From Balnearium lithotrophicum (GTDB lineage: Bacteria > Aquificota > Aquificia > Desulfurobacteriales > Desulfurobacteriaceae): a stretch of DNA of 64,000 nucleotides. A program made the position numbers and the translations under genes. Under the pieces are notes generated by a model. It did not search any database and had not been told where the DNA came from. It was given only the letters and a program-made list of their open reading frames with translations. The stretch spans positions 1 to 64,000 of the forward strand of contig NZ_FXTM01000004.1 in the NCBI RefSeq assembly GCF_900182585.1. Direction: 5' to 3'. Positions within the stretch are counted from its first letter, which is position 1; each line of letters opens with the position of its first letter. Of this stretch, positions 1 to 64,000 are shown piece by piece.

Positions 1-123
1 GACAACGTAACGTTTGAGGTGGAGTTACTGAAGCCGGTAGCCATTGAGGAAGGATTGAGGTTTGCGATAAGGGAAGGTGGAAGAACTGTTGGTGCTGGTG
101 TTGTTACGGAAATTCTTGATTAA
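1..123 (+). CDS. tuf: Elongation factor Tu, C-terminal end (partial)
   Basis: The first 40 codons in frame 1 encode the last part of domain 3 of EF-Tu, which delivers aminoacyl-tRNA to the ribosome as a GTP complex. The ending, with [16 protein letters not shown], is the highly conserved EF-Tu C-terminus. The gene starts outside the window. It is followed at short distance by rpmG, tRNA-Trp, secE and nusG, the standard bacterial order for a tuf copy, which supports the call. Confidence 0.95.
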
Positions 124-129
124 TCTTTG

Positions 130-144
130 GGGGCTTTGAGCCCC
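130..144 (+). other. Small hairpin between tuf and rpmG
   Basis: GGGGCT (130-135) pairs perfectly with AGCCCC (139-144) over a 3-base loop. There is no proper T-run after it (TTAAAA follows), so it is a weak candidate for an attenuator or RNA processing site rather than a full terminator. Confidence 0.35.
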
Positions 145-169
145 TTAAAACATTGATAGGAGTGTAGAG

Positions 170-334
170 ATGGCTAAGAAAGGACCCCGTGAAATAATTC
201 AACTTGCTTGTACAGAGTGTAAGAGAAGGAACTACTCAACTACAAAAAATAAGAGAAATACTCCAGATAGGTTGGAGCTCCGCAAGTACTGTCCCTGGTG
301 TAATAAACATACCTTGCACAGAGAGGTAAAGTAG
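170..334 (+). CDS. rpmG: Large ribosomal subunit protein bL33
   Basis: A 54-residue ORF starting at ATG 170. It begins [18 protein letters not shown] and contains two Cys pairs, CTEC near residue 14 and CPWC near residue 42, the zinc-binding form of bL33. The protein sits near the E site of the 50S subunit. The position between tuf and tRNA-Trp/secE is typical. Length is normal for the family. Confidence 0.95.
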
Positions 335-355
335 GATATATTACTCTCTGCAGGT

Positions 356-431
356 AGGCCAGTAGCCCAACTGGCAGGGCTCCGGACTCCAAATCCGGCG
401 GTTGGGGGTTCGAGTCCCTCCTGGCCTGCCA
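356..431 (+). tRNA. trnW: tRNA-Trp (anticodon CCA)
   Basis: Cloverleaf read by eye. Acceptor AGGCCAG (356-362) pairs with CTGGCCT (421-427). The D stem is GCCC/GGGC (365-368/377-380). Anticodon stem CCGGA/TCCGG encloses the loop CTCCAAA (387-393), giving anticodon CCA. The T stem GGGGG/CCCTC encloses TTCGAGT. The discriminator is G428 and the CCA end (429-431) is encoded. A tRNA-Trp between rpmG and secE is a common arrangement. Confidence 0.97.
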
Positions 432-497
432 TTTTAAAATTTTCTCTCTTTTTGTAAAATCCCCCTGAAAATAAAAAATCAAAATTAAGAGGTTTTT

Positions 498-680
498 ATG
501 TCCCCTTTTGAATTTTTAAAGGAAGTTAGAGAAGAACTGACGAGGGTAACCTGGCCTACGAAAGATGAGGTAATTGAGGCAACATTTGGGGTTATTCTAT
601 TTTGTGCAGTTATAGCTGTTTATTTCTGGGTTTTAGATACAGTTTTTGCAAAGCTGTTGGAAATAATAATTGCAAGGTAA
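498..680 (+). CDS. secE: Preprotein translocase subunit SecE
   Basis: A 60-residue protein with an amphipathic start (FLKEVREELTRVTWPTKDEV) followed by one transmembrane helix (about residues 30-52). RVTWPTKDEV is the conserved SecE signature. SecE clamps SecY in the SecYEG channel of the inner membrane. It lies directly upstream of nusG, the usual pairing, with a 12-base gap. Confidence 0.95.
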   Translation: MSPFEFLKEVREELTRVTWPTKDEVIEATFGVILFCAVIAVYFWVLDTVFAKLLEIIIAR

Positions 681-692
681 GGGGTATAGATA

Positions 693-1430
693 ATGGCAGA
701 TAAAAAGTGGTACTCCCTTCACGTTCAGTCCGGTTTTGAGTACAGGGTAAAGGCTAACATCTTAAAAGCCCTCAGGGAGGCCGGTAAGGAAGATAAGGTA
801 GAGGAGATATTCATACCGGCAGTTGAGAAGGTTGTATTTAAATCGATGGGAAAGGAAAAGGGAGAAGTGCCTCTGAGGGGGGAACCTAAGGTTTTTGAAG
901 TTGAGGGGGATGAAGGAAAGACAGTTACATTTAGAATAGAGGACGGTAAGGTTTGGGTTGAGTCCTGCCAGTGTGAGAGGAAGAAGTGTACACCGGAGAA
1001 ACCGATAGAGAAAGTTGGCCAGAAAATAAAGTGTCCTGAGAATAGAGTTGAGGCAAAGATAGAGCTCCGCGACAAACTCTATCCCGGTTACATATTTATT
1101 AAGGCCGACCTGGACAAAGACCTTCAGAGTTTAATAAGGAGAATTCCAAGGGTACTCGGTTTTGTAAGTGCTGGAGGAAAACCTGTTGTTGTTCCCGAAT
1201 CTGAAATTAATCAGATAAGGGAAAGATTGAAGAGGGGAGTGCCGAAGGTTAAGAAGCTCAAATTTGATATTGGCGACAAGGTGAAGATTAAAGAGGGTCC
1301 CTTCATCGGTTTTGAGGGAACAATATCAGAGATTGACCCTGAGCACGAAAAGGTTATAGTTTTGGTTAACATTTTTGATAGGCAAACTCCCGTTGAGTTG
1401 GAGTTTGACCAGATAGAAAAAATTAGCTAA
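693..1430 (+). CDS. nusG: Transcription termination/antitermination factor NusG, with long insertion
   Basis: NusG binds the RNA polymerase clamp and acts in pausing, Rho-dependent termination and transcription-translation coupling. The NGN domain starts with [12 protein letters not shown] and resumes at [12 protein letters not shown]. The C-terminal KOW domain is visible as [20 protein letters not shown]. At 245 residues it is longer than the roughly 180 of E. coli because of an insertion (about residues 50-125) within the NGN domain, as known for Aquifex and Thermotoga NusG. Here the insert holds four cysteines, C92, C94, C99 and C114 (CxC-x4-C-x14-C), which could bind a metal; that last point is inference. 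Confidence 0.95.
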
Positions 1431-1447
1431 GTAATTTGGAGGATAAA

Positions 1448-1873
1448 ATGGCAAAAAAGGTTGTAGCTGAAGTTAAGCTCCAGCTACCTGCCGGAGAAGC
1501 TACTCCTGCACCACCGGTAGGTCCTGCTTTAGGTCAGCACGGCGTTAACATTATGGAGTTCGTTAAAGCCTTTAACGCTGCAACTGCTGACAAGAAGGGA
1601 TTAATTATCCCGGTAGTTATCACAATCTACGCTGACAGGTCCTTCGACTTCGTTCTCAAGACTCCACCTGCTTCAGTACTCATCAAAAAGGCAGCAGGAA
1701 TTGAAAAGGGTGCTCACCAGCCTAAGAAAGAATGGGTAGGTCAGATTACAAAGGAACAGCTCAGACAAATTGCGGAACAGAAGATGCAGGACTTAAACTG
1801 CTACGACATCGAAGCTGCCATGAGAATTATTGCTGGAACAGCTGAAAACATGGGAGTAAAAATCGTTGACTAA
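1448..1873 (+). CDS. rplK: Large ribosomal subunit protein uL11
   Basis: A 141-residue protein starting [29 protein letters not shown]. This is the conserved L11 N-terminal domain, followed by the RNA-binding C-terminal domain ending [18 protein letters not shown]11 forms the stalk base that interacts with elongation factors. I chose ATG 1448 because GGAGG at 1438-1442 is correctly spaced; the frame is open from a TTG at 1436, but that codon overlaps the ribosome site. First of the L11-L1 pair. Confidence 0.95.
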
Positions 1874-1883
1874 CGGAAATCGA

Positions 1884-1898
1884 CCACCTCTAAGGTGG
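1884..1898 (+). other. Small hairpin between rplK and rplA
   Basis: CCACCT (1884-1889) pairs with AGGTGG (1893-1898) over a 3-base loop, upstream of the rplA ribosome site. It could take part in L1 autoregulation, but I cannot see the L1 binding consensus clearly. Confidence 0.3.
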
Positions 1899-1925
1899 GA
1901 GGCAAAATAGCCGAAGGAGGAGAGT

Positions 1926-2648
1926 ATGCCTAAGCATGGAAAGAAGTACATGAACGCCTTAGCCCTCATCGACAGAAATAAGCAGTATCCCTTGAGGGAG
2001 GCCATCTCATTGGTTAAAAAGATGGCAGATGTAACGAAGAGGAACTTTGACCAGACGGTTGAGATGGCCGTGAGATTAGGGGTAGACCCAAGGTATCAGG
2101 ACCAAATGGTTAGGGGAAGTGTTGTTCTACCCCACGGTCTTGGTAAGGAAAGAGTTGTTGCCGTTATTGCCCAGGGAGAGAAGCTAAACGAAGCAAAGGA
2201 AGCCGGAGCGGACTTTGTAGGAGGGGACGACCTTATTCAGAAAATCCAACAGGGATGGTTAGACTTTGATGTTCTTATTGCTACTCCCGATATGATGGGT
2301 AAGGTCGGTAGGCTTGGTAGAATTCTGGGACCAAGGGGATTAATGCCTAACCCTAAAACAGGAACTGTTACATTTGATGTCGCTAAAGCTGTGAAGGAAG
2401 CTAAAAGTGGAAAGGTTGACTTTAAGGTTGAAAAGGCAGGAATCGTTCACGTCCCAGTAGGAAAGGTTTCTTTTAATGAGGATAAACTCTTTGAAAATAC
2501 AGTTGCCCTTTTAAAGGCTATTCTTGCAGCAAAGCCATCTGGAGCAAAGGGACAGTACGTTAGAAGTATTACAGTAGCTGCAACTATGGATCCTGGTGTA
2601 AAGGTTGATGTTAACGATGCAATAAATGCTGCTCAATCAGCAGAATAA
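1926..2648 (+). CDS. rplA: Large ribosomal subunit protein uL1
   Basis: A 240-residue L1 protein. It begins [16 protein letters not shown] and carries the L1 signature region [22 protein letters not shown]1 binds 23S rRNA at the mobile stalk next to the E site and in many bacteria represses its own operon by binding its mRNA. It is preceded by GGAGGAG at about 1915-1921. Length and ends are normal. Confidence 0.95.
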
Positions 2649-2650
2649 GG

Positions 2651-2678
2651 TTGACAATTGAAATTTTGTGAATAGAAT
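2651..2678 (+). promoter_or_regulatory. Predicted sigma70-type promoter upstream of the L10 leader
   Basis: TTGACA (2651-2656), a 16-base spacer and TAGAAT (2673-2678). It begins two bases after the rplA stop codon and just upstream of the structured L10 leader, so the leader and rplJL could be transcribed independently of rplKA. This is inferred from motif match only. Confidence 0.6.
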
Positions 2679-2704
2679 TACCGTCGCTAAGTAGATGTAC
2701 CGGT

Positions 2705-2796
2705 TGAAGAGGGTAGGTGCATAGCTTAAATGCCTGAAAGGCAGCCTACTGAGACCGGGAGAGAGATTTCCCGCCAAACTATGCCCTCCCTCTTCA
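2705..2796 (+). promoter_or_regulatory. Ribosomal protein L10 leader (autoregulatory RNA)
   Basis: A structured non-coding segment just upstream of rplJ. A 9-bp closing stem joins 2705-2713 with 2788-2796, and an inner 6-bp stem joins 2719-2724 with 2779-2784. Two hairpins lie inside: TGCCT/AGGCA (2731-2743) and CGGGA/TCCCG (2756-2773). Position and multi-branched shape match the L10(L12)4 binding leader that represses rplJL in many bacteria. The pairing is seen directly; protein binding is inferred. Confidence 0.75.
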
Positions 2797-2824
2797 CTTC
2801 CAAAAACGTTAGGAGGTAACTCCG

Positions 2825-3355
2825 TTGAAAACGAAAAAATTAAAGGAACAGATAGCAAAGGAACTAAAGGAGAAATTTGAAAAGGCTCCTTTAGTTGTCC
2901 TAACTGACTTTCAGGGAATGACAGTTGCTGAGTCTAATGCCTTAAGAAGAAAGCTCAGGGAAGTTGGGGCGGAGTATAAGGTAGTTAAAAACACCCTTAT
3001 GCGTTATGCCTATCCAGGAACTCCCGTAGAGCAGATAAAGGACTCATTTGTGGGCCCAACAGGTATTGTCTTTGCTTACGATGATATTGTCGCAGCTGCA
3101 AAGGCTCTCAAGGAATTTATGGATGAGAAGGACTCAAAGTTAAAGTTCAAGGCGGCCGTTGTTGAGGGTAAGGTAGCAGACTACAACATGGTTAAGCAGC
3201 TTGCAGAGCTCCCAGGAAGGGAGGAACTCCTTGGACAGCTCGCATTTACACTTAAGTACCCTGTTAATGCTGTTGCTTGGTCCCTTGAGAACCTATTTAC
3301 AAAGCTCGTTACAGTTCTTGAAAACATAAAGGCTGAAAAGGAAGGTGCAGCTTAA
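2825..3355 (+). CDS. rplJ: Large ribosomal subunit protein uL10
   Basis: A 176-residue L10 protein that anchors L7/L12 dimers on the ribosomal stalk. The N-terminal domain shows the conserved run [23 protein letters not shown] and later VVKNTLM. The C-terminal helix that binds L12 follows (from about residue 140). The start is a TTG at 2825 behind AGGAGG at about 2811-2816. It is preceded by the L10 leader and followed by rplL, an expected autoregulated pair. Confidence 0.95.
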
Positions 3356-3384
3356 AATCTACTTTTCATAAAGGAGGAAGCGAA

Positions 3385-3771
3385 ATGGCTGAAATCACAA
3401 AGGAACAAATTATTGAAGCTATCAAGAACATGACAGTTCTTGAGCTTGTTGACCTCATTAATGCTATCAAGGAAGAGTTCGGTGTATCCGACATGCCAGT
3501 TGTTGCTGCTGCAGGACCTGTTGCTGCTGGTGGAGCTGCCGGAGCAGCCGAAGAGGAGAAAACAGAATTTGACGTAATTCTCAAGTCACCTGGAGCTAAG
3601 AAGATTCAGGTTATCAAGGTTGTTAGGGAAATTACAGGGCTTGGACTTAAGGAAGCTAAGGAGTTGGTTGATAACGCTCCTAAGCCAGTAAAAGAGGGTG
3701 TTTCCAAGGAAGAGGCTGAGGAAATCAAGAAGAAGCTTGAAGAGGCTGGTGCTGAAGTAGAAGTTAAGTAA
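3385..3771 (+). CDS. rplL: Large ribosomal subunit protein bL12 (L7/L12)
   Basis: A 128-residue stalk protein. The N-terminal dimerisation domain (residues 1-35) leads into an Ala/Gly/Pro hinge (about 37-55, [15 protein letters not shown]), then a C-terminal factor-binding domain with [20 protein letters not shown]. It recruits and activates translational GTPases on the 50S stalk. A strong ribosome site (AAAGGAGG) precedes ATG 3385. Confidence 0.96.
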
Positions 3772-3775
3772 TCCC

Positions 3776-3804
3776 TTGAATTCTACGTTCAATGAAACTA
3801 TAAT
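3776..3804 (+). promoter_or_regulatory. Predicted sigma70-type promoter for rpoBC
   Basis: TTGAAT (3776-3781), a 17-base spacer and TATAAT (3799-3804), starting four bases after the rplL stop. A start site would fall near 3811, immediately before the 3814-3841 hairpin. Motif-based inference, but a very good match. Confidence 0.6.
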
Positions 3805-3813
3805 TTATCAGCT

Positions 3814-3841
3814 GGGAGACTACCGACAGGGGTAGTCTCCC
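3814..3841 (+). promoter_or_regulatory. Perfect 11-bp hairpin in the rplL-rpoB gap
   Basis: GGGAGACTACC (3814-3824) pairs without mismatch with GGTAGTCTCCC (3831-3841) over the loop GACAGG. The following bases (TTCTGTCATTT) are a poor T-run, so it could be an attenuator for read-through from rplL, an RNase III site as known between rplL and rpoB in E. coli, or a 5' protective hairpin for transcripts from the adjacent promoter. Confidence 0.6.
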
Positions 3842-3888
3842 TTCTGTCATTTAATCTAAAAACCACATTAAGAAGGAAGAGGACGACT

Positions 3889-6800
3889 ATGGGAAAAGTC
3901 CAAAAAGTAGCTCCCTCCAAGGAAAAAGAAAGGATAACTTCACTTCCAAGAAAGAGTTTCTCTAAAAGAAAGGAAACTTTTCCTGTTCCCGATTTACTTC
4001 AGTTTCCATTTGAATCTTACGAGCGCTTCCTCCAGTTGAATAAACCACCCCATGAAAGAGAAAACGTAGGTCTTGAGTCAGCTTTCAGACAGGCCTTTCC
4101 AATAGTGGATGAATCAACAGGAGTTGAAATTCACTACAAAGGGTACGAAATAGGTGATTGGTACTGTAAGTGTGGAAGATTTCAGGGTCTTGGTGGAAAG
4201 GGAGTAGTTTGTCCAAAGTGTGGAATGGAAGTCGTTTTCCGTCCAACTTATACTCCAGATGAGTGTAAGGAGAGGGGAATTACTTACAGTGCTCCATTGA
4301 GGGTTCTTTTTGAACTCCACGTCTGGCAGAAGGACCCAAAAACCGGGGAGAAGATTGCTCCGATTATTAAAGAAAACAAGATGTACTTCGGTGAAATTCC
4401 GTTAATGACCGATAGGGCTACGTTTATCATAAATGGAACTGAAAAAGTAGTTGTAAGTCAGCTCCACCGCTCTCCGGGACTCTTCTTCAAGAGTGAAGTT
4501 TCAAAAACCACACAGGTTGCTAGAATTATTGACATAGCAAGCATCATTCCTGCAATGGGTTCATGGCTTGAATTTGAGATTCCTCACAACGATATCCTCT
4601 ATGCAAAAATAGATAGAAAGAGGAGGTTTGTAGGAACTTACCTTCTAAGGGCTTTTGGATTAAGAACCGATGAGGAGATATTAGATGTATTCTGTAAGGA
4701 TGCTATAGAGACGTTAAAGGTTTTAAACGGTGAAATAGTCGATTCAGAAACGGGAGAGGTTAAAACACCTGAGGAACTCTCAGACTACTATCTGGTCAGT
4801 GACATTGTTGACCCTGAAACAGGAGAGATTATTCAGGAGGCCTACGAGGAACTCTCTCTTAGCTCGAGAAAGCTTCCTGAAGGAGCCGAGTTTAAGGCAA
4901 TAAGTAAGAGGAAGAGTCCTTACGGTGCTGTAATTGTCAATACCCTTAGAAAGGAGAAGAGGGATAAGGTAAGGGAAAAGGTTGAGGATTCCTTAGTAGC
5001 TGCGTACATAGAAATCTTTAGAAAGGTAAGGCCTGGGGATACTGCTACTGTTGAAGGGGCAAAGAACCTCTTTGAATCAATGTTCTTCAGCTCTAAGAAC
5101 TACGACCTTTCAAGGGTTGGAAGGGCCAAAATTAACGAAAAGATTTATCCAAAGGAAAAGCTTGAAAAGTTAACTAAGGATGACCTTAAAAATATTGAGT
5201 GGCTCCCCCCTCTAAGGGTTAGGGAAGATATCCTCAATGAGGAAGGCGAAATTGTAGTTCCTGCAGGAACACTTATAACTCCTGAAGTTGCCCTTAAACT
5301 ATCCGTCCTGAACAGAGATGAGATTCCTGTTGAACCGGACTACGATGAGGCAGGTAGGCTTCTCCATAAGGCAGACATTGTTGGGGCTGTAAAGGCTTTG
5401 ATAGAGGTTCATGCGGAGCTCCGCCCCTACGACGATATAGACCACTTGGGAAACAGGCGTGTTAGGGGAGTCGGAGAGCTTGCTGAGATTGCCTTTAAGT
5501 CTGGACTCTTTAAGATAGAGAAGGCCGTTAAGGAAAAGCTTGCAACTGCAGATATCGATTCTGTTATGCCTCAGGACCTCATAAATCCAAGAACTGCCCT
5601 CAACCCACTCAGGGAGTTCTTCACCCTTACCTCGCTCTGCCAGTTTATGGACCAGACAAATCCACTTGCAGAGACAACCCATAAGAGAAGGCTTTCCGCT
5701 TTAGGTCCTGGAGGACTAACTAGGGAAAGGGCAGGATTTGAAGTTCGTGACGTCCACCCTTCACACTACGGAAGAATCTGTCCTATTGAGACTCCAGAGG
5801 GACAGAACATCGGTCTTATAAATTCCCTCACAACCTATGGGAGAATAAACTGGTTAGGGTTCTTAGAAACTCCATACAGAAAGGTGGTGGACGGTAGAGT
5901 AACCGATGAAATCGTCTATATGACTGCGGATGAGGAGGAGAACTACGTTATTGCTCAGGCAAACGCACCTGTTGATGAAAACGGCTACATAACTGCCGAC
6001 ACAGTTATGGCCCGCCACAAGGCGGAGTTCAAGCTTGTCAAGAGGGAAGAAGTTCAGTTTATGGACGTTTCACCTAAACAGGTGTTCTCAGTTTCATCCT
6101 CCCTCATTCCGTTTTTGGAGCATGACGACGCCAACCGTGCCCTTATGGGTTCAAACATGCAACGTCAGGCCGTTCCTCTCATCAAGACGGAGGCTCCATT
6201 CGTTGGAACAGGAATGGAGAAGGAGGTTGCACTCTACAGCCGCTCCGCTGTTGTTGCAAAGCGCTCAGGGATTGTTGAGAGTGTAACTGCTGACAAGATA
6301 ATAATCAGAGTTGACCAGGAGGAGCTTGAAGAGGGAGGACTCTCCGTTGATACCGGATTTGACGTTTACAACCTCAAAAAGTTCCAGAAGTCAAACCAGA
6401 AGACCTGTATAAACCAGAAACCAATCGTTAAGAAAGGACAGAGGGTTAAAAAAGGACAGATAATAGCTGATGGTCCCTCCATGGAAAATGGAGAACTGGC
6501 ACTGGGTAAAAACGTTTTGGTTGCCTTCATGCCGTGGAGGGGATACAACTTTGAGGACGCTATCTTAGTTAGCGAGAGGCTTCTGAAGGAGGACGTTTAT
6601 ACGTCAATTCACATTCAGGAGTTTGAGTGTGAAGCTGTTGAGACGAAGTTAGGAAGGGAAGAAATAACCCGCGATATTCCAAACGTTTCCGAAAAAGCAC
6701 TTAGGAACCTTGACGAGTCTGGAATAGTTAGAATTGGAACCTACGTAAAGCCCGGGGATATCTTAGTCGGAAAAGTTACGCCTAAAGGAGAGCAGGTTCT

Positions 6801-8220
6801 CACTCCTGAGGAAAAGCTCCTTCAGGCAATCTTTGGTGAAAAGGCAAAGGGGGTAAAGGATACCTCCCTAAGAGTTCCCCACGGTGTTGAGGGAGTTGTT
6901 ATAGATGTGAAGATTCTATCCAGAAAGGGAGAGATAAAGGACCCAAGAACTCAGCTCATTGAGGCCGAGGAAAAGGCCAAGCTTGAAAGGGAGAAACAGG
7001 AAGAGATAGAGCTCATTAAGAGGGATAGGGACAGGAAGGCTGCGGAGTTAATCCTCGGAAAGAGAGTAAGGGAAGACGTCTACGATGCAGCAGGGAAGTT
7101 GATTATTTCCTCTGGAGAGGAGATAACTGAGGATAAGGTCAATGAACTTGTCTTCTTTGCCCTCAGAAAGCCGTCAATAATAGATGACGAAGAGGTAGCT
7201 CAGGAACTCAAGAAGATAAGGCTCTCTGCTGTGGATAAGATTGCCCTCGTTGAGAACATCTACGAGGAGAAGAAGGCTGCTATTGAAATGGGTCATGAGC
7301 TTCCTCCAGGGGTTAACAAGAAGGTTAAAGTTTACATAGCCACAAAGCGTAAGCTTACAATTGGTGATAAAATGTCCGGTCGCCACGGTAACAAGGGGGT
7401 TATCTCCCAAATTAGACCTGTTGAGGACATGCCCTTCTTGGAGGATGGAACTCCAATTGACATAGTCCTCAACCCTCTCGGTGTTCCTTCCCGTATGAAC
7501 GTCGGACAGATTCTTGAGGTTCACTTAGGTCTTGCAGCTAAGGCCTTAGGTAGGAAAATTGAAGAGTTAATGAAGGTAGGCCTTGAGAAGGTAAGGGAGG
7601 AGATTAAGGCTATTTACAACGATGAGAGAATAAGCAAGCTGATTGATTCCCTCTCAGACGATGAACTTAGAGAGGTAGCCAAGAAGTTAAGTAACGGAAT
7701 TAGGTTTGAATCTCCTATCTTTGATGGAGCAAAGGAGGAGGAGATAAAGGCTCTCTTGAGGAGAGCAGGTCTTCCTGAGACAGGACAGCTTACAGTTTAC
7801 GATGGTCTAACGGGAGAGCCTTTTGACCAGGACGTTACCGTCGGTTACATGTACATGCTTAAGCTCATACACCTTGCCGACGACAAGATTCACGCCCGTT
7901 CTACAGGTCCTTACTCACTGATTACTCAACAGCCATTAGGTGGTAAGGCCCAGTTTGGCGGTCAGAGATTCGGTGAAATGGAGGTTTGGGCCCTTGAGGC
8001 TTACGGAGCTGCCTATACGCTCCAGGAGATGCTAACTGTTAAGTCTGATGACGTTGAAGGACGTTCAAGGGTTTACGAGGCGATTGTTAAGGGTAAGTAC
8101 TCCTTTGAGCCAAGTCTTCCTGAGTCCTTCAACGTTTTAGTAAGGGAGCTTAAGGCTCTGGCCTTGGATGTTAAGTTTATAAAGGAGTTAGAGGAAGAAG
8201 AGGGAGAAACTAACGCTTAA
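3889..8220 (+). CDS. rpoB: DNA-directed RNA polymerase subunit beta
   Basis: A 1443-residue beta subunit of RNA polymerase. Recognisable blocks are [32 protein letters not shown], the rifampicin-region [45 protein letters not shown] in the active-centre region, and the C-terminal [27 protein letters not shown] clamp segment. Unusual is an insert near the N-terminus with C93, C95, C108 and C111 (CxC-x12-CxxC), placed before the conserved [15 protein letters not shown] block. Its sequence and spacing closely match the zinc motif of RpoC in the next gene. The insert is seen directly; zinc binding is inferred. Confidence 0.97.
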
Positions 8221-8225
8221 ATTTT

Positions 8226-8259
8226 GGAGGAGCTCCGCTCCTCCCTAAACCCCTTTAGG
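8226..8259 (+). promoter_or_regulatory. Tandem hairpins between rpoB and rpoC
   Basis: GGAGGAGC (8226-8233) pairs with GCTCCTCC (8237-8244). Immediately after, CCTAAA (8244-8249) pairs with TTTAGG (8254-8259), whose right arm runs into the AGGAGG ribosome site of rpoC. The second hairpin may modulate rpoC translation. Only base pairing is seen. Confidence 0.5.
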
Positions 8260-8270
8260 AGGAATCCGTA

Positions 8271-11200
8271 GTGAGTAAGAGAGAGATTGTTTTCTCTGAA
8301 GAACCTAAAACTTTTGACTTTGATGCAGTTGAGATAGGTCTCGCTTCCCCTGAGCAGATTAGAGCATGGTCTCACGGTGAGGTAAAGCTCCCAGAGACCC
8401 TTAACTATAGAACCCTCAATCCGGAAAGGGACGGTCTCTTCTGTGCAAGAATCTTTGGTCCTGTAAGGGACTGGGAGTGTCTCTGTGGAAAGTACAGGGG
8501 TTCAAAATATGCGGGCGTTATCTGTGATAGGTGTGGTGTAGAGGTGACCCTCTCCAAGGAGAGGAGGAGAAGGTTTGGCCACATAGAGCTTGCTGCCCCA
8601 TGTACCCACATCTGGTACGTAAAGTCCGTTCCAAGTAAAATTGGAGCTCTCTTGGGGCTCTCCGTCCGTGAGGTAGAAAGGGTCGTTTACTTTGAAAGTT
8701 ACATTGTTCTTGACCCCGGAGATGAGGAGGAAACAGGGCTTGAAAAGTTCCAGCTCCTAACTGAGGAGGAGTACAGGGAAAAGGTTGAGGAGTTGGGAGA
8801 GGATGCATTTGAGGTTGGAATCGGTGCAGAGGGGATAAAGGAGGCCCTAAAGAGGGTCAACTTGGAGGAGCTTGCAGAGGAGTTAAGGGAAGAAATCAGA
8901 ATGTACTCCGGCGAGATATCCTCAATCAACGCCGACCTTCAAAAGAGGCTTCCTAACGTATTTAAAGCAGCAGTGGATACACTCTCCTACTATACGGGGC
9001 TTTCTGAGGATACGATTGTTGGAATTGTTAAGAACGTCCTTGTTGTGGTTACAGACCCTGGAGACTCAAACCTTGAGAAGGGACAGATTATCGAGTACTC
9101 CCACTACAAGGAACTCAGGGATAAGGTTAACTTAGAGGTTGAAAAGGGCGGAAGGGCTTTAGAGTGGTACGTTGATTTCTTAGTTGAGCAGGGAAAGATT
9201 CAGAGCAAGGAGCTCTTAAAGGAGGAGATAAGGAGGGCAACGAGGAAGGATACTACAGAAGCTAAGCTCAAGAAGTTGGTTAGAAGGTTGAAGATAGTTG
9301 AGTCCTTCCTCAACTCAAACAACAAGCCTGAGTGGATGGTTCTTGAGGTTCTTCCCGTTCTTCCACCGGAGCTCCGTCCACTCGTTCCCCTTGAGGGAGG
9401 AAAGTTTGCAACTTCAGACCTTAACGACCTCTACAGGCGCGTAATAAACAGGAACAATAGGCTTAAGAGGTTAATCGAGTTAGATGCCCCCGACATTATC
9501 GTTAGAAACGAAAAGAGGATGCTTCAGGAGGCTGTAGATACGCTTATAGACAACGGAAGGAGGGGAAGACCTGTTAAGTCATCAAAGGGACATCCGTTAA
9601 AGTCCCTATCTGACGTTTTAAGGGGTAAGCAGGGAAGGTTCAGACAGAACCTCTTAGGTAAGCGTGTTGACTACTCGGGCCGTGCCGTTATCGTTGTAGG
9701 TCCGGAGCTCCAGATGCACCAGTGCGGTCTTCCAAAGATAATGGCCCTTGAGCTCTTTAAACCGTTCGTTTACAGGAGACTTGAGGAAAAGGGATACGCT
9801 AACACTGTAAAACAGGCCAAGAAGATGGTTGAAAATCAGGAGCCTGAGGTCTGGGAGTGTTTAGAGGAGGTTATTAAGGAGCACCCGGTTCTCCTCAACA
9901 GGGCACCTACACTCCACAGGGTTTCCATTCAGGCTTTTGAACCTGTTTTGGTTGAGGGTAAAGCTATACAGCTCCACCCCCTCGTCTGTACCGCCTTCAA
10001 CGCAGACTTTGACGGCGACCAGATGGCGGTTCACGTTCCACTCTCCCTCGAGGCACAACTTGAGGCCTACGCTCTGATGCTTTCAACTCAGAATATCCTC
10101 TCTCCTGCCCACGGAAAGCCCCTTGCTGTTCCATCTCAGGACATGGTTTTAGGCCTCTACTACATGACGCTTGAAAAGCCTGGAGCCAAGGGAGAAGGAA
10201 AGGCATTCTCAGACTTTGAGCAGGTACTGAAGGCCTTAGATTTAGGAGAGGTGGAGCTCCACGCAAGGATTAAAGTGAGAGTTCCTTCGAATAAGACCGA
10301 AAGCGGAAAGGAGGAAGTAGTTACTACAACAGCTGGAAGGGTGAAGTTCAACACTCTACTGCCGGAAAACTATCCGTTTGTCAACAAGGTAATGACAAAG
10401 AAGGCCGTTGCTGAGCTGATTGCAGACGTTCACAAGAGGTTTGGAAACGAAGTTACCGTCGACATGTTGGACAGGTTAAAGGAAGCTGGATTCGTTCAGG
10501 CTACACTCGGTGGTCTATCAATTGGAATAAACGACCTTCACATTCCACCGACAAAGAAGGAGCTCATTGAAAAGGCCAAAAAAGAGGTTGCAGAGATAGA
10601 GGAGGGTTACAGAAAGGGACTCCTCTCAAAGGACGAAAGGTACAATAAAATTGTTGATATATGGACGAGGGTCACCGAACAGTTGACAAAGGACATGATG
10701 GACTACATGAAGAGCCACGACCTTGACGGTAGAGGAAGGCTTCCAGACGATGGAACATTCAACCCAGTGTTCATGATGCTTACATCAGGAGCCCGTGGTA
10801 GCCAGACTCAGATTCGCCAGCTTGCAGGTATGAGAGGTCTTATGGCTAAACCTTCCGGTGAAATTATTGAGACTCCGATTATCTCCAACTTCCGTGAGGG
10901 ACTTACAGTTCTCGAGTACTTTATCTCAACCCACGGTGCAAGGAAGGGTCTTGCAGATACAGCTCTCAAAACTGCAGATGCTGGTTACCTAACACGTAGG
11001 CTTGCAGATGTTGCTCAGGACGTTCTCGTAACGATGGAGGACTGCGGATGTGAGGACGGAATTGAAGTCTCTGCACTCATAGAAGCTGGAGAGGTTGTCA
11101 TTCCGCTATCTAAGAGAATAGCGGGAAGAGTTGCTGCAGAGGACATTGTCGACCCGGTTACAGGAGAGGTTTTAGTTAAGAGAAACGAAGAAATTTCTGA

Positions 11201-12686
11201 CGAGGCTGCTCAGAGGATAGAGGACTTAGGTATAGATAAGGTAAAGATTCGCTCGGTACTTACCTGTAGAGCTCCCTTTGGAGTATGTGCCAAGTGTTAC
11301 GGAAGGGACATGGCAAGACAGAGGCCCGTTCAGTTGGGAGAGGCAGTTGGAATTATTGCTGCTCAGTCCATTGGAGAGCCGGGAACGCAGCTGACGATGC
11401 GTACGTTCCACATCGGTGGTATTGCTATGCGCGGAGCCGAGGCTTCAGAGTACAGGGCTAAGCACGACGGTATCGTCAGGATTTTCGACGTTAACGTAAT
11501 TACGGATGAGGAAGGAAGGGAAATCGTTATAAACAGGGCTGGAAAGATTGCAATAGTTGATGAGAAAACGGGTAAGCACTTGGAGAGGTACGACATCCCT
11601 TACGCTGCAGTCTTAAGGGTCAGGGATGGAGATAAGGTTCAGAAAGGTCAGATTCTTGCAGAGTGGGACCCACACGCCATTCCAATTCTCGCTCTAAGGA
11701 GCGGAACTGTTAAGTACAAGGACATCATCCCCGGAGTTACTGTTTCTGAAACTGAGCCCGTTATCCTTGAGTACAGGACTCTCCCGTACGAGCCTACGAT
11801 AGAGCTCCTTGACGATGAAGGAAACGTAGTTGACTTCTACCCACTTCCTGTCGGTGCAAGAATAATGGTTGATGAGGGAGAAAAGGTTAAGGTTGGTACC
11901 CAACTTGCAAGGCTTCCGAGGAAGATTGGAGGAACCAAAGACATTACAGGAGGTCTTCCAAGGGTTGCAGAACTCTTTGAAGCAAGGAGACCGAAGGATT
12001 CAGCCATACTAGCCGAGATAAGCGGTAAGGTCTACGTTGAGACGGAGAAGAACAAAATAGTAATCACGATTGTTGACCCTGAAACGGGAGTTAAGAGGGA
12101 GTACGAAGTTCCAAAGGGTAAGTACGTATACGTTAGAACTGGTGACTTTGTTAGGGCTGGAGAACCTCTAACGGATGGACAGCTCAATCCACACGATATC
12201 CTCAGCATTCTTGGAGAGAGGGCTGTTGCAAGGTTCCTCCTTGATGAGGTTCAGTCTGTCTACCGTGCTCAGGGAGTTGACATCAACGATAAGCACTTTG
12301 AGGTAATCATTAGAAAGATGCTATCAAAGGTTAGAATTGAGGACTCCGGAGATTCCAACTTCTTGGTTGAAGAGGTTGTTGACAGAGAGGAGTTTGAAAA
12401 GGTTAGGGAGAAGCTCTTTAAGGAAGGAAAGAGACCTCCAAAGGCAAGACCTGTTCTCACGGGAATTACGAAGGCTGCCCTATCAACAGAGTCCTTCATC
12501 TCTGCTGCTTCGTTCCAGGAAACAACGAGGGTTCTCTCTGAAGCTGCCATTGCAGGTAAGAGGGACTACTTGAGGGGTCTCAAGGAGAACGTAATAATCG
12601 GAAGGCTCATTCCTGCTGGAACGGGTAGGAAGGAGTACAGAAAGGTTACCTGGGACTACTGTGAAAGTTCTGAAAAAGCCGAATAG
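8271..12686 (+). CDS. rpoC: DNA-directed RNA polymerase subunit beta'
   Basis: A 1471-residue beta' subunit. The N-terminal zinc motif is C70, C72, C85, C88. The catalytic magnesium motif NADFDGD lies at residues 577-583. The trigger/bridge region shows [21 protein letters not shown]. The second zinc site includes CGCEDG and [13 protein letters not shown]. The C-terminus holds GEPLTDG and [10 protein letters not shown]. The start is GTG 8271, seven bases after AGGAGG. It forms an operon with rpoB and ends at a strong terminator. Confidence 0.97.
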
Positions 12687-12706
12687 TTGATTTGGAGATT
12701 TATTCA

Positions 12707-12737
12707 AAAGCCCCCCTTTAAAGGGGGGCTTTTTTAT
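12707..12737. terminator. Bidirectional rho-independent terminator (rpoC / gatA)
   Basis: AAAAGCCCCCCTTT and AAAGGGGGGCTTTT form a GC-rich hairpin at 12707-12734 with A/T runs on both sides. It therefore terminates rpoC on the plus strand and gatA on the minus strand. The end of gatA overlaps it. Confidence 0.9.
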
Positions 12738-14200
12738 TGTACGTTAGGTAATTTGTTAATCTTCAGCTCCTTTTCTAAAACGTTTGCAACCTTTAGAATT
12801 GTCCCTTCGTCAAAAGCCTTTCCTATCAGTTGAACCCCAATTGGAAGCCCCTTATCGTCAAATCCGCAAGGGAGGGAGATTGCCGGAAGTCCTGCAAGGT
12901 TTACAGCAATTGTAAAGATGTCCGAAAGGTACATCTTTATCGGGTCGTCAGTTTTTTCTCCGATTTTAAACGCAGTTTCCGGCGTTACAGGGGTTACGAG
13001 AAAATCCACTTCACTGAAAGCATTTTGGAATCCCTGATAAATGAGCGTTCTGACCTTCTGGGCCCTTAGGTAGTAAGCATCGTAGTATCCTGCACTCAAA
13101 GTGTAGGTTCCAATCATAATGCGCCTTTTAACCTCATCCCCAAACCCTTCAGCCCTTGTCTTACAGTACATATCGATTAAATCCTTGTAGTTCTCAGCTC
13201 TAAACGTGTATCTAACTCCGTCGTACCTTCCAAGGTTTGAGGAAGCCTCGGCAGGAGCTATTATGTAGTACGTCTCAACTGCATACTTTGTATTCGGAAG
13301 GGAAACCTCTCTAACTTCAACGCCCAATTTCTCCAAGAGCTTTATGGCATTTAAAACACTTTCCTTAACCTGTGGGTCTATTCCCTCTATGAAATACTCC
13401 TTAGGAACTCCGGCCTTTAAGCCCTTTACTTCCCCGTTCAAGGCCTCCAAAAAGTTTGGAACTGGAACCTTTGCACTTGTAGCGTCCTTGGAGTCCTGCC
13501 CAGAAATTACGTTGAGGAGGTAGGCTGCATCCTCAACACTTTTCGTTATAGGGCCTATCTGGTCTAAGGAGGAGGCAAAAGCAGTTAGTCCGTAACGGGA
13601 AACCCTTCCGTAGGTTGGCTTTAAACCTACAACTCCACAGAAAGCAGCAGGCTGTCTTATTGAACCTCCGGTATCAGAACCTAACGAGGCAAGTGCAGAG
13701 CGGGCTGCAACTGCTGCAGCGGAACCTCCCGATGAGCCTCCGGGAACCCTCTCCAAATCCCACGGGTTTCTCGTCGGTCCAAAGTATGAGGTCTCTGTCG
13801 ATGAGCCCATTGCAAACTCGTCCAAGTTGTTCTTACCTACAAAGATTGCTCCCCTCTCCCTAAGCCTTTTTACTACTGTTGCATCGTAGGGAGATACAAA
13901 GTTTTCTAAGATTTTTGAGGCGCAGGTCATCCTCACATTTTCTACGTTTATGTTGTCCTTTATCGAGATGGGAATTCCAAAAAGCTCAGGAACCTCATCC
14001 TCAGAAAGCCTTGTTAACTCCTCATCGGCAACTTTTGCCTTCCTTCTTGCCTTTTCGTCGGTTACGGTGATGTAGGCATTGAGCTTCGGTTCAGTCTCTT
14101 CTATCCTTTCCAAAACCCTTTCGACAATTTCAGAAGGCTTTACTTCCTTTTTCTTAATTAGAGCGTGGAGCTCCCTCAAACTCCTATTCAAAATTTCCAT
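12734..14200 (-). CDS. gatA: Asp-tRNA(Asn)/Glu-tRNA(Gln) amidotransferase subunit A
   Basis: A 488-residue amidase-signature protein. It releases ammonia from glutamine for GatB, which converts misacylated Glu-tRNA(Gln) or Asp-tRNA(Asn). The Ser-cisSer-Lys triad is visible as K81 (ISIKDN), S156 (in GGSSGGS) and S180 ([14 protein letters not shown]). It follows gatC with a 9-base gap on the minus strand. No gatB lies in the window. Length is normal. Confidence 0.95.
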
Positions 14201-14209
14201 TTCTACCTC

Positions 14210-14500
14210 CTATTTTTTAACTACTTTCGGAACTATAAAGTACTCACCGTCTGTCTCTGGAGCGTTCATAAAGGTCTTCTCCCTTGGAAGGCTAATTCCA
14301 GGAACGTCCTCTCTCAGAACATTCTCGGGTGGAATAACCGAGAATTTGGGGTCTATTCCCTCTGTGTTAAGTTCGTTCAGCTTTTCCACAAAGTCTAAAA
14401 TTTCTGAGAGCTGTTCTCTGAACTTTTCAATCTCCTCTTCCCTTAACTCTATCCTTGCAAGTTTTGCAATGTGTAGAACTTCCTCACGGCTCAGCTTCAT
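14210..14500 (-). CDS. gatC: Asp/Glu-tRNA amidotransferase subunit C
   Basis: A 96-residue GatC. The opening LSREEVLHIAKLARIELREEEIEKFREQLSEIL is the typical helical start, and a proline-rich C-terminal half with LREDVPG follows. GatC stabilises the GatA-GatB complex. The gene overlaps the end of the upstream minus-strand gene by four bases and is followed by gatA, so all three are probably one transcript. Confidence 0.93.
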   Translation of the reverse strand: MKLSREEVLHIAKLARIELREEEIEKFREQLSEILDFVEKLNELNTEGIDPKFSVIPPENVLREDVPGISLPREKTFMNAPETDGEYFIVPKVVKK

Positions 14501-14820
14501 CTCCTACTCCTTAAATATGCTTTTATGTTTTCTCCAATCTCCTCAATCAAGCGCCTCATGTAGGGGTCTGAGGAGTGGGAAACTATTTTAACATTAGGTT
14601 TGAGTTCAACTTCCCCCGTATAGACTGCTTCCTCCAACCACCTGATAAAGTCTATTCCGTTCCCTCCAAACTTGGAGTACTCCTCTAAGTAGTTATCAAG
14701 GTCAAGAACCTCTATCTCCCTTCCGTACTTCTTAACAATTTCCTTGAGCTTGTCCACTCTCCTAACCAGTATATAATCTGATGATGGAGAATTTCTCCAG
14801 TCATCTAAGTAGACTTTCAA
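14497..14820 (-). CDS. Receiver-like domain protein (cyclic-phosphate-processing REC family)
   Basis: A 107-residue single-domain protein. It starts KVYLDDWRNSPS and has a central LDLDNYLEEY with GIDFIRWLEEA. The LDDxR start, the internal acidic strand and the GxDxxxWLE helix resemble the stand-alone receiver-like family (cREC) linked to cyclic phosphate processing. The assignment is from memory of the family pattern, so the biochemical role is uncertain. It uses a TTG start behind GGAGG. The start is only 19 bases from a divergent gene and shares its palindromic ribosome-binding sequence. Confidence 0.6.
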   Translation of the reverse strand: MKVYLDDWRNSPSSDYILVRRVDKLKEIVKKYGREIEVLDLDNYLEEYSKFGGNGIDFIRWLEEAVYTGEVELKPNVKIVSHSSDPYMRRLIEEIGENIKAYLRSRR

Positions 14821-14824
14821 CTTT

Positions 14825-14834
14825 CCTCCGGAGG
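14825..14834. promoter_or_regulatory. Palindromic ribosome-binding sequence shared by two divergent genes
   Basis: CCTCCGGAGG is a perfect palindrome. It supplies GGAGG five bases before TTG 14840 on the plus strand and GGAGG before TTG 14820 on the minus strand. Promoters for both genes must lie inside the opposing coding regions or further away. Confidence 0.6.
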
Positions 14835-14839
14835 TTGTT

Positions 14840-15046
14840 TTGGGAAAAATTTTAGTTGAAATTGAAGGAAAGGAAAGGGAAGTAGAGATAAAAGGAAAAA
14901 AGGTAAGGGTGGATAAACTTTTGGAGAATATGGGGATTTATCCTGAGACTGCTGTTGTTGTTAGGGGAAAGGGGCTCCTGTGCGATGACGACTACGTTTT
15001 GGATGGGGAAAGGGTAAAGGTAGTTGTAGCAACTTCAAAGGGTTGA
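14840..15046 (+). CDS. ThiS/MoaD-like beta-grasp protein
   Basis: A 68-residue protein that looks like a ubiquitin-fold sulfur carrier: LVEIEGKEREVEI, then VDKLLENMGIYPETAVVVRGKGLLCDDDYVLDGERVKVVVA. Sulfur carriers normally end in Gly-Gly, which is adenylated and thiocarboxylated. This one ends TSKG, with only one terminal glycine, so its activity as a carrier is uncertain. It starts with TTG behind GGAGG and is followed after one base by ruvX. Confidence 0.7.
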   Translation: MGKILVEIEGKEREVEIKGKKVRVDKLLENMGIYPETAVVVRGKGLLCDDDYVLDGERVKVVVATSKG

Positions 15047-15047
15047 T

Positions 15048-15485
15048 ATGAAGAGAGCAATGGCCTTGGATGTGGGATTTAAGAAAATAGGTGTTGCCCT
15101 TTCAGACCCTTTGATGCTTACATCCTACCCCTACAGGGTTATTTTTAGGAGAAGTAACAGGGAAACTTTCGAGGAGCTCCTTGGCATTATTGAGGAAAAA
15201 GGGGTTTCCGACGTTGTTGTTGGAATTCCCATAAACAGGGAGGGAAAAAGGACGAGGATAGGGGAAAAGATTGAAAAGTTTGTAGATAAGTTTAAAAATT
15301 TCCTCAGTGAGAGAGGAGTTAGAGTAAGGTTTCACCTTTTTGACGAGTCATACTCTACACTGGAGGCTGAGGAGCTCTTGAGAAACTTGGGGAAAAAGAG
15401 AGAAGCAGTTGACGATGTGGCAGCTGCTTTAATACTAAGGGAGTGGCTTGAGGAGAGGAGGAATGAGAAAGAAGAGGAGCGTTAG
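15048..15485 (+). CDS. ruvX: Putative pre-16S rRNA nuclease / Holliday junction resolvase-like YqgF
   Basis: A 145-residue RNase H-fold protein. The start MALDVGFKKIGVALSDPL carries the first catalytic Asp of the YqgF motif. VVVGIPIN, the FDESYSTLEAEELL motif and DDVAAALILREWLE near the end match the family. YqgF processes the 5' end of 16S rRNA in E. coli. It overlaps the 5' part of rimM by 23 bases, in line with a ribosome-maturation cluster with rimM and trmD. Confidence 0.9.
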   Translation: MKRAMALDVGFKKIGVALSDPLMLTSYPYRVIFRRSNRETFEELLGIIEEKGVSDVVVGIPINREGKRTRIGEKIEKFVDKFKNFLSERGVRVRFHLFDESYSTLEAEELLRNLGKKREAVDDVAAALILREWLEERRNEKEEER

Positions 15486-16035
15486 GGCAATTTTAGAGAG
15501 GAGGAAGAGGCGTTTCTTTGACCACTCAAACGAGGTTATGATAGGTAAAGTAGTTGGTGTTCATGGGCTAAAAGGAGATTTAAAGGTAAGGTCGGAATCT
15601 GACGTTTTCGAGAGACAGATTGAGAAAACACCGGAAGTTTCACTCTATAGGGGAACGAAGAAGGAGAGATTGGAGGTTGAATACGTTAAACCCTACAAGG
15701 AGATTTTCCTCGTTAAGTTTAAGGGGATTAACGATAGGAGCTCTGCCGAGGAGAGGATGGGGGGAGAAATATACATAGGAAAGGATGAACAGGTTCCCTT
15801 AGAGGAGGGGGAGTTTTACTACCACCAGTTAATCGGTTTAAAGGTTGTTGATGAAAGTGGAAGGGAGATAGGGAAGGTTAAGTCGATAATGGAACAGCCT
15901 GCAAGCCATATCCTTGAGGTGGAAACTGAATCCAATAAGGAAGTCCTCATTCCCTTTATAGACCAGTTTGTTAAGGAGGTCGATTTAAAAAACGGGAAAA
16001 TAGTCGTTTCCCTCATTGAGGGAATGGAGGATTAG
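15463..16035 (+). CDS. rimM: Ribosome maturation factor RimM
   Basis: RimM assists assembly of the 30S head by binding uS19. The core starts MIGKVVGVHGLKGDLKVRSES, continues with FLVKFKGINDRSSAEE, and has the PRC-barrel part YYHQLIGLKVVDESGREIGKV and LIPFIDQFVKEVDL. The start is uncertain. ATG 15463 has a GGAG site but adds a 25-residue basic extension overlapping ruvX. ATG 15538 gives the usual family N-terminus but has a poorer ribosome site. trmD follows immediately. Confidence 0.9.
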   Translation: MRKKRSVRAILERRKRRFFDHSNEVMIGKVVGVHGLKGDLKVRSESDVFERQIEKTPEVSLYRGTKKERLEVEYVKPYKEIFLVKFKGINDRSSAEERMGGEIYIGKDEQVPLEEGEFYYHQLIGLKVVDESGREIGKVKSIMEQPASHILEVETESNKEVLIPFIDQFVKEVDLKNGKIVVSLIEGMED

Positions 16036-16788
16036 TTGAGAATAGACGTTCTTACTGTTCTTCCCGGCCTCTTTGACTGTTTTTTGAGGGAAGGGGTTAT
16101 CGGTAGGGCTGTAAAGTCCGGAAAGGTTAACGTTAACGTAGTTAACATTCGGGACTATGCACTTGACAAACACCGGGTTGTTGATGACGTTCCTTACGGT
16201 GGTGGCCCTGGAATGGTTCTTAAGCCAGAGCCAATCTTTAGAGCTTACGATGAACTAACGAAGGAAGGGGAAAAGCCCTTAGTCATTCTAACAGAACCCT
16301 GGGGTGAGGTTTTCAACCAGGATATGGCCTTGGAGCTCTCTAAAAAGGGAAGGCTAATGATAATATGTGGAAGGTACGAGGGAGTTGATGAGAGGGTTAA
16401 GTCTATTGTTGACAGGGAAGTCTCAATAGGGGATTACGTTCTGACGGGAGGGGAACTTCCAGCAATGGTGATAATGGATGCCGTAATCAGACTGATTCCA
16501 GGGGTTTTGGGAAATAGGGAGAGCTTAAGTGCAGATTCATTCATGGATAGAGGGCTTCTTGGATATCCGAACTACACCCGTCCTTCAGAGTTTAGGGGAA
16601 TGAGGGTTCCCGACGTTTTGCTCTCAGGCCACCATAGGAGGATAGAGCTGTGGAGAAAGGAACAGAGTCTAAAGAGGACCCTTGATAGGAAACCGGAACT
16701 GATAGACAAACTCATGAGGGAAGGAAAGCTCTCAAAGGAAGAGATAGAGATTATTAAAAAACTTAAGGGGCAGAAGAATGAAGATTGA
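16036..16788 (+). CDS. trmD: tRNA (guanine-N1-)-methyltransferase TrmD
   Basis: A 250-residue SPOUT methyltransferase that makes m1G37 in tRNAs. The start [24 protein letters not shown], the knot segment [12 protein letters not shown]...[18 protein letters not shown] and DYPNYTRP-like [13 protein letters not shown] are diagnostic. The start is TTG directly after the rimM stop. Normal length. It overlaps the next small gene by 11 bases. Confidence 0.95.
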
Positions 16789-17020
16789 AATATTTGATAA
16801 GGCCGGAAACGAGATAGCATCCTGGGAGGTCGATGAGGAGACCTGCAACAGATTTAAAGCTTTGAGTAAAGAGGATATAGTTTTGGAACTGGCAACAGGG
16901 ATAGCTGTTTCCTTAAAGGAGATGGGAGTTGATTTAACCTTCAACGTGATTGTTAACGAGTGGGGAAAGGTAGTAGTGTGCGGAAGGGAAATTGATTTGG
17001 CGGGAAACTCCCGCCTTTAG
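16778..17020 (+). CDS. Small hypothetical protein downstream of trmD
   Basis: An 80-residue ORF starting ATG 16778 inside the end of trmD, probably translationally coupled. It is a mixed alpha/beta acidic protein with no signal peptide or membrane segment and no motif that I recognise. Codon use resembles its neighbours and the overlap suggests it is real. It runs convergent with an FmdB-type gene, the two stops being five bases apart. Confidence 0.65.
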
Positions 17021-17025
17021 ATTCC

Positions 17026-17214
17026 TCAGCCAAAGGATGTACAGGCACTGGATGAACCTGAATCGCTTCCTCCAATTGCACAGGCGGAAATTTTCTTAAC
17101 AACCTTTTCGCTTCCACACTTTGGACACTTTACCTGACCAACCTGAGAAGCTGAAATTACAAACTTTTCAAACTCCTCTCCACACTCCTGGCACTTAAAC
17201 TCGTAAATCGGCAT
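17026..17214 (-). CDS. FmdB-family zinc-ribbon protein
   Basis: A 62-residue protein beginning MPIYEFKCQECGEEFEKF, with C8/C11 and C30/C33 forming a zinc ribbon, then a Gly/Ser-rich tail with further cysteines. This matches the FmdB putative regulatory family, whose role is not settled. It stands alone on the minus strand between trmD's unit and pheA. Confidence 0.88.
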   Translation of the reverse strand: MPIYEFKCQECGEEFEKFVISASQVGQVKCPKCGSEKVVKKISACAIGGSDSGSSSACTSFG

Positions 17215-17296
17215 TCCTTCCTCCTGTATAGAATCTCTGTGGCCTAATAATATAGGTATAATTCGTAAGCTATGTAATTTCTAACGAGGTAGAGGT

Positions 17297-18373
17297 ATGG
17301 AAAATCTCTCAGAGCTCCGAGAAGAAATAGACAGGATAGACAGGGAAATTCTAACCCTTTTAAACAGGAGAGCAAAAATTGCCCAAAAGGTTGGGGAGAT
17401 AAAGAGGGAAAAGGGACTTCCCTTTTACGTTCCTGGGAGAGAGGCTAAGATACTTTCAAAGTTGGAGGAATTAAATCAAGGACCACTTCCTCCAGAGAGC
17501 ATAAGGGCAATCTTCAGGGAGGTAATATCTGCCTGTAGAGCTCTTGAAGAGCCTACAAAAGTTGCATTTTTGGGTCCACAGGCAACGTTTACCCATCTGG
17601 CAGCTCTAAAGCACTTTGGAACCTCATCTGACTTGAGACCTAAGGATTCAATAGACGATGTTTTTAATGAAGTTGAAAAGGGCAGAGTAGACTACGGAGT
17701 TGTTCCTATTGAAAACTCCATAGAGGGAATCGTTAACTACACAATAGATATGTTCCTGGAGACCGACTTAAAAATAAGCGGTGAGGTCTTTGTTCCAGTT
17801 AACCTCCATCTTATGAGCAAGGAGGGAAGTTTAGACAGAATAAAGAAGGTCTACTCCCACAGGCACGCAATAGCCCAGTCGAGAAAGTGGCTCTCGGAAA
17901 ACTTACCTTACGTTGAAGTTGAGGAGGTTTCAAGTACGGCAAGGGCTGCGGAGATTGCAAGTAGGGAACCTGGTTCTGCTGCGATAGCAAGTGAAGCTGC
18001 TGCTCTCCTTTACGACCTCAACATACTTGCAAAAAACATCCAGGAGCTCTCCAAAAACTTCACGAGGTTCTTAATAATAGGAAAGAGCGATTCAGAATTT
18101 CCTTCGGGTAGGGATAAAACCTCCGTTATGTTCAGCACAAGGCACGAGGCAGGAGCTCTCTTTAAGGCACTTCAACCTTTTGCCGTTTACGATGTAAATC
18201 TCTCCAAAATAGAGTCAAGGCCTACAAAGAAGAAGCCTTGGGAGTACGTATTCTTTGTCGACATTGAGGGACACAGGAAGGAGGAAAGGGTTTCCAAGGC
18301 ACTCTCAGAGCTTGAGAGAGGATGTAGCTTTTTCAAGATTTTAGGCTCCTACCCAACAGGATTTAAGGAGTGA
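17297..18373 (+). CDS. pheA: Bifunctional chorismate mutase / prephenate dehydratase
   Basis: A 358-residue P-protein for phenylalanine synthesis. Residues 1-85 form the AroQ chorismate mutase helices (LREEIDRIDREILTLLNRRAKIAQKVGEIK). About 92-270 is the prephenate dehydratase domain (VAFLGPQATFTHLAALKHFG; VVPIENSIEGIVNYTIDMF; NFTRFLIIG). About 280-358 is the ACT regulatory domain with SKIESRPTKKKPWEYVFFVD, the phenylalanine-binding ESRP motif. It is the first gene of a run that continues through hisB into the pel locus. Confidence 0.95.
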   Translation: MENLSELREEIDRIDREILTLLNRRAKIAQKVGEIKREKGLPFYVPGREAKILSKLEELNQGPLPPESIRAIFREVISACRALEEPTKVAFLGPQATFTHLAALKHFGTSSDLRPKDSIDDVFNEVEKGRVDYGVVPIENSIEGIVNYTIDMFLETDLKISGEVFVPVNLHLMSKEGSLDRIKKVYSHRHAIAQSRKWLSENLPYVEVEEVSSTARAAEIASREPGSAAIASEAAALLYDLNILAKNIQELSKNFTRFLIIGKSDSEFPSGRDKTSVMFSTRHEAGALFKALQPFAVYDVNLSKIESRPTKKKPWEYVFFVDIEGHRKEERVSKALSELERGCSFFKILGSYPTGFKE

Positions 18374-18375
18374 AA

Positions 18376-18957
18376 ATGAGAAGAGCAGAGGTTAAAAGGG
18401 AAACTAAGGAAACTCAAGTAGAGCTCTCCATAAACCTTGACGGAAGTGGAAGGTACAGTGTAGAAACGGACATCCCGTTTCTCACCCACATGGTGGAACT
18501 CTTTTCAAGACACTCCTCATTTGACGTTGAGCTGAAGGCAGAGGGAGATGTTGAGGTTGACCATCACCACCTCATAGAGGACGTTGGGATTGTTTTAGGG
18601 GAGGGGATAAGGAGGGCCCTTGGAGAAAAGAGAGGAATAAACAGGTACGGATTTTTCACCCTTCCCATGGACGAAACTCTAATCTCATCCGCCGTTGACC
18701 TTTCCGGAAGGCCTTTCTTTGTCTACAGGGGATTTCCAGAGTTTAAAACACTTATGGGAATAGAGTTTGACCTTTTCAGGGAGTTCTGGAAGTCCTTTAC
18801 AAACTCACTAATGTGCAATCTTCACATCACCTGCCACTACGGATTAAACCTTCACCACATGGCTGAGGGAACGTTTAAGTGTGTGGCGAGAGCTCTCAAA
18901 ATGGCAGTTTCCTTAACCAATAACGATAGTGTTCCATCTACAAAGGGAGTCTTGTAA
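18376..18957 (+). CDS. hisB: Imidazoleglycerol-phosphate dehydratase
   Basis: A 193-residue HisB that catalyses the sixth step of histidine synthesis. Manganese-binding histidine motifs DHHHLIEDVGI and HHMAEGTFK are both visible, as is LSGRPF. I chose ATG 18376, six bases after AAGGAG; a GTG at 18370 lies inside that site. It follows pheA closely, and its stop overlaps the ATG of the next gene (TAATG). Confidence 0.95.
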   Translation: MRRAEVKRETKETQVELSINLDGSGRYSVETDIPFLTHMVELFSRHSSFDVELKAEGDVEVDHHHLIEDVGIVLGEGIRRALGEKRGINRYGFFTLPMDETLISSAVDLSGRPFFVYRGFPEFKTLMGIEFDLFREFWKSFTNSLMCNLHITCHYGLNLHHMAEGTFKCVARALKMAVSLTNNDSVPSTKGVL

Positions 18958-19913
18958 TGAAAACTACGCTTGTAACAGGAGGAGCAGGTTTTATAGGTTC
19001 ACATTTAGTTGAGGAGTTACTAAAAGAGGGAAGGAGAGTTGTTGTTTTGGATGACCTGTCGTCTGGAAAGTTAGAAAATCTCCCCAAGTCGGAAAATCTT
19101 GAATTCATAGAAGGTTCTATTACCGATAGGAAACTCCTTAGAGAGATTTTCTCGGAATTTAAGTTTAAAACTGTTTTTCACCTTGCTGCAGTTCCGTCTG
19201 TAGAACTTTCCGTTAGAGAACCTCTAAAAACTCACGAGGTTAACTGTAATGGAACTATTTACTTGTTAGAGGAAGCTAAGAAAAGAGGAGTTGATAGGTT
19301 CATCTTCTCATCGTCTGCAGCCGTTTATGGAAATAGGCCTGAACTCCCCAAAAGGGAAGACCATCCTGTAGAGCCTGTTACTCCGTACGGTGTTGATAAG
19401 TACGCATCGGAACGTTTTGTAGTTAACAGTTATTTTCTCTACGGTCTTAAAGCAACTGCACTGAGATTTTTCAACGTTTATGGAGAAAGGCAGGATTCCA
19501 GTTCTCCTTATTCGGGAGTTATTTCAATTTTTATTGATAGGTTCATTCGATTTAAAAATGGAGAGAATGTAACAGTTGATGTTTTTGGGGATGGAAGACA
19601 AACGAGGGATTTTGTTTATGTAAAGGATGTTGTTAGAGCTCTACTCCTATGTGAATCTTCCAACGAGGCCTTTGGAGAAGTTTTTAACGTAGGAACGGGA
19701 AGAGAGACATCCCTTTTAGACTTGATTAAAACGTTAAAGGAAATAACGGGGGTTTCTCCTCCTGTCATTTTCAAACCTCCAAGAAAGGGTGATATAAAAA
19801 GGTCGTATGCCGATATAACAAAACTTTCAAATTTGGGTTATAAACCTGGATATTCCCTGAATGAAGGACTTAAGAGAACCTATCTTTGGGAAGAAAAGAG
19901 GAGGGGATTGTGA
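18957..19913 (+). CDS. NAD-dependent sugar-nucleotide 4-epimerase (PelX-like)
   Basis: A 318-residue extended short-chain dehydrogenase. The NAD site GGAGFIGSH is at residues 8-16, the catalytic pair Y144/K148 is in YGVDK, and the serine stretch FSSSAAVYG is at 117-125. It resembles UDP-glucose or UDP-GlcNAc 4-epimerases. As the first gene of a pel locus it most likely makes UDP-GalNAc for Pel, the role known for PelX in Pseudomonas protegens; that substrate is inferred. It overlaps hisB and pelC at its ends, indicating translational coupling. Confidence 0.85.
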   Translation: MKTTLVTGGAGFIGSHLVEELLKEGRRVVVLDDLSSGKLENLPKSENLEFIEGSITDRKLLREIFSEFKFKTVFHLAAVPSVELSVREPLKTHEVNCNGTIYLLEEAKKRGVDRFIFSSSAAVYGNRPELPKREDHPVEPVTPYGVDKYASERFVVNSYFLYGLKATALRFFNVYGERQDSSSPYSGVISIFIDRFIRFKNGENVTVDVFGDGRQTRDFVYVKDVVRALLLCESSNEAFGEVFNVGTGRETSLLDLIKTLKEITGVSPPVIFKPPRKGDIKRSYADITKLSNLGYKPGYSLNEGLKRTYLWEEKRRGL

Positions 19914-20398
19914 AATCAAAAATTTTTGTTTTGATACTTTCCGTTTTCTTCGTCTTAGGTTGTACACAAGTAAGTAGAGTAAAGGTATTGCCTACCAAGA
20001 AAAATACTTTAGCGGTTATTCCTTTTGAAAACTATACAGTTACTCCTCTCGCAGGATACAGAGTTGCTTCAATACTGGAAGGGGTTTTAAGAAGTAAGGG
20101 TTATAAAGTTTTAAATAGAGTTTGGAGTTATTCCGACCAAGAGCCGACCGAAGCAGACTTTAAAAAGTGGTGGAACAAGGCTATAAAGGAGGGAGCAACA
20201 CTGATAGTTTATGGAAGCGTTAATGAATTTAGGTACAAAACAGGTATTGACGGGGAACCTGCAGTAAGCGTAACAGTATACTTTTACAACGTAAATACGA
20301 AAAAAGTTGTTTGGAGCGCAACTCTTTCAAAATCAGGTCTTTCATTTCAATCTTTAGGAACAGTTTCTCAAGAGTTGTTCGACAAAATTTTTAAGTAA
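19910..20398 (+). CDS. pelC: PelC-like outer-membrane lipoprotein
   Basis: A 162-residue lipoprotein. The signal peptide ends in a lipobox (VLGC) with the acylated Cys at about residue 18. The mature part (LAVIPFENYTVTPLAGYRVASILEGVLRSKG and GATLIVYGSVNEFRYK) has the TolB/CsgG-like fold pattern known for PelC, which forms a ring at the outer membrane guiding Pel toward PelB. It starts with GTG overlapping the epimerase stop. Placement just before pelD supports the call. Confidence 0.8.
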   Translation: MKSKIFVLILSVFFVLGCTQVSRVKVLPTKKNTLAVIPFENYTVTPLAGYRVASILEGVLRSKGYKVLNRVWSYSDQEPTEADFKKWWNKAIKEGATLIVYGSVNEFRYKTGIDGEPAVSVTVYFYNVNTKKVVWSATLSKSGLSFQSLGTVSQELFDKIFK

Positions 20399-20409
20399 GG
20401 AAATTTTCT

Positions 20410-21666
20410 ATGAAGTTTAAGTTTCTTGAGAAGGAAATAATTACAGAAAAGATTTTAAGTATAGTAATTATAGAGGTTTTAATTTTTGTTGCATTCCTTT
20501 TTGTAGTTGGCTACTTCTTCAATCCAAATGATATCCTTTTTTTAAATTCTGTAATTTCTCCTGTTTTATTAATTCTAATAGTTTTTACTCTATATTACGG
20601 ATTTACTATAGGTATTTTCTTTCTAATTCTTCTATCATTATCCGCTCTATTTTTGTACAGTACCTATCCATTAAGTGTTATACTCTGGTATCTCATTATT
20701 GTCATTATTGGTGGAGAATTTCGATTCTACTGGAATAGAAAAATTGAGGAAGCTGAAGCTGTTAAAATTTACTACAGTGAACAGGTGGATACGTTAAGAA
20801 AAAATTTGTATTTACTAAAGCTATCCCATGACCAACTTGAAAACATTTATATATCTAGGCCTTTAAGTATTAGAAGAATTTTGGAGGATTTAAAGGAGAA
20901 TCTCTTAAAGAGCTCTGCTACGGAAGAAAAGTTAATTAGATTTTTTCTGTCTCTGTTATCCCAGAACTTTCAAGTTTTTAGAGCTGCAGTCTATGAGCTT
21001 TCAAAGGACAATCGATTGCTAAGTACCTATAAACTTGGAAATGCCTCCGATTTTTCGTTGGAGGATCCACTCATTGAAAAAGCTTTGAGTGAAGAGGAGA
21101 ATTTTATTCTGACTCCGAAGGATGCAGAGGACAAAATTGGAACTTCAGTAGTAGCTCTTGTAGAAACTATTGGTGATAGAAAGTATCTCCTTTCCATTCA
21201 GGATATTGACTTCAGTAATCTGTCTGAGGAGATAATTCACTATATATACGTTATTTTTTCCTACATAATTGAGGACCTTTTCTACGGAAGAGAACTAAGA
21301 GAAGAGGAAGTAAAAATCTGCTCCTTTGACTTTATGAAAGAATACAAAAAAGCGTACAACCTTTACAAGAAGTTTGGGACACAGTCTACTGTTGTTCTTA
21401 TGAAATTACTTTCTAATTATTCAGATGAAATTTATGAAAAGCTAAAGGAAAATTTGAGAACTCTCGATGTCCCTTGTCGAATTGAAAATAACTATGTAGC
21501 AATTCTATTGCCTTTAACCGGAAGAGCAGGAGCAAAATCATTTTCTAATAGGATTAGAAAGATTTTTGAAAAGGAAGTTTTAATTCTTGAAATTTTCAAT
21601 GTCGATTCCGACTTAAAGTCAATGTATGAAAAAATAAAATATTTTATTTCGAATAGAGAGAAATGA
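20410..21666 (+). CDS. pelD: PelD-like c-di-GMP receptor of the Pel synthase
   Basis: A 418-residue inner-membrane protein. Four hydrophobic helices lie in about residues 18-100, then a coiled coil, a GAF-like domain (about 150-295) and a C-terminal degenerate GGDEF domain. R350-T-L-D353 occupies the RxxD inhibitory-site position, exactly five residues before ENNYV (359-363), which replaces GGDEF and is followed by AILLP. It should bind c-di-GMP but not make it, as PelD does in Pseudomonas. Strongly AT-rich coding sequence. Confidence 0.88.
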   Translation: MKFKFLEKEIITEKILSIVIIEVLIFVAFLFVVGYFFNPNDILFLNSVISPVLLILIVFTLYYGFTIGIFFLILLSLSALFLYSTYPLSVILWYLIIVIIGGEFRFYWNRKIEEAEAVKIYYSEQVDTLRKNLYLLKLSHDQLENIYISRPLSIRRILEDLKENLLKSSATEEKLIRFFLSLLSQNFQVFRAAVYELSKDNRLLSTYKLGNASDFSLEDPLIEKALSEEENFILTPKDAEDKIGTSVVALVETIGDRKYLLSIQDIDFSNLSEEIIHYIYVIFSYIIEDLFYGRELREEEVKICSFDFMKEYKKAYNLYKKFGTQSTVVLMKLLSNYSDEIYEKLKENLRTLDVPCRIENNYVAILLPLTGRAGAKSFSNRIRKIFEKEVLILEIFNVDSDLKSMYEKIKYFISNREK

Positions 21667-22499
21667 ATGGTTTAAATGAGTTATTGATAATCTTTGTTTC
21701 CCTTATTTTGTTTAACTGGATATTTCTTCCGACAAGATTTAAACAGGATAGGCTATTTCCTCTATATTTATTTGAATTTTTATTGTTAGGACCCTTTGGC
21801 ATTTTCATTCTCCTTCTTCATCCAATTTTTCTTAAATTTCAAAAACCAAATCCTAAATATAAGCACTTAGAATTTAGTGATTTCAGAGTTCCTAAGTACT
21901 TCAAGCGTTCTTTAGGTGAAGCTGCTGTACTGAATCCAGATGAAAGGTTTATTTATTATCTAATAAATATAGGGAAAGCTTCGTATTTAAAGATATTAAA
22001 AAAATTTCTTAAAAGTAAGAATGATGAATTTCGGTTACTTACCTTTACCTATTTGGAAAAAAAAGAAAAGGAAATTTTGGAACATATTAAAAATTATCTT
22101 GTTAAAGTTAATAGTGACCCCCGTTTCTTTTATAACTTAGGGAAATTGTACTGGGAACTCGTTTATTCTTCAATAGTTGATGAGGAATTAGAAAAAATTT
22201 ACTTAGAAAAGGCCAAACTCTATTTAGAAAATCACTTAAGGTACTTTCCCTACGATGAACGCTCCCTTTTTTTGTTAGGTAGGATATATCATAGAAATCA
22301 AAGCTTTAACAAAGCTCTTTTTTACTACCAACAGAGTTTGGATTTTGGATTTCCCTCAGAGAGAATTTTGCCGTACATGATTGAGTGCCTCTTTAAATTG
22401 GGAAGAAGGGATGAAATTTTAAAGCTTAGAAGGGAAGTCTCTTATAGACCTTTAGCTTCTGATTTAAAGACAAACTCTATGCTAAGGGTGTGGCTTTAA
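21663..22499 (+). CDS. pelE: PelE-like membrane protein with TPR repeats
   Basis: A 278-residue protein with two N-terminal transmembrane helices (about residues 7-20 and 32-54) and a helical repeat region with TPR character (FYNLGKLYWEL; LFLLGRIYHRNQSFNKALFYYQQSLDFG). This matches PelE, a component of the inner-membrane Pel synthase complex with PelD, PelF and PelG. It overlaps pelD (ATGA) and pelF (TAATG), so expression is translationally coupled. Confidence 0.8.
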   Translation: MNGLNELLIIFVSLILFNWIFLPTRFKQDRLFPLYLFEFLLLGPFGIFILLLHPIFLKFQKPNPKYKHLEFSDFRVPKYFKRSLGEAAVLNPDERFIYYLINIGKASYLKILKKFLKSKNDEFRLLTFTYLEKKEKEILEHIKNYLVKVNSDPRFFYNLGKLYWELVYSSIVDEELEKIYLEKAKLYLENHLRYFPYDERSLFLLGRIYHRNQSFNKALFYYQQSLDFGFPSERILPYMIECLFKLGRRDEILKLRREVSYRPLASDLKTNSMLRVWL

Positions 22500-24013
22500 T
22501 GGTAGTGCTTGATAGGAACAAAAAAATTGACATTTTATTTATTAATGAAGGAACTTATCCCATGGTCCGGGGAGGGGTAGCAGATTGGATTTCTCAACTG
22601 ATACTGGGAAATCCAGATATAAACTTTGGTGTAATCTTTATTGGTTCGAGTGAAGACGATTACGAAGGAATTCGTTATGACCTTCCGGAGAATTTAGTTT
22701 TTTTGGATATAAACTATCTTTTTGAAGAAGCAAATTTGCCTAAATCTAAGGAACTGCAGGGAAGTGATGAGGTATATAAATTAAAACATTTTCTATCTGT
22801 GAAAAAAAACATACCTGAAGAGTTAAAAACTCTTCAGTTTTATACTGAAAAAGTAACTTTGGAAAAGTTCTTATATGGAAGAAAAACTTGGTATTTTCTT
22901 GAAGATATTTATTTGGAAAATAATTTAGAACTTCCCTTCATAGAGTTTTTCTGGACCGTAAGGAATCTCTTTTTACCTCTGTGGAAAGTAGCTTCTATAG
23001 CTGAAGACTTTGTAAGGAGAAAAAAAAGTCTAAGACTTATTCATTCTCCGTCTACAGGATACGCAGGATTCATGTCTTCCCTACTGAAGAAGGAATTGAA
23101 TGTTCCATTCTTATTAACAGAGCATGGCATATATGTTAAGGAAAGAAAGATAGATATCCTGAACAGTGATATATTCAGGAGTAAGGATATTTTTTCTACA
23201 AATCCCTTTGGTATCGACCCCTTGAAAGTTCTTTGGATTAACTTTTTTATCAACTTAGGCAAGATTTCCTATGGTTGTGCAGATAAAATTACTTCGTTGT
23301 ACGAGGATGCGAGAAAAGTTCAGATATCTCTTGGAGCTCCATCTGAAAAAACAGAAGTAATCCCAAATGGCATTAAAATAGAAAAGTTTAATGTTGTTTT
23401 AAAAATGGCTTCGCCAAAACCCGTAGTGGCTTTAATTGGAAGGGTAGTTCCAATAAAGGATGTAAAGACCTTTATAAAAGCAGTAAAACTGTTGAATACT
23501 AAAATTGATGTGAAAGGTTGGGTTGTAGGACCTACAGATGAAGACCCTGAGTATTACCAGGAGTGCTTAAACTTGGTAGAGATTTTAGGATTGGAGGGAA
23601 ATTTAGAGTTCCTTGGGTTTCAAAACGTTGTAGATGTATTGAAAGAAGTTGGAGTTTCTACGCTAACGTCTATTAGTGAAGGAATGCCTCTCGTAGTTCT
23701 CGAGTCGTTGGCTGGAGGTATTCCGTTCGTAGCTACAGATGTAGGGGCGTGTAGGCAGCTAATTTATGGTGGTTTAGATGAAGAAGATGTTAAGTTAGGA
23801 AAGGCTGGTATTGTTGTTCCTGTTGCCAGTCCTTTTGAAACTGCAAGAGCTTACGAAAGACTTCTAACAGATAGGGCTTTTTGGACAAATTGCAGTAGAG
23901 TAGGAAGAAAGAGAGTGGAGTACTATTACAGTTTTGATAAATTTTTACTTAACTATAAACGGCTTTACTCTTCACTAATGGGTACGGAATGGCAGGAATA
24001 TCCTTTGAATTAA
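22499..24013 (+). CDS. pelF: PelF-like glycosyltransferase (GT4)
   Basis: A 504-residue cytosolic glycosyltransferase that polymerises the Pel sugar from UDP-sugar. The PelF hallmark NEGTYPMVRGGVADWISQLI-like N-terminus is present, then a GT-B C-terminal half with VALIGRVVPIKDVKTFIKA and the retaining motif E394-x7-E402 (SEGMPLVVLES). ATG 22499 overlaps the pelE stop. Its 3' end overlaps pelG by 25 bases. Confidence 0.9.
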   Translation: MVVLDRNKKIDILFINEGTYPMVRGGVADWISQLILGNPDINFGVIFIGSSEDDYEGIRYDLPENLVFLDINYLFEEANLPKSKELQGSDEVYKLKHFLSVKKNIPEELKTLQFYTEKVTLEKFLYGRKTWYFLEDIYLENNLELPFIEFFWTVRNLFLPLWKVASIAEDFVRRKKSLRLIHSPSTGYAGFMSSLLKKELNVPFLLTEHGIYVKERKIDILNSDIFRSKDIFSTNPFGIDPLKVLWINFFINLGKISYGCADKITSLYEDARKVQISLGAPSEKTEVIPNGIKIEKFNVVLKMASPKPVVALIGRVVPIKDVKTFIKAVKLLNTKIDVKGWVVGPTDEDPEYYQECLNLVEILGLEGNLEFLGFQNVVDVLKEVGVSTLTSISEGMPLVVLESLAGGIPFVATDVGACRQLIYGGLDEEDVKLGKAGIVVPVASPFETARAYERLLTDRAFWTNCSRVGRKRVEYYYSFDKFLLNYKRLYSSLMGTEWQEYPLN

Positions 24014-25365
24014 AGAGGTTTTTGAAGAAGAAGAGTTTACTCTCAGTTATTATTGCTACTTCTTACTCTGCAGCGTTAAGTTCAGGAAACTGGATTATAG
24101 CAGTTATTTTCCTCTTTTTATTTTCAATTATTTCTCAAAAAATATCATCAAATCCACAAGTTATTGTGGAATTTGACACTTACATAACTTATTGTATAGC
24201 TATAAGCTTAATACTTTCTGGTTTCTTTCAGCTTTTATTTACTAGATATATAGCTGATAGGTTATTTGAAATGGAGGAAGAGAGAGTATTCCCTAATCTC
24301 ATGGGAAGCTTATTGTTATCTAATTTGGTTTCTCTATTTTTTGGGATTTTTATTTCCAACTATTTATTTTCCGGATTTTCAATCTATTATAAATTAATTT
24401 TTATTTTTACCATTTCTGTGTTATCCTCTGTGTGGATTCTAAATTCCTTACTTATTGGTATTAAGAAATTTAAATATGTTCTATTTTCCTATGTTTTGTC
24501 ATACTTAACGTTAGGTATACTAATGTTGGTTTTTTCCAAAAAGGGTATCTTGTACTTAATGACAGCATTTTACTTTAGTCAATCCCTTCTCTTAGCTTTA
24601 CTACTTTTTTTGATAACAAAGGAGTATTTTTCAACGAAACTTATTGAGTTTGACTTTCTTAAACCTAAGAGAAGTTTTTATTCTTTGGCTTTTATAGGTT
24701 TCTTCTACAATCTAGGGATATGGATAGACAAGATAATATTTTGGTTTCATCCTCTTACAGGAATGAAAGTTTTTGGCAATATAAGAGCCTCCTACATTTA
24801 GGATACACCTGTTATATTTGCTTATTTGGCCATAGTAGTAGGAATTGCTGTATTTTTCCTAGAGTTGGAAATTGACTTTTCCGTTGCTTATAATGACTAT
24901 TACAGTGCTGTGAGAAACTGGGGAAGTTTATCGGAGCTCTATAAGTTGGCCAATCAACTTATCTCTACTGGGAGGGAAACTATTTTTGATACTATGAGAA
25001 TACAAATAATATTTACAATATTCTTTCTCTTTGCTGAAGGTTACCTGTTTAAACTGTTAAAATTTCCCAGTATTTATTCCATTGTCTTAAATATCCTTTT
25101 GTTAGGGACATACATTCAATTGATATTTATGGTTATAGTAGCTATCTTAGAATACTTTGATAGAAGAAAAGAAGTTTTTTTAGTAACTTTCTCTTTTGCG
25201 TTTCTGAATTTGACTCTAACCTATCTGACAATAAATCTGGGACCTTACTATTATGGTTACGGCTTTGTTTACTCTCTTTTAATCTCTAGTTTGTTGGGAA
25301 TTTATATATTAAGGGGGTTTCTCCGTGATATTCATTATAGAACTTTTGTTCTTTTTGATAAGTAA
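23989..25365 (+). pseudogene. pelG: PelG-like polysaccharide transporter, interrupted by an in-frame TAG
   Basis: The reading frame encodes a multi-helix membrane protein (about 12 segments) opening with AGISFELKRFLKK, as in PelG, the inner-membrane transporter of the Pel synthase. A TAG at 24799-24801 stops it after 270 residues. The same frame then stays open to 25365 ([13 protein letters not shown] and more helices). Read through, the product would be 458 codons, close to the usual length of about 456. The interrupted position is one where related proteins usually have tyrosine, a single-base change. It may be a true recent nonsense mutation, a sequence error, or suppressed; TAG ends ordinary genes here (rpmG, queC), so it is not generally reassigned. 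Confidence 0.8.
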
Positions 25366-26458
25366 TGCTGTATGTGCTGAATATCCTAATTCCGTTCTTT
25401 TTTATTACTCAAATAGACCCATAACTAATGAACAGCTCAATAGATTTGATTGGATAGTTTTGGATAGTAACGCAAACTGTGTTCTAAAGGAAATAAGAGA
25501 ACAATTTTGGATGAAAAGGAAACCGAAATTAATAGGTTATTTAAGTATAGGAGAGGTAGAAAAGTCAGAAAAAAGTTTTTTTAAGAACTGTATACTTGGC
25601 AAAAATAAAGAGTGGAACTCCTATATTATTGACTTAAGAAAGGATACTTGTTTTAACAAACTTTTGAAAAAAGCAAGTATTATTCGTAACAAGGCATTTG
25701 ATGGATTTTTCCTTGATACGATAGATTCTTATCAAGCAGTTCTTCCAAGAGATGAATGGAAAGGTTACGAACGTGCCGAAGTAAAATTTATAAAAACCCT
25801 TAGGAAAAAGTATCCTGATTCTCTCATACTTGTTAACAGAGCTTTCAATATTTTTGATAATGTTAAGTCCTATATAGATGGATTTGTGGTGGAAGAATTA
25901 TTTTACAATATTGATTCTGAGGGAAATATTGAGGAAAATTCTAAGGATGAAGTAAATTATTTAATAAATAAACTTAGCTATATTAAGAGGAATGGCATTC
26001 CTGTTATTGTTATAGACTATATTCCTTCCTATAGAATTGACTTAATTTGGAAAGATTTAATAAATATAAGGAAGTTAGGTTTTATTCCATACATTTCAAA
26101 TAGAAATCTATGTGTTATTGGATATTCCTGTGGTATAGAGATACCGCGGAAAGTAATCCTTATCTACGATTCAACATTTACTTTTTCTAAAATAAGACAG
26201 GTTAGTGCCGCTAATAGACTTCTGCAATTACCCGTGGAATACTTAGGATTTAAACCGGAAATTTACGATATAAACAGAGAAAAACTACCTCCTCCCTATA
26301 AATCTGAGGGTTACTTAGGAGTAATAGTAACACAAGTTAGTAAAAAAAACTTATTAAAGCTTGACAGTTGGCTAATAAAAGCAAAGAAGAATGGGTTGAA
26401 AATTTTCTTTTTTAATAATCTTCCTCTAAAAAAAAACTATTTAAAGAGTTTGGATTAA
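25325..26458 (+). CDS. pelA: PelA-like protein, N-terminal glycoside hydrolase part (frame breaks at its end)
   Basis: A 377-residue product starting at GTG 25325 inside the end of pelG. A signal peptide (about residues 1-18) leads into a GH114 endo-alpha-1,4-polygalactosaminidase-type domain. [12 protein letters not shown] carries D131/D134, and VVEELF carries E190/E191, matching the acidic active site of the PelA hydrolase domain. A second domain follows (about 270-377). The frame ends at TAA 26456, just after an A9 run; the continuation lies in the -1 frame. Together with the next entry this is one PelA of about 910 residues. Confidence 0.82.
26428..26437 (+). other. A9 run / slippery heptamer at the pelA frame junction
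   Basis: Nine A's (26428-26436) precede C26437. In the zero frame the end reads AAA-AAA-AAC, so A-AAA-AAC (26431-26437) is an in-phase -1 slippery heptamer. A -1 shift, or one extra A in the transcript, joins the two halves of pelA exactly. No clear stimulatory structure is visible beyond a weak 4-bp hairpin. Confidence 0.6.
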
Positions 26459-26592
26459 ACGTTGTTACTAATGTTCCTTTAACCTTTCCTAAGATAAAAA
26501 AGTTTGTAAAGTTCGGATTTGAGAAACCTTTAACTTTAAAACCTCCATCTTTTCTAATTAACTATGGAGATAGTATACTAAAACCGCTTGTA

Positions 26593-28056
26593 GTGGAGAT
26601 ATTCTCTCCTAAACTTGTTCACGTTCCTTTTGCTATAACCAAATGGGGTGGATATTCACTGGATAATGCCTTTTTGGATGAAGATAAGGAACTGTGGAGT
26701 TATGACCCATTTAAACTATTTAGAGAAGTGTTTAATCCTTCATTCCCAGCTCCAGATATTACTACGGAGAATGGTAATAGGATTTTAATTGCTCATATAG
26801 ATGGGGATGCCTTTTTTGGAGTTGCTGACTTTAACCCAAAAAAACACTTAGGGGAAATTTTAAAAGAAGAAATTCTTACAAAATTCAAGATTCCTCATGG
26901 AGTAAGTGTAATAGAGGGGGAGATTGCTCCTTGGGGACTCTATCCGAATGAATCGAAGAAACTTATGAAAATAGCCAAAGAAATTTTCGCTCTTCCAAAC
27001 GTTGAAATGGCGTCCCATACGTTCTCTCATCCTTTTGATTGGAGAATTGTAGGAAAGAATTCAAAAGGACTACCAGCTGCTCACAATCTTCCTATAAAGG
27101 GATATGTATTTAATGTTAAAAGAGAAATTTTTGGTTCTGTTAATTTTATTAACAGATATCTATCTCCAGATGGTAAAAAAAGAACAATGGATTTATTCTG
27201 GTCAGGAAATTGTGACCCTGACAGGAATGCTGTTGAACTTACTTATAAGGCAAAGGTTTATAACATGAATGGAGGAGATACAACTATAAATTATTCAGAA
27301 CCTTTCTTATCATGTGTCGCTCCATCTGGAGTTAATTTTGGGAACTTTTATCAGGTTTATGCTCCAATATCGAATGAAATGTACTACACCAACGATTGGC
27401 ACGGTCCCTATTGGGGATTTATTAGAGTTATTCAAACGTTCAAACTTACAGATAAGCCGAGACGACTGAAACCAATAGATATTTATTATCACTTTTATTC
27501 CTGTCAGAAATTATCATCTCTTAATGCTTTAAAAAAAGTTTACAAGTACGCTCTATCTCAAGAGGTTATTCCTCTCTTTCCTTCCCAATATTCACAGATT
27601 GTTTTGGATGCTCGAAATACAGTTATCTATGGCAATAGGAAGGAAGGCTTTACAGTAAAAAATCAGGGATTTTGTAGGACACTAAGAGTACCCATTTCCT
27701 GGGGATATCCTGATGTTTTAAGGAGTGTTGGAGTAATAGGTTATAGGAAGATAAATAATTATTACTATATTCATCTATCAGGAAGTGGTAGCTATAAGTT
27801 ATTGTTTTCTAATAAAAAACCCAAATTTCGACTTATTAGTTCAAATGGAAGAGTAAAGAAGTGGATAGAAAAGAAGAAAGGTAATTTTATTCTTTTAGAT
27901 TTGGAGCTCCAATCATACCAAAAACCAACTTATGCTAATTTAGAAAGCAGTTGTAGAATAAAATTGCTTAAAGGGCGTATTGAGAAAAGGAAAAAAACTC
28001 TATACAGATTATTAGGAGAAAAGGGTATTGAACTCAAAGTCATTTGCTCTAAGTGA
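26593..28056 (+). CDS. pelA: PelA-like protein, C-terminal deacetylase part
   Basis: This frame is open from 26419; the first usable start alone is GTG 26593, with no convincing ribosome site, which argues it is made as part of a fusion. The product is the PelA polysaccharide deacetylase domain. HIDGDAF (H68, D70, D72) and SHTFSHPF (H142, H146) give the expected metal-binding Asp/His set. The far C-terminus (about residues 350-487) is a beta-rich domain. PelA partially deacetylates Pel in the periplasm, making it cationic. Its end overlaps the next gene. Confidence 0.82.
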   Translation: MEIFSPKLVHVPFAITKWGGYSLDNAFLDEDKELWSYDPFKLFREVFNPSFPAPDITTENGNRILIAHIDGDAFFGVADFNPKKHLGEILKEEILTKFKIPHGVSVIEGEIAPWGLYPNESKKLMKIAKEIFALPNVEMASHTFSHPFDWRIVGKNSKGLPAAHNLPIKGYVFNVKREIFGSVNFINRYLSPDGKKRTMDLFWSGNCDPDRNAVELTYKAKVYNMNGGDTTINYSEPFLSCVAPSGVNFGNFYQVYAPISNEMYYTNDWHGPYWGFIRVIQTFKLTDKPRRLKPIDIYYHFYSCQKLSSLNALKKVYKYALSQEVIPLFPSQYSQIVLDARNTVIYGNRKEGFTVKNQGFCRTLRVPISWGYPDVLRSVGVIGYRKINNYYYIHLSGSGSYKLLFSNKKPKFRLISSNGRVKKWIEKKKGNFILLDLELQSYQKPTYANLESSCRIKLLKGRIEKRKKTLYRLLGEKGIELKVICSK

Positions 28057-29068
28057 TATAGTATCTAATTTAGAGCTTTTTGTTTTTGTAGTTATAGTAG
28101 TTTTTCTATCTGTTGTTCTTTTCCCATGGAATCTCAAAGAAAAGATTTTAGAGGAGGAAAATATAAATACTGATTTGTTAATATCCTATCTTCAAGCTCT
28201 GGAAAAAGTCAGTGATGACCCGCTAATACATTTAAAATTAGCTATAGAACTTACAAAAAAGGGTGAGTTAGATAGAGCTTTGAAGGAAATGAATACGGTA
28301 AACTTCGACCTTATACCGGATAATTTAAAAGATAGAGCTTTATTTTTATCTTTTAAATTGTATGAAACTCTGTTTTTTTCTTGTAAAAGTCAGGAGAGGA
28401 AGTCTTTAATAAGAAAAAGAATAGAAGACTTAATTATTTTAGCACTTCAAAGATATAAAGATAATCCTCAAAAGCTCTTGTATCTCTATAAATTTTCAGA
28501 AAAAATGTACTTTCCTGAAGAGTCATTGAAAATAGCCCTATTACTTTCAATGTTTAACAGTAATTGGAAAATAAAAGCTTTTATAAAGGCAGTTGAAATT
28601 GGGAAAATTGATTTAGCTTACAGTATTCTTAAGGAGATTTCTATTAAAAAACTGCCAGATAGATACAAAGTTGTAGCTTATCAAATTGCCTTCTCCAAGA
28701 AGAATTACAGTTTAGCTATAGCTTGTTTAGAGGATAGTCCTACTTTGATGAGAAAGTATTGGAAAACTTTGGTTTTTCTTTATTTTAAAACGAAAAATAC
28801 TAGAAAATTCGACAGATTTGTTAAGCAAGTTCTTGAAAGAAATGAGAACTTAAGAATGAAGCAGGAGGTGTTAAAATTAGCAATAGAGCATGCACTTTGG
28901 AATTCAGATTATAAGAAGGTTAAGGTTTTAATAAGAAGATATGGACTACAGTTAGCAAATACTCCTGAATTTATAAAATTTCTTTTGAAGTCCGCATTAG
29001 CTACTGGAGATTCTTCCTTTGTAGATTGGTTATCCCGTGAAATCTTTTCCAAGGTAGAAAAATGCTAA
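28028..29068 (+). CDS. Inner-membrane-anchored TPR protein (N-terminal part of a split PelB)
   Basis: A 346-residue protein with a single transmembrane helix (about residues 16-36) and then tandem helical repeats of TPR type (HLKLAIELTKKGELDRALKEM and others). In Pseudomonas, PelB is one protein with a membrane anchor, periplasmic TPRs and an outer-membrane barrel. Here the anchor-plus-TPR portion appears as its own gene just before the barrel gene. TTG start overlapping pelA; ends overlapping the next ATG. Confidence 0.7.
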   Translation: MNSKSFALSDIVSNLELFVFVVIVVFLSVVLFPWNLKEKILEEENINTDLLISYLQALEKVSDDPLIHLKLAIELTKKGELDRALKEMNTVNFDLIPDNLKDRALFLSFKLYETLFFSCKSQERKSLIRKRIEDLIILALQRYKDNPQKLLYLYKFSEKMYFPEESLKIALLLSMFNSNWKIKAFIKAVEIGKIDLAYSILKEISIKKLPDRYKVVAYQIAFSKKNYSLAIACLEDSPTLMRKYWKTLVFLYFKTKNTRKFDRFVKQVLERNENLRMKQEVLKLAIEHALWNSDYKKVKVLIRRYGLQLANTPEFIKFLLKSALATGDSSFVDWLSREIFSKVEKC

Positions 29069-31812
29069 AGAAATTTGTAATCTTACTAATTTTACTCGTA
29101 TTACCTGTGGAAGTTGTAATTGCTTCTTCTGAACATTCAAATAGGTCGGAATCGTGTGAAATTAATTATAAAAATATAAGAGAATTAGAGGATATACTGA
29201 AACTACTTTTAAATGCAGCACTAAGTTCCCGTGATTTATCCCTTGCAGAGAAGGTAGTTAGGAAAGGAATAGCTATTAATCCCAACAACTCTTACTGGTA
29301 CAAATGGTTAGGAAAGATTCTTGTTTGGACAAATAGAGCATCAGAGGCTCTTCCGTATCTTAAAAAAGCGTTTGAACTTTCTAAGGATAGGAAAATTGCA
29401 GAAGAACTTTTTCATTTAGCAATAGAAACAAACAGATTTGATTTGGCTAAGTCCCTGTTACCCTACGTAAAGAACGTTCCCGATAATCTTGTTATTTCCA
29501 TCTATGGAGGAGTTGGAGACATTGGTTCGTTGCTTTCCTTCTTGGAGGAGAAGGGTAAACAGAAGTATCTTCTTATGGCTGCAGACATAAGGTTAATGAT
29601 TGGGGATTGGAAGGGAGCTCTAAAGGATATTAACAGAGTTCTCATTTTAAATCCTGGAAATATGAGAGCTTATCTATTAAAAGCCTCAATATACTATTCA
29701 ATGAAAAAATTTAAGAAATCTCTCCTTATTCTTAATGAGGGATTCAAACATCTCAATCTTAAGGATAAGTATGCTGTCAAGCTTCTTCAGAATCTCTCAG
29801 ATTTGGGATGGATGCTCAATGATTTTTCCTCTGTTAGGAAAGCTGCAGAAACTCTCATAAAGTTAAACCAGGGTAGATGGGAAGATTTCTACAGACTTAT
29901 TTTCATTTATAAATTTTGTTGCCCTCAGAGAATGGTTCCTTTAGGGCTGAAGTTTTACAGGGAGTTTGATTCGCTAGAAGTAATACCTACAATTCTGGAT
30001 TATCTGCTTCAAAAGAAGAACTATGAGGAGTTTTTAAAGATAATCTCTAAACTTAAAGAAAATGATAGAAAGAAACTATTGAGGAACGATTATCTTTTTG
30101 TTAGTTATCTAAAGGTTTTATCTAAAATGGGAAAATATTCTTTGGTTAACAGGTTAATAGAGGATAGATTAAAAAATTCTCCCTCTCCTTCAGTTATTAC
30201 ATACTTAATCTATATGAAATCAGACTTGAACGACTTTAAAGGTTTAAAGGAATTAGTAAGGAAATATCAGAGGTACAAAAGTAGGATACCAGTTCCTTTT
30301 GCCTTAGCTTACCTAAAGCTAAGAAATTCCCAGATGGCTTTAAAACTCTTAGAGGGAGGAAGGGAGAAAAATCCACTACTCTATGCTGAAGTTCTTTCTC
30401 TTTCAGGAAAAAAAGAGGAAGCAAAGAGACTAAGATATTTCGTTTTCAAAAAATTGGAGGAAAAACTTAAGAAAAATCCATCTCTTTTAAAGAAGAGGGA
30501 TTTCATTTACGATTTTCTCTACTTAGCTTCATACTTCTATCCACCTGGAAAGTATGAACGTTTATTACAAGAAGCATCTTCTTTTTTGACAGAGAAAGAA
30601 TACAGAGAGTTATACTTAAGTTATCTGCTAAATATGGATGAAAAAACAAAAGTTATGTTCCTATGGAATAGAAAGAGGTATGAACTTTCTCCTTGGATGA
30701 AATTGAGCATAGCTCTTGACCAGTTTGATATGTACCAAATAGAAAGAACAATTAAAAAGTATTCTGGTCTCTTATCCGTTGAGGATTTGGTAACTGCTGA
30801 AGAGGAAATTGGTAGAACAAAAGAAGCGATAAGTAAGGCGTTTAGTAGTTTAGAAAATAATAGATTTAACGTTAAGCTTTACCACAAATTCGTTCAGCTC
30901 GTTAACTCATACTCAAGTTACGTTTCAATATCCCCCAAAATCCTTTCAAGAAGTGGATACAGAGAATTTAAAGTGGATTTTGTTAACAAAAATTCGCTGG
31001 TTGAAAAAGGAATAAACCTTTGGACTTACGTAGGTGATAGCAGTCCTATTAATAAAGATAAAAGTACTTTACTAAAATCTTTCAAAACTAATTTCTTGGG
31101 ATTAAAGGTGGAAAAGTTATTCTCTTTGGGAAGTTACGAATTTCACTTTCTAAACTATAGAAAGGATAGAACATTTACAAATTTTGGTTTTTCTCTTCAG
31201 TCACACGTTATTAATGAGTTAAGTCTATCCTTCTCAGGAGATTTTAATAAAGAGAGCTCCGATACGGTATATCTCTACCTGGGTGGAATGGAGGATAAGT
31301 TTACAACAACACTCTCCCTTTCGAGAACGAGGTATGGCTTGGACTTAGGACTGAACTATAAGAAGTATAAATCCCAGAGTGGTAGTACAGTTGGTTATGG
31401 GAGGGAAGCTTCCCTTGGATTTACATATACCTTGAAGTCTGGTTATCCTGATATTTCAATTAGACCCTATTTCGTACTTGGAAAGTATAGAGCAACGGGA
31501 AAGCTCGGTAACATAGGAAATATAATGGCACATGTAGGAAGCCCTGTTCCTGAGGATTCAACAACTCTTGGGCTGGAAGGTAACATCGGCTATGGTAGAG
31601 TAAGTTCTTTTACGAGGGATTGGAAACCTTTTTTAAGTGGTTCAATTCTTCACAATTCTAAGTATGGTTGGGGATTCAATATTTCGGGAGGAGTAGGGGG
31701 CGAGCTTTTTCATGGGGATATGCTACGATTAGAACTTCAGAGCTCCCACAATGCGGGGAAAATAAATGAGCATCTTTACCAAATTATTGTTAATTATAAG
31801 CGTTTCTATTAG
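29062..31812 (+). CDS. pelB: PelB-like TPR/outer-membrane beta-barrel protein
   Basis: A 916-residue exported protein. A signal peptide (about residues 1-22) is followed by many TPR-like helical repeats up to about residue 620. The last 290 residues are rich in alternating hydrophobic/aromatic strands (for example TTTLSLSRTRYGLDLGLNYK) and end in IIVNYKRFY, the aromatic C-terminus typical of outer-membrane barrels. PelB forms the outer-membrane pore for Pel and binds PelA through its TPRs. Its 3' end overlaps the next gene by 47 bases. Confidence 0.82.
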   Translation: MLKKFVILLILLVLPVEVVIASSEHSNRSESCEINYKNIRELEDILKLLLNAALSSRDLSLAEKVVRKGIAINPNNSYWYKWLGKILVWTNRASEALPYLKKAFELSKDRKIAEELFHLAIETNRFDLAKSLLPYVKNVPDNLVISIYGGVGDIGSLLSFLEEKGKQKYLLMAADIRLMIGDWKGALKDINRVLILNPGNMRAYLLKASIYYSMKKFKKSLLILNEGFKHLNLKDKYAVKLLQNLSDLGWMLNDFSSVRKAAETLIKLNQGRWEDFYRLIFIYKFCCPQRMVPLGLKFYREFDSLEVIPTILDYLLQKKNYEEFLKIISKLKENDRKKLLRNDYLFVSYLKVLSKMGKYSLVNRLIEDRLKNSPSPSVITYLIYMKSDLNDFKGLKELVRKYQRYKSRIPVPFALAYLKLRNSQMALKLLEGGREKNPLLYAEVLSLSGKKEEAKRLRYFVFKKLEEKLKKNPSLLKKRDFIYDFLYLASYFYPPGKYERLLQEASSFLTEKEYRELYLSYLLNMDEKTKVMFLWNRKRYELSPWMKLSIALDQFDMYQIERTIKKYSGLLSVEDLVTAEEEIGRTKEAISKAFSSLENNRFNVKLYHKFVQLVNSYSSYVSISPKILSRSGYREFKVDFVNKNSLVEKGINLWTYVGDSSPINKDKSTLLKSFKTNFLGLKVEKLFSLGSYEFHFLNYRKDRTFTNFGFSLQSHVINELSLSFSGDFNKESSDTVYLYLGGMEDKFTTTLSLSRTRYGLDLGLNYKKYKSQSGSTVGYGREASLGFTYTLKSGYPDISIRPYFVLGKYRATGKLGNIGNIMAHVGSPVPEDSTTLGLEGNIGYGRVSSFTRDWKPFLSGSILHNSKYGWGFNISGGVGGELFHGDMLRLELQSSHNAGKINEHLYQIIVNYKRFY

Positions 31813-33019
31813 TTTCTTCTCCTCAGCCTGTTCCCATACTTTTGGGCAAGTTTATGAAACTTGCTACTTTGAATCCTTTAATAAACAGGTTCTATTAAGA
31901 ATAAAACTTACAACAGATTCTGGAATTTTGATTCTAAAGCCAGACGTTAATGGAGATGGAAAACTAAGCATTGATGAACTCAACCTCTTACTCAATAAGC
32001 TCAAGGATACATTGTTTAAGAATATTGTTATTCTGAAGGATGGCCAACAGCTTAAATATAGGATTGTTGCATCGGATATAAAACCCAATCCGTTAGGCTG
32101 GATATACGGTGTAACAGCTTCTTTCTCCGTAGTATTGGATGGAGCAGGAAACTATTTCTTCTCCGATAACAATTTTTTAAAAAAAGGTCCCAAAGATAGA
32201 ATAGAATTTCTCATAGATGCTTCTTTGAATCCAACAGCTCATTTGGGGAAGCATCCATGGGAGCTCTACGCTCAACTCAGTCCTTCTAAATCTTCTTTTC
32301 CCTTACGTAGCAGGACTTTCTGGGAATATCCGCAGAAAAAACTAATAGGAAATTTGAAATCTCAGAATTTTGAAGTTCTATTTTTCTTCGTTGCCCTCTT
32401 TCTGGGAATGGTTCACGCTCTAAGTCCAGGCCATGGTAAAACCCTAATTTCCGCATTTCTCGTTGGAAGCAAAGCAAGATTAAAGGATGCTTTTGTTCTA
32501 TCAATTATTACTGCCATTACTCACGTTTTTAGCGTTTTAGTTTTTGGACTTCTAATTTTCTTTTTAGAACCTTACCTAAATATGAAAAAGTACTACAACT
32601 TTATTCAGCTTCTATCAGGAGTAGCAATAGTTCTCGTTGGCTATTGGATGACCGTCAGAAACAGTAAGGCCCTTTTTAGCCATCACCACCATCATCATTA
32701 TCATAGTTTTTCACCTTCCTACAAAGACCTTCTGATTTCTGGAATTACAGGTGGGATTGTTCCCTGTCCATCTGCAATAGTTATCCTTTTGGTATCTATT
32801 GCCCTCAAAAAGGTCCTTTTGGGTTTGTTGGTAATCGTATTCTTCAGCTTAGGAATTGCTCTAACCCTCTTCTTGATTTCATCACTTACCCTTTTAGGTT
32901 TTAAGTTTCTCGAAGGTGCATTCAATAGGTTTGGAAAATGGGCATTTCTCTTATCTCCCTTAGTTGTAATCTTTGTTGGAATTGCCTTTATAGTTCAATC
33001 AGTTGTTAAACTTACTTAG
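31766..33019 (+). CDS. NicO/RcnA-type nickel/cobalt exporter with EF-hand domain
   Basis: A 417-residue membrane protein. A signal-like helix (1-22) leads to a periplasmic domain containing a textbook EF-hand loop at residues 60-71 (D60, N62, D64, K66, S68, E71), which should bind calcium. Six hydrophobic helices follow, with HALSPGHGKT, the NicO histidine motif, and a histidine-rich loop H306-H311, H313. RcnA-type proteins export Ni2+/Co2+. It overlaps pelB by 47 bases, so it may be co-transcribed, but a functional link to Pel is not evident. Confidence 0.82.
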   Translation: MSIFTKLLLIISVSISFFSSACSHTFGQVYETCYFESFNKQVLLRIKLTTDSGILILKPDVNGDGKLSIDELNLLLNKLKDTLFKNIVILKDGQQLKYRIVASDIKPNPLGWIYGVTASFSVVLDGAGNYFFSDNNFLKKGPKDRIEFLIDASLNPTAHLGKHPWELYAQLSPSKSSFPLRSRTFWEYPQKKLIGNLKSQNFEVLFFFVALFLGMVHALSPGHGKTLISAFLVGSKARLKDAFVLSIITAITHVFSVLVFGLLIFFLEPYLNMKKYYNFIQLLSGVAIVLVGYWMTVRNSKALFSHHHHHHYHSFSPSYKDLLISGITGGIVPCPSAIVILLVSIALKKVLLGLLVIVFFSLGIALTLFLISSLTLLGFKFLEGAFNRFGKWAFLLSPLVVIFVGIAFIVQSVVKLT

Positions 33020-33043
33020 TCAAATTACAGAAGGAGGAGGAGT

Positions 33044-34345
33044 ATGAAAGTTAGCCGTTCAAAGGAGCTCTTTGAGGAGGCCAAAAAGTACATTCCGGGA
33101 GGAGTAAACAGTCCCGTTAGGGCATTTAAGTCGGTAGGAGAAACTCCGCGGTTTATCGAGAGGGCAAAGGGCTCTCACATCTGGGATGTCGATGGAAATG
33201 AGTACATAGACTACGTCTGTTCATGGGGACCCATGATTTTGGGTCATGCCCATCCAAGTGTGGTTGAGGCAATAAAGGAGCAGGCTGAGAAGGGAACTAG
33301 CTATGGAGCTCCAACGGAACTTGAGGTGAAACTTGCCAAGATGATTGTTGAAGCCGTTCCCTCTGTAGAGAAGGTGAGAATGGTCAATTCGGGAACGGAA
33401 GCAACCATGTCTGCAATAAGGCTTGCAAGGGGATATACTGGAAAGAATAAGATTGTAAAATTCGAAGGTTGTTACCACGGCCACGTTGATGCACTACTTG
33501 TAAAGGCCGGTTCTGGACTTACAACCTTTGGAGTTCCTACAAGTCCTGGAATTCCCGAGGACTTTGCGAAACATACAATTACAGTTCCCTTTAACGATAT
33601 TGATGCTTTAAAAAGGGTTATCGATGAGTACGGGGACGATATTGCAGCGGTAATAATGGAACCGGTAATGGCAAATGCCGGACTCATACTTCCAGAGCTT
33701 AGTTTCCTTGAGAAAGTCAGGGAACTTACTGCCGACAGGGGAATAGTCCTCATATTTGATGAGGTTATTACAGGTTTCAGGCTCTCCCTCGGGGGAGCTC
33801 AGGCGTACTTTGGAATTACTCCAGACCTGTCCTGTTTTGGAAAGATTATTGGAGGAGGCCTTCCCGTTGGAGCTTTTGGTGGAAGAGCGGAAATAATGGA
33901 CTATTTAGCTCCTGAAGGGCCAGTTTACCAGGCTGGAACCCTGTCCGGAAACCCCCTTGCAATGGTTGCTGGAATTAAGACCCTCGAAGAATTAAAGAAA
34001 CCGGGAGTTTACGAGGAGCTAAGAGAAAAGGGGAAAAAACTCTCAGAGGGGATGAAGGAAGCTGCAAGGTCTGCAGGAATTTACGATAAGCTCTGCTTTA
34101 AGAGTATTGAGAGCATCTCCATCGTCTACTTTACTTCCGTTGATGTGAAAAACTATCAGGACGCCTTGACCTCAAATACAGAGGCTTATGCAGTATTCTT
34201 TAGGAAAATGCTGGAACAGGGAGTTTACTTAGCTCCTTCTCAATTTGAGGTGGCCTTCGTCTCAACTGCCCATACAGATGAGGACATTGAGAGGACTGTT
34301 AAAGCAGCTGAGGTTGCTTTTAGAGAGGTAAGAGAAATACTCTAA
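33044..34345 (+). CDS. hemL: Glutamate-1-semialdehyde 2,1-aminomutase
   Basis: A 433-residue PLP enzyme that makes 5-aminolevulinate from glutamate 1-semialdehyde, working after HemA (partial at the window end). Clear features: [16 protein letters not shown] at the start, [40 protein letters not shown], and the PLP lysine region [17 protein letters not shown]. Ribosome site AAGGAGGAGGAG upstream of ATG 33044. Normal length. Confidence 0.96.
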
Positions 34346-34357
34346 TTCGAGGACAAT

Positions 34358-34567
34358 TTGGGGAAGTTAAAGGACTACATAGAGAGAACGTCTTACATGA
34401 TGGTGGGGGTTCAGTTCGCCCTCGCCATCTTTATAGGTCTTGGTATAGGCTACTGGCTCGACAAAAAATTGAAGACTTTTCCGTGGTTGACAATCCTCTG
34501 GTTCTTTATAGGTTTAGCTGCTGGTTTTAAGAACGTATATAGGGAGATTAGGAAGATTTCCAAATGA
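34358..34567 (+). CDS. AtpZ-like F1Fo ATPase-associated membrane protein
   Basis: A 69-residue protein with two transmembrane helices (about residues 14-33 and 40-59) joined by LDKKLKTFPW, the pattern of the AtpZ/AtpI-type family (GIGYWLDKK). These small proteins accompany F-type ATPase genes and have been linked to magnesium handling and c-ring assembly. TTG start. Overlaps the next gene by four bases. Confidence 0.8.
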   Translation: MGKLKDYIERTSYMMVGVQFALAIFIGLGIGYWLDKKLKTFPWLTILWFFIGLAAGFKNVYREIRKISK

Positions 34568-34947
34568 GGGAGTTTAAGAGCTTTTTATCCCTATTTATCA
34601 AGATAGAGGTCTTTCTCTTTCTCTTGGGGCTTGTTGTTTCTGTTCTGCTAAAGGGATTTTCTGTTTTTTCCCTATCCTTTGTTTTAGGTTATGCTGTAGT
34701 TGCTGTTGACTATTTCCAATTAGTTAGGTTTTCAAAGAGACTGCCAGAGCTCGTTAGATTAGGTGTCTTTCCTAAGAGTGGCTTTATGTGGAGATACCTA
34801 TCGGTTCTCTTGATTTTGGTCGGTTTTTCTCTGTTTACTCCTGTGGACTTCTTTGCTATAATTTCCGCGGTCGCACTCAGTCAAATAGGACTCTTTTTAG
34901 CAGTCTTAGTCCATCGTAAGGAGTGGAGGAAATGGAAGGAAGCGTAA
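34564..34947 (+). CDS. atpI: AtpI-like ATP synthase chaperone subunit I
   Basis: A 127-residue protein with four predicted transmembrane helices, located between atpZ and atpB as atpI usually is. Sequence similarity within the family is low, so the call depends largely on topology and context. The end overlaps the 5' part of atpB. AtpI helps assemble the c-ring. Confidence 0.7.
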   Translation: MREFKSFLSLFIKIEVFLFLLGLVVSVLLKGFSVFSLSFVLGYAVVAVDYFQLVRFSKRLPELVRLGVFPKSGFMWRYLSVLLILVGFSLFTPVDFFAIISAVALSQIGLFLAVLVHRKEWRKWKEA

Positions 34948-35603
34948 TAAAAATTGTGGGAATTCCAGACCACGTAACAATGACTTGGCTCATGATGGCA
35001 GTTGTACTTACATTTTCCTACATTCTTGGGAAGAACCTCAAAAAATTCCCCGATAGGGTACAGTATACCTTTGAAGCCTTAACTTCGTTCATCGTTTATA
35101 CACTTGAAGATGCAATGGGAAGTTATGGAAGAAAGTTCTTTCCCCTTATCTCCGGGCTTGCGGTGTTCATCCTATGTGGAAACCTAATGGGACTGATACC
35201 TGGACTTTCTCAGCCTACTGCTAACCTCAATACTACCCTTGCTCTTGCAATAATTTCGTTTTTGGTCTACAACTATGAGGGAATTAAGAAACACGGTGTC
35301 GTTAACTACTTCAAACACTTTGCCGGTCCGATTCCCTGGATGGCTCCTTTGATGTTCCCAATTGAGGTTGTATCTCACCTTTCAAGGATTCTCTCACTCT
35401 CCTTCCGTCTCTTTGGAAACATGTTCGGTGATGAAATGGTTGTTTTGGTTCTCCTCATGTTGATTCCGTTCTTGGTGCCGACTGCAGGAGAGTTCATTGT
35501 ATTTGCAAACAGCTTCCTGCAGACCTTTATATTCTGTATTCTGACAGTAGTTTACATTGCAACAGCTATTGAAGAACATGAAGAGGAGCATGTAGGATAT
35601 TAA
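34932..35603 (+). CDS. atpB: ATP synthase Fo subunit a
   Basis: A 223-residue membrane subunit that forms the proton half-channels against the c-ring. Conserved segments are GNLMGLIPGLSQPTANLNTTLALA and the helix with the essential arginine, LSLSFRLFGNMFGDEM. I chose ATG 34932, behind GGAGGA, rather than GTG 34923, which lies in the ribosome site. Genes for b, delta and the F1 sector are not in the window, so the ATPase genes are split in this genome. Confidence 0.95.
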   Translation: MEGSVIKIVGIPDHVTMTWLMMAVVLTFSYILGKNLKKFPDRVQYTFEALTSFIVYTLEDAMGSYGRKFFPLISGLAVFILCGNLMGLIPGLSQPTANLNTTLALAIISFLVYNYEGIKKHGVVNYFKHFAGPIPWMAPLMFPIEVVSHLSRILSLSFRLFGNMFGDEMVVLVLLMLIPFLVPTAGEFIVFANSFLQTFIFCILTVVYIATAIEEHEEEHVGY

Positions 35604-35606
35604 TAG

Positions 35607-35972
<366 letters not shown>

Positions 35973-35995
35973 TTCTGAGATATCTGCCAAAAGTG

Positions 35996-36021
35996 AAGCC
36001 CCCTTTAAGGGGGCTTTTTTT
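35996..36021. terminator. Bidirectional rho-independent terminator (atpE / 36023 gene)
   Basis: AAGCCCCC (35996-36003) pairs with GGGGGCTT (36009-36016) over TTTAA, followed by a T-run to 36021. The A/T flanks allow use on both strands, serving atpE and the convergent minus-strand gene. Confidence 0.88.
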
Positions 36022-36022
36022 A

Positions 36023-36523
36023 TTAGTGCTCTCTGCTCCAGTAAACCCTTGCTAACTTTTCACCCTCGTTGTACTTTACTTCAAAGTTTCCTTTAAATGC
36101 CTTTTGGACGGCCTCCCCTATGTGCCTTGCCAGGTGCTCGCTCGTTGTTGCTATTTCAGTTTGACCATCCTCCTCTCTGACCCATAGGATTCTCTGAAGG
36201 GGCCTTAAAGACATAACTTCATCAACTACGTTTTTTATTCTATTTAAAATTTCCTCCCTGTGCTCCTCGAAGAACTTGCCACTTAGGTAGACAAAACCTC
36301 CGGGATACTTATCCCTTTTTCTCCTGCATGCTGGACAAAGTGCTTTATTTGCGTTTTCTGGAACAGGTTCTGAGAGTTGTTCAGGCCACTGCCACCTTCC
36401 ATCCTTAAAAACTGCTCCACACTCCTCACAAACCGTTGGGTCGGGGTATTTCCTCTTTTCGTAATAGGGATTGTCACTTTCCCATGTGTACTCCTTCCTT
36501 CCTGCAGGTACGTAGTTTTTCAT
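36023..36523 (-). CDS. BCAM0308-type zinc-motif protein
   Basis: A 166-residue protein with CEEC near residue 32 and CPAC near residue 63, giving a likely zinc-binding site, a conserved YPGGFVYLSGKFFEEHREEILNRI segment, and TSEHLARHIGEAVQKAF. This matches an uncharacterised conserved family named after BCAM0308. Its function is unknown. The start at 36523 follows AGGAGGG; the frame extends five codons further upstream, but those overlap the ribosome site. Confidence 0.75.
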   Translation of the reverse strand: MKNYVPAGRKEYTWESDNPYYEKRKYPDPTVCEECGAVFKDGRWQWPEQLSEPVPENANKALCPACRRKRDKYPGGFVYLSGKFFEEHREEILNRIKNVVDEVMSLRPLQRILWVREEDGQTEIATTSEHLARHIGEAVQKAFKGNFEVKYNEGEKLARVYWSREH

Positions 36524-36569
36524 TCTTTCCCTCCTCACATTTTAGTATCTACTTTTAAATTAATTCCTT

Positions 36570-37424
36570 TCAGTAGATAACTTCCAGTCCTAATTTTCTC
36601 CTTAAAACCCAGATACAGCCTTCCCTTCTTGACTTTATGAGTTCTGAAGGGTCGGAAAGTTTAGGATCCCTTAAAGGAATGGAGCTTTCAAATCTGAACT
36701 TTTTCAGTATTTCTGAATCGGTTTTGAACGATGGAGAAGCAACTGTTGACTTTGATTTTCTTCCAACAGCTACCCCCTCTACAACTCCAAAACCGGCCAT
36801 GTGGAGAGCTCTCCTAACGGCAGTCGAGGATGAGTAGGTTGCTAAGATTCCATCCTCCTTTATGGCCTTTCTTATCTCCTTAAAGAACTCAAACGTCCAG
36901 AGCTCCGGATTAACCTTTGGAGAAAACGGGTCGTGAAAAACAGCATCCGCAAACTTTTCAAAATTTTTAGAAAACTTCTTTAGAAAGTTTCTCCCCTCCG
37001 TTATATAAACCTCTATCTTAATCTTTGGAGTGCAGAGATTTAGAGTTAAAGTATCCCCCTCACAGGCTCTATTTTTGAGGATTTCCCTCAATACCCACTT
37101 CCACTTTTCATAACTTCCCCAGTTTATGGAGAGGGAACGCTTTATAACGGATAGGTCAAATTCAACTCCAACTACTCTGACCTCTGCCCGTGGATTTTCG
37201 GAGAAGACCTCTTCAAGAAATGCAACTGTGTTGTAGCCGAGCCCAAAACAGACGTCAAGGAGGTTAACCCTTCCCCTCCTTGCCCTTTCCCTTACCCTTG
37301 TGGGCCTACAAAACTTCTCTACAGCCTCTGTAAATGCACCTGCCGTTACGGAGTGGTAGGGTTCATTGAACCTTTCGGAAAAGAGGGTTACAGAGCCATC
37401 CTCAGTTCTTATCTCTCTATTCAT
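36570..37424 (-). CDS. MnmC/MnmD-like tRNA-modifying methyltransferase
   Basis: A 284-residue class I SAM methyltransferase. It begins REIRTEDGSVTLFSERFNEPYHS, then shows the SAM loop LLDVCFGLGYNTVAFLEE and the family motif FHDPFSPKVNPELWT. This corresponds to the methyltransferase domain of MnmC, which completes mnm5U at the tRNA wobble position; the FAD-dependent oxidase domain of enterobacterial MnmC is absent. Substrate inferred from family. It overlaps the preceding minus-strand gene. Confidence 0.85.
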   Translation of the reverse strand: MNREIRTEDGSVTLFSERFNEPYHSVTAGAFTEAVEKFCRPTRVRERARRGRVNLLDVCFGLGYNTVAFLEEVFSENPRAEVRVVGVEFDLSVIKRSLSINWGSYEKWKWVLREILKNRACEGDTLTLNLCTPKIKIEVYITEGRNFLKKFSKNFEKFADAVFHDPFSPKVNPELWTFEFFKEIRKAIKEDGILATYSSSTAVRRALHMAGFGVVEGVAVGRKSKSTVASPSFKTDSEILKKFRFESSIPLRDPKLSDPSELIKSRREGCIWVLRRKLGLEVIY

Positions 37425-37719
37425 TAAGTTTTTCTACTACCGATTTTACTTTTTCCTCAATGTGGAGCTCCTTATCCACTCTTTCATCAATCCTCATTGA
37501 CGTTACAACCCTTGGAGCTCCCCTCTCAAACGGTACCCTGTGCATCCTCCTTGCAGCCTCAAGGAGTTCATCTAAAGAACCTTCAACTATCGTTCCCATA
37601 GCAGTAACTTGGAACTTTAATCCCATGTCCTTTAAAACCTTCACACAGTCTGCAACGTAAGTGCTAACACTTGGGCTTCCTGTTCCTAAAGGAATGACAA
37701 CAATTTCCATTATAGCCAT
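37417..37719 (-). CDS. MTH1187/YkoF-like thiamine-binding domain protein
   Basis: A 100-residue protein with IMEIVVIPLGTGSPSVSTYVADCVKVL and AMGTIVEGSLDELLEAARRMH, typical of the small MTH1187 family, which folds like thiamine-binding YkoF. Exact function is unclear. I place the start at ATG 37719 because the TTG four codons upstream lies within the GGAG ribosome site. It precedes the MnmC-like gene with an 8-base overlap. Confidence 0.85.
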   Translation of the reverse strand: MAIMEIVVIPLGTGSPSVSTYVADCVKVLKDMGLKFQVTAMGTIVEGSLDELLEAARRMHRVPFERGAPRVVTSMRIDERVDKELHIEEKVKSVVEKLNE

Positions 37720-37720
37720 A

Positions 37721-38191
37721 TCAATCTCCAAAGAGCTCCCTTATAATCCTTTCCCACTGTTCCTTACACTCCTCTCCCTCACAGTTGTCGAGGGGAATAA
37801 CAGAGGCCTTCTCTATAACTTCCTTTTTAACAAAAATCGGCTTGTTTGTTCTCACTGCTAAGTTAATTGCATCGCTTGGCCTTGAATCAATCTTTATCAC
37901 CTCTCCATCAGGCCTCTTTACCTCTATCAGGGCAAAGTAGATTCCCTTGTCAAAGTCGTTAATAACAACCCTTTCAACCTCTCCACCGAATACTGAGAGA
38001 ATTTCCCTTATCAGGTCGTAGGGGAATGGTCTTGGAGGAACAGCTCCTAAGAGTTCTGTTTCGAGGAGTTCTGCTTCCCAGTTGCCTACCCAAATCGGAA
38101 CGGCAAATCTCTCCTCCTCGTTTCCCAAGATTATTATAGGCATTCCCGTATAGCTATCCTGAGCTATTCCTATTACAGATACTTCAACCAT
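37721..38191 (-). CDS. Bifunctional nuclease (BFN/DUF151) domain protein
   Basis: A 156-residue protein with MPIIILGNEEERFAVPIWVGNWEAE, a long central strand-rich region and DSRPSDAINLAVRTNKPIFV, the signature of the DUF151 bifunctional nuclease family. Thermotoga TM0160 is the structural reference. Its role in bacteria is poorly defined. It is in a tight minus-strand run with miaB upstream and the MTH1187-type gene downstream. Confidence 0.88.
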   Translation of the reverse strand: MVEVSVIGIAQDSYTGMPIIILGNEEERFAVPIWVGNWEAELLETELLGAVPPRPFPYDLIREILSVFGGEVERVVINDFDKGIYFALIEVKRPDGEVIKIDSRPSDAINLAVRTNKPIFVKKEVIEKASVIPLDNCEGEECKEQWERIIRELFGD

Positions 38192-38208
38192 CTCAAAACC
38201 CCTTTAAT

Positions 38209-39534
38209 TTATTCAACCTCTACAAGTTCAGCTGCAGGCTCTCCCTTTAAGAAAAATGGAGAGCTCTCGGTTATTTTCACTTTAACAAATTTCCCTATCA
38301 GTTCCTTTCCTCCAACGACTGCAACTGGCTTGTTGTCCCTCGTCCTTCCGTAGAGCTCCGTTCCCTTAGGACTGAATCCCTCAATGAGAACCTCCTCAAC
38401 CTTTCCTACCCTCTTCCTGTTCCTCTCCTCAGCCTGTCTCTTTATTAAGTCCTGGAGTTCCTTCAGTCTCATATTTTTAACCTCTTTAGGAACGTTATCT
38501 TCAAACGTTGAGGCCTTTGTAAACGGCCTTGGGGAGTACTCAAAGACAAATCCCTGGTCGAAAACACACTCCTCAACCAAGGAAAGGGTCTCCTCAAAGT
38601 CCTTCTCCGTTTCCCCGGGAAATCCAACTATAAAGTCTCCGGAGAGGGCTACATTTGGGACAAGTTCCTTTAACATTTTTACCTTCTCGATGTACTCCTC
38701 CCTCGTGTACCCCCTGTTCATTCTTTCCAAGATTCTATTTGAACCGCTCTGTGGAGGGAGATGAACGTAGGGACAGACCTTATCTATGTCCCTTATTGCC
38801 CTTGCTATTTTCTCGTTAAATCCGGCAGGGTGGGATGTTGTGAATCTAACCCTCTCTATTCCCGGAACCTCCGACACCATGTAGAGGAGGTCTGCAAGGT
38901 CAACACCTTCATAGTTGTAAAAATCAACGTTCTGACCTAAAAGGTGAACCTCCTTTACTCCCCTCTCTGCTAATCTCCTTGCCTCCTCAACAACCAATTG
39001 GGGCTTTACACTTCTCTCCCTTCCCCTTGTAAAGGGAACGATACAGTACGTACAGAACCTGTTACATCCCCTCTGAACCGTTATGTAGGCAACGTATGGG
39101 TTTTCAAGGGAGCTCTCAATGAGCGGAATTCTCTCCTCTTCAGGAATCTTTGAGTTCAGTATTTCGATTGTTCTCCCTTCTTTTTTAACCCTTTCTAAAA
39201 GCTGCGGAAGTCTTACGAAGTTGAATGTTCCAAAGACGAGGTCAACGTGGTTAAACCTCAAGATTTGCTCCCTCTCCTTTTGGGGAACGCACCCTGAAAC
39301 TGCAACTATCGCCTCAGGTTTTTTCCTCTTAATCTGCTTTAGGTTTCCTATGAATGAATAGGCCTTGTTGTCAGGTTTAGCCCTTACAGAGCAGGTGTTG
39401 ACGATAATAACGTCAGCTTCCTCCGGAGAGGGAGCCTTCTCGTAGCCCATAGACTCCAAGAGACCACCCATCTTTTCAGAGTCGTTTACGTTCATCTGGC
39501 AGCCAAAGGTCTTTATGTAGTACTTCTTAGCCAT
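38209..39534 (-). CDS. miaB: tRNA-2-methylthio-N6-dimethylallyladenosine synthase MiaB
   Basis: A 441-residue radical SAM methylthiotransferase for tRNA A37. The N-terminal cluster domain starts YYIKTFGCQMNVNDSE with conserved cysteines (also NTCSVR and SGCVPQ). The radical SAM motif is CNRFCTYCIVPFTRGRE, and a TRAM domain is at the C-terminus. ATG 39534 is behind GGAGAG; the longer frame to 39561 has no ribosome site. The other family member, RimO, is also in this window. Confidence 0.95.
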   Translation of the reverse strand: MAKKYYIKTFGCQMNVNDSEKMGGLLESMGYEKAPSPEEADVIIVNTCSVRAKPDNKAYSFIGNLKQIKRKKPEAIVAVSGCVPQKEREQILRFNHVDLVFGTFNFVRLPQLLERVKKEGRTIEILNSKIPEEERIPLIESSLENPYVAYITVQRGCNRFCTYCIVPFTRGRERSVKPQLVVEEARRLAERGVKEVHLLGQNVDFYNYEGVDLADLLYMVSEVPGIERVRFTTSHPAGFNEKIARAIRDIDKVCPYVHLPPQSGSNRILERMNRGYTREEYIEKVKMLKELVPNVALSGDFIVGFPGETEKDFEETLSLVEECVFDQGFVFEYSPRPFTKASTFEDNVPKEVKNMRLKELQDLIKRQAEERNRKRVGKVEEVLIEGFSPKGTELYGRTRDNKPVAVVGGKELIGKFVKVKITESSPFFLKGEPAAELVEVE

Positions 39535-39570
39535 TTCTCTCCAAAATAGTGGTTTAAACAAAATATAGTT

Positions 39571-40305
39571 TTAATCGCAGGGGTTTGGTATTGTTACCCC
39601 CTTCGGATAGACGAGGATTTCTACCCTTCTGTTGAGGGCCCTTCCCTCAGGTGTATTGTTTGGAGCTATCGGGTGTTTTGGACCACATCCGAAAGTTACT
39701 ATTCTCGTTGGGTCAACTCCGTTTAAAACTAACTCATTCCTAACGGCTTCTGCCCTCTTTTCTGAAAGCTTAACGTTGTAGTTAAAGTCTCCTACGCTAT
39801 CTGTGTAGCCAACTATTACTATCACTGTATCTGGGTCCCGATTTAGCGTTTTTGCTACTTTCCTTAATACATCCTTTGCCTCAGGTTTAAGGTGATAGCT
39901 GTTGAAGTCAAAAAGAACGGTGTCCTTCATTACAACCTTTACTCTGTTTGGCTCCTTCACAACAGCAACAGGCTTTTCCTCGCTTATGGGAGGTTCCGTG
40001 GGTTTAACCTCGGGATTTGTATTGTCAACTGGTTTAATCCCTAAGTCGTTACCCAACTGGTTTGCCTGCTGGTCTAAGATGTACCCTATTGCCCCGCCTA
40101 TTAGAGCTCCAGCTGCTGCCCCTATCAGTATCCTTTTTCCTTTGTGGTGTTTTGGCCCCGTTGCAGCTCCTGCAATTGCTCCGATGGCAGCTCCAACGGC
40201 AGCTCCAGTTACAGTCTTGCTCGGCTGGCTTCCTCCTTGCTGGGTTGTTGCACAACCCCCAAAGAGCAGGCTTGAAACTGTTACTAATGTTAAAATTTTC
40301 CTCAT
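39571..40305 (-). CDS. OmpA-family lipoprotein with glycine-zipper segment
   Basis: A 244-residue lipoprotein. The signal peptide ends in FGGC (Cys about residue 18). A glycine-zipper region (about 30-78) contains repeated GAAxGAxxG. A linker is followed by an OmpA/Pal-type peptidoglycan-binding domain (about 125-240) with FDFNSYHLKPEAKDVL, GYTDSVGDFNYN and NRRVEILV. It should tether the outer membrane to peptidoglycan. Monocistronic, divergent from proA. Confidence 0.9.
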   Translation of the reverse strand: MRKILTLVTVSSLLFGGCATTQQGGSQPSKTVTGAAVGAAIGAIAGAATGPKHHKGKRILIGAAAGALIGGAIGYILDQQANQLGNDLGIKPVDNTNPEVKPTEPPISEEKPVAVVKEPNRVKVVMKDTVLFDFNSYHLKPEAKDVLRKVAKTLNRDPDTVIVIVGYTDSVGDFNYNVKLSEKRAEAVRNELVLNGVDPTRIVTFGCGPKHPIAPNNTPEGRALNRRVEILVYPKGVTIPNPCD

Positions 40306-40322
40306 AGCTTCCTCAGTAATCC

Positions 40323-40341
40323 GTTTAAACTTAATTTAAAC
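40323..40341. promoter_or_regulatory. Inverted repeat in the ompA-type / proA divergent gap
   Basis: GTTTAAA (40323-40329) and TTTAAAC (40335-40341) are perfect inverted arms around CTTAA. Placed between two divergent starts in a 55-base gap, it could be an operator or simply AT-rich promoter sequence. No regulator can be assigned. Confidence 0.35.
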
Positions 40342-40360
40342 CTCTCTTGGAGGAGTTCAA

Positions 40361-41611
40361 ATGTTTAATATTAGAGAGATTGCAAAAAGGGCAAAGAACG
40401 TTAGCTACGGTCTCGTTGATATCTCAACAGAGATTAAGAATAGAACCCTCCTAAAGGCCGCCGAACTTATTGAGAAAAAGAGGGATGTAATAGAGGCTGA
40501 AAATAGGAAGGATTTAGTTGCAGGTGAGGAGAAGGGGCTGTCAAAGGCTATGCTTGACAGGCTCCTTTTAAATGAAAAGAGAATAGCCGGAATGGTTCAA
40601 GTTTTAAAGGACGTTGCCTCCCTCAACGACCCCGTTGGCGAAGTTATAAAGATGTGGACCCGTCCAAACGGACTTAAAATTGGAAAGATGAGAGTTCCCC
40701 TTGGAGTGGTTGCAATTATCTACGAATCAAGGCCAAACGTTACAGTTGAAGCAGGTTCGCTCTGTATAAAGAGTTCCAATTCCGTTATCTTGAAGGGAGG
40801 CTCCGAGGCAATAAATTCAAACAGGGTTCTCGTTAACATCCTAAAGGAGGCTGCAGAATCAGAGGGTTTCCCCTCAGATGCCATTCAGTTTGTTGATACG
40901 ACCGATAGGAGCGCTGTAAGGGAGCTCCTACTCCTTGATGAGTACATCGACGTTGTAATTCCAAGGGGAGGAGAGGGACTTATAAGGTTCGTTGCGGAAA
41001 ATGCCAGAATGCCTGTCATAAAGCACTACAAGGGGGTCTGTCACGTCTTCGTCGATGAGTTTGCAGATTTGGAAAAGGCCTGGAACATCTGCTTTAATGC
41101 TAAAGTTCAGAGACCCGGTGTCTGTAATGCGATGGAGACTATGTTGGTTCACAGCAAAATTGCCGATGCCTTTTTGCCAAACATGATTGAGATGTTTAAA
41201 AAGGTTAAAGTGGAGCTCCGCGGATGTGAGAGGACAATTTCCTACGACCCTGACTACATTAAGCCCGCCACTGAAGAGGACTGGTACGCTGAGTACCTTG
41301 ACCTGATTCTCGCCGTAAGGATTGTTGACTCCTTGGATGAGGCTATAGACCACATCAACACGTACGGTTCACACCACAGTGATTCTATAGTAACTGAGAA
41401 CTACACAAATGCAATGAAGTTTCTCAACAAGGTTGACTCTGCTGCAGTCTACGTTAACGCATCAACGAGGTTTACCGATGGAAACGTTTTTGGTTTAGGT
41501 GCTGAAATGGGAATCTCAACAGATAAGGTTCACGTAAGGGGACCTATGGGGCTTGAGGACCTAACCATTCCTAAGTACATAATCTTTGGAAACGGGCAGA
41601 TTAGGGAGTAG
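40361..41611 (+). CDS. proA: Gamma-glutamyl phosphate reductase
   Basis: A 416-residue aldehyde dehydrogenase-fold enzyme of proline synthesis, reducing gamma-glutamyl phosphate to the semialdehyde. Seen: IYESRPNVTVEAGSLCIKSSNSVILKGGSEA, VIPRGGEGLIRFV, the catalytic cysteine in VQRPGVCNAMET, and NASTRFTDGNVFGLGAEMGISTDK. proB is not adjacent. Ribosome site GGAGGAG before ATG 40361. Confidence 0.96.
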   Translation: MFNIREIAKRAKNVSYGLVDISTEIKNRTLLKAAELIEKKRDVIEAENRKDLVAGEEKGLSKAMLDRLLLNEKRIAGMVQVLKDVASLNDPVGEVIKMWTRPNGLKIGKMRVPLGVVAIIYESRPNVTVEAGSLCIKSSNSVILKGGSEAINSNRVLVNILKEAAESEGFPSDAIQFVDTTDRSAVRELLLLDEYIDVVIPRGGEGLIRFVAENARMPVIKHYKGVCHVFVDEFADLEKAWNICFNAKVQRPGVCNAMETMLVHSKIADAFLPNMIEMFKKVKVELRGCERTISYDPDYIKPATEEDWYAEYLDLILAVRIVDSLDEAIDHINTYGSHHSDSIVTENYTNAMKFLNKVDSAAVYVNASTRFTDGNVFGLGAEMGISTDKVHVRGPMGLEDLTIPKYIIFGNGQIRE

Positions 41612-41613
41612 AG

Positions 41614-41733
41614 GTGATAAGGAGCTCTGAGGTAGGAACTCTCTTTTTCTGGTTTTTCTTCGTTGTAACAGTTCTCTGGACCCTTGTTGCAGTGATTTTC
41701 AAGGCTAAAAAGTTGATTTCTCAGAGGAAGTAA
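41614..41733 (+). CDS. Small single-pass membrane peptide downstream of proA
   Basis: A 39-residue ORF beginning at GTG 41614, three bases after the proA stop, with GAGG close upstream. It has an N-terminal charged stretch (MIRSSEVG), one transmembrane helix (about residues 10-29, rich in Phe/Trp/Val) and a basic tail KAKKLISQRK, so positive-inside topology puts the C-terminus in the cytosol. No family recognised. It ends one base before the convergent ABC gene. Confidence 0.5.
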   Translation: MIRSSEVGTLFFWFFFVVTVLWTLVAVIFKAKKLISQRK

Positions 41734-41734
41734 T

Positions 41735-42511
41735 TTAAAGGTGTTTATCTCCAACTAAGATAATTGGAGTGAATTTGGTCTTAATGATTTTGACCTCTAC
41801 CTCGTAGATTTCTGAAAGGAGCTCCTCGTTAAGGAGCTCCTCCTTGCTTCCCACGAAGAACTTTCCTCCATATCCAATTAGGATAACCTTGTCTATGTAA
41901 TCCCACACAGAATTGAGATCGTGTGTAACCATGCATATTCCAAACCTTTCCTCCTTGTGGAGCTTATTGAGGAGTTCTAAAATTTTCCTTGAACTTTTCA
42001 AATCAACGCCGGTTGTAGGCTCATCTAAAAAGATATAGTGGGGATTGCTAATAAGTGCCCTTGCTATCAGTGTCTTTCTCTGCTGTCCTCCCGATAACCT
42101 GTTGAAGGGTTCATCCTTCTTTTCCTCTAAATCCAAAAGGTTCAGCCAATTAAGGGCCCTTTGAACCTCCTCCTCCTTTATTACCTCAAATCTCCCCTTT
42201 CTTGGAAAGAGCCCGGAGAGGACAACCTCAAGAACCGTTCCAGGAAAAGAGTGGGAGTAGTTCTCCATCTGGGGAACGTAGCTGAGAAACCTCCTCTCGT
42301 CACACCTTCCTGTACAGTCAACTCCGTGAATGAGTATTTTTCCCTTCAAGGGTGGAATTATCCCTAAAACTGTTTTAATTAGCGTACTCTTTCCAACTCC
42401 GTTCGGTCCGACAACTACCCAGAACTCCTCCTCGTTGAACTTAACGTTCAATCCAGAGACGATTTCCCTTGAGTATCCTATGCTGAGATTTTGGAGCTCT
42501 ATCCCTTCCAC
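41735..42511 (-). CDS. Metal-type ABC transporter ATP-binding protein
   Basis: A 258-residue ATPase. Walker A is GPNGVGKST near residue 38, the signature is LSGGQQRK, and Walker B is HYIFLDEPTTG. Overall sequence resembles ZnuC/MntB-type ATPases of Zn/Mn import systems. No permease or binding protein is adjacent, so the partner genes must be elsewhere and the substrate is inferred. GTG start immediately after the upstream minus-strand gene ends. Confidence 0.85.
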   Translation of the reverse strand: MEGIELQNLSIGYSREIVSGLNVKFNEEEFWVVVGPNGVGKSTLIKTVLGIIPPLKGKILIHGVDCTGRCDERRFLSYVPQMENYSHSFPGTVLEVVLSGLFPRKGRFEVIKEEEVQRALNWLNLLDLEEKKDEPFNRLSGGQQRKTLIARALISNPHYIFLDEPTTGVDLKSSRKILELLNKLHKEERFGICMVTHDLNSVWDYIDKVILIGYGGKFFVGSKEELLNEELLSEIYEVEVKIIKTKFTPIILVGDKHL

Positions 42512-43423
42512 TTACTTCTCTTTTAAAACTTCTTCTATCGGTTTAAATCCAACGTGAATGTAACCCTTCTTCTCCCCTGGTGGAGCGTATATTATTGTCG
42601 GCGTAGCCCTTACTCCGTTTTTAAGGAGCTCCTTCTCAACGTTTTTCAACGTTTCCTTAATTTTGTTTTGTTCCTCTTTGGAAAGCTTTATCCCTCCCTT
42701 TTTAATTTTTTCCTCCAAGTTCTTAGCGTACTTCATAAAGTCGCCGTTTCCAAGACTGTAGAGTTCCTTAAATGCCTCTGCTGCTCCCCTTTCCCTTGCA
42801 ATTTGTGTGTAGTAAATGAGCCCCTTAATTGAGTTTTCTCCGTGAACTGCCAGTGGTATCATGTGAATTTCAACGTTGTTCTTCCTTGCAATCTCCTCCA
42901 ACTGGTTAAAGTGGGCTGAACAGAAGGGACAGAAAACATCCCAGACGATGTAGACCTTTCTGTTACTCTTTCCTATGACATGGGGGATGTTTGCCTTTGT
43001 TAACATTTCATCGACTTTCCTAACAAAGGAGACGTCAGTTTTTAGCTCCTTTACCGGATTTTTAGGATTTATAGGTTTTAGAAGAACTTTGTCCCCTTTA
43101 ATTTTGTATTTAAACATTTCAAGTGCTAAATAATTTCCTTTTTTGCTCAAGAATACGTACTTTTTAATTTCCCTATGGTTTCTCTTGTCGTCTATCGTTA
43201 CTTCATAAACCTTAAATCCCGGAACCTTAACCTCTGCAGGCTCTACCTTTTTTACCTCTACTCCCTGAACTTTGAGGGGAGATAGAATCGACCTGATAAT
43301 TTTTTCATCCTGAGTTACATTCTTTTTTTCCTTTTTAATCTCTGTTTTATTTACATTTTCATTAGCCTGAGAACAGCCACTAATAAACATGGAAACCAAT
43401 AACAGAGCCGTTAGGATTCTCAA
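42512..43423 (-). CDS. DsbC/DsbG-like thiol-disulfide lipoprotein
   Basis: A 303-residue exported lipoprotein with lipobox ISGC (Cys about residue 17), a Lys/Glu-rich linker, an N-terminal alpha/beta domain, and a C-terminal thioredoxin-fold domain with active-site CPFC (WDVFCPFCSAHFNQLEE) and the cis-proline loop RATPTIIY. DsbC-type proteins isomerise or reduce disulfides in the periplasm. A lipid anchor is unusual for DsbC. It precedes the ABC ATPase gene without a gap. Confidence 0.85.
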   Translation of the reverse strand: MRILTALLLVSMFISGCSQANENVNKTEIKKEKKNVTQDEKIIRSILSPLKVQGVEVKKVEPAEVKVPGFKVYEVTIDDKRNHREIKKYVFLSKKGNYLALEMFKYKIKGDKVLLKPINPKNPVKELKTDVSFVRKVDEMLTKANIPHVIGKSNRKVYIVWDVFCPFCSAHFNQLEEIARKNNVEIHMIPLAVHGENSIKGLIYYTQIARERGAAEAFKELYSLGNGDFMKYAKNLEEKIKKGGIKLSKEEQNKIKETLKNVEKELLKNGVRATPTIIYAPPGEKKGYIHVGFKPIEEVLKEK

Positions 43424-43439
43424 TTTCTCCCTCCCTATT

Positions 43440-43466
43440 AAAAAAGTTAAGGGGGCAGAGCCCCCT
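43440..43466 (-). terminator. Rho-independent terminator after ppdK
   Basis: Read on the minus strand, AGGGGGC and GCCCCCT (43466-43450) form a hairpin with a 3-base loop, followed by TAAC and a six-T run (43445-43440). It separates ppdK from the DsbC-like gene. Confidence 0.8.
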
Positions 43467-43467
43467 A

Positions 43468-46155
43468 CTACAGTTCTCCCTTCTGCTGTCTAATCTTAGC
43501 CTGAGCTGCTGCAAGTCTTGCTATTGGAACCCTGAATGGAGATGGACTGACGTACTTGACACCAACTTTCTGGAAGAAGTTAATCGACCTTGGGTCTCCC
43601 CCGTGTTCTCCACAGATTCCCGTCTTCATGTTTGGCCTTACGGAGTTACCCTTCTCTATTGCTATCTCAATGAGTCTTCCAACGCCGTTCTCATCGATGT
43701 GGAGGAACGGGTCTCCCTTCAGTATTCCCATATCAACGTACTTTCCAATGAACTTTCCGGCATCATCCCTTGAAAGGCCGAAGGTCATCTGTGTTAGGTC
43801 GTTGGTTCCAAATGAGAAGTACTGAGCGTAGCGGGCGAGCTGGTCGGCTATTAGAGCAGCCCTCGGAACTTCAATCATCGTTCCAACTTGGTATTCAACC
43901 TCGGTTCCCGTTTCAAGGAAGACCTCTGCTGCAACGTCATCTATCAGCTTTTTGAGCTCGTAGAGCTCCCTATCATCGGCAATGAGAGGAAGCATTATTT
44001 CGGGGAGAACGTCTATTCCGTTCTTCTTACAGTGGCACGCAGCCTCTAAAATTGCCCTTGCCTGCATCTTGTAGATTTCAGGATATGCAATTCCAAGCCT
44101 TGAACCTCTTAAACCTAACATCGGGTTGACTTCGTGGAGCTCCTCGGCCCTCTTCTTTATCTCCTCAACAGAAAGTCCCATCTCCTTTGCAGTTCTTTCA
44201 AATTCCTCCTCGGTTTTAGGAAGGAACTCGTGAAGAGGTGGGTCCAATAACCTTATGTTAACAGGAAGTCCATTCATAACCTCAAAAATTGCTATAAAGT
44301 CCTCCCTCTGCATTGGAAGCAGTTTTGAAAGGGCCTTTTCCCTCTCTTCCTCTGTCTTTGCAAGTATCATCTCCCTAACGACGGGAATTCTTTCCTCTTT
44401 AAAGAACATGTGTTCCGTTCTACACAGACCGATTCCTTCTGCTCCGAAGTCCCTTCCCTGCTTGGCATCCTCTGGGGTATCGGCGTTGACCCTTACCTGT
44501 AGGTCCCTTATCTCATCTGCCCACCTCATTAACTCTTCAAATTCACCGGAAATCTGTGCAGGAATTGTCCTTAATTCACCGTGGAATATTTCTCCTGTAC
44601 TTCCATCAATCGTTATTACGTCTCCTTTCTTAACTACAACGTCCCCTACTCTAAACTCCTCTTTTTCGTAATCTACGTGTATTGACTCAGCTCCAACGAT
44701 GCACGTTTTACCCATTCCCCTTGCAACAACGGCAGCGTGAGATGTCATTCCACCCCTTGCGGTCAGTATTCCCTCTGCTGCATGCATTCCGTGGATATCC
44801 TCAGGGGACGTTTCGTGTCTAACCAAGATTACCTTCTCTCCCTTCTCGGCAAGCTCAACTGCTTCATCTGCAGAGAAGACAACCTTTCCACTTACTGCTC
44901 CTGGAGCAGCAGGAAGTCCCTTAGCAATAAGTCTTCCTTCCTCTATTGCCCTCTTTCTATCCTTCTCATCCAACATAGGATGGAGAAGCTGGTTTATTAA
45001 GGATGGGTCTATCCTGAGAATGGCTTCCTCTTTCGTTATTAGTCCCTCTTTAACCATATCAACTGCAATCTTTACTGCAGCCCTTGCAGTTCTCTTTCCT
45101 GCCCTTGTCTGAAGCATCCAGAGACGGCCATTTTCTATTGTGAACTCTATGTCCTGCATGTCCCTGTAGTGCTTTTCAAGAATGTCCCTGATTTTTAGGA
45201 GCTGCTCGTAAACCTCGGGAAACTCCTCCTCAAGGGATGTCTGCTCATCACTTGTCTTCTGAGACTTTGTTAGTGGCTGTGGAGTTCTTATCCCTGCAAC
45301 AACGTCCTCTCCCTGAGCGTTCTTGAGGTACTCTCCGTAGAAGACGTTTTCACCCGTTGATGGGTTCCTTGTAAATGCAACTCCTGTTCCGGAGGTTTCT
45401 CCCATATTTCCAAATACCATTGCAACGATGTTTACAGCAGTTCCGTAGTCCTCTGGAATCTTGTTGATTTCCCTGTACTTAATAGCCCTTGGGTTGTTCC
45501 AGGAGTCAAAAACAGCCTTTATTGCCATCCTTAACTGTTCGTAAGGGTCCTGAGGGAAATCCCTTCCGGTTTCCCTCTTTACAAGCTCCTTGTACCTCTT
45601 TACAACATCCTTTAGGTCCTCTGCAGTGAGGTCAACGTCCTGCTTTGCTCCAACTTCCTTTTTCTTCTCCTCTAAAATCTCCTCAAACTTCTCGTGGGGA
45701 ATTCCCATTACAACGTTTCCAAACATCTGGATGAATCTCCTGTAGGAGTCCCAGGCAAACCTCTCATTTCCTGTTGACTTTGCCAGTCCCTCAACAGTTT
45801 CATCGTTGAGACCCAAGTTGAGTATTGTGTCCATCATTCCAGGCATGGAGACGGGAGCTCCAGACCTTACAGAAACAAGGAGGGGATTATCCTTGTCTCC
45901 AAACTTTTTCCCCATCTCCTGTTCAATTTTTCTTAAACCTTCCAAGACCTGTTCCCACATCCCTTCGGGGAACTTTTGACCCAACTCAAAGTACTCTTTA
46001 CAAACTTCCGTTGTTATTGTTATTCCAGGCGGAACTGGAAGACCTAAGTTAGTCATCTCTGCAAGGTTCGCCCCTTTACCACCCAAGAGCATCTTCATCT
46101 CTGCACTACCTTCGGCCTTACCTCCACCGAAGTAGTAAACCATCTTTTTAGACAT
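43468..46155 (-). CDS. ppdK: Pyruvate, phosphate dikinase
   Basis: An 895-residue enzyme that interconverts pyruvate, ATP and phosphate with phosphoenolpyruvate, AMP and diphosphate. The N-terminal ATP-grasp domain opens GGGKAEGSAEMKMLLGGKGANLAEM. The phosphohistidine domain has GGMTSHAAVVARG with H473. The C-terminal PEP domain shows GAEGIGLCRTEHMF, the GTMIEVPRA segment and FSFGTNDLTQMTFGLSRDD. In an autotroph it would supply PEP from pyruvate. Downstream of glyS with a 12-base gap. Confidence 0.96.
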   Translation of the reverse strand: MSKKMVYYFGGGKAEGSAEMKMLLGGKGANLAEMTNLGLPVPPGITITTEVCKEYFELGQKFPEGMWEQVLEGLRKIEQEMGKKFGDKDNPLLVSVRSGAPVSMPGMMDTILNLGLNDETVEGLAKSTGNERFAWDSYRRFIQMFGNVVMGIPHEKFEEILEEKKKEVGAKQDVDLTAEDLKDVVKRYKELVKRETGRDFPQDPYEQLRMAIKAVFDSWNNPRAIKYREINKIPEDYGTAVNIVAMVFGNMGETSGTGVAFTRNPSTGENVFYGEYLKNAQGEDVVAGIRTPQPLTKSQKTSDEQTSLEEEFPEVYEQLLKIRDILEKHYRDMQDIEFTIENGRLWMLQTRAGKRTARAAVKIAVDMVKEGLITKEEAILRIDPSLINQLLHPMLDEKDRKRAIEEGRLIAKGLPAAPGAVSGKVVFSADEAVELAEKGEKVILVRHETSPEDIHGMHAAEGILTARGGMTSHAAVVARGMGKTCIVGAESIHVDYEKEEFRVGDVVVKKGDVITIDGSTGEIFHGELRTIPAQISGEFEELMRWADEIRDLQVRVNADTPEDAKQGRDFGAEGIGLCRTEHMFFKEERIPVVREMILAKTEEEREKALSKLLPMQREDFIAIFEVMNGLPVNIRLLDPPLHEFLPKTEEEFERTAKEMGLSVEEIKKRAEELHEVNPMLGLRGSRLGIAYPEIYKMQARAILEAACHCKKNGIDVLPEIMLPLIADDRELYELKKLIDDVAAEVFLETGTEVEYQVGTMIEVPRAALIADQLARYAQYFSFGTNDLTQMTFGLSRDDAGKFIGKYVDMGILKGDPFLHIDENGVGRLIEIAIEKGNSVRPNMKTGICGEHGGDPRSINFFQKVGVKYVSPSPFRVPIARLAAAQAKIRQQKGEL

Positions 46156-46167
46156 ATCCGGGCCTCC

Positions 46168-48237
46168 CTAAAAAACGATTTTTGAAAAGTCTATGAGCTC
46201 CAAGAGCTTGTCTGCTATGTTTTTCAAAAGGCTCAATCTCCTATTCCTAACTTTCTCGTCCTTATCCATAACCATAACATTGTCAAAGAAGTTATCAACA
46301 AAGGGCTTTAGCTCCCCGATTTTTAGGAGAACTCCCCTGTAGTCCCTTTTCTCAATGAGTTTGTCAAGTTCACCTTTGAGTTTCAAAAAGGCATTCCAGA
46401 GCTCCTCCTCGTACTTACCCTCGGGAGAGATTGGAACCGGTTCAAATCCTACGGGAATAATGTTTACAACCCTCCTCATCGTAAAGAGAACTGCTTCAAA
46501 CTCAGGGTTTTCCCTCAAAACTTCAACAGCCTTTACCCTTAAAAGGGAATCATAAGGGTTGTCAGATACTGAGAGAACTGCATCCACTGTGTCAGGTCTA
46601 AATCCCTTTTCTCTTAAGTAGTTTTTCAGTCTGTCCTTTATAAATTGAAGGGTTTCTGAAACTGTACTAAGGGATAGTTTTATTCCCTGTTCCTGGTAAA
46701 GTTCCTCGGACTTCTCCAGTGTAGGAGTTAGGTTGAGCGAGAGTTCGTTCTCTATTAGCGTCTGTATTAGACCTAAAGCGTTTCTCCTGAGGGCAAAGGG
46801 GTCTGCAGAACCTGTAGGTTTAAGTCCTGCTCCTATAAATCCCGTTAAGTTATCTATCTTTTCAGATAAGGAAAGGGAAATTCCCGTCTTTGTTTCTGCA
46901 ACTCTATCCTTTGAAAACCTTGGAAGATACTGCTCTTCTATGGATAGAGCTACCTCCTCATCCTCTCCGTCTAAAAGGGCGTAATACTTGCCCATCGTTC
47001 CCTGGAGCTCAGGAAACTCGTTGACCATTTCTGTTAATAGGTCTGCCTTTGAAAGGTAAGCAGCCCTCTCTGCCCTTTTCTCAACGTCAAATTTCAGTTC
47101 TTCCGAAATAAAAGGAGTTAGCTTTACCAGTCTCTTAGTTTTATCAAGCATGGTTCCCAACTTTTCGTGAAAGACAACACCCTGGAGCTCCGGAACCCTC
47201 TCCTCCAACCTCCTCTTCCTGTCCTCTTTAAAGAAGAAGAGGGCATCGCTCAATCTTGCCCTTAAGACCTTCTCGTATCCCAACCTAACTGTTAGGTCGT
47301 CCGTTGGCTTTATGTTGGATACGCCTATGAAGTAGTTTTTAAGATTTCCCTCCCAATCGACTACAGAGAAAAACTTCTGGTGGTCCTTCATTACCGTAAT
47401 GGGAACTTCCTTTGGAAGGTTTAAAAATTCCCCATCAAACTCTCCCAAAATGGGATAGGGGAACTCCGTTAAGTTTGTAACCTCTTCAAGGAGCTCCTCA
47501 TCCTCTAAGAGCTTCCCACCTACAGATGAGGCCAAATCCTTACAGCCGTCAAGGATAATGGCTTTTCTCTTTTCTAAGTCTGCAACTACGAATCTGTCCT
47601 CAAGCTGAGTTAAAAATTCGTTTGGACTTTCAACTTGAAAAGGTTCGGGGGAGAGAAATCTGTGACCGTAGGATACGTTTGAACTCTTTATTCCGTTAAT
47701 TTCAAATTCAACTGTTCTATCCCCAAAAACGGAAACTATCCACCTAATAGGCCTTGCAAACCTTACGTTCTTCTCTCCCCACCTCATGCTTTTTTTAAAG
47801 GGAATGGAGAGAATTATTTCAGGAAGTATTTTTTTCAAAACTTCCTCTGTTTTTTTTCCCTCTACAACTTTCCTAACAGCTACGTACTTTCCCTTCCTTC
47901 CCTGAGGATTCTCAACAACTATAAGGTCATTTACTGTTACTCCCCTTGATTTTGCAAATCCCTGCGCAGCCCTTGTTGGATTTCCGTTCTCATCAAAGGC
48001 TGCCCTGTACGAAGGACCTACTATTAATTCCTCCCTTCTTGGCTGCTCCTCCGGTACATCGTAGGCAATGGCTATAAGCCTTCTCGGAGTTCCGAAGGTT
48101 TCAACCGATGTTGGAGGAATGTGTTCAGCTGACAGTTTCTCCTTTAGTTTTTCCTCTATGTAATTAAGAGCAGGTTCTATAAAGGAGGCAGGGAGTTCCT
48201 CAGTTCCTATTTCAAGTAGTAAGTTTTTCACCTTCAC
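46168..48237 (-). CDS. glyS: Glycyl-tRNA synthetase beta subunit
   Basis: A 689-residue beta chain of the bacterial alpha2beta2 glycyl-tRNA synthetase. The start [15 protein letters not shown], then GYVDL-like blocks, [10 protein letters not shown], and [24 protein letters not shown] are family hallmarks. It contains the tRNA-binding part and shares an operon with glyQ, overlapping it by 26 bases. GTG start. Confidence 0.95.
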
Positions 48238-49084
48238 CTTCTACCTCTTCAATCTCAAGGTACTTTTTTGCACAGGCTGCAGCCAATCTCCTAACCCTTC
48301 CTATAAAGGCTGCCCTCTCTGCAACAGAAATGGCTCCCCTTGCATCAAGGAGGTTGAAAATGTGGGAGCACTTTAGACAGTAATCGTAGGCAGGAAGTAC
48401 TAAACCTTCATTGACGAGCCTTTCAGACTCCCTTTCAAACATCTCAAAGAGTTTAAAGAGCATCTTAGGGTCGGATTTTTCAAAGTTGTAAACCGACCAC
48501 TGGTACTCGTTTTCCTTGTAAAGGTCTCCGTACTTAACTCCCTTCGTCCACTCTATGTCGTAGACGCTGTCAACGTTCTGGATGTACATTGCGATTCTTT
48601 CAAGTCCGTAGGTTATCTCTACCGAAATAGGGTCTAACGTTACTCCCCCTGCCTGCTGGAAGTAGGTAAACTGGGTTATCTCCATCCCATCAAGCCAGAC
48701 CTCCCAGCCTAATCCCCAGGCTCCGAGCGTAGGGGATTCCCAGTCATCCTCAACGAACCTCACATCGTGTTCCCTGAGGTCAAATCCTAAGGCCTCCAAA
48801 CTTCCTAAGTAGAGCTCCTGTGAATTTTCAGGGGACGGCTTTAGAATTACCTGGAACTGGAAGTAGTGCTGGAGTCTGTTAGGATTTTCCCCGTACCTTC
48901 CATCTGCAGGACGCCTGCACGGCTGGACGTAAGCGACTCTCCAGGGTTTTCTTCCAAGAACCTTTAAAAATGTAAAGGGGTGCATCGTTCCTGCGCCCTG
49001 CTCAACATCGTAGGGAGAGGCTATAATACAACCCTGCCTAGACCAGTAGTTTTGAAGTGTGAATATCAATTCCTGAAACGTCAA
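48212..49084 (-). CDS. glyQ: Glycyl-tRNA synthetase alpha subunit
   Basis: A 290-residue class II catalytic chain that activates glycine. Conserved segments are [56 protein letters not shown] and [14 protein letters not shown]-like sequence. It is the first gene of the minus-strand unit glyQ-glyS-ppdK and is divergent from queC. Confidence 0.96.
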
Positions 49085-49118
49085 CGTTTCTCTCCACAGT
49101 ATGATAATTTTCGGCGTA

Positions 49119-49147
49119 ATTTTAATTAGTTATCAATTACCAGTCAA
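49119..49147 (-). promoter_or_regulatory. Predicted promoter for glyQ-glyS-ppdK
   Basis: On the minus strand TTGACT (49147-49142), a 17-base spacer and TAAAAT (49124-49119), 34 bases from the glyQ ATG. Motif match only. Confidence 0.5.
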
Positions 49148-49167
49148 ACCCGTTTAAGGAGATGAAG

Positions 49168-49875
49168 ATGGACTCTGCTGTTGTGATTTTTTCAGGTGGA
49201 CTCGACTCAACAACCGCTCTTTACTGGGCAAAGAGAAAGTTCAGAAGAGTTTACGCCATAACCTTTTACTACGGTCAGAGGCACTCTATAGAGGTTGAAA
49301 TGGCCAAGAAAACGGCTGAAAGGGCAAAAGTTGATGAACACCTCCTCTTTGAGGTGGACCTTTCAAAGTTTGGAGGTTCTGCCCTGACGGATAAGAACTT
49401 GGAGGTTCCTGAAACTAAATCTGTTGAGGAGATAGAGGAGAGGGGAATTCCGATAACCTACGTTCCATTTAGAAATGGGGTTTTTATATCTATAGCTGCG
49501 TCTTACGCCGAAAGTAGGGGAACTACTAACATCGTTGGGGGATGGAACATCGTTGACTACAGCGGTTACCCTGACTGTAGGCCCGAGTTCCTCTCTGCAA
49601 TGGAGGAGGCCTTAAACAGGGGAACGAAGTTAGGAAGTGAGGGGAAAGATTGGAAAATCCATGCTCCTTTAATAAAGTTAACAAAAGGTGAGATAATAAA
49701 ACTTGGGCTTTCACTTGGAGCCGATTACTCCTACTCCATCTCATGCTACAGGGGAGAGGAAGTTCCCTGTATGAGGTGTGATAGCTGTATACTGAGGGCC
49801 AAGGGTTGGGCAGAAGTTGGAGAGGAGGACCACCTTATAAAGAGGTTGAAAGAGGAGGGAAAGATACTTGAGTAG
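49168..49875 (+). CDS. queC: 7-cyano-7-deazaguanine synthase
   Basis: A 235-residue enzyme of queuosine synthesis that converts carboxydeazaguanine to preQ0. The ATP loop [13 protein letters not shown] is at the start. The C-terminal zinc cysteines are in [17 protein letters not shown] chose ATG 49168, six bases after AAGGAG; ATG 49162 directly abuts that site. Its last eight bases overlap the TTG start of selD. Confidence 0.95.
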
Positions 49876-50905
49876 GAAGTTTAAGTTAACTCAGACCGTC
49901 AGGGCATCCGGCTGAGGAGCAAAACTCAGCCCGGTCGGGCTTGAGAGAGCCCTATCTCAGATAAGTTTTCCCAAGGATGAGAACGTTTTAGTTGGGATGG
50001 ATACTTCCGAGGATGCAGGAGTTTACAGGCTGAGTGATGAACTGGCCCTTGTTCAGACTGCAGACTTCATTACTCCGGTTGTTGATGACCCTTACGATTA
50101 CGGACAGGTTGCCGTGGCCAATGCCCTTTCTGACGTTTATGCAATGGGAGGAAAGCCTATTACTGCTGTAAACCTCTTAATGTTTGACACGTGTAGAGTC
50201 CCCGAGGAGTTCTTAACTGAGATTTTAAGGGGAGGAGCCGATAAGTTAAGGGAGGCAGGAGTTTCACTTGTGGGAGGACATACCGTTGACGACTTAGAGA
50301 CGAAGTACGGACTCTCAGTTACGGGAACTATTCACCCAGAAAAAATTGTAAGGAATTCAACTGCAAAGCCTGGAGACTTTTTAGTCTATACAAAGCCTTT
50401 AGGAATTGGCGTCCTAACTACTGCAGTAAAGGCAGACATGGCAACAGAGGAAGAGGTTGAGAGAGTCACAGAGGTCATGGTTCACCTCAATAAAATTGCC
50501 TCAGAGGTAATGGTAGAGGTAGGGATAAGTGCATGTACCGACGTTACAGGGTTCGGGTTCTTGGGACACCTCTACGAAATGGTTAAATTTAGCGGTGTTG
50601 GAGCTGAAGTTTACTCCTCAGAGTTTCTTATTTTAGAGGGAGCTCTTAACTACGCAGGTATGGGACTTTTACCTGCTGCTACCTACGATAACGAGGAGTA
50701 CGTTGGAGATAGCGTAGTTTTTCCAGATGGATTTAACGACGACCTGAAAATGCTTCTCTTTGACCCTCAAACCTCTGGAGGGCTTTTAATCTCTGTACCT
50801 GAGGAAAAATTGTCAGAGCTCCTTGAAAAGTTGAAGGAGAGAGGGGAGCTCTGGAGCAGGGTGGTAGGTAGAATTACGGGAGGAAACAGAATAGAGGTAA
50901 GGTGA
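49868..50905 (+). CDS. selD: Selenide, water dikinase, itself a selenoprotein (TGA = Sec at codon 16)
   Basis: SelD makes selenophosphate from selenide and ATP. A frame without in-frame TGA reading begins only at 49997 and lacks the active site. Extending upstream, the frame is open to TTG 49868 (AGGAGG at 49852-49857) except for one TGA at 49913-49915. Translated as selenocysteine this gives ASG-Sec-GAKLSP, which aligns with the catalytic Cys17/Lys20 loop of E. coli SelD (Sec16 and Lys19 here). The full product is 345 residues, the normal length. Later hallmarks include [32 protein letters not shown] and [16 protein letters not shown]-like hairpin follows the TGA. Confidence 0.92.
49910..49945 (+). 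promoter_or_regulatory. Bacterial SECIS-like element in selD
   Basis: Downstream of the TGA, CTCAGCCC (49925-49932) pairs with GGGC-T-TGAG (49937-49945), leaving one bulged T and an apical GGTC loop 17 bases after the TGA. This is like the bulged-U, GGUCU-type loop recognised by SelB in E. coli fdhF. An alternative hairpin pairs GGCTGAG (49910-49916, containing the TGA) with CTCAGCC (49925-49931). Confidence 0.75.
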
Positions 50906-50906
50906 A

Positions 50907-52223
50907 TTGAAGAAGAAGGTTGCTGTTATAAGTCTTGGATGCCCTAAGAACTTGGTTGATACGGAAACGATGGTTGGCCTGTTAAAGGCCACAGGTGACG
51001 TTGTTTTTGTGGATAACCTTCAGGATGCTGACATAATCTTAGTTAACACGTGCGGTTTCATTCAGCCTGCAAAGGAGGAGTCGATAGACGAGATTCTTAA
51101 TGCCATTGAGGAGAAGAAGGAGAATCCTGAAAAGAAGGTGGTCGTTGCAGGATGTCTCTATCAGAGGTATAAGGAGGAGCTTAAAAAGGAGCTCCCCGAG
51201 GTTGATTCCTTTATTGGAACAAACGAGATTTTGAGTAGCGTTGAAAAAATTCTAAATAGAAAGGTTTCCTACTCAAAACCCTACCTTTTGAGGGAGATTC
51301 TAACTCCCAAACATATAGCCTACTTGAAGATTTCTGAAGGCTGTTCAAACGGGTGTACCTACTGTGCAATTCCCCTCATAAGGGGAGGACTGAGGAGCAG
51401 ACCCATTGATGAGGTTTTTGATGAGGCAAAGAGACTTTCCGATTTGGGAGTGAGGGAGCTCTACGTAATAGCCCAGGATACAACCGCCTACCTCTACGAT
51501 AGGGGTGAGAGGAATGGGCTTTTAAAACTCTTAGAAAGACTCGAAAGAATAGAGGGAATTGAGTGGATAAGGCTGATGTACACCTATCCCTCCCACATTT
51601 CCGATTCCCTCATAGACTTCATTTCAAACTCTGAAAAGGTTGTTAAGTACTTGGACGTTCCACTGCAGCACATCAGCGACAAGGTTCTCTCATCAATGGG
51701 AAGGAAGTACACAAGAGGGGATGCAGAAAAACTGATAGAAAAACTGAGAAGGAGAATTCCGGGAATAGCCATAAGAACGACCTTTATAGTTGGCTTTCCC
51801 ACAGAAGGAGAGAGGGAGTTTGAGGAGCTCCACTCCTTTATAAAGGACTACCAGTTTGACTGGGTCGGATTTTTCAAGTACTACAGTGAAGAGGGAACCG
51901 TTGCCTACAAATTGGAGGATTTGCCAGGCGAGGTTAAGGAGTCAAGACTCTCCCTCTTAGAGGAGACACAGTTCTGGATTTATGAGAAGAAAAATAAGAG
52001 ACTTGTAGGAAAGGAGTTTGATTTAATTGTTGATAGAGAGAGTGACGAGATGCCGGGGTTTTGGGAGGCAAGGAGCTACAGGAATGCCTACGAGATAGAT
52101 GGAATTGTTTACCTGAAAGGTTCGTTCAAACCCGGAGAAATCGTTAGAGGGAAAGTTACGGAACTTGCAAGCAACGTTGATTTAATTGCAGAACCATCAA
52201 ACGAAGGAAAAGAGGCGGAGTAG
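50907..52223 (+). CDS. rimO: Ribosomal protein uS12 methylthiotransferase RimO
   Basis: A 438-residue radical SAM enzyme that methylthiolates an aspartate of uS12. It starts VAVISLGCPKNLVDTETM (RimO-type N-terminus, distinct from MiaB), with NTCGFI and AGCLYQRY cysteines. The SAM cluster motif is CSNGCTYCAIPLIRGGLRSR, and a TRAM domain ends the protein. TTG start two bases after the selD stop. Confidence 0.95.
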   Translation: MKKKVAVISLGCPKNLVDTETMVGLLKATGDVVFVDNLQDADIILVNTCGFIQPAKEESIDEILNAIEEKKENPEKKVVVAGCLYQRYKEELKKELPEVDSFIGTNEILSSVEKILNRKVSYSKPYLLREILTPKHIAYLKISEGCSNGCTYCAIPLIRGGLRSRPIDEVFDEAKRLSDLGVRELYVIAQDTTAYLYDRGERNGLLKLLERLERIEGIEWIRLMYTYPSHISDSLIDFISNSEKVVKYLDVPLQHISDKVLSSMGRKYTRGDAEKLIEKLRRRIPGIAIRTTFIVGFPTEGEREFEELHSFIKDYQFDWVGFFKYYSEEGTVAYKLEDLPGEVKESRLSLLEETQFWIYEKKNKRLVGKEFDLIVDRESDEMPGFWEARSYRNAYEIDGIVYLKGSFKPGEIVRGKVTELASNVDLIAEPSNEGKEAE

Positions 52224-52227
52224 CAGG

Positions 52228-53436
52228 ATGGAAAAGTTCAAAGTCAATAAAACGTATAAAGAGATTAACGAGAAGATAAGGAAGGGTGAGGCTGTAGTTG
52301 TTACGGCCGAAGAGATGATAGAGATTGTTGAGGAAATGGGAGTTGTTAAAGCTGCAGAGGAAGTTGATGTTGTTACTACAGGAACCTTTGGGGCAATGTG
52401 CTCCTCCGGTGCTTTTCTGAACGTCGGTCACACAAAGCCGAGAATGAAGATGGAGGAGATTTATCTAAACGGCGTTCCAGCCTACGGAGGGATTGCTGCC
52501 GTTGACCTCTACATTGGGGCTACTGCCCTTCCTGAGAACGACCCGAGAAACGAAGTGTATCCGGGAAGGTTTGAGTACGGTGGAGCCCACGTTATAGAGG
52601 AGTTGATTGCTGGAGAGGATATTGAACTTGAGGCCTACGCCTACGGAACGGACTGCTACCCGAGGAGGGAGATTAAGAAGCTCATAAACATAAAAACAAT
52701 AAACGATGCAATTCTGTGCAGTCCGAGGAATGCATATCAGAACTACAACGTTGCAGTTAATAAGTCCTCTCGAACCATCTACACGTACATGGGAACGCTA
52801 AAGCCAAACTTTGGAAATGCAACCTATTCAGGAGCAGGGCAGCTCTCTCCCCTTATGAACGACCCCTTCTTCGAAACAATAGGAATTGGAACGAGAATAT
52901 TCTTAGGCGGTGGAATTGGTTACGTGGCCTTTCACGGAACCCAACACTCTCCCTTTGGCGTTAGGAGGAGTAAGAAGGGGCAACCGATGGAGGGAGCTGG
53001 AACGTTGATGGTTGTCGGCGATATGAAACAGATGTCAACGGACTTTATAAAGGCTGCGTCTATCTTGGGGTACGGAGTTTCAATGTTTGTTGGAATTGGA
53101 ATTCCAATTCCCATCCTGAACGAGAGGATTGCATACTACACTTCGGTTAAGGACGATGAGATATTTGCCCCAGTTATAGACTACTCTGTTGACTATCCGT
53201 CCGGAAATCCAAAGCCGATAAAGTATGTAAGTTACGGGGAGCTCCGAAGGGGTTTCATAGAGATAGAAGGAAAGAAGGTTCCAACCTCTCCCGTGTCATC
53301 CTACTTCAAGGCAAGGGAGATTGCAGAGATACTGAAGGAGTGGATAAGGAGCGGAAAGTTTGAAATATCAGAGCCTGCAGAAACCCTTCCGGCTCCAGAG
53401 CCAAACGTTGTTATAGAGTACGACAGGGAATACTAA
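52228..53436 (+). CDS. DUF39 homocysteine biosynthesis protein
   Basis: A 402-residue protein of the DUF39/HcyBio family. In methanogens such proteins, with a small ferredoxin-like partner, make homocysteine from aspartate semialdehyde and sulfide. Recognisable: TYKEINEKIRKGEAVVVTAEEM at the start, TTGTFGAMCSSGAFLNVGHTKPRMKM with a likely catalytic Cys, and NGVPAYGGIAAVDLYIGATA. The partner is not adjacent. I chose ATG 52228; the open frame extends upstream into rimO. Function inferred from the family. Confidence 0.85.
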   Translation: MEKFKVNKTYKEINEKIRKGEAVVVTAEEMIEIVEEMGVVKAAEEVDVVTTGTFGAMCSSGAFLNVGHTKPRMKMEEIYLNGVPAYGGIAAVDLYIGATALPENDPRNEVYPGRFEYGGAHVIEELIAGEDIELEAYAYGTDCYPRREIKKLINIKTINDAILCSPRNAYQNYNVAVNKSSRTIYTYMGTLKPNFGNATYSGAGQLSPLMNDPFFETIGIGTRIFLGGGIGYVAFHGTQHSPFGVRRSKKGQPMEGAGTLMVVGDMKQMSTDFIKAASILGYGVSMFVGIGIPIPILNERIAYYTSVKDDEIFAPVIDYSVDYPSGNPKPIKYVSYGELRRGFIEIEGKKVPTSPVSSYFKAREIAEILKEWIRSGKFEISEPAETLPAPEPNVVIEYDREY

Positions 53437-53529
53437 TATATTAGTATTAGTTTGACTTCAGCATCATAAAAATAAACGTATGAAATATGTTAGATTATAT
53501 GATAGAGTAACCTAATCGAGGTGCCTTTT

Positions 53530-54111
53530 ATGGGTGGTATTTGGGAATTGAATAAGTTAATACTATTTTTGATATTTTTTATCCCAGGGTTTATATCTAG
53601 TAAAGTTTATAGTTTGCTAGTTGCTAGTAAAGAGAGAAGTAATTACCTTTTAGATGCTATTGGTTATAGTTCTCTGAACTTTGCAGCTTTTTCCTGGCTG
53701 ATTATTTTGATGCATTCAACTAAATTTTTTATTTATCATAAAATCTTATATTTCATTTTCTTATTTCTAATAATGTTTATTGCTCCTATTTTATGGCCGA
53801 TTATCTATTTTAAAATATCAACAAGTACCTTCCTTTCTAAGTATATTTTACATCCCATTCAAAGTCCATGGGATTACGTATTCCGTAGGGGAAACTCTTA
53901 TTGGGTAATCATTCATCTCAAAGATGGAAGGAAAATAGGAGGAAAATTTAGCACTAATTCGTTTGCATCTTCTTATCCTTCAAAAGAGCAAATATATTTA
54001 GAAGAAGTATGGAAATTAGATGAGAACGGTAGATTTAAAGAACCAGTGGAGAGTTCTCAAGGAATAATAATATTGGGTGATGAGATTTTAGCAGTAGAAC
54101 TTTTTAAATAG
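53530..54111 (+). CDS. DUF6338-type membrane protein
   Basis: A 193-residue protein. The N-terminal half has three to four transmembrane helices, including the start FLIFFIPGFISSKVYSLLV. The soluble C-terminal half has SPWDYVFRRGNSYWVIIHLKDGRKIGG, an SH3-like strand pattern, and SQGIIILGDEILAVELF. This matches the uncharacterised DUF6338 family, often found on mobile or accessory DNA. It is clearly more AT-rich than its neighbours. ATG 53530 follows GAGG with suitable spacing. A small Gly/Pro-rich gene follows. Confidence 0.75.
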   Translation: MGGIWELNKLILFLIFFIPGFISSKVYSLLVASKERSNYLLDAIGYSSLNFAAFSWLIILMHSTKFFIYHKILYFIFLFLIMFIAPILWPIIYFKISTSTFLSKYILHPIQSPWDYVFRRGNSYWVIIHLKDGRKIGGKFSTNSFASSYPSKEQIYLEEVWKLDENGRFKEPVESSQGIIILGDEILAVELFK

Positions 54112-54124
54112 GAGGGAAAGAAAA

Positions 54125-54289
54125 TTGAAGGAAAGAAATAAAAGTGAGGTAACCTCGTCCGAGCAAAGTAAACAAGGATATATTAAAAAAGGATATCAGC
54201 CCACCCAAGGAAACTTAGGGAATCCTCCTCAAGGAGGATCTGGAGTTCCTCCGAAGAGTAATCTGCAGTCTGATAAAAAGGGAAAATAA
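54125..54289 (+). CDS. Small Gly/Pro-rich protein paired with DUF6338 gene
   Basis: A 54-residue ORF with TTG start at 54125 behind a strong AGGAGGGA (54111-54118), 13 bases after the DUF6338 stop. It is hydrophilic and likely disordered, with KKGYQPTQGNLGNPP and QGGSGVPPKS in the second half and a Lys-rich end. I recall similar GYQPT/GGSGVPP-type peptides beside DUF6338 genes, but could not check this. No function known. Confidence 0.6.
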   Translation: MKERNKSEVTSSEQSKQGYIKKGYQPTQGNLGNPPQGGSGVPPKSNLQSDKKGK

Positions 54290-54503
54290 ACTATTAAAGC
54301 AGTGAAATTTAGTTTAGTAGTGAAATTATAGGCTAATAGTCAATAGATTACCGAGATTTCAGAATGTAACTTGAATGTTCTTAATAATTGGAATAGAAAG
54401 GACTGTGAATTATAGAGATTCAGTATTTATATAAAGTTATTCTCGAGTTTTATGAGTGATTTAATTAAGGAGCATACTTTATTACTATATTTTAGGAGGT
54501 TGT

Positions 54504-55742
54504 GTGAAGAGACCTGAGATTTTATCCCCTGCTGGGAATTTGGAAAAACTAAAGTTTGCAGTTGACTTTGGTGCAGATGCCGTCTATTTGGGAGGAAAAC
54601 TTTTCAACTTGAGGGCTAAGGCGGGTAACTTTACGTTAGAGGAAATGGCACAGGGGATTGAATATGCTCATAAGAGGGGTGTAAAGGTTTACATTACCCT
54701 CAATGCCTTTGCAAGGAATGATGACTTCAAATCAATAGAAAAGTTTGTTGATGAGGTTAAGGAATTAAAACCTAATGCCTTCATCGTTTCAGACTTGGGC
54801 GTTTTATCAACCGTCAAGGAGAGAGCTCCGGAAATTGATGTCCACATTAGCACTCAGGCCAATACAACAAACTACAGAGCCGTAAAGGTATACAGGGATT
54901 TAGGTGCAAGTAGGATTGTTCTGGCAAGGGAACTCTCAATTCCGGAGATAAGGAGAATAAAGGAAGAAGTCCCGGAAATGGAGTTAGAGGTCTTTGTTCA
55001 CGGTGCAATGTGTATGGCCTATTCGGGAAGGTGTCTTCTATCTAACTACCTCTCATACAGGGAGAGCAACAAGGGAGCCTGTTCACAGAGCTGTAGGTGG
55101 AAGTACTACTTGGTTGAGGAGACAAGGCTTGGGGAGTTTATTCCCATTGAGGAGGATGAAAACGGAACTTACATATTTAACTCGAAGGACCTATGTGCTT
55201 TACCAGTTTTGGATGAATTGGTTTCTGCCGGTGTCGATTCCTTAAAAATTGAGGGAAGGGTAAAGTCTGCATACTACGTTGCAGTTGTTACAAGTGTCTA
55301 TAAGAGAGCTCTAAACCTTCTGTTAAGTGACAAAGAACTCTTTAAAAAGGAACTTCCAACTCTTTACTCTGAGCTTGAAAAGGTGAGCCATAGACCCTAC
55401 ACCCTTGGATTTTTAAAGGGAGGAGATGAAATTCTCCAGCACTACGAGACCAGCTCCTACATAAGGGACTACAAATTTTTAGGAATACACAGAGGGAACC
55501 TCTGGGATGTAAGGAACAGATTGGAAGTCGGTGATGAGGTTGAAGTTTTTACTCCTTCTGCCAACGTTTTGAAACTTAAGATTTTAGGAATTTACGTTGA
55601 GAAGAAAGGGAAATTTGTTCCATCAGGAGCTGCAAATCCCAACCAGAGAGCTCTGATAGAGTTTGACAGAGAGGTTGAAATTCCAGAGAACTCCCTTTTA
55701 AGAAGGAGGGAAGTTAAGACTCCCTCTCTATCCTCAGTATAG
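54504..55742 (+). CDS. Peptidase U32 family protein (TrhP/RlhA-like)
   Basis: A 412-residue protein starting at GTG 54504 (AGGAGG upstream). It opens with PEILSPAGNLEKLKFAVDFGADAVYLGGK and has the U32 signature region EVFVHGAMCMAYSGRCLLSNYLSYRESNKGACSQSCRW, including the cluster-type cysteines. Family members are now known mainly as prephenate-dependent hydroxylation enzymes of tRNA (TrhP) or 23S rRNA (RlhA) rather than proteases; which one this is cannot be told. It overlaps the convergent MFS gene by 29 bases. Confidence 0.88.
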   Translation: MKRPEILSPAGNLEKLKFAVDFGADAVYLGGKLFNLRAKAGNFTLEEMAQGIEYAHKRGVKVYITLNAFARNDDFKSIEKFVDEVKELKPNAFIVSDLGVLSTVKERAPEIDVHISTQANTTNYRAVKVYRDLGASRIVLARELSIPEIRRIKEEVPEMELEVFVHGAMCMAYSGRCLLSNYLSYRESNKGACSQSCRWKYYLVEETRLGEFIPIEEDENGTYIFNSKDLCALPVLDELVSAGVDSLKIEGRVKSAYYVAVVTSVYKRALNLLLSDKELFKKELPTLYSELEKVSHRPYTLGFLKGGDEILQHYETSSYIRDYKFLGIHRGNLWDVRNRLEVGDEVEVFTPSANVLKLKILGIYVEKKGKFVPSGAANPNQRALIEFDREVEIPENSLLRRREVKTPSLSSV

Positions 55743-56823
55743 AGACGGCCGAAAGAAAGCAGACGAGGGAAAATGGAACAAAAGCCGTATTGCTTAGTGA
55801 GTTTAACAGGTATCCTAAGGAAAGGTTTCCAAGAAGTCCACTTACTCCCATAGCTCCCTGAAACACTCCGTATCCCGTTCCCCTCCTCTCTTCCTTAAAG
55901 AGGTCTCCTATGAGAGCTCTCTGAACCCCGTCCGTAACTCCTGCTCCAACTCCATACAGAACGAACGATAGAAGGAGAAAGGGCTCAGTTGTTTTAAATC
56001 CTAACGGTGAGAGAGAGAGTCCTGTAAAGGTATACCCTAAAAAAAGGACTTTCCTCCTTCCTACCCTGTCTGAGAGAGCTCCTAACGGATAGGAAACAAT
56101 TAGGTAGGCGATATTTAGAAATAGGTAGAATAGGACTGCCTTTTGGTTTGATAGGAGTTTACCCGTTTCAAAAATCAGGAACATCGGGCTTACAGCTCCA
56201 AAGGCGTAGAGTGACAGGACAAGGATAATTTTGCCAATAGGTTTCTCTTCTCTTTTGCCTTTCCCTTTCTCTTCTGATTCTCCCTGAGTTTCCTTTAAAA
56301 AGAAGAGAGGAACGAGGGAAAAGACTGATACAAGAGCTCCAACAAAAATGGCATCCTTGATGGTCACTCCCGATTTTATGAGAAGGAGTGTCGATATAAC
56401 CCCTAAGAGAGCTCCTGCCGTATCCGCACTCCTGTGGATTCCAAAGCTTCTTCCCTTCTCCTTTGAAATTGATAGAAGTGCATCCCTTGGAGCAGTTCTG
56501 ATGCCCTTTCCAACCCTCTCTAAGGCTGAGAATAGGACAATTTGGGATACGGAGTTTGAAACGGCAATTAGGAACTTAAAAATTGATGAAGTGGCATAAC
56601 CAGCAATTACTAAGGGTTTCCTTCTTTCAAACTTATCGGATATTACTCCCGATATTGGTTTTAGGAGATTTGATACAAGCTCCCTGAGTCCACTTAACGT
56701 CCCTAAGGCTACACTTCCCCCTCCAATCTGAATAAGGAGAAGTGGGAGAAGCGTAGTTATTATTTCACTTGAAAGGTCAGTTAAAAAACTGGTTAAGCTC
56801 AATAGAATAAGGTTTCTATTCAT
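55714..56823 (-). CDS. MFS transporter
   Basis: A 369-residue membrane protein with about 12 hydrophobic segments. The MFS loop motifs are present: GVISDKFERRKPLVIAGY between helices 2 and 3, and PLGALSDRVGRRKVLFLGY in the second half. Substrate unknown. Its start overlaps aroA by eight bases, so it is co-transcribed with aroA and the amidase. Confidence 0.88.
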   Translation of the reverse strand: MNRNLILLSLTSFLTDLSSEIITTLLPLLLIQIGGGSVALGTLSGLRELVSNLLKPISGVISDKFERRKPLVIAGYATSSIFKFLIAVSNSVSQIVLFSALERVGKGIRTAPRDALLSISKEKGRSFGIHRSADTAGALLGVISTLLLIKSGVTIKDAIFVGALVSVFSLVPLFFLKETQGESEEKGKGKREEKPIGKIILVLSLYAFGAVSPMFLIFETGKLLSNQKAVLFYLFLNIAYLIVSYPLGALSDRVGRRKVLFLGYTFTGLSLSPLGFKTTEPFLLLSFVLYGVGAGVTDGVQRALIGDLFKEERRGTGYGVFQGAMGVSGLLGNLSLGYLLNSLSNTAFVPFSLVCFLSAVSILRIERES

Positions 56824-58111
56824 TCAGAACCTTTTTAAGATCATCAAAAAATCCCGGATAGGACGTTGATATACATTCAACGTCATCAATTTCAACGGGA
56901 TTTTCTGTTATCAGGGAGGCAACAGTAAACGTCATTGCAATTCTATGGTCTCCATGGGAGAAGACCTTGCCTCCCTTCAGTTTCGTTTTCCCCCTAACAA
57001 TTAGTCCATCTGGAAGTTCCTCGGCATCACCCCCTATATTTCTTAAGTTTTCAACGGTTGTTTTTATCCTGTCACTCTCCTTTACGCGGAGCTCCTCCGC
57101 ATCTCTAATCACTGTCTCTCCTTCTGCCTGTGTTGCAAGGAGTGAAATTATCGGAATCTCATCTATAAGCGTTGGAATATCGCTTCCTCCGATTTCAATT
57201 CCTTTTATATTTGGAGAGTACCTAACTCTAATATCTGCAATTTCCTCACCTGATGAGGATTTAACGTTAAAGACCTCGTAATCTACACCCATTCTCTCAA
57301 AAACCTTTAAAATCCCTGTCCTTGTAGGGTTTATTATTACTTCCCTCAAAACAACTTCAGAGTTTGGAGTTACAGCAGCTCCTACCATGAAGAATGCGGC
57401 AGATGATATATCGGCAGGAACAGTTATCTCAATGTCCCTTTCCAATTCTCTGTTTTTTCCAAGTCTAACCGTTAAGCCATCCACCTCAACATCAACCCCG
57501 AAGGCCCTTAACATCCTCTCTGTGTGGTCTCTGCTCTTTGCAGGTTCTGTTACGGATACAGGCTCATCCGTAAAGAGCCCGGCAAGTAGGACTGCGGACT
57601 TCACCTGAGCTGAGGCCTTAGGGCTTTTGTAGTCTATACCTTTAAGTTTTCTCTTTCCTATTATTGTTAACGGAGGGTACTTTCCCCCTTCCCTTCCAAA
57701 TATCTGGGCTCCCATCGTTCTGAGGGGAACTGCAATTCTGTCCATAGGCCTTTTTCTCAGGTACTGGTCTCCCGTTAGAACCGAATAAAAGGGTTGGCCA
57801 GATAGAATTCCAGAAATCAATCGGATAGAAGTTCCAGAGTTTCCGAGGTCTAAAACGTTAAAGGGCTCCTTTAATGACTGTTTCCCTTTTCCGTTGATAA
57901 CAATTTCATCTTCCCTGTCATCAATCTCCGCACCCAATTCAACAAATGCCTTAAGTGTATTGAGGCAGTCCTCAGACCTTAAAAACTCCCTTACAACGGT
58001 TTTTCCCCTGTTCAAACTTCCAAGCATTACAGCCCTGTGTGAGATTGACTTGTCTGAAGGTGTTCTAAGTTTTCCAGATAATTTCTTTCCCCTAAAGTGA
58101 AAAACAGCCAT
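56816..58111 (-). CDS. aroA: 3-phosphoshikimate 1-carboxyvinyltransferase (EPSP synthase)
   Basis: A 431-residue shikimate-pathway enzyme. Seen: LRTPSDKSISHRAVMLGSLN near the N-terminus, LDLGNSGTSIRLISGILSGQ, LRKRPMDRIAVPLRTMGA, VKESDRIKTTVENLRNIGGD and DHRIAMTFTVA. aroD lies further along in this window. Start is ATG 58111, one base from the amidase stop. Confidence 0.96.
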   Translation of the reverse strand: MAVFHFRGKKLSGKLRTPSDKSISHRAVMLGSLNRGKTVVREFLRSEDCLNTLKAFVELGAEIDDREDEIVINGKGKQSLKEPFNVLDLGNSGTSIRLISGILSGQPFYSVLTGDQYLRKRPMDRIAVPLRTMGAQIFGREGGKYPPLTIIGKRKLKGIDYKSPKASAQVKSAVLLAGLFTDEPVSVTEPAKSRDHTERMLRAFGVDVEVDGLTVRLGKNRELERDIEITVPADISSAAFFMVGAAVTPNSEVVLREVIINPTRTGILKVFERMGVDYEVFNVKSSSGEEIADIRVRYSPNIKGIEIGGSDIPTLIDEIPIISLLATQAEGETVIRDAEELRVKESDRIKTTVENLRNIGGDAEELPDGLIVRGKTKLKGGKVFSHGDHRIAMTFTVASLITENPVEIDDVECISTSYPGFFDDLKKVLNE

Positions 58112-59272
58112 CTATCCCTCAATCAAAGCAACGTTATTTAGAGAGTATAAATAATCCTCAATTCCCTTTGCTATTCCCTTAGCTATCTCCCACTGATAGC
58201 TACTTCTAAGGAGTCTCCTCCTGTCCAAAGGGTTGGTTAAAAAGCCACTTTCTATTAAAACTGCAGGTCTTCCCGGTGTTTTAAGAACAACGATGTTTCT
58301 CTGCATATCCCTTATTCCGTTTACAAGGTCATCATTTACACGTGCCTTTAGGTCTCTAACAATGGCCTCAGCCAATTTTGAGCTTTCGGCAAAGGTTACC
58401 GTTGTTGAGAGGTTTATCAGAGTTGGTGTTATACTCCAGCACATAACATCGTTGCAGATTCTTATCTTCTTGGCTACGGCCATAGCAGTTCTCTCTGCCT
58501 TTGCAAAGAGGTGGGGAGAGGCTTTGAAAACGGTTACTCCACTCCACTGTGGATAGTTTGGCATTGAATCTGCGTGGATACTTACAAAAGCATCAGCACA
58601 CTCCTTTGCAGCAATCTCTGCCCTCTTGAGTAGTGGAACATAAACGTCCCTCGTTCGAGTCATTACAACTTTTATGTCACTTCTCTTTGATAGGAGTTTT
58701 CTTACCTTGAAAGCAATGGATAATGTAATCCTCTTTTCCTCAATAGTTGGGTGTTTAGACCTAACTGGCCAGACAGCTCCCGGGTCCTTTCCTCCGTGTC
58801 CCGGGTCTAATACAACAACCCTCTTTGGAACTCTCCTAACCTTACAGCTTATGGGAATGAATTCAGGAAAAACGTCAACCACTATCCTAAATGGCTTCCC
58901 TCTGCAGGATTTAAGTCCAAATATCTTAAACCTGTGGTAATTTTTAAGGGTTATTTTGACCTTTGTTCTACGCCTGTTAATCGGATAAACTGTAACTTCC
59001 CTTACCAAAGGACTTTTGAGTTTCTTCTTAAGTCTTCTAACAGCTCCAGCACCCTCTATCTCTAACCAGAGCTCCCTTTCCTTCAGTTTCTCCCTTATTC
59101 TCCTCTTTGGAATTTCCCCGGAACAGTCAAGGACAATTCTCGTTCTCTCACCATTTGAGGAATATCTAACACTGTATATTACAGTTCTGCGAATTCTCGC
59201 AGAAGCTGCTTCCGTTAAGAGTTCAAGAGCACTTCCCAATAGGAGAACTTTAAGGAGCTCCCTTCTGTTCAT
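58112..59272 (-). CDS. N-acetylmuramoyl-L-alanine amidase with AMIN domain
   Basis: A 386-residue cell-wall hydrolase of AmiC type. The N-terminus MNRRELLKVLLLGSAL looks like a Tat signal (RR-x-LLK), as in E. coli AmiA/AmiC. An AMIN-type beta domain spans about 30-135, and an Amidase_3 zinc domain about 148-375 with VVLDPGHGGKDPGA, ITLSIAFKV, FVSIHADS and VLIESGFLTNP. It cleaves peptidoglycan stem peptides during cell separation. First gene of the amidase-aroA-MFS unit. Confidence 0.92.
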   Translation of the reverse strand: MNRRELLKVLLLGSALELLTEAASARIRRTVIYSVRYSSNGERTRIVLDCSGEIPKRRIREKLKERELWLEIEGAGAVRRLKKKLKSPLVREVTVYPINRRRTKVKITLKNYHRFKIFGLKSCRGKPFRIVVDVFPEFIPISCKVRRVPKRVVVLDPGHGGKDPGAVWPVRSKHPTIEEKRITLSIAFKVRKLLSKRSDIKVVMTRTRDVYVPLLKRAEIAAKECADAFVSIHADSMPNYPQWSGVTVFKASPHLFAKAERTAMAVAKKIRICNDVMCWSITPTLINLSTTVTFAESSKLAEAIVRDLKARVNDDLVNGIRDMQRNIVVLKTPGRPAVLIESGFLTNPLDRRRLLRSSYQWEIAKGIAKGIEDYLYSLNNVALIEG

Positions 59273-59297
59273 TCATTCCTCTCTTTATTGGCTATTC

Positions 59298-59326
59298 TAA
59301 CAATTTTTACTTTTTAGGGCTATAAT
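59298..59326 (+). promoter_or_regulatory. Possible promoter for the 59361-62.8 kb unit
   Basis: TATAAT at 59321-59326 with a poor -35 (TAACAA, 59298-59303) at 17-base spacing, 34 bases before ATG 59361. Confidence 0.4.
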
Positions 59327-59360
59327 AAAAAGTAGGACAAAACCTAAAGAGGAGGGAGAT

Positions 59361-60029
59361 ATGGTAATAGAAGTTCAACCAAAGGAAGTTGATTACGATG
59401 CTCTTGCATTAAGGGTATTCTTAAAGGCCTTGGAGTTGATTGGTGGTCCTAGGGCACTCTTTGAGTACAGAAACTTAACTTGGGTTCCGAGTTTAATGGA
59501 AGCGGCATATGCAGTTGTTTTAAAGAACGAAGCGATGAAAACGGACGATGAAATTGCAGAGTTTATAGGAATTACAAAGCAAACTGTAAGGAATATGCTC
59601 TCTGCAGACCCTGAGCTTGTAATGGCGAAACTCCAGGGGGAGCTTGAGAGTAAAGAAGTAAAAGTACATACCGCTGGAGGCCTTGCTAAGAAGGCATACG
59701 AGGAAGTGAAGAGCGGTAACGACTACATAGCGTTTATTTCTTCTGTATGTGAGGAGTACGTTAAGAAACCCATGGAAGCCGTTGAGTCAGGTCAACCTGC
59801 ACAGACGTGTCCCGATATAGGTCTTGTCTGGCCAGTTTATGTGCTGAAGGCCATTAAGGGCATGGATTTTCCCGTTGAGGAATCCAGTAAAGAGGAGTTA
59901 AAGGAACGTTTAAAAGGGATTAAAGTCAAGGATAAACAAGCCGAAGAGTTAGTTGATAAAATAGAGTTTCCCATTAAGAGCCCAGCAGACTTACTACATA
60001 AATTGGCTAATTCTGTAAAGGAATCTTAA
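59361..60029 (+). CDS. HTH-type probable regulatory protein
   Basis: A 222-residue soluble protein. The first 85 residues contain a helix-turn-helix-like stretch (KTDDEIAEFIGITKQTVRNMLSADPE) preceded by YRNLTWVPSLMEAAYAVVLK. I recall this arrangement from a probable regulatory domain of archaea and thermophilic bacteria. The C-terminal part includes CEEYV and TCPDIGLVWPVYVLKAIKGMDFP, which I do not recognise. It is the first gene before a PilB-type ATPase. Confidence 0.6.
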   Translation: MVIEVQPKEVDYDALALRVFLKALELIGGPRALFEYRNLTWVPSLMEAAYAVVLKNEAMKTDDEIAEFIGITKQTVRNMLSADPELVMAKLQGELESKEVKVHTAGGLAKKAYEEVKSGNDYIAFISSVCEEYVKKPMEAVESGQPAQTCPDIGLVWPVYVLKAIKGMDFPVEESSKEELKERLKGIKVKDKQAEELVDKIEFPIKSPADLLHKLANSVKES

Positions 60030-60035
60030 CTGCTT

Positions 60036-61745
60036 ATGAACAGGTTAGATGAGGGAAAACTTAAACAGTTTATTATTGATAGGTTAGGCCTTCCCCCTCA
60101 ACTTCTTGAGGGGGAGGACTGGGAAAAAAAATTAATAGAAAAGAAAATCCTCTCTGAGGAAAAACTTCTCTCACTCCTCTCGGAATTTTACGGTGTTCCT
60201 TATGTGGACTTAAGGAAGAAAGAGATTCCAATAGATATAGTTAAAGTAATTCCAAGAGCTACGGCGGAAAAGCTACTCGTTCTTCCCTTTGAAAAGAGAG
60301 GACCTGTTCTTAGACTTGCAATGGCAGACCCTTCCAACATTCAAGCAAGGGAAAGGGTAAGGTTCACAACAGGATTTAGGGTTGAACCTTACGTTGCTCT
60401 GACGTTTAGAATAAAGGAAAAGTTGGAGGAAATTTACGGAAAGGCTGAGGAGGAGTTCTTTTCAAAAATAAAAGAAGAGATTGAACTTGGCAAAGAAACG
60501 GGGGAAAAGGAGGAGACTCTTTCTCTATCATCAAAAACCTCTCAGGTTATTACTCTCGATGACCTGAAGAGCTTAGCCTCTCAGGCTCCAATAGTTAAAC
60601 TTGTCAATGCAATTATTCTCGAAGCCCTTAAAAAGGGAGCTTCCGATATCCACATCGAACCCTTTGAAAAGGAAGTGAGAATCAGGTACAGGATAGATGG
60701 TATTCTCCACATTGTTGCAAAGTATTCCCCAGATATAAAGGATGCCATCGTTGCGAGAATAAAGGTTCTAAGTGGGCTTGATATAGCAGAGAAGAGGTTG
60801 CCACAGGATGGCCGAATGAAGGCTACCTTTCAAGGAAGGCAGATAGACTTTAGGGTATCGACAGTCCCAACGGTGTTTGGAGAAAAGGTAGTTTTGAGAA
60901 TTCTTGATAGAGGCTCTCTGAAGTTAAATCTCTCTGAATTGGGCTTAGAAGACAGGGAATATAAGCTTTTAATGGAGGCCATCCATTCGCCCTATGGAAT
61001 GATTTTAGTTACAGGCCCAACCGGTTCCGGTAAAACAACTACTCTCTACTCTGTCCTTATGACTATTAATAAGCCAGAAGTGAACATTATGACGGTTGAG
61101 GACCCGGTTGAGTACAACATTTATGGAATAAATCAAGTTCAGGTTATTCCTGAAATAGGTTTAACATTTGCAAGAGTTTTAAGGTCCTTTTTAAGACAGG
61201 ACCCTGATATAATTATGGTAGGTGAGATAAGGGATACTGAAACGGCAGAGATTGCGATAGAGGCTGCTCTAACAGGTCACCTTGTCCTTTCAACCCTCCA
61301 TACTAACGATGCCCCCAGTACGGTAACAAGACTTGTAGACATGGGGATTGAACCTTTCTTAGTTGCCTCATCTATTATACTCGTAGTTGCTCAAAGACTT
61401 GCCAGAAAGATTTGTCCCTACTGTAAAGCTCCATACGATTACCCAGTTGAGGTTCTTAAGGAAGTCGGTTTTACCGATGAGGAGATAAAGGGATTAAAAA
61501 CCTACAAGGGAATGGGTTGTGAAAAGTGTAACTATACAGGATACAAGGGAAGGATTGGGCTTTACGAGGTTATGGAGGTTGTTCCTGAAATTAAGGATGC
61601 AATAATTAAGGGAAAAACTGCAGATGAAATAAGGATAATTGCCAAGAAATACGGAATGAGAACGCTTAGAGAGATAGGTAAAATAAAAATAGCAAAAGGA
61701 ATTACCACTCCTGAGGAGATACTCAGGGTAACAAGGAGTTACTGA
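60036..61745 (+). CDS. PilB/GspE-type secretion ATPase
   Basis: A 569-residue ATPase that powers type IV pilus or type II secretion assembly. An N-terminal MshEN-like domain (about 20-145) is followed by the hexameric ATPase core. Walker A GPTGSGKTTT is at about residue 327, the Asp box is MTVEDPVEY, Walker B is DPDIIMVGEIRDTETAEIA, and a His box GHLVLSTLHTNDAP follows. A tetracysteine zinc site (CPYC ... CEKC) is near residues 463-495. No other pilus gene is in the window, so the partner system is unknown. Confidence 0.9.
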   Translation: MNRLDEGKLKQFIIDRLGLPPQLLEGEDWEKKLIEKKILSEEKLLSLLSEFYGVPYVDLRKKEIPIDIVKVIPRATAEKLLVLPFEKRGPVLRLAMADPSNIQARERVRFTTGFRVEPYVALTFRIKEKLEEIYGKAEEEFFSKIKEEIELGKETGEKEETLSLSSKTSQVITLDDLKSLASQAPIVKLVNAIILEALKKGASDIHIEPFEKEVRIRYRIDGILHIVAKYSPDIKDAIVARIKVLSGLDIAEKRLPQDGRMKATFQGRQIDFRVSTVPTVFGEKVVLRILDRGSLKLNLSELGLEDREYKLLMEAIHSPYGMILVTGPTGSGKTTTLYSVLMTINKPEVNIMTVEDPVEYNIYGINQVQVIPEIGLTFARVLRSFLRQDPDIIMVGEIRDTETAEIAIEAALTGHLVLSTLHTNDAPSTVTRLVDMGIEPFLVASSIILVVAQRLARKICPYCKAPYDYPVEVLKEVGFTDEEIKGLKTYKGMGCEKCNYTGYKGRIGLYEVMEVVPEIKDAIIKGKTADEIRIIAKKYGMRTLREIGKIKIAKGITTPEEILRVTRSY

Positions 61746-61746
61746 A

Positions 61747-62088
61747 TTGAAGGGGTTAGTAGGGAAGAGGAAACTACTTAGGATTTTCATAGGTTTGGAA
61801 GATAAGTATAGAGGAAAACCTTTGTGGGAATATATATTAACACTTGTTAAGGAAAATGGACTTTCGGGAGCTACCGTTTTTAAGGCAGCTGCCGGTATAG
61901 GAGCTCACTCGGAGCTCCGCACCTTCTCGGTCTGGCGCCTTTCACAGGACCTTCCCGTTGTTATTGAAATAATTGACAGGGAAGAGAGGATTAGGGATTT
62001 CCTAAATGTCATTGATGAAATAATAGAAGAGGGGCTTATTGTCCTTCAGGATGTGGAAGTAATCTCTTACAGACATAGGGGAAGTTAA
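61747..62088 (+). CDS. DUF190 family protein
   Basis: A 113-residue PII-like-fold protein: LRIFIGLEDKYRGKPLWEYILTLVKENGLSGATVFKAAAGIG, then VVIEIIDREERIRDFLNVIDEI. DUF190 proteins often sit beside fluoride channel genes (crcB) but none is here. The function is unknown. TTG start one base after the ATPase stop, and its stop overlaps the aroD start (TAATG). Confidence 0.88.
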   Translation: MKGLVGKRKLLRIFIGLEDKYRGKPLWEYILTLVKENGLSGATVFKAAAGIGAHSELRTFSVWRLSQDLPVVIEIIDREERIRDFLNVIDEIIEEGLIVLQDVEVISYRHRGS

Positions 62089-62843
62089 TGCAAATAGGAA
62101 CTGTTGAGTTGGGAAGTATACCAAGAGTTATAGTTGCTCTGGGAGAAAACTACGTTGAAGGACTGGAAAGAGCTCTCAGGTTAAAGATAGACCTGATTGA
62201 AGCCCGTTTGGATTTACTGCCAGAGAAAACTCCCGATGAATTTAAGAAGTTCTTAGATTCTGTTGCCGACTACGGATTTTATGCAGTCTCCACGTTAAGG
62301 CCCGTTTGGGAGGGTGGAAAGTTTGAAGGAACGGAGTCTGAAAGGTTAAAACTCCTTAAACGTGTAGTTTCCCACCCTGCTACTGGAGCAGTTGATGTTG
62401 AACTGAGAAGTGAAATACTTGACGATGTAAGGGAACTCTGCAAAGAAAAGGGAAAAAAGCTGATAGTTTCCTATCACGATTTCAAAAAAACTCCCGAAAA
62501 TTCAGAAATAGAGGAAATTTTAGAAAGGGCAAAAGGAAAGGGGGCCGATATCGTTAAGGTTGCATTTATGGGAAGAGTTAAGAATGACGCTTCGAGGGTC
62601 TGTTGTCTTCTTTCCAAATTTGAATTTCCAAAAATCTTCATTGTAATGGGAGAGTTTGGAGCTTTTACAAGGGTTGTAGGTTTTTCCTTCGGTTCTCTAC
62701 TTACCTACACGTTCTTCGGCAGGCCAGTGGCTCCGGGTCAGATAGAGGCCGAAAGGCTTATTAAACTCCTGTCGAACCTCTACTCTGACTACAGAAAGCA
62801 GAGGGAGAAATTTTTCCCTCAAAATTTCCTTGAGGTGATATAA
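62088..62843 (+). CDS. aroD: 3-dehydroquinate dehydratase, type I
   Basis: A 251-residue class I dehydroquinase of the shikimate pathway, working through a Schiff-base lysine. Seen: LIEARLDLL, STLRPVWEGGKFEG, VDVELRS, the active-site IVSYHDFKKTP, ADIVKVAFMG (candidate Schiff-base Lys), and the C-terminal RPVAPGQIEAERL loop. ATG overlaps the DUF190 stop. Confidence 0.92.
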   Translation: MQIGTVELGSIPRVIVALGENYVEGLERALRLKIDLIEARLDLLPEKTPDEFKKFLDSVADYGFYAVSTLRPVWEGGKFEGTESERLKLLKRVVSHPATGAVDVELRSEILDDVRELCKEKGKKLIVSYHDFKKTPENSEIEEILERAKGKGADIVKVAFMGRVKNDASRVCCLLSKFEFPKIFIVMGEFGAFTRVVGFSFGSLLTYTFFGRPVAPGQIEAERLIKLLSNLYSDYRKQREKFFPQNFLEVI

Positions 62844-62851
62844 TTAAGGTC

Positions 62852-63670
62852 ATGAATTCCAACGTTTTTATATACTCAACTGCAGTTCTTTACTTCATCT
62901 CCTCCCTCCACTACTTGCTCTACTTGATAGTTAGAAAGGAAAAGGTATCCAAAGTCGGTCTTTACTCAGCAAGGTTTGGGTTCCTGACAAACCTTATCGG
63001 TCTGATACTTCTCCTTTTTGAAAAGGGAACTTTATCCCTCTTTACTCCTAAGGGAGCTCTACTCTTATTCTCCCTCAGTATTGTTTCCGTATTTCTCTAC
63101 TTTTCAACTAAGCACAGGATTTCACTTTCAGGTGCCTTTCTAATGCCCTGGGCTTTTATTCTGTCGTTTGCTTCCTCAATTTCCTCAGGGATACCAAAGG
63201 AGCTCTTTCCCGTTGGGAGTGTAGGTTTAATTCATATAGTTTCGGCCTTTATAGGTTACAGTGCCTTTGTAGTTTCGGCCGTTTTCTCAGTAATCTACCT
63301 GATATTTGAAAGGCACTTGAAGAGAAAAAAGTTTTCAATATTTTTCCAAAAACTTCCCTCTCTTTCTCTAATTGAATCAATAGTCTACAACTCTATTACG
63401 TTGGGTTTTGTCTTTATTACTTTTTCAATGTTTGCCGGAGCAGTCTGGTCACAGAAACTGTTCGGAACCTACTGGAGCTGGCATCCCAAGCAGGTCATTA
63501 CACTCATAACCTGGTTCGTCTATGCCGGAATTATCCACCTCTACCTTTACGCTCAGTGGAAGGGAAAGAAACTGTGCTATTTGAGCATTTTAGGTTTCAT
63601 TGTGATAATGTTAAACTTCTTTGGGATAAACTTTCTATCGTCAAAGGATATCCACTCGTTTAAGGGGTAG
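62852..63670 (+). CDS. CcsA/HemX-type cytochrome c assembly or haem-related membrane protein
   Basis: A 272-residue protein with eight hydrophobic segments. The CcsA/CcmC/HemX-type tryptophan-rich motif GTYWSWHPKQVITLITWFVYA (about residues 207-227) handles haem in this superfamily. Position directly before hemA suggests HemX, a regulator of HemA level in Bacillus; CcsA of system II cytochrome c assembly is the alternative. Context cannot separate them fully. Confidence 0.8.
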   Translation: MNSNVFIYSTAVLYFISSLHYLLYLIVRKEKVSKVGLYSARFGFLTNLIGLILLLFEKGTLSLFTPKGALLLFSLSIVSVFLYFSTKHRISLSGAFLMPWAFILSFASSISSGIPKELFPVGSVGLIHIVSAFIGYSAFVVSAVFSVIYLIFERHLKRKKFSIFFQKLPSLSLIESIVYNSITLGFVFITFSMFAGAVWSQKLFGTYWSWHPKQVITLITWFVYAGIIHLYLYAQWKGKKLCYLSILGFIVIMLNFFGINFLSSKDIHSFKG

Positions 63671-63672
63671 AG

Positions 63673-64000
63673 ATGGGAGAGTTAAAACTGTGCTGTTTGG
63701 GGGTGAGTCACAAGACTGCTCCTGTTGAGGTAAGGGAGAAGTTCTCTTTCAAGAATGAAGACTTAGAGAGAAATCTGCTGAAGCTTAACTCCTTTCATTC
63801 TATTGACGAAATCTTCATCCTCTCAACCTGTAACAGGGTTGAAATTTACTTTACCACCCGTTCTGAGACGCCTTTTAAGGAATTAATAGACTTTTTGATA
63901 GAGGAAAAAAATTCCTCTCTTGATGAAATAAACAGACACTTCTATAGAAAGATTGATAAGAATGCAGTAAGACACGGCTTTTACGTTGCCTCAAGTCTTG
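63673..64000 (+). CDS. hemA: Glutamyl-tRNA reductase, N-terminal part (runs off the window)
   Basis: The frame from ATG 63673 begins MGELKLCCLGVSHKTAPVEV and continues with EIFILSTCNRVEIYFTT, the glutamyl-tRNA reductase signature including the catalytic cysteine in STCNRVE. It reduces glutamyl-tRNA to glutamate 1-semialdehyde, the substrate of HemL at 33 kb. About 109 codons are visible; the end lies beyond base 64000. Confidence 0.95.
   Translation, partial: MGELKLCCLGVSHKTAPVEVREKFSFKNEDLERNLLKLNSFHSIDEIFILSTCNRVEIYFTTRSETPFKELIDFLIEEKNSSLDEINRHFYRKIDKNAVRHGFYVASSL

Follow-up and report, generated by a model that had tools for sequence, protein, structure and literature searches.

The window, that is, the whole stretch of DNA that was analysed (64,000 nucleotides of Balnearium lithotrophicum), carries adjacent genes for the beta and beta' subunits of RNA polymerase, and both encoded proteins contain the same spacing of 4 cysteines. 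The features on which the analysis turns are the following:

3889..8220, + strand: rpoB, RNA polymerase beta subunit, 1443 aa, with Pfam Rpb2 domains
4159..4239, + strand: ribbon insert in the beta1-lobe, RpoB 91-117, 27 residues beyond E. coli beta (gap between two phmmer stretches; AlphaFold2 pLDDT)
4165..4173, + strand: first knuckle, C93-K-C95 of RpoB (motif scan)
4210..4221, + strand: second knuckle, C108-P-K-C111 of RpoB (motif scan)
4264..4266, + strand: C126 of RpoB, an ordinary DEC motif cysteine outside the ribbon (E. coli shares this 'EC' cysteine)
8271..12686, + strand: rpoC, RNA polymerase beta' subunit (Pfam)
8478..8534, + strand: ligands of the RpoC zinc-binding domain (ZBD), C70-L-C72-x12-C85-D-R-C88 (motif scan)

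An earlier note, made from the letters of the window, had pointed to C93, C95, C108, and C111 of RpoB, to their identical spacing in RpoC, to the lack of such cysteines in E. coli RpoB, and to a position in the lobe or protrusion, and all 4 statements were borne out. The pattern C-x-C-x12-C-x2-C is fitted by RpoB 93-111 (4165-4221) and RpoC 70-88, and no third match was found in the 36,740 residues of the window's open frames of at least 60 aa; the chance expectation, calculated from RpoB's own cysteine frequency, is about 3e-6 per RpoB. phmmer aligned E. coli beta 47-77 with window RpoB 60-90 and E. coli beta 77-101 with RpoB 118-142, and because these stretches leave a gap between residues 90 and 118, RpoB 91-117 are extra residues, located in the protrusion (beta1-lobe) just past the position that corresponds to E. 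coli beta residue 77. The phmmer alignment with one Thermus chain runs to Thermus residue 75, the same break point. At the equivalent site of the aligned region, E. coli RpoB has none of the 4 ribbon cysteines.

To place the insert among relatives, we read RpoB from the phylum group of the window, which comprises 136 genomes, 122 of which match the RpoB N-terminus. The set consists of 118 loci from 117 of these 122 genomes (G081 contributing two) and of S016_44, a metagenome-assembled genome (MAG) with the NCBI name Aquificota that belongs to another phylum in the classification scheme used here, giving 119 loci; left out were G100, G074 (one weak match), and G020, G037, and G130, the listed matches of which miss the region. 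The earlier note had made its reading depend on conservation of the cysteines in close relatives, and both knuckles, with all 4 cysteines, are kept in 119 of the 119 Aquificota-labelled loci (118 of 118 without S016_44). The spacing C-1-C-12-C-2-C (the CxC form) occurs in the groups f1 (20 loci) and f2 (1 locus) and in S016_44, whereas f3, f4, and f5 have CxxC with 15 or 17 residues between the knuckles, and in seven loci of f4 a knuckle is extended (CPKKGC, CNNHDC, and similar). Retention of 4 cysteines while the spacing varies is the pattern that would be expected of a metal site. A sequencing or assembly artefact was rejected because the insert recurs across 117 Aquificota assemblies and many others. 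G081, an f4 assembly, has two copies of the RpoB N-terminus, on contigs C21 and C64, and is perhaps a strain mixture.

A separate cysteine motif was observed in NusG (693-1430), which has a domain II insertion (Pfam NusG_II) with C-x-C-x4-C-x14-C at about residues 92-114. These 4 cysteines are kept in 13 of the 14 loci read, out of 24 and with the window included (12 of 13 in f1, and the one in f2); NusG of L332 has two of the four.

Beyond Aquificota, 281 of the 297 genomes drawn from Acidobacteriota gave a match, and 50 loci were read: the top 30 and a further 20 selected among the lower-ranked matches listed. In 47 of the 50, a ribbon of the form C-x-C-x12-C-x(2 or 4)-C is followed by a second one, C-x2-C-x10-C-x2-C; the exceptions are L190, with an insert devoid of cysteines, L189, with a single cysteine, and L306, which is partly degraded. 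The two acidobacterial ribbons would lie in tandem. A nested arrangement was considered and dropped, as RpoC matches knuckles 1 and 2 without gaps and a double-zinc-ribbon protein matches knuckles 3 and 4. A DNA pattern scan of named genomes, in which the acidobacterial insert came to light, yielded at least 120 loci, a set biased towards carriers because the pattern required C..CG before TY.[AV]P; among them are 4 Aquificota, 114 loci with both ribbons, and one hybrid (L040), and L104 lay outside the automated parse, with the ribbon visible in its sequence. The hybrid, from an Acidobacteria MAG, seems to have knuckle 1 of ribbon 1 joined to knuckle 4 of ribbon 2, with the middle replaced. One genome labelled Acidimicrobiia (G445) has a single RpoB locus, L148, of the acidobacterial type with the double ribbon, and is perhaps mislabelled.

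In the phylum of S016_44, presumably Thermosulfidibacterota (a guess on our part), all 9 genomes match RpoB, and C-1-C-12-C-2-C is present in each of the 8 complete regions, one of them from S016_44 itself, which is also among the 119 Aquificota-labelled loci. A wider draw around S016_44 took in 290 genomes, 283 of them matching, from which 78 loci, chosen partly by score, were read. CxC-x12-CxxC is present in 14 (two of them Aquificota) and the double ribbon in 4 (one from the earlier acidobacterial set); 4 have the insert with all four cysteines gone (L413-L416), and 3 have a different cysteine cluster, CxxCP...C...C...C, at the same RpoB site (L422, L423, and L428, which group together on the tree with support 92). 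The remaining 53 of the 78, like E. coli, have no insert at this site. The earlier note had suggested a zinc ribbon gained in beta; a gain in the lineage of the window is contradicted by the presence of the insert in Acidobacteriota, in the third phylum, and in further lineages: the insert is wider in bacteria than Aquificota and is not an Aquificota novelty. Scans of viral contigs found no relatives. In a plasmid search, 18 of the 20 listed of 22 records are proteobacterial, with a tract of 51-59 codons for 79-87 query residues, which leaves no room for the insert; Streptomyces (a partial match) and Collinsella (a beta' match) account for the remaining two listed. The open frames over the RpoB match in G485, G549, G684, G482, and G537 are about 2500-2900 aa long, which suggests fused RpoB-RpoC.

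The insert is predicted with confidence: in the AlphaFold2 model of RpoB 1-619 (58 sequences; mean pLDDT 85.2), the residue blocks 91-120 reach 89-92. All 50 rows shown in a Foldseek search with this model are bacterial polymerase entries. The ribbon modelled alone (45 residues) has a mean pLDDT of 76, with residues 11-40 at 85-88, and a pTM of 0.51, and a Foldseek search with it returned no significant match, all rows having E of at least 0.94. RpoC chains stand first to third among these rows (TMq 0.32-0.41, rmsd mostly near 5), Nob1 is superposed better than the RpoC rows (TMq 0.49, rmsd 2.7), and further rows are adenylate kinase, Pol II chain L, which we take to be Rpb12, and Nop10. VIA-align of the ribbon model listed Nob1 alone (Z 2.1, rmsd 2.9, 35 aligned) and no RpoC chain.

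The ribbons were also compared by sequence with the PDB. Counted in rows that are not independent, since many are near-identical RpoC sequences, RpoC made up 59 of the best 60 of 86 rows for the 33-residue window ribbon (E 4.8e-5), all of the best 60 of 164 for profile A1 of CxC ribbons (E 9.2e-7), the first 39 of the best 60 of 95 for the profile of acidobacterial ribbon 1 (E 0.0053), and all of the best 60 of 66 for the CxC profile of further lineages (E 0.003). The RpoC rows of the window-ribbon search are beta' or gamma chains, a few of which were filed as beta by their depositors; the top row is a multi-finger chain in which no single stretch reaches significance. hhalign of the CxC profiles with RpoC gave 97.6, 95.9, and 96.4 percent over 30-31 ungapped columns. 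In a shuffling test against RpoC that kept the cysteines and knuckle glycines in place, none of 20,000 shuffles scored as well as the f1 and f2 ribbons, and the other ribbons gave p values from 0.0002 to 0.17, with no clear win over the shuffles for L185 (0.11, 0.04, and 0.005 against three RpoC), L054, L367 (0.09), L417 (0.17), and L412 (0.04). In a search with full RpoB, every listed match other than to pieces of RpoB fell on query residues 88-117 and in a frame of 1474-1494 aa, the size of RpoC.

The spacing of RpoC is found in the window, f1, f2, the third phylum, ribbon 1 of Acidobacteriota, and further lineages, and not in f3-f5. In the CxC form, unlike the CxxC form, the similarity to RpoC extends beyond the ligands and above that to other ribbons. 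The f3-f5 ribbon instead matches archaeal Rpo12 (E 8.9e-6), with no RpoC among the 54 rows of its search, and hhalign gives its profile 96.4 percent to Rpo12 versus 80.4, with gaps, to RpoC. Over both knuckles the match to Rpo12 belongs to the f3-f5 type, the CxC type having none. RpoC and Rpo12 score 13.1 percent with each other, i.e., RpoC itself is unlike Rpo12; because f3-f5 matches Rpo12 and RpoC does not, a short ribbon at one site can evidently drift to the look of another family.

The tree of RpoB was first built with the insert removed. On it, f3-f5 form one clade (support 100), f1 and f2 another (99), and Acidobacteriota another (99), and S016_44, which is weakly placed, groups apart from the rest of the Aquificota rows. 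CxC ribbons occur on either side of the tree, whereas CxxC is confined to a single clade with support 100; the CxC form, which is the commonest and has the RpoC spacing, is therefore probably ancestral, with CxxC derived once. On a wider tree of 94 rows and 214 columns, in which 43 of 90 inner branches are open and long branches are flagged, six changes are needed for presence of the insert (the starred branches force the label 'none' to change just once) and three for the rows devoid of cysteines, two of these being forced by starred branches.

We consider it very probable, judging from the sequences, that the insert is a zinc site. That the cysteines hold another ligand (an iron-sulfur cluster, for example) or are joined in disulfides seems decidedly improbable: the CxxCP...C...C...C cluster of L422, L423, and L428, which is no standard ribbon, would suit such a role, but the knuckles are otherwise paired CxC/CxxC and mostly followed by glycine, and the sequence matches are zinc ribbons and zinc fingers, proteins that bind zinc. 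The origin of the ribbon is harder to call. We hold the chances of descent from RpoC to be evenly divided, and so is our judgement of the joint claim of a zinc ribbon with an old RpoC-type origin. The alternative of convergence, to which we assign a smaller but appreciable likelihood, supposes that insertions are tolerated in the turn that follows the YEIG-ending strand, and that a zinc ribbon of generic type either emerged or was acquired at this point and grew similar to RpoC through shared knuckles and strand patterns. It would account for the Rpo12 likeness of f3-f5, for the different cysteine cluster at the same site in L422, L423, and L428, for the six gains or losses needed on the wider tree, and for a predicted fold nearer Nob1 than RpoC. 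It sits less well with the recurrence of CxC-x12-CxxC in Desulfurobacteriales-type f1 and in f2, the third phylum, Acidobacteriota, and further lineages, with the rank of RpoC (first for three profiles, second for the window ribbon behind the multi-finger chain), with a similarity to RpoC that persists outside the cysteines and glycines, and with the one change of the label 'none' that the starred branches force. Between copy and convergence, copying is slightly favoured. Any copying would be old, since the window ribbon is about equally identical to its own RpoC (11/25) and to E. coli RpoC (12/25); a recent copy or gene conversion from the adjacent rpoC was rejected on the same grounds. The description of the motif in the earlier note as copy-like thus stands as to sequence, which is RpoC-like beyond the ligands, and falls as to a recent copy. 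Its proposed derivation "from beta' or by convergence" draws support on the former side from the RpoC likeness of the CxC form and is weakened there by the Rpo12-like f3-f5 and by a model that superposes poorly on RpoC.

The copying scenario, which we put forward tentatively and at slightly less than an even chance as a whole, is that the beta' zinc-binding domain was copied into the beta1-lobe before Acidobacteriota, Aquificota, and several other lineages split. In the same scenario, some lineages would afterwards have lost the copy, Acidobacteriota would have added a second ribbon to it, its cysteines would have disappeared on more than one occasion, and in one Aquificota clade it would have taken on an Rpo12-like form. 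Built into a hairpin of the beta1-lobe, the structural ribbon would form a rigid, zinc-stiffened extension, giving the enzyme an added point of contact close to the upstream portion of the transcription bubble. It might touch DNA, sigma, or a factor there, in the way that the beta' ZBD presents a contact surface at another place on the enzyme. Mean net charges of the ribbon are +3.8 in f1, +2.7 in acidobacterial ribbon 1, +0.9 in f4, +0.1 in f3, and -1.3 in f5, an unevenness that does not favour one general nucleic-acid contact and makes shape or a protein contact as likely. The same uneven charge could be read as a sign that the insert solely stabilises the beta1-lobe, contacting neither nucleic acid nor factor, as could the lineages that keep the insert and have lost the cysteines, and the thermophily of Aquificota. 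Acidobacteriota are largely mesophilic, and yet 47 of the 50 loci have two ribbons there, and the conservation of W, G, and L residues around the knuckles suggests a specific shape; stabilisation alone strikes us as somewhat doubtful, and on a contact role beyond it our opinion is equally split.

Few proteins are as conserved as RNA polymerase beta, and the model enzyme of E. coli is without a feature of some large bacterial groups. The probable zinc ribbon is conserved in the lobe bound by CarD, near the site of promoter melting, and a table in excerpts of PMC4593161 lists both Acidobacteria and Aquificae as having CarD. If the ribbon came from beta', a domain would have been transferred between two subunits of one enzyme, and if the copy reading is true, these polymerases would have related zinc ribbons in both large subunits. 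The natural variants devoid of cysteines (L413-L416 and L190; one cysteine in L189) are ready controls for the role of the metal. No description of this beta ribbon was found in the literature searched, a search with most subscription papers outside its scope, and one may be in print.

Of the known systems, the RpoC N-terminal ZBD is the nearest in sequence: the ribbon shares with it C-x-C-x12-C-x2-C, 13/27 identities in the case of the window, and the register of an aromatic residue before the first knuckle and G after it, and of V-V/I before the third cysteine and E-V after the fourth. It differs in lying in the beta1-lobe of beta and in a predicted fold that superposes poorly. According to excerpts of PMC9378689, the beta' ZBD binds putRNA where the RNA exit channel opens, whereas no such partner was found for the RpoB ribbon. 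The BEAN and HABAS insertions, described in excerpts of PMC11515920 as polyphyletic and located in beta and beta', resemble the ribbon in these respects; words beginning with zinc, ribbon, protrusion, or cys are absent from the main text of that source. Archaeal Rpo12 / RpoP (Rpb12) is likewise a zinc ribbon of an RNA polymerase and is matched by the f3-f5 form, but it is a separate small subunit, and the CxC-type profile aligns with it over 15 columns, at the second knuckle only. Lineage-specific inserts in beta, beta-i4, i9, i11, and others, were reportedly catalogued by Lane et al. and Opalka et al. Aquificae are stated in excerpts of PMC2939025 to carry i9 and i11. Like beta-i4, i9, and i11, the ribbon is an in-frame, clade-restricted insert in beta; unlike them, it carries metal-ligand cysteines and has its site just past the counterpart of E. 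coli residue 77, closer to the N-terminus than any of the three.

Follow-up and report, generated by a model that had tools for sequence, protein, structure and literature searches.

In bacteria, tracts of nine A residues (A9) cause transcriptional slippage, the classic case being dnaX of Thermus thermophilus (PMC1088944). The six 'green' 9A genes of Baranov et al. 2005 (PMC1088944) are close precedents for pelA of Balnearium lithotrophicum, as they likewise form one ORF in homologs and two at an A9 tract, and slippage would restore the product; the pel operon described here differs in bearing a second, non-restorable lesion. The poly(A) frameshifts of Blochmannia and Buchnera (PMC3017870) are likewise private, lie in tracts of A9 or longer within otherwise conserved genes and occur several per genome. 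However, B. lithotrophicum has a 1.73 Mb genome in which A9 is rare, not a reduced endosymbiont genome, and slippage in it is putative. In Citrobacter rodentium tssM1, an A11 tract likewise lies just 5' of a premature stop, and added A's join the frames, restoration occurring at a frequency of ~20–25% (PMC4256274). That case is experimentally proven and belongs to a functioning system, whereas pelG, the partner gene in the present case, is broken. The A9 tract of T. thermophilus dnaX (cited in PMC1088944) is shared with pelA, but slippage shortens the dnaX product and would lengthen that of pelA; the closer parallel to Thermus is dnaX of the genus studied here. Pseudomonas PelA (PDB 9cgy; PMC12022489) is the same protein, with hydrolase, mixed alpha/beta and deacetylase domains, and is encoded by a single uninterrupted gene, unlike the split pelA of B. 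lithotrophicum.

The pel operon and its split pelA gene

The window referred to below is the whole 64,000-nt stretch of B. lithotrophicum DNA that was analysed (GCF_900182585.1, NZ_FXTM01000004.1, positions 1 to 64,000). Based on the ORF list, Pfam, NCBIfam and tblastn, it contains on its plus strand a pel operon in the order pelC, pelD, pelE, pelF, pelG and pelA, followed by two pelB-type ORFs. The preceding intact gene (18957..19913, ORF list) encodes an NAD-dependent, GalE-like epimerase with orthologs in 5/5 genus relatives at ~70% identity; it may correspond to the PelX-type epimerase known from pel clusters. Intact copies of pelC (19886..20398; ORF list, tblastn against the relatives' operons), pelD (20410..21666; Pfam PelD_GGDEF), the TPR-containing pelE (21663..22499; Pfam, tblastn against the relatives' operons) and the glycosyltransferase gene pelF (22490..24013) come next, and the PelF product scores 503 bits against the NCBIfam PelF model, with 0/51 invariant residues changed. 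Both pelG and pelA are interrupted. The distal end is formed by an ORF for a pelB-like TPR protein (28028..29068, tblastn against the relatives' operons) and by pelB, with TPR and a C-terminal beta barrel (29062..31812; Pfam B-barrel_PelB_C).

As the initial annotation had reported, pelA is split at an A9 run, which occupies 26428–26436, with T before it and C after it. The hydrolase half (25325..26458) begins with GTG at 25325, has a signal peptide-like N terminus and a GH114-type domain (Pfam Glyco_hydro_114), and reads CTA AAA AAA AAC TAT TTA AAG AGT TTG GAT TAA across the tract. The heptamer A-AAA-AAC (26431–26437) is therefore in phase with it, and the TAA at 26456–26458 is the seventh codon past AAC. 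The deacetylase half lies in the -1 frame, open over 26419–28056 (545 aa) and with coding sense from ~26437 according to the alignment. The view that the two halves form one continuous PelA also stood up to comparison: they align to the single PelA of relatives and meet at the A-run, where joining them gives a spacing equal to that of PelA in relative G033 (P-Y-N-E-K-F-Y-R-A-F-G stretch). The C-terminal half finds its match in PelA chain 9cgy, a solved structure (E 1e-84), and hydrolase and deacetylase regions are both present in a Pel operon context. The deacetylase half was also considered as a separate gene and rejected as such, since the first ATG, GTG or TTG of the -1 frame is the GTG at 26593, far from the junction and in agreement with the earlier claim that this half has no good start of its own, no Shine-Dalgarno sequence was seen and a signal peptide of its own is absent.

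Programmed -1 frameshifting, one of four explanations that the initial annotation had put forward without preferring any, was not supported. The heptamer conforms to the in-phase X-XXY-YYZ pattern, but in-phase A-AAA-AAC occurs 13 times and A-AAA-AAG 20 times in the 108 ORFs of the 110,748-base contig, and such heptamers are common in uninterrupted genes. A second in-phase A-AAA-AAC within the hydrolase ORF itself (26344..26350), across which the frame is unchanged, serves as a negative control. The slippery heptamer of pelA is not special; the rare thing is the A9, which has no second copy on the contig and is the longest mononucleotide tract in the operon, within the coding region. No stimulator was found either: the 93 nt downstream (26438–26530) fold worse than shuffled sequences in a pseudoknot-free prediction (z +1.40), the upstream stretch 26405–26430 is by eye pyrimidine/AT-rich without a Shine-Dalgarno-like purine element, and no known RNA family was found at the junction. 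Moreover, the A-AAA-AAC heptamer is a weak one in E. coli, where A-AAA-AAG is the stronger of the two (PMC5009743).

The site is absent from relatives. Among 61 genomes searched, B. lithotrophicum included, pelA was found in 24 relatives, 23 of which have it as one uninterrupted frame of ~860–925 codons; the remaining copy, in G004, is interrupted by contig ends alone. The junction is readable in 23 relatives, and in all of these it lacks an A-run and shows varied codons. Both the frame break and the A9 are thus private to the B. lithotrophicum genome among the relatives compared. A genome scan with the junction found no second strain carrying it, and the plasmid collection gave no match. RNA polymerase slippage at the A9, also raised by the initial annotation, is a plausible source of leakage, though not a plausible conserved programme.

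A second lesion in pelG

The pelG gene, which overlaps pelA, carries an in-frame TAG (24799–24801) in place of a Tyr that is invariant among the aligned relatives. Part 1 (23989..24801) ends at this premature stop and covers positions 1–268 of the 452 of the Pfam PelG profile, and part 2, in the same frame (24826..25365), covers 280–452. No Shine-Dalgarno sequence was seen on inspection before the TTG of part 2. In relatives, with the exception of G003, pelG is open over 457–484 codons. The TAG is a lesion independent of the pelA break in the same pathway, and since P. aeruginosa needs its full set of seven pel genes (PMC10269871), rescuing pelA alone should not restore Pel. The initial annotation was silent on this nonsense codon and on the low-GC, apparently foreign character of the operon; both point to operon inactivation.

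A reading of TAG as an amino acid was set aside, as several intact neighbouring ORFs terminate in TAG. Among ~25 neighbours compared with genus relatives no broken gene was found, the five flagged comparisons being antisense ORFs. Scanning the contig for breaks by hexamer content flagged the pelG TAG and missed pelA; the method is too insensitive in the low-GC pel region to count as evidence.

Origin of the operon and fate of pel in the genus

The pel operon appears to have been horizontally acquired, to judge from its composition and phylogeny. Its GC content is 0.327, against 0.438 for the remaining window. Its Pel proteins are ~24–54% identical to those of G004, the sole genus relative with a pel operon that is not visibly decayed, whereas most neighbouring housekeeping genes are 70–100% identical to those of genus relatives, with hemL and similar nearby genes at ~90% within the genus. 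In a tree of concatenated PelF, PelG and PelA, the operon falls outside its own family and joins four genomes of a different one (100/100). Four genus relatives have hemL immediately after rpoC, while ~20 kb, including the pel operon, lie between the two genes here. Besides housekeeping genes and the low-GC pel operon, this interval (window 12700–33040) contains a membrane transporter-like gene (31766–33019) that has no match in the five genus relatives. Since part of the stretch consists of housekeeping genes, it is a rearranged region rather than one clean island.

The pel locus native to the genus lies behind the epimerase gene, and it is decayed or lost in sister species. In G003, the ortholog of the epimerase sits immediately 5' of a pel remnant (G003:C103:3468-9670), a pseudogene array in which pelC, pelF and pelG are broken, pelA is missing and pelB is present as fragments. 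G002 retains only a scrap of pelC behind the epimerase, and no pelA match was found in the sister species G001 and G005.

Long A runs in the genome

Pattern searches of the 1.73 Mb genome counted 129 exact A8, 11 A9 and 3 A10 runs. Frame breaks occur at 4 of the 14 A9/A10 runs, namely in pelA and three other genes. One of these encodes an FeS subunit (4Fe-4S dicluster), and its break falls at an A9 (G000:C9:11971-11981); the gene is otherwise well conserved and is intact in four sister species, which have AAG-rich lysine codons at the position of the tract. A gene for a membrane-sensor GGDEF protein, with uninterrupted relatives in two sister species, is split at an A10 (G000:C18:20940-20949), and so is a gene for a lysine/asparagine-rich, low-complexity protein with no assigned family (G000:C11:13133-13142). 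By comparison, breaks were found at 0/30 A8 runs examined in the same genome (the first 30 listed, not a random sample) and at 0/30 runs of at least nine in five sister species. The one-sided hypergeometric P, calculated by hand, is 0.007 for each contrast, both of which were picked after the breaks had been seen. The contrast with the sister species leans towards an assembly error or a lineage-specific effect, and the sharp step between A8 and A9 leans towards tolerance of breaks by slippage.

An A9 is also kept in dnaX in 5/6 genomes of the genus (B. lithotrophicum copy G000:C3:19706-19716, minus strand). The bases after it are CTGA or CTAA; with one added A, or after a -1 shift, AAC and an immediate stop would be read.

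Possible explanations for the frame break

We consider it probable, though with no great margin of confidence, that a recent one-base indel in the slippage-prone A tract put pelA out of frame, within a pel operon that was horizontally acquired, is undergoing inactivation and is perhaps leaky. The nonsense codon of pelG is independent of this indel; the main products would then be a truncated PelG and a periplasmic hydrolase half that ends in a short tail foreign to the family. RNA polymerase adding an A at the A9 may give some full-length PelA, a -1 slip of the ribosome being less likely, and such full-length protein would be incidental leakage rather than a selected programme. Partial rescue of this kind is plausible, as the conservation of the dnaX A9 in the genus favours slippage at such tracts. 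A broken pelA together with a premature stop in pelG suggests a recently broken, perhaps slightly leaky operon and not a designed switch. Directly established are the frame break, the stop in pelG, the lack of the site in relatives, the operon's low GC and deviant phylogeny, and the decayed or lost native pel locus of the genus; that the lesions are real and recent is presumed, and slippage may be occurring. As to age, the invariant residues of PelA are kept at 26/27 positions in the hydrolase half and 61/61 in the deacetylase half, and 4/48 are changed in PelG, stop included. Distances to the outgroup are no greater for PelF and PelG than those of their nearest relatives and slightly greater for PelA. 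With PelF and PelG not accelerated and PelA only slightly so, any decay, if real, would be very young, and the lesions would be recent.

The conserved residues of PelA also weigh against decay, and the four breaks in 14 long runs here against none in 30 in the sister species could mean an assembly-specific homopolymer error. The main rival is an error in the called length of the tract, the true length leaving pelA as one gene; we regard this as rather unlikely. The break in the otherwise well-conserved FeS subunit gene and the intact conserved residues of PelA speak for it, and in the view of the GeneTack authors most BLAST-validated singletons are likely to be sequencing errors (PMC3711429). 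However, the pelG TAG is a base substitution and does not fit a homopolymer error, the A8 runs examined show no breaks, the dnaX A9 is called alike in four other assemblies, and the implied errors run in both directions. It is distinctly improbable that RNA polymerase slippage or -1 frameshifting at the A9 is functional and yields a useful balance between short hydrolase and full-length PelA, on the pattern of C. rodentium tssM. The A9 is in the correct phase and conforms to the A/T run of at least nine used in PMC1088944, the deacetylase half is conserved, the conserved dnaX A9 is set up for the same shift (an added A, or -1), and the tssM case at A11 is proven (PMC4256274). Against this stand the private nature of the site, the lack of a downstream structure or an upstream Shine-Dalgarno-like stretch, the weakness of the heptamer in E. 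coli and the broken pelG in a pathway that needs every pel gene in P. aeruginosa. Least probable of all, in our estimate, is a phase-variable tract that toggles pelA on and off. The tract is the longest of its kind in the operon and intracoding, and A/T tracts are hypermutable (PMC1088944), but it is absent in relatives, a search of the literature library found no phase-variable Pel, and the remaining pathway is not intact, so that switching pelA would leave the operon off because of the pelG stop. The locus illustrates how easily an in-phase slippery heptamer suggests recoding where a comparison with relatives and the state of the other pel genes indicate that the gene is broken.

On the scale of the genome, it is possible but rather doubtful that the RNA polymerase of this free-living bacterium slips readily at runs of nine or more A's, in which case the breaks in pelA, the FeS subunit gene, the GGDEF protein gene and the fourth gene would be real, tolerated and partly expressed, as in insect endosymbionts, and dnaX would use slippage deliberately. 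If the tracts are real, the four split genes and the conserved dnaX A9 form a small testable set for polymerase slippage in a free-living bacterium. The dnaX A9 lies at about codon 365 in the four genomes in which the gene is complete in the fetched stretch, and the sequence 5' of it varies among the genomes of the genus.
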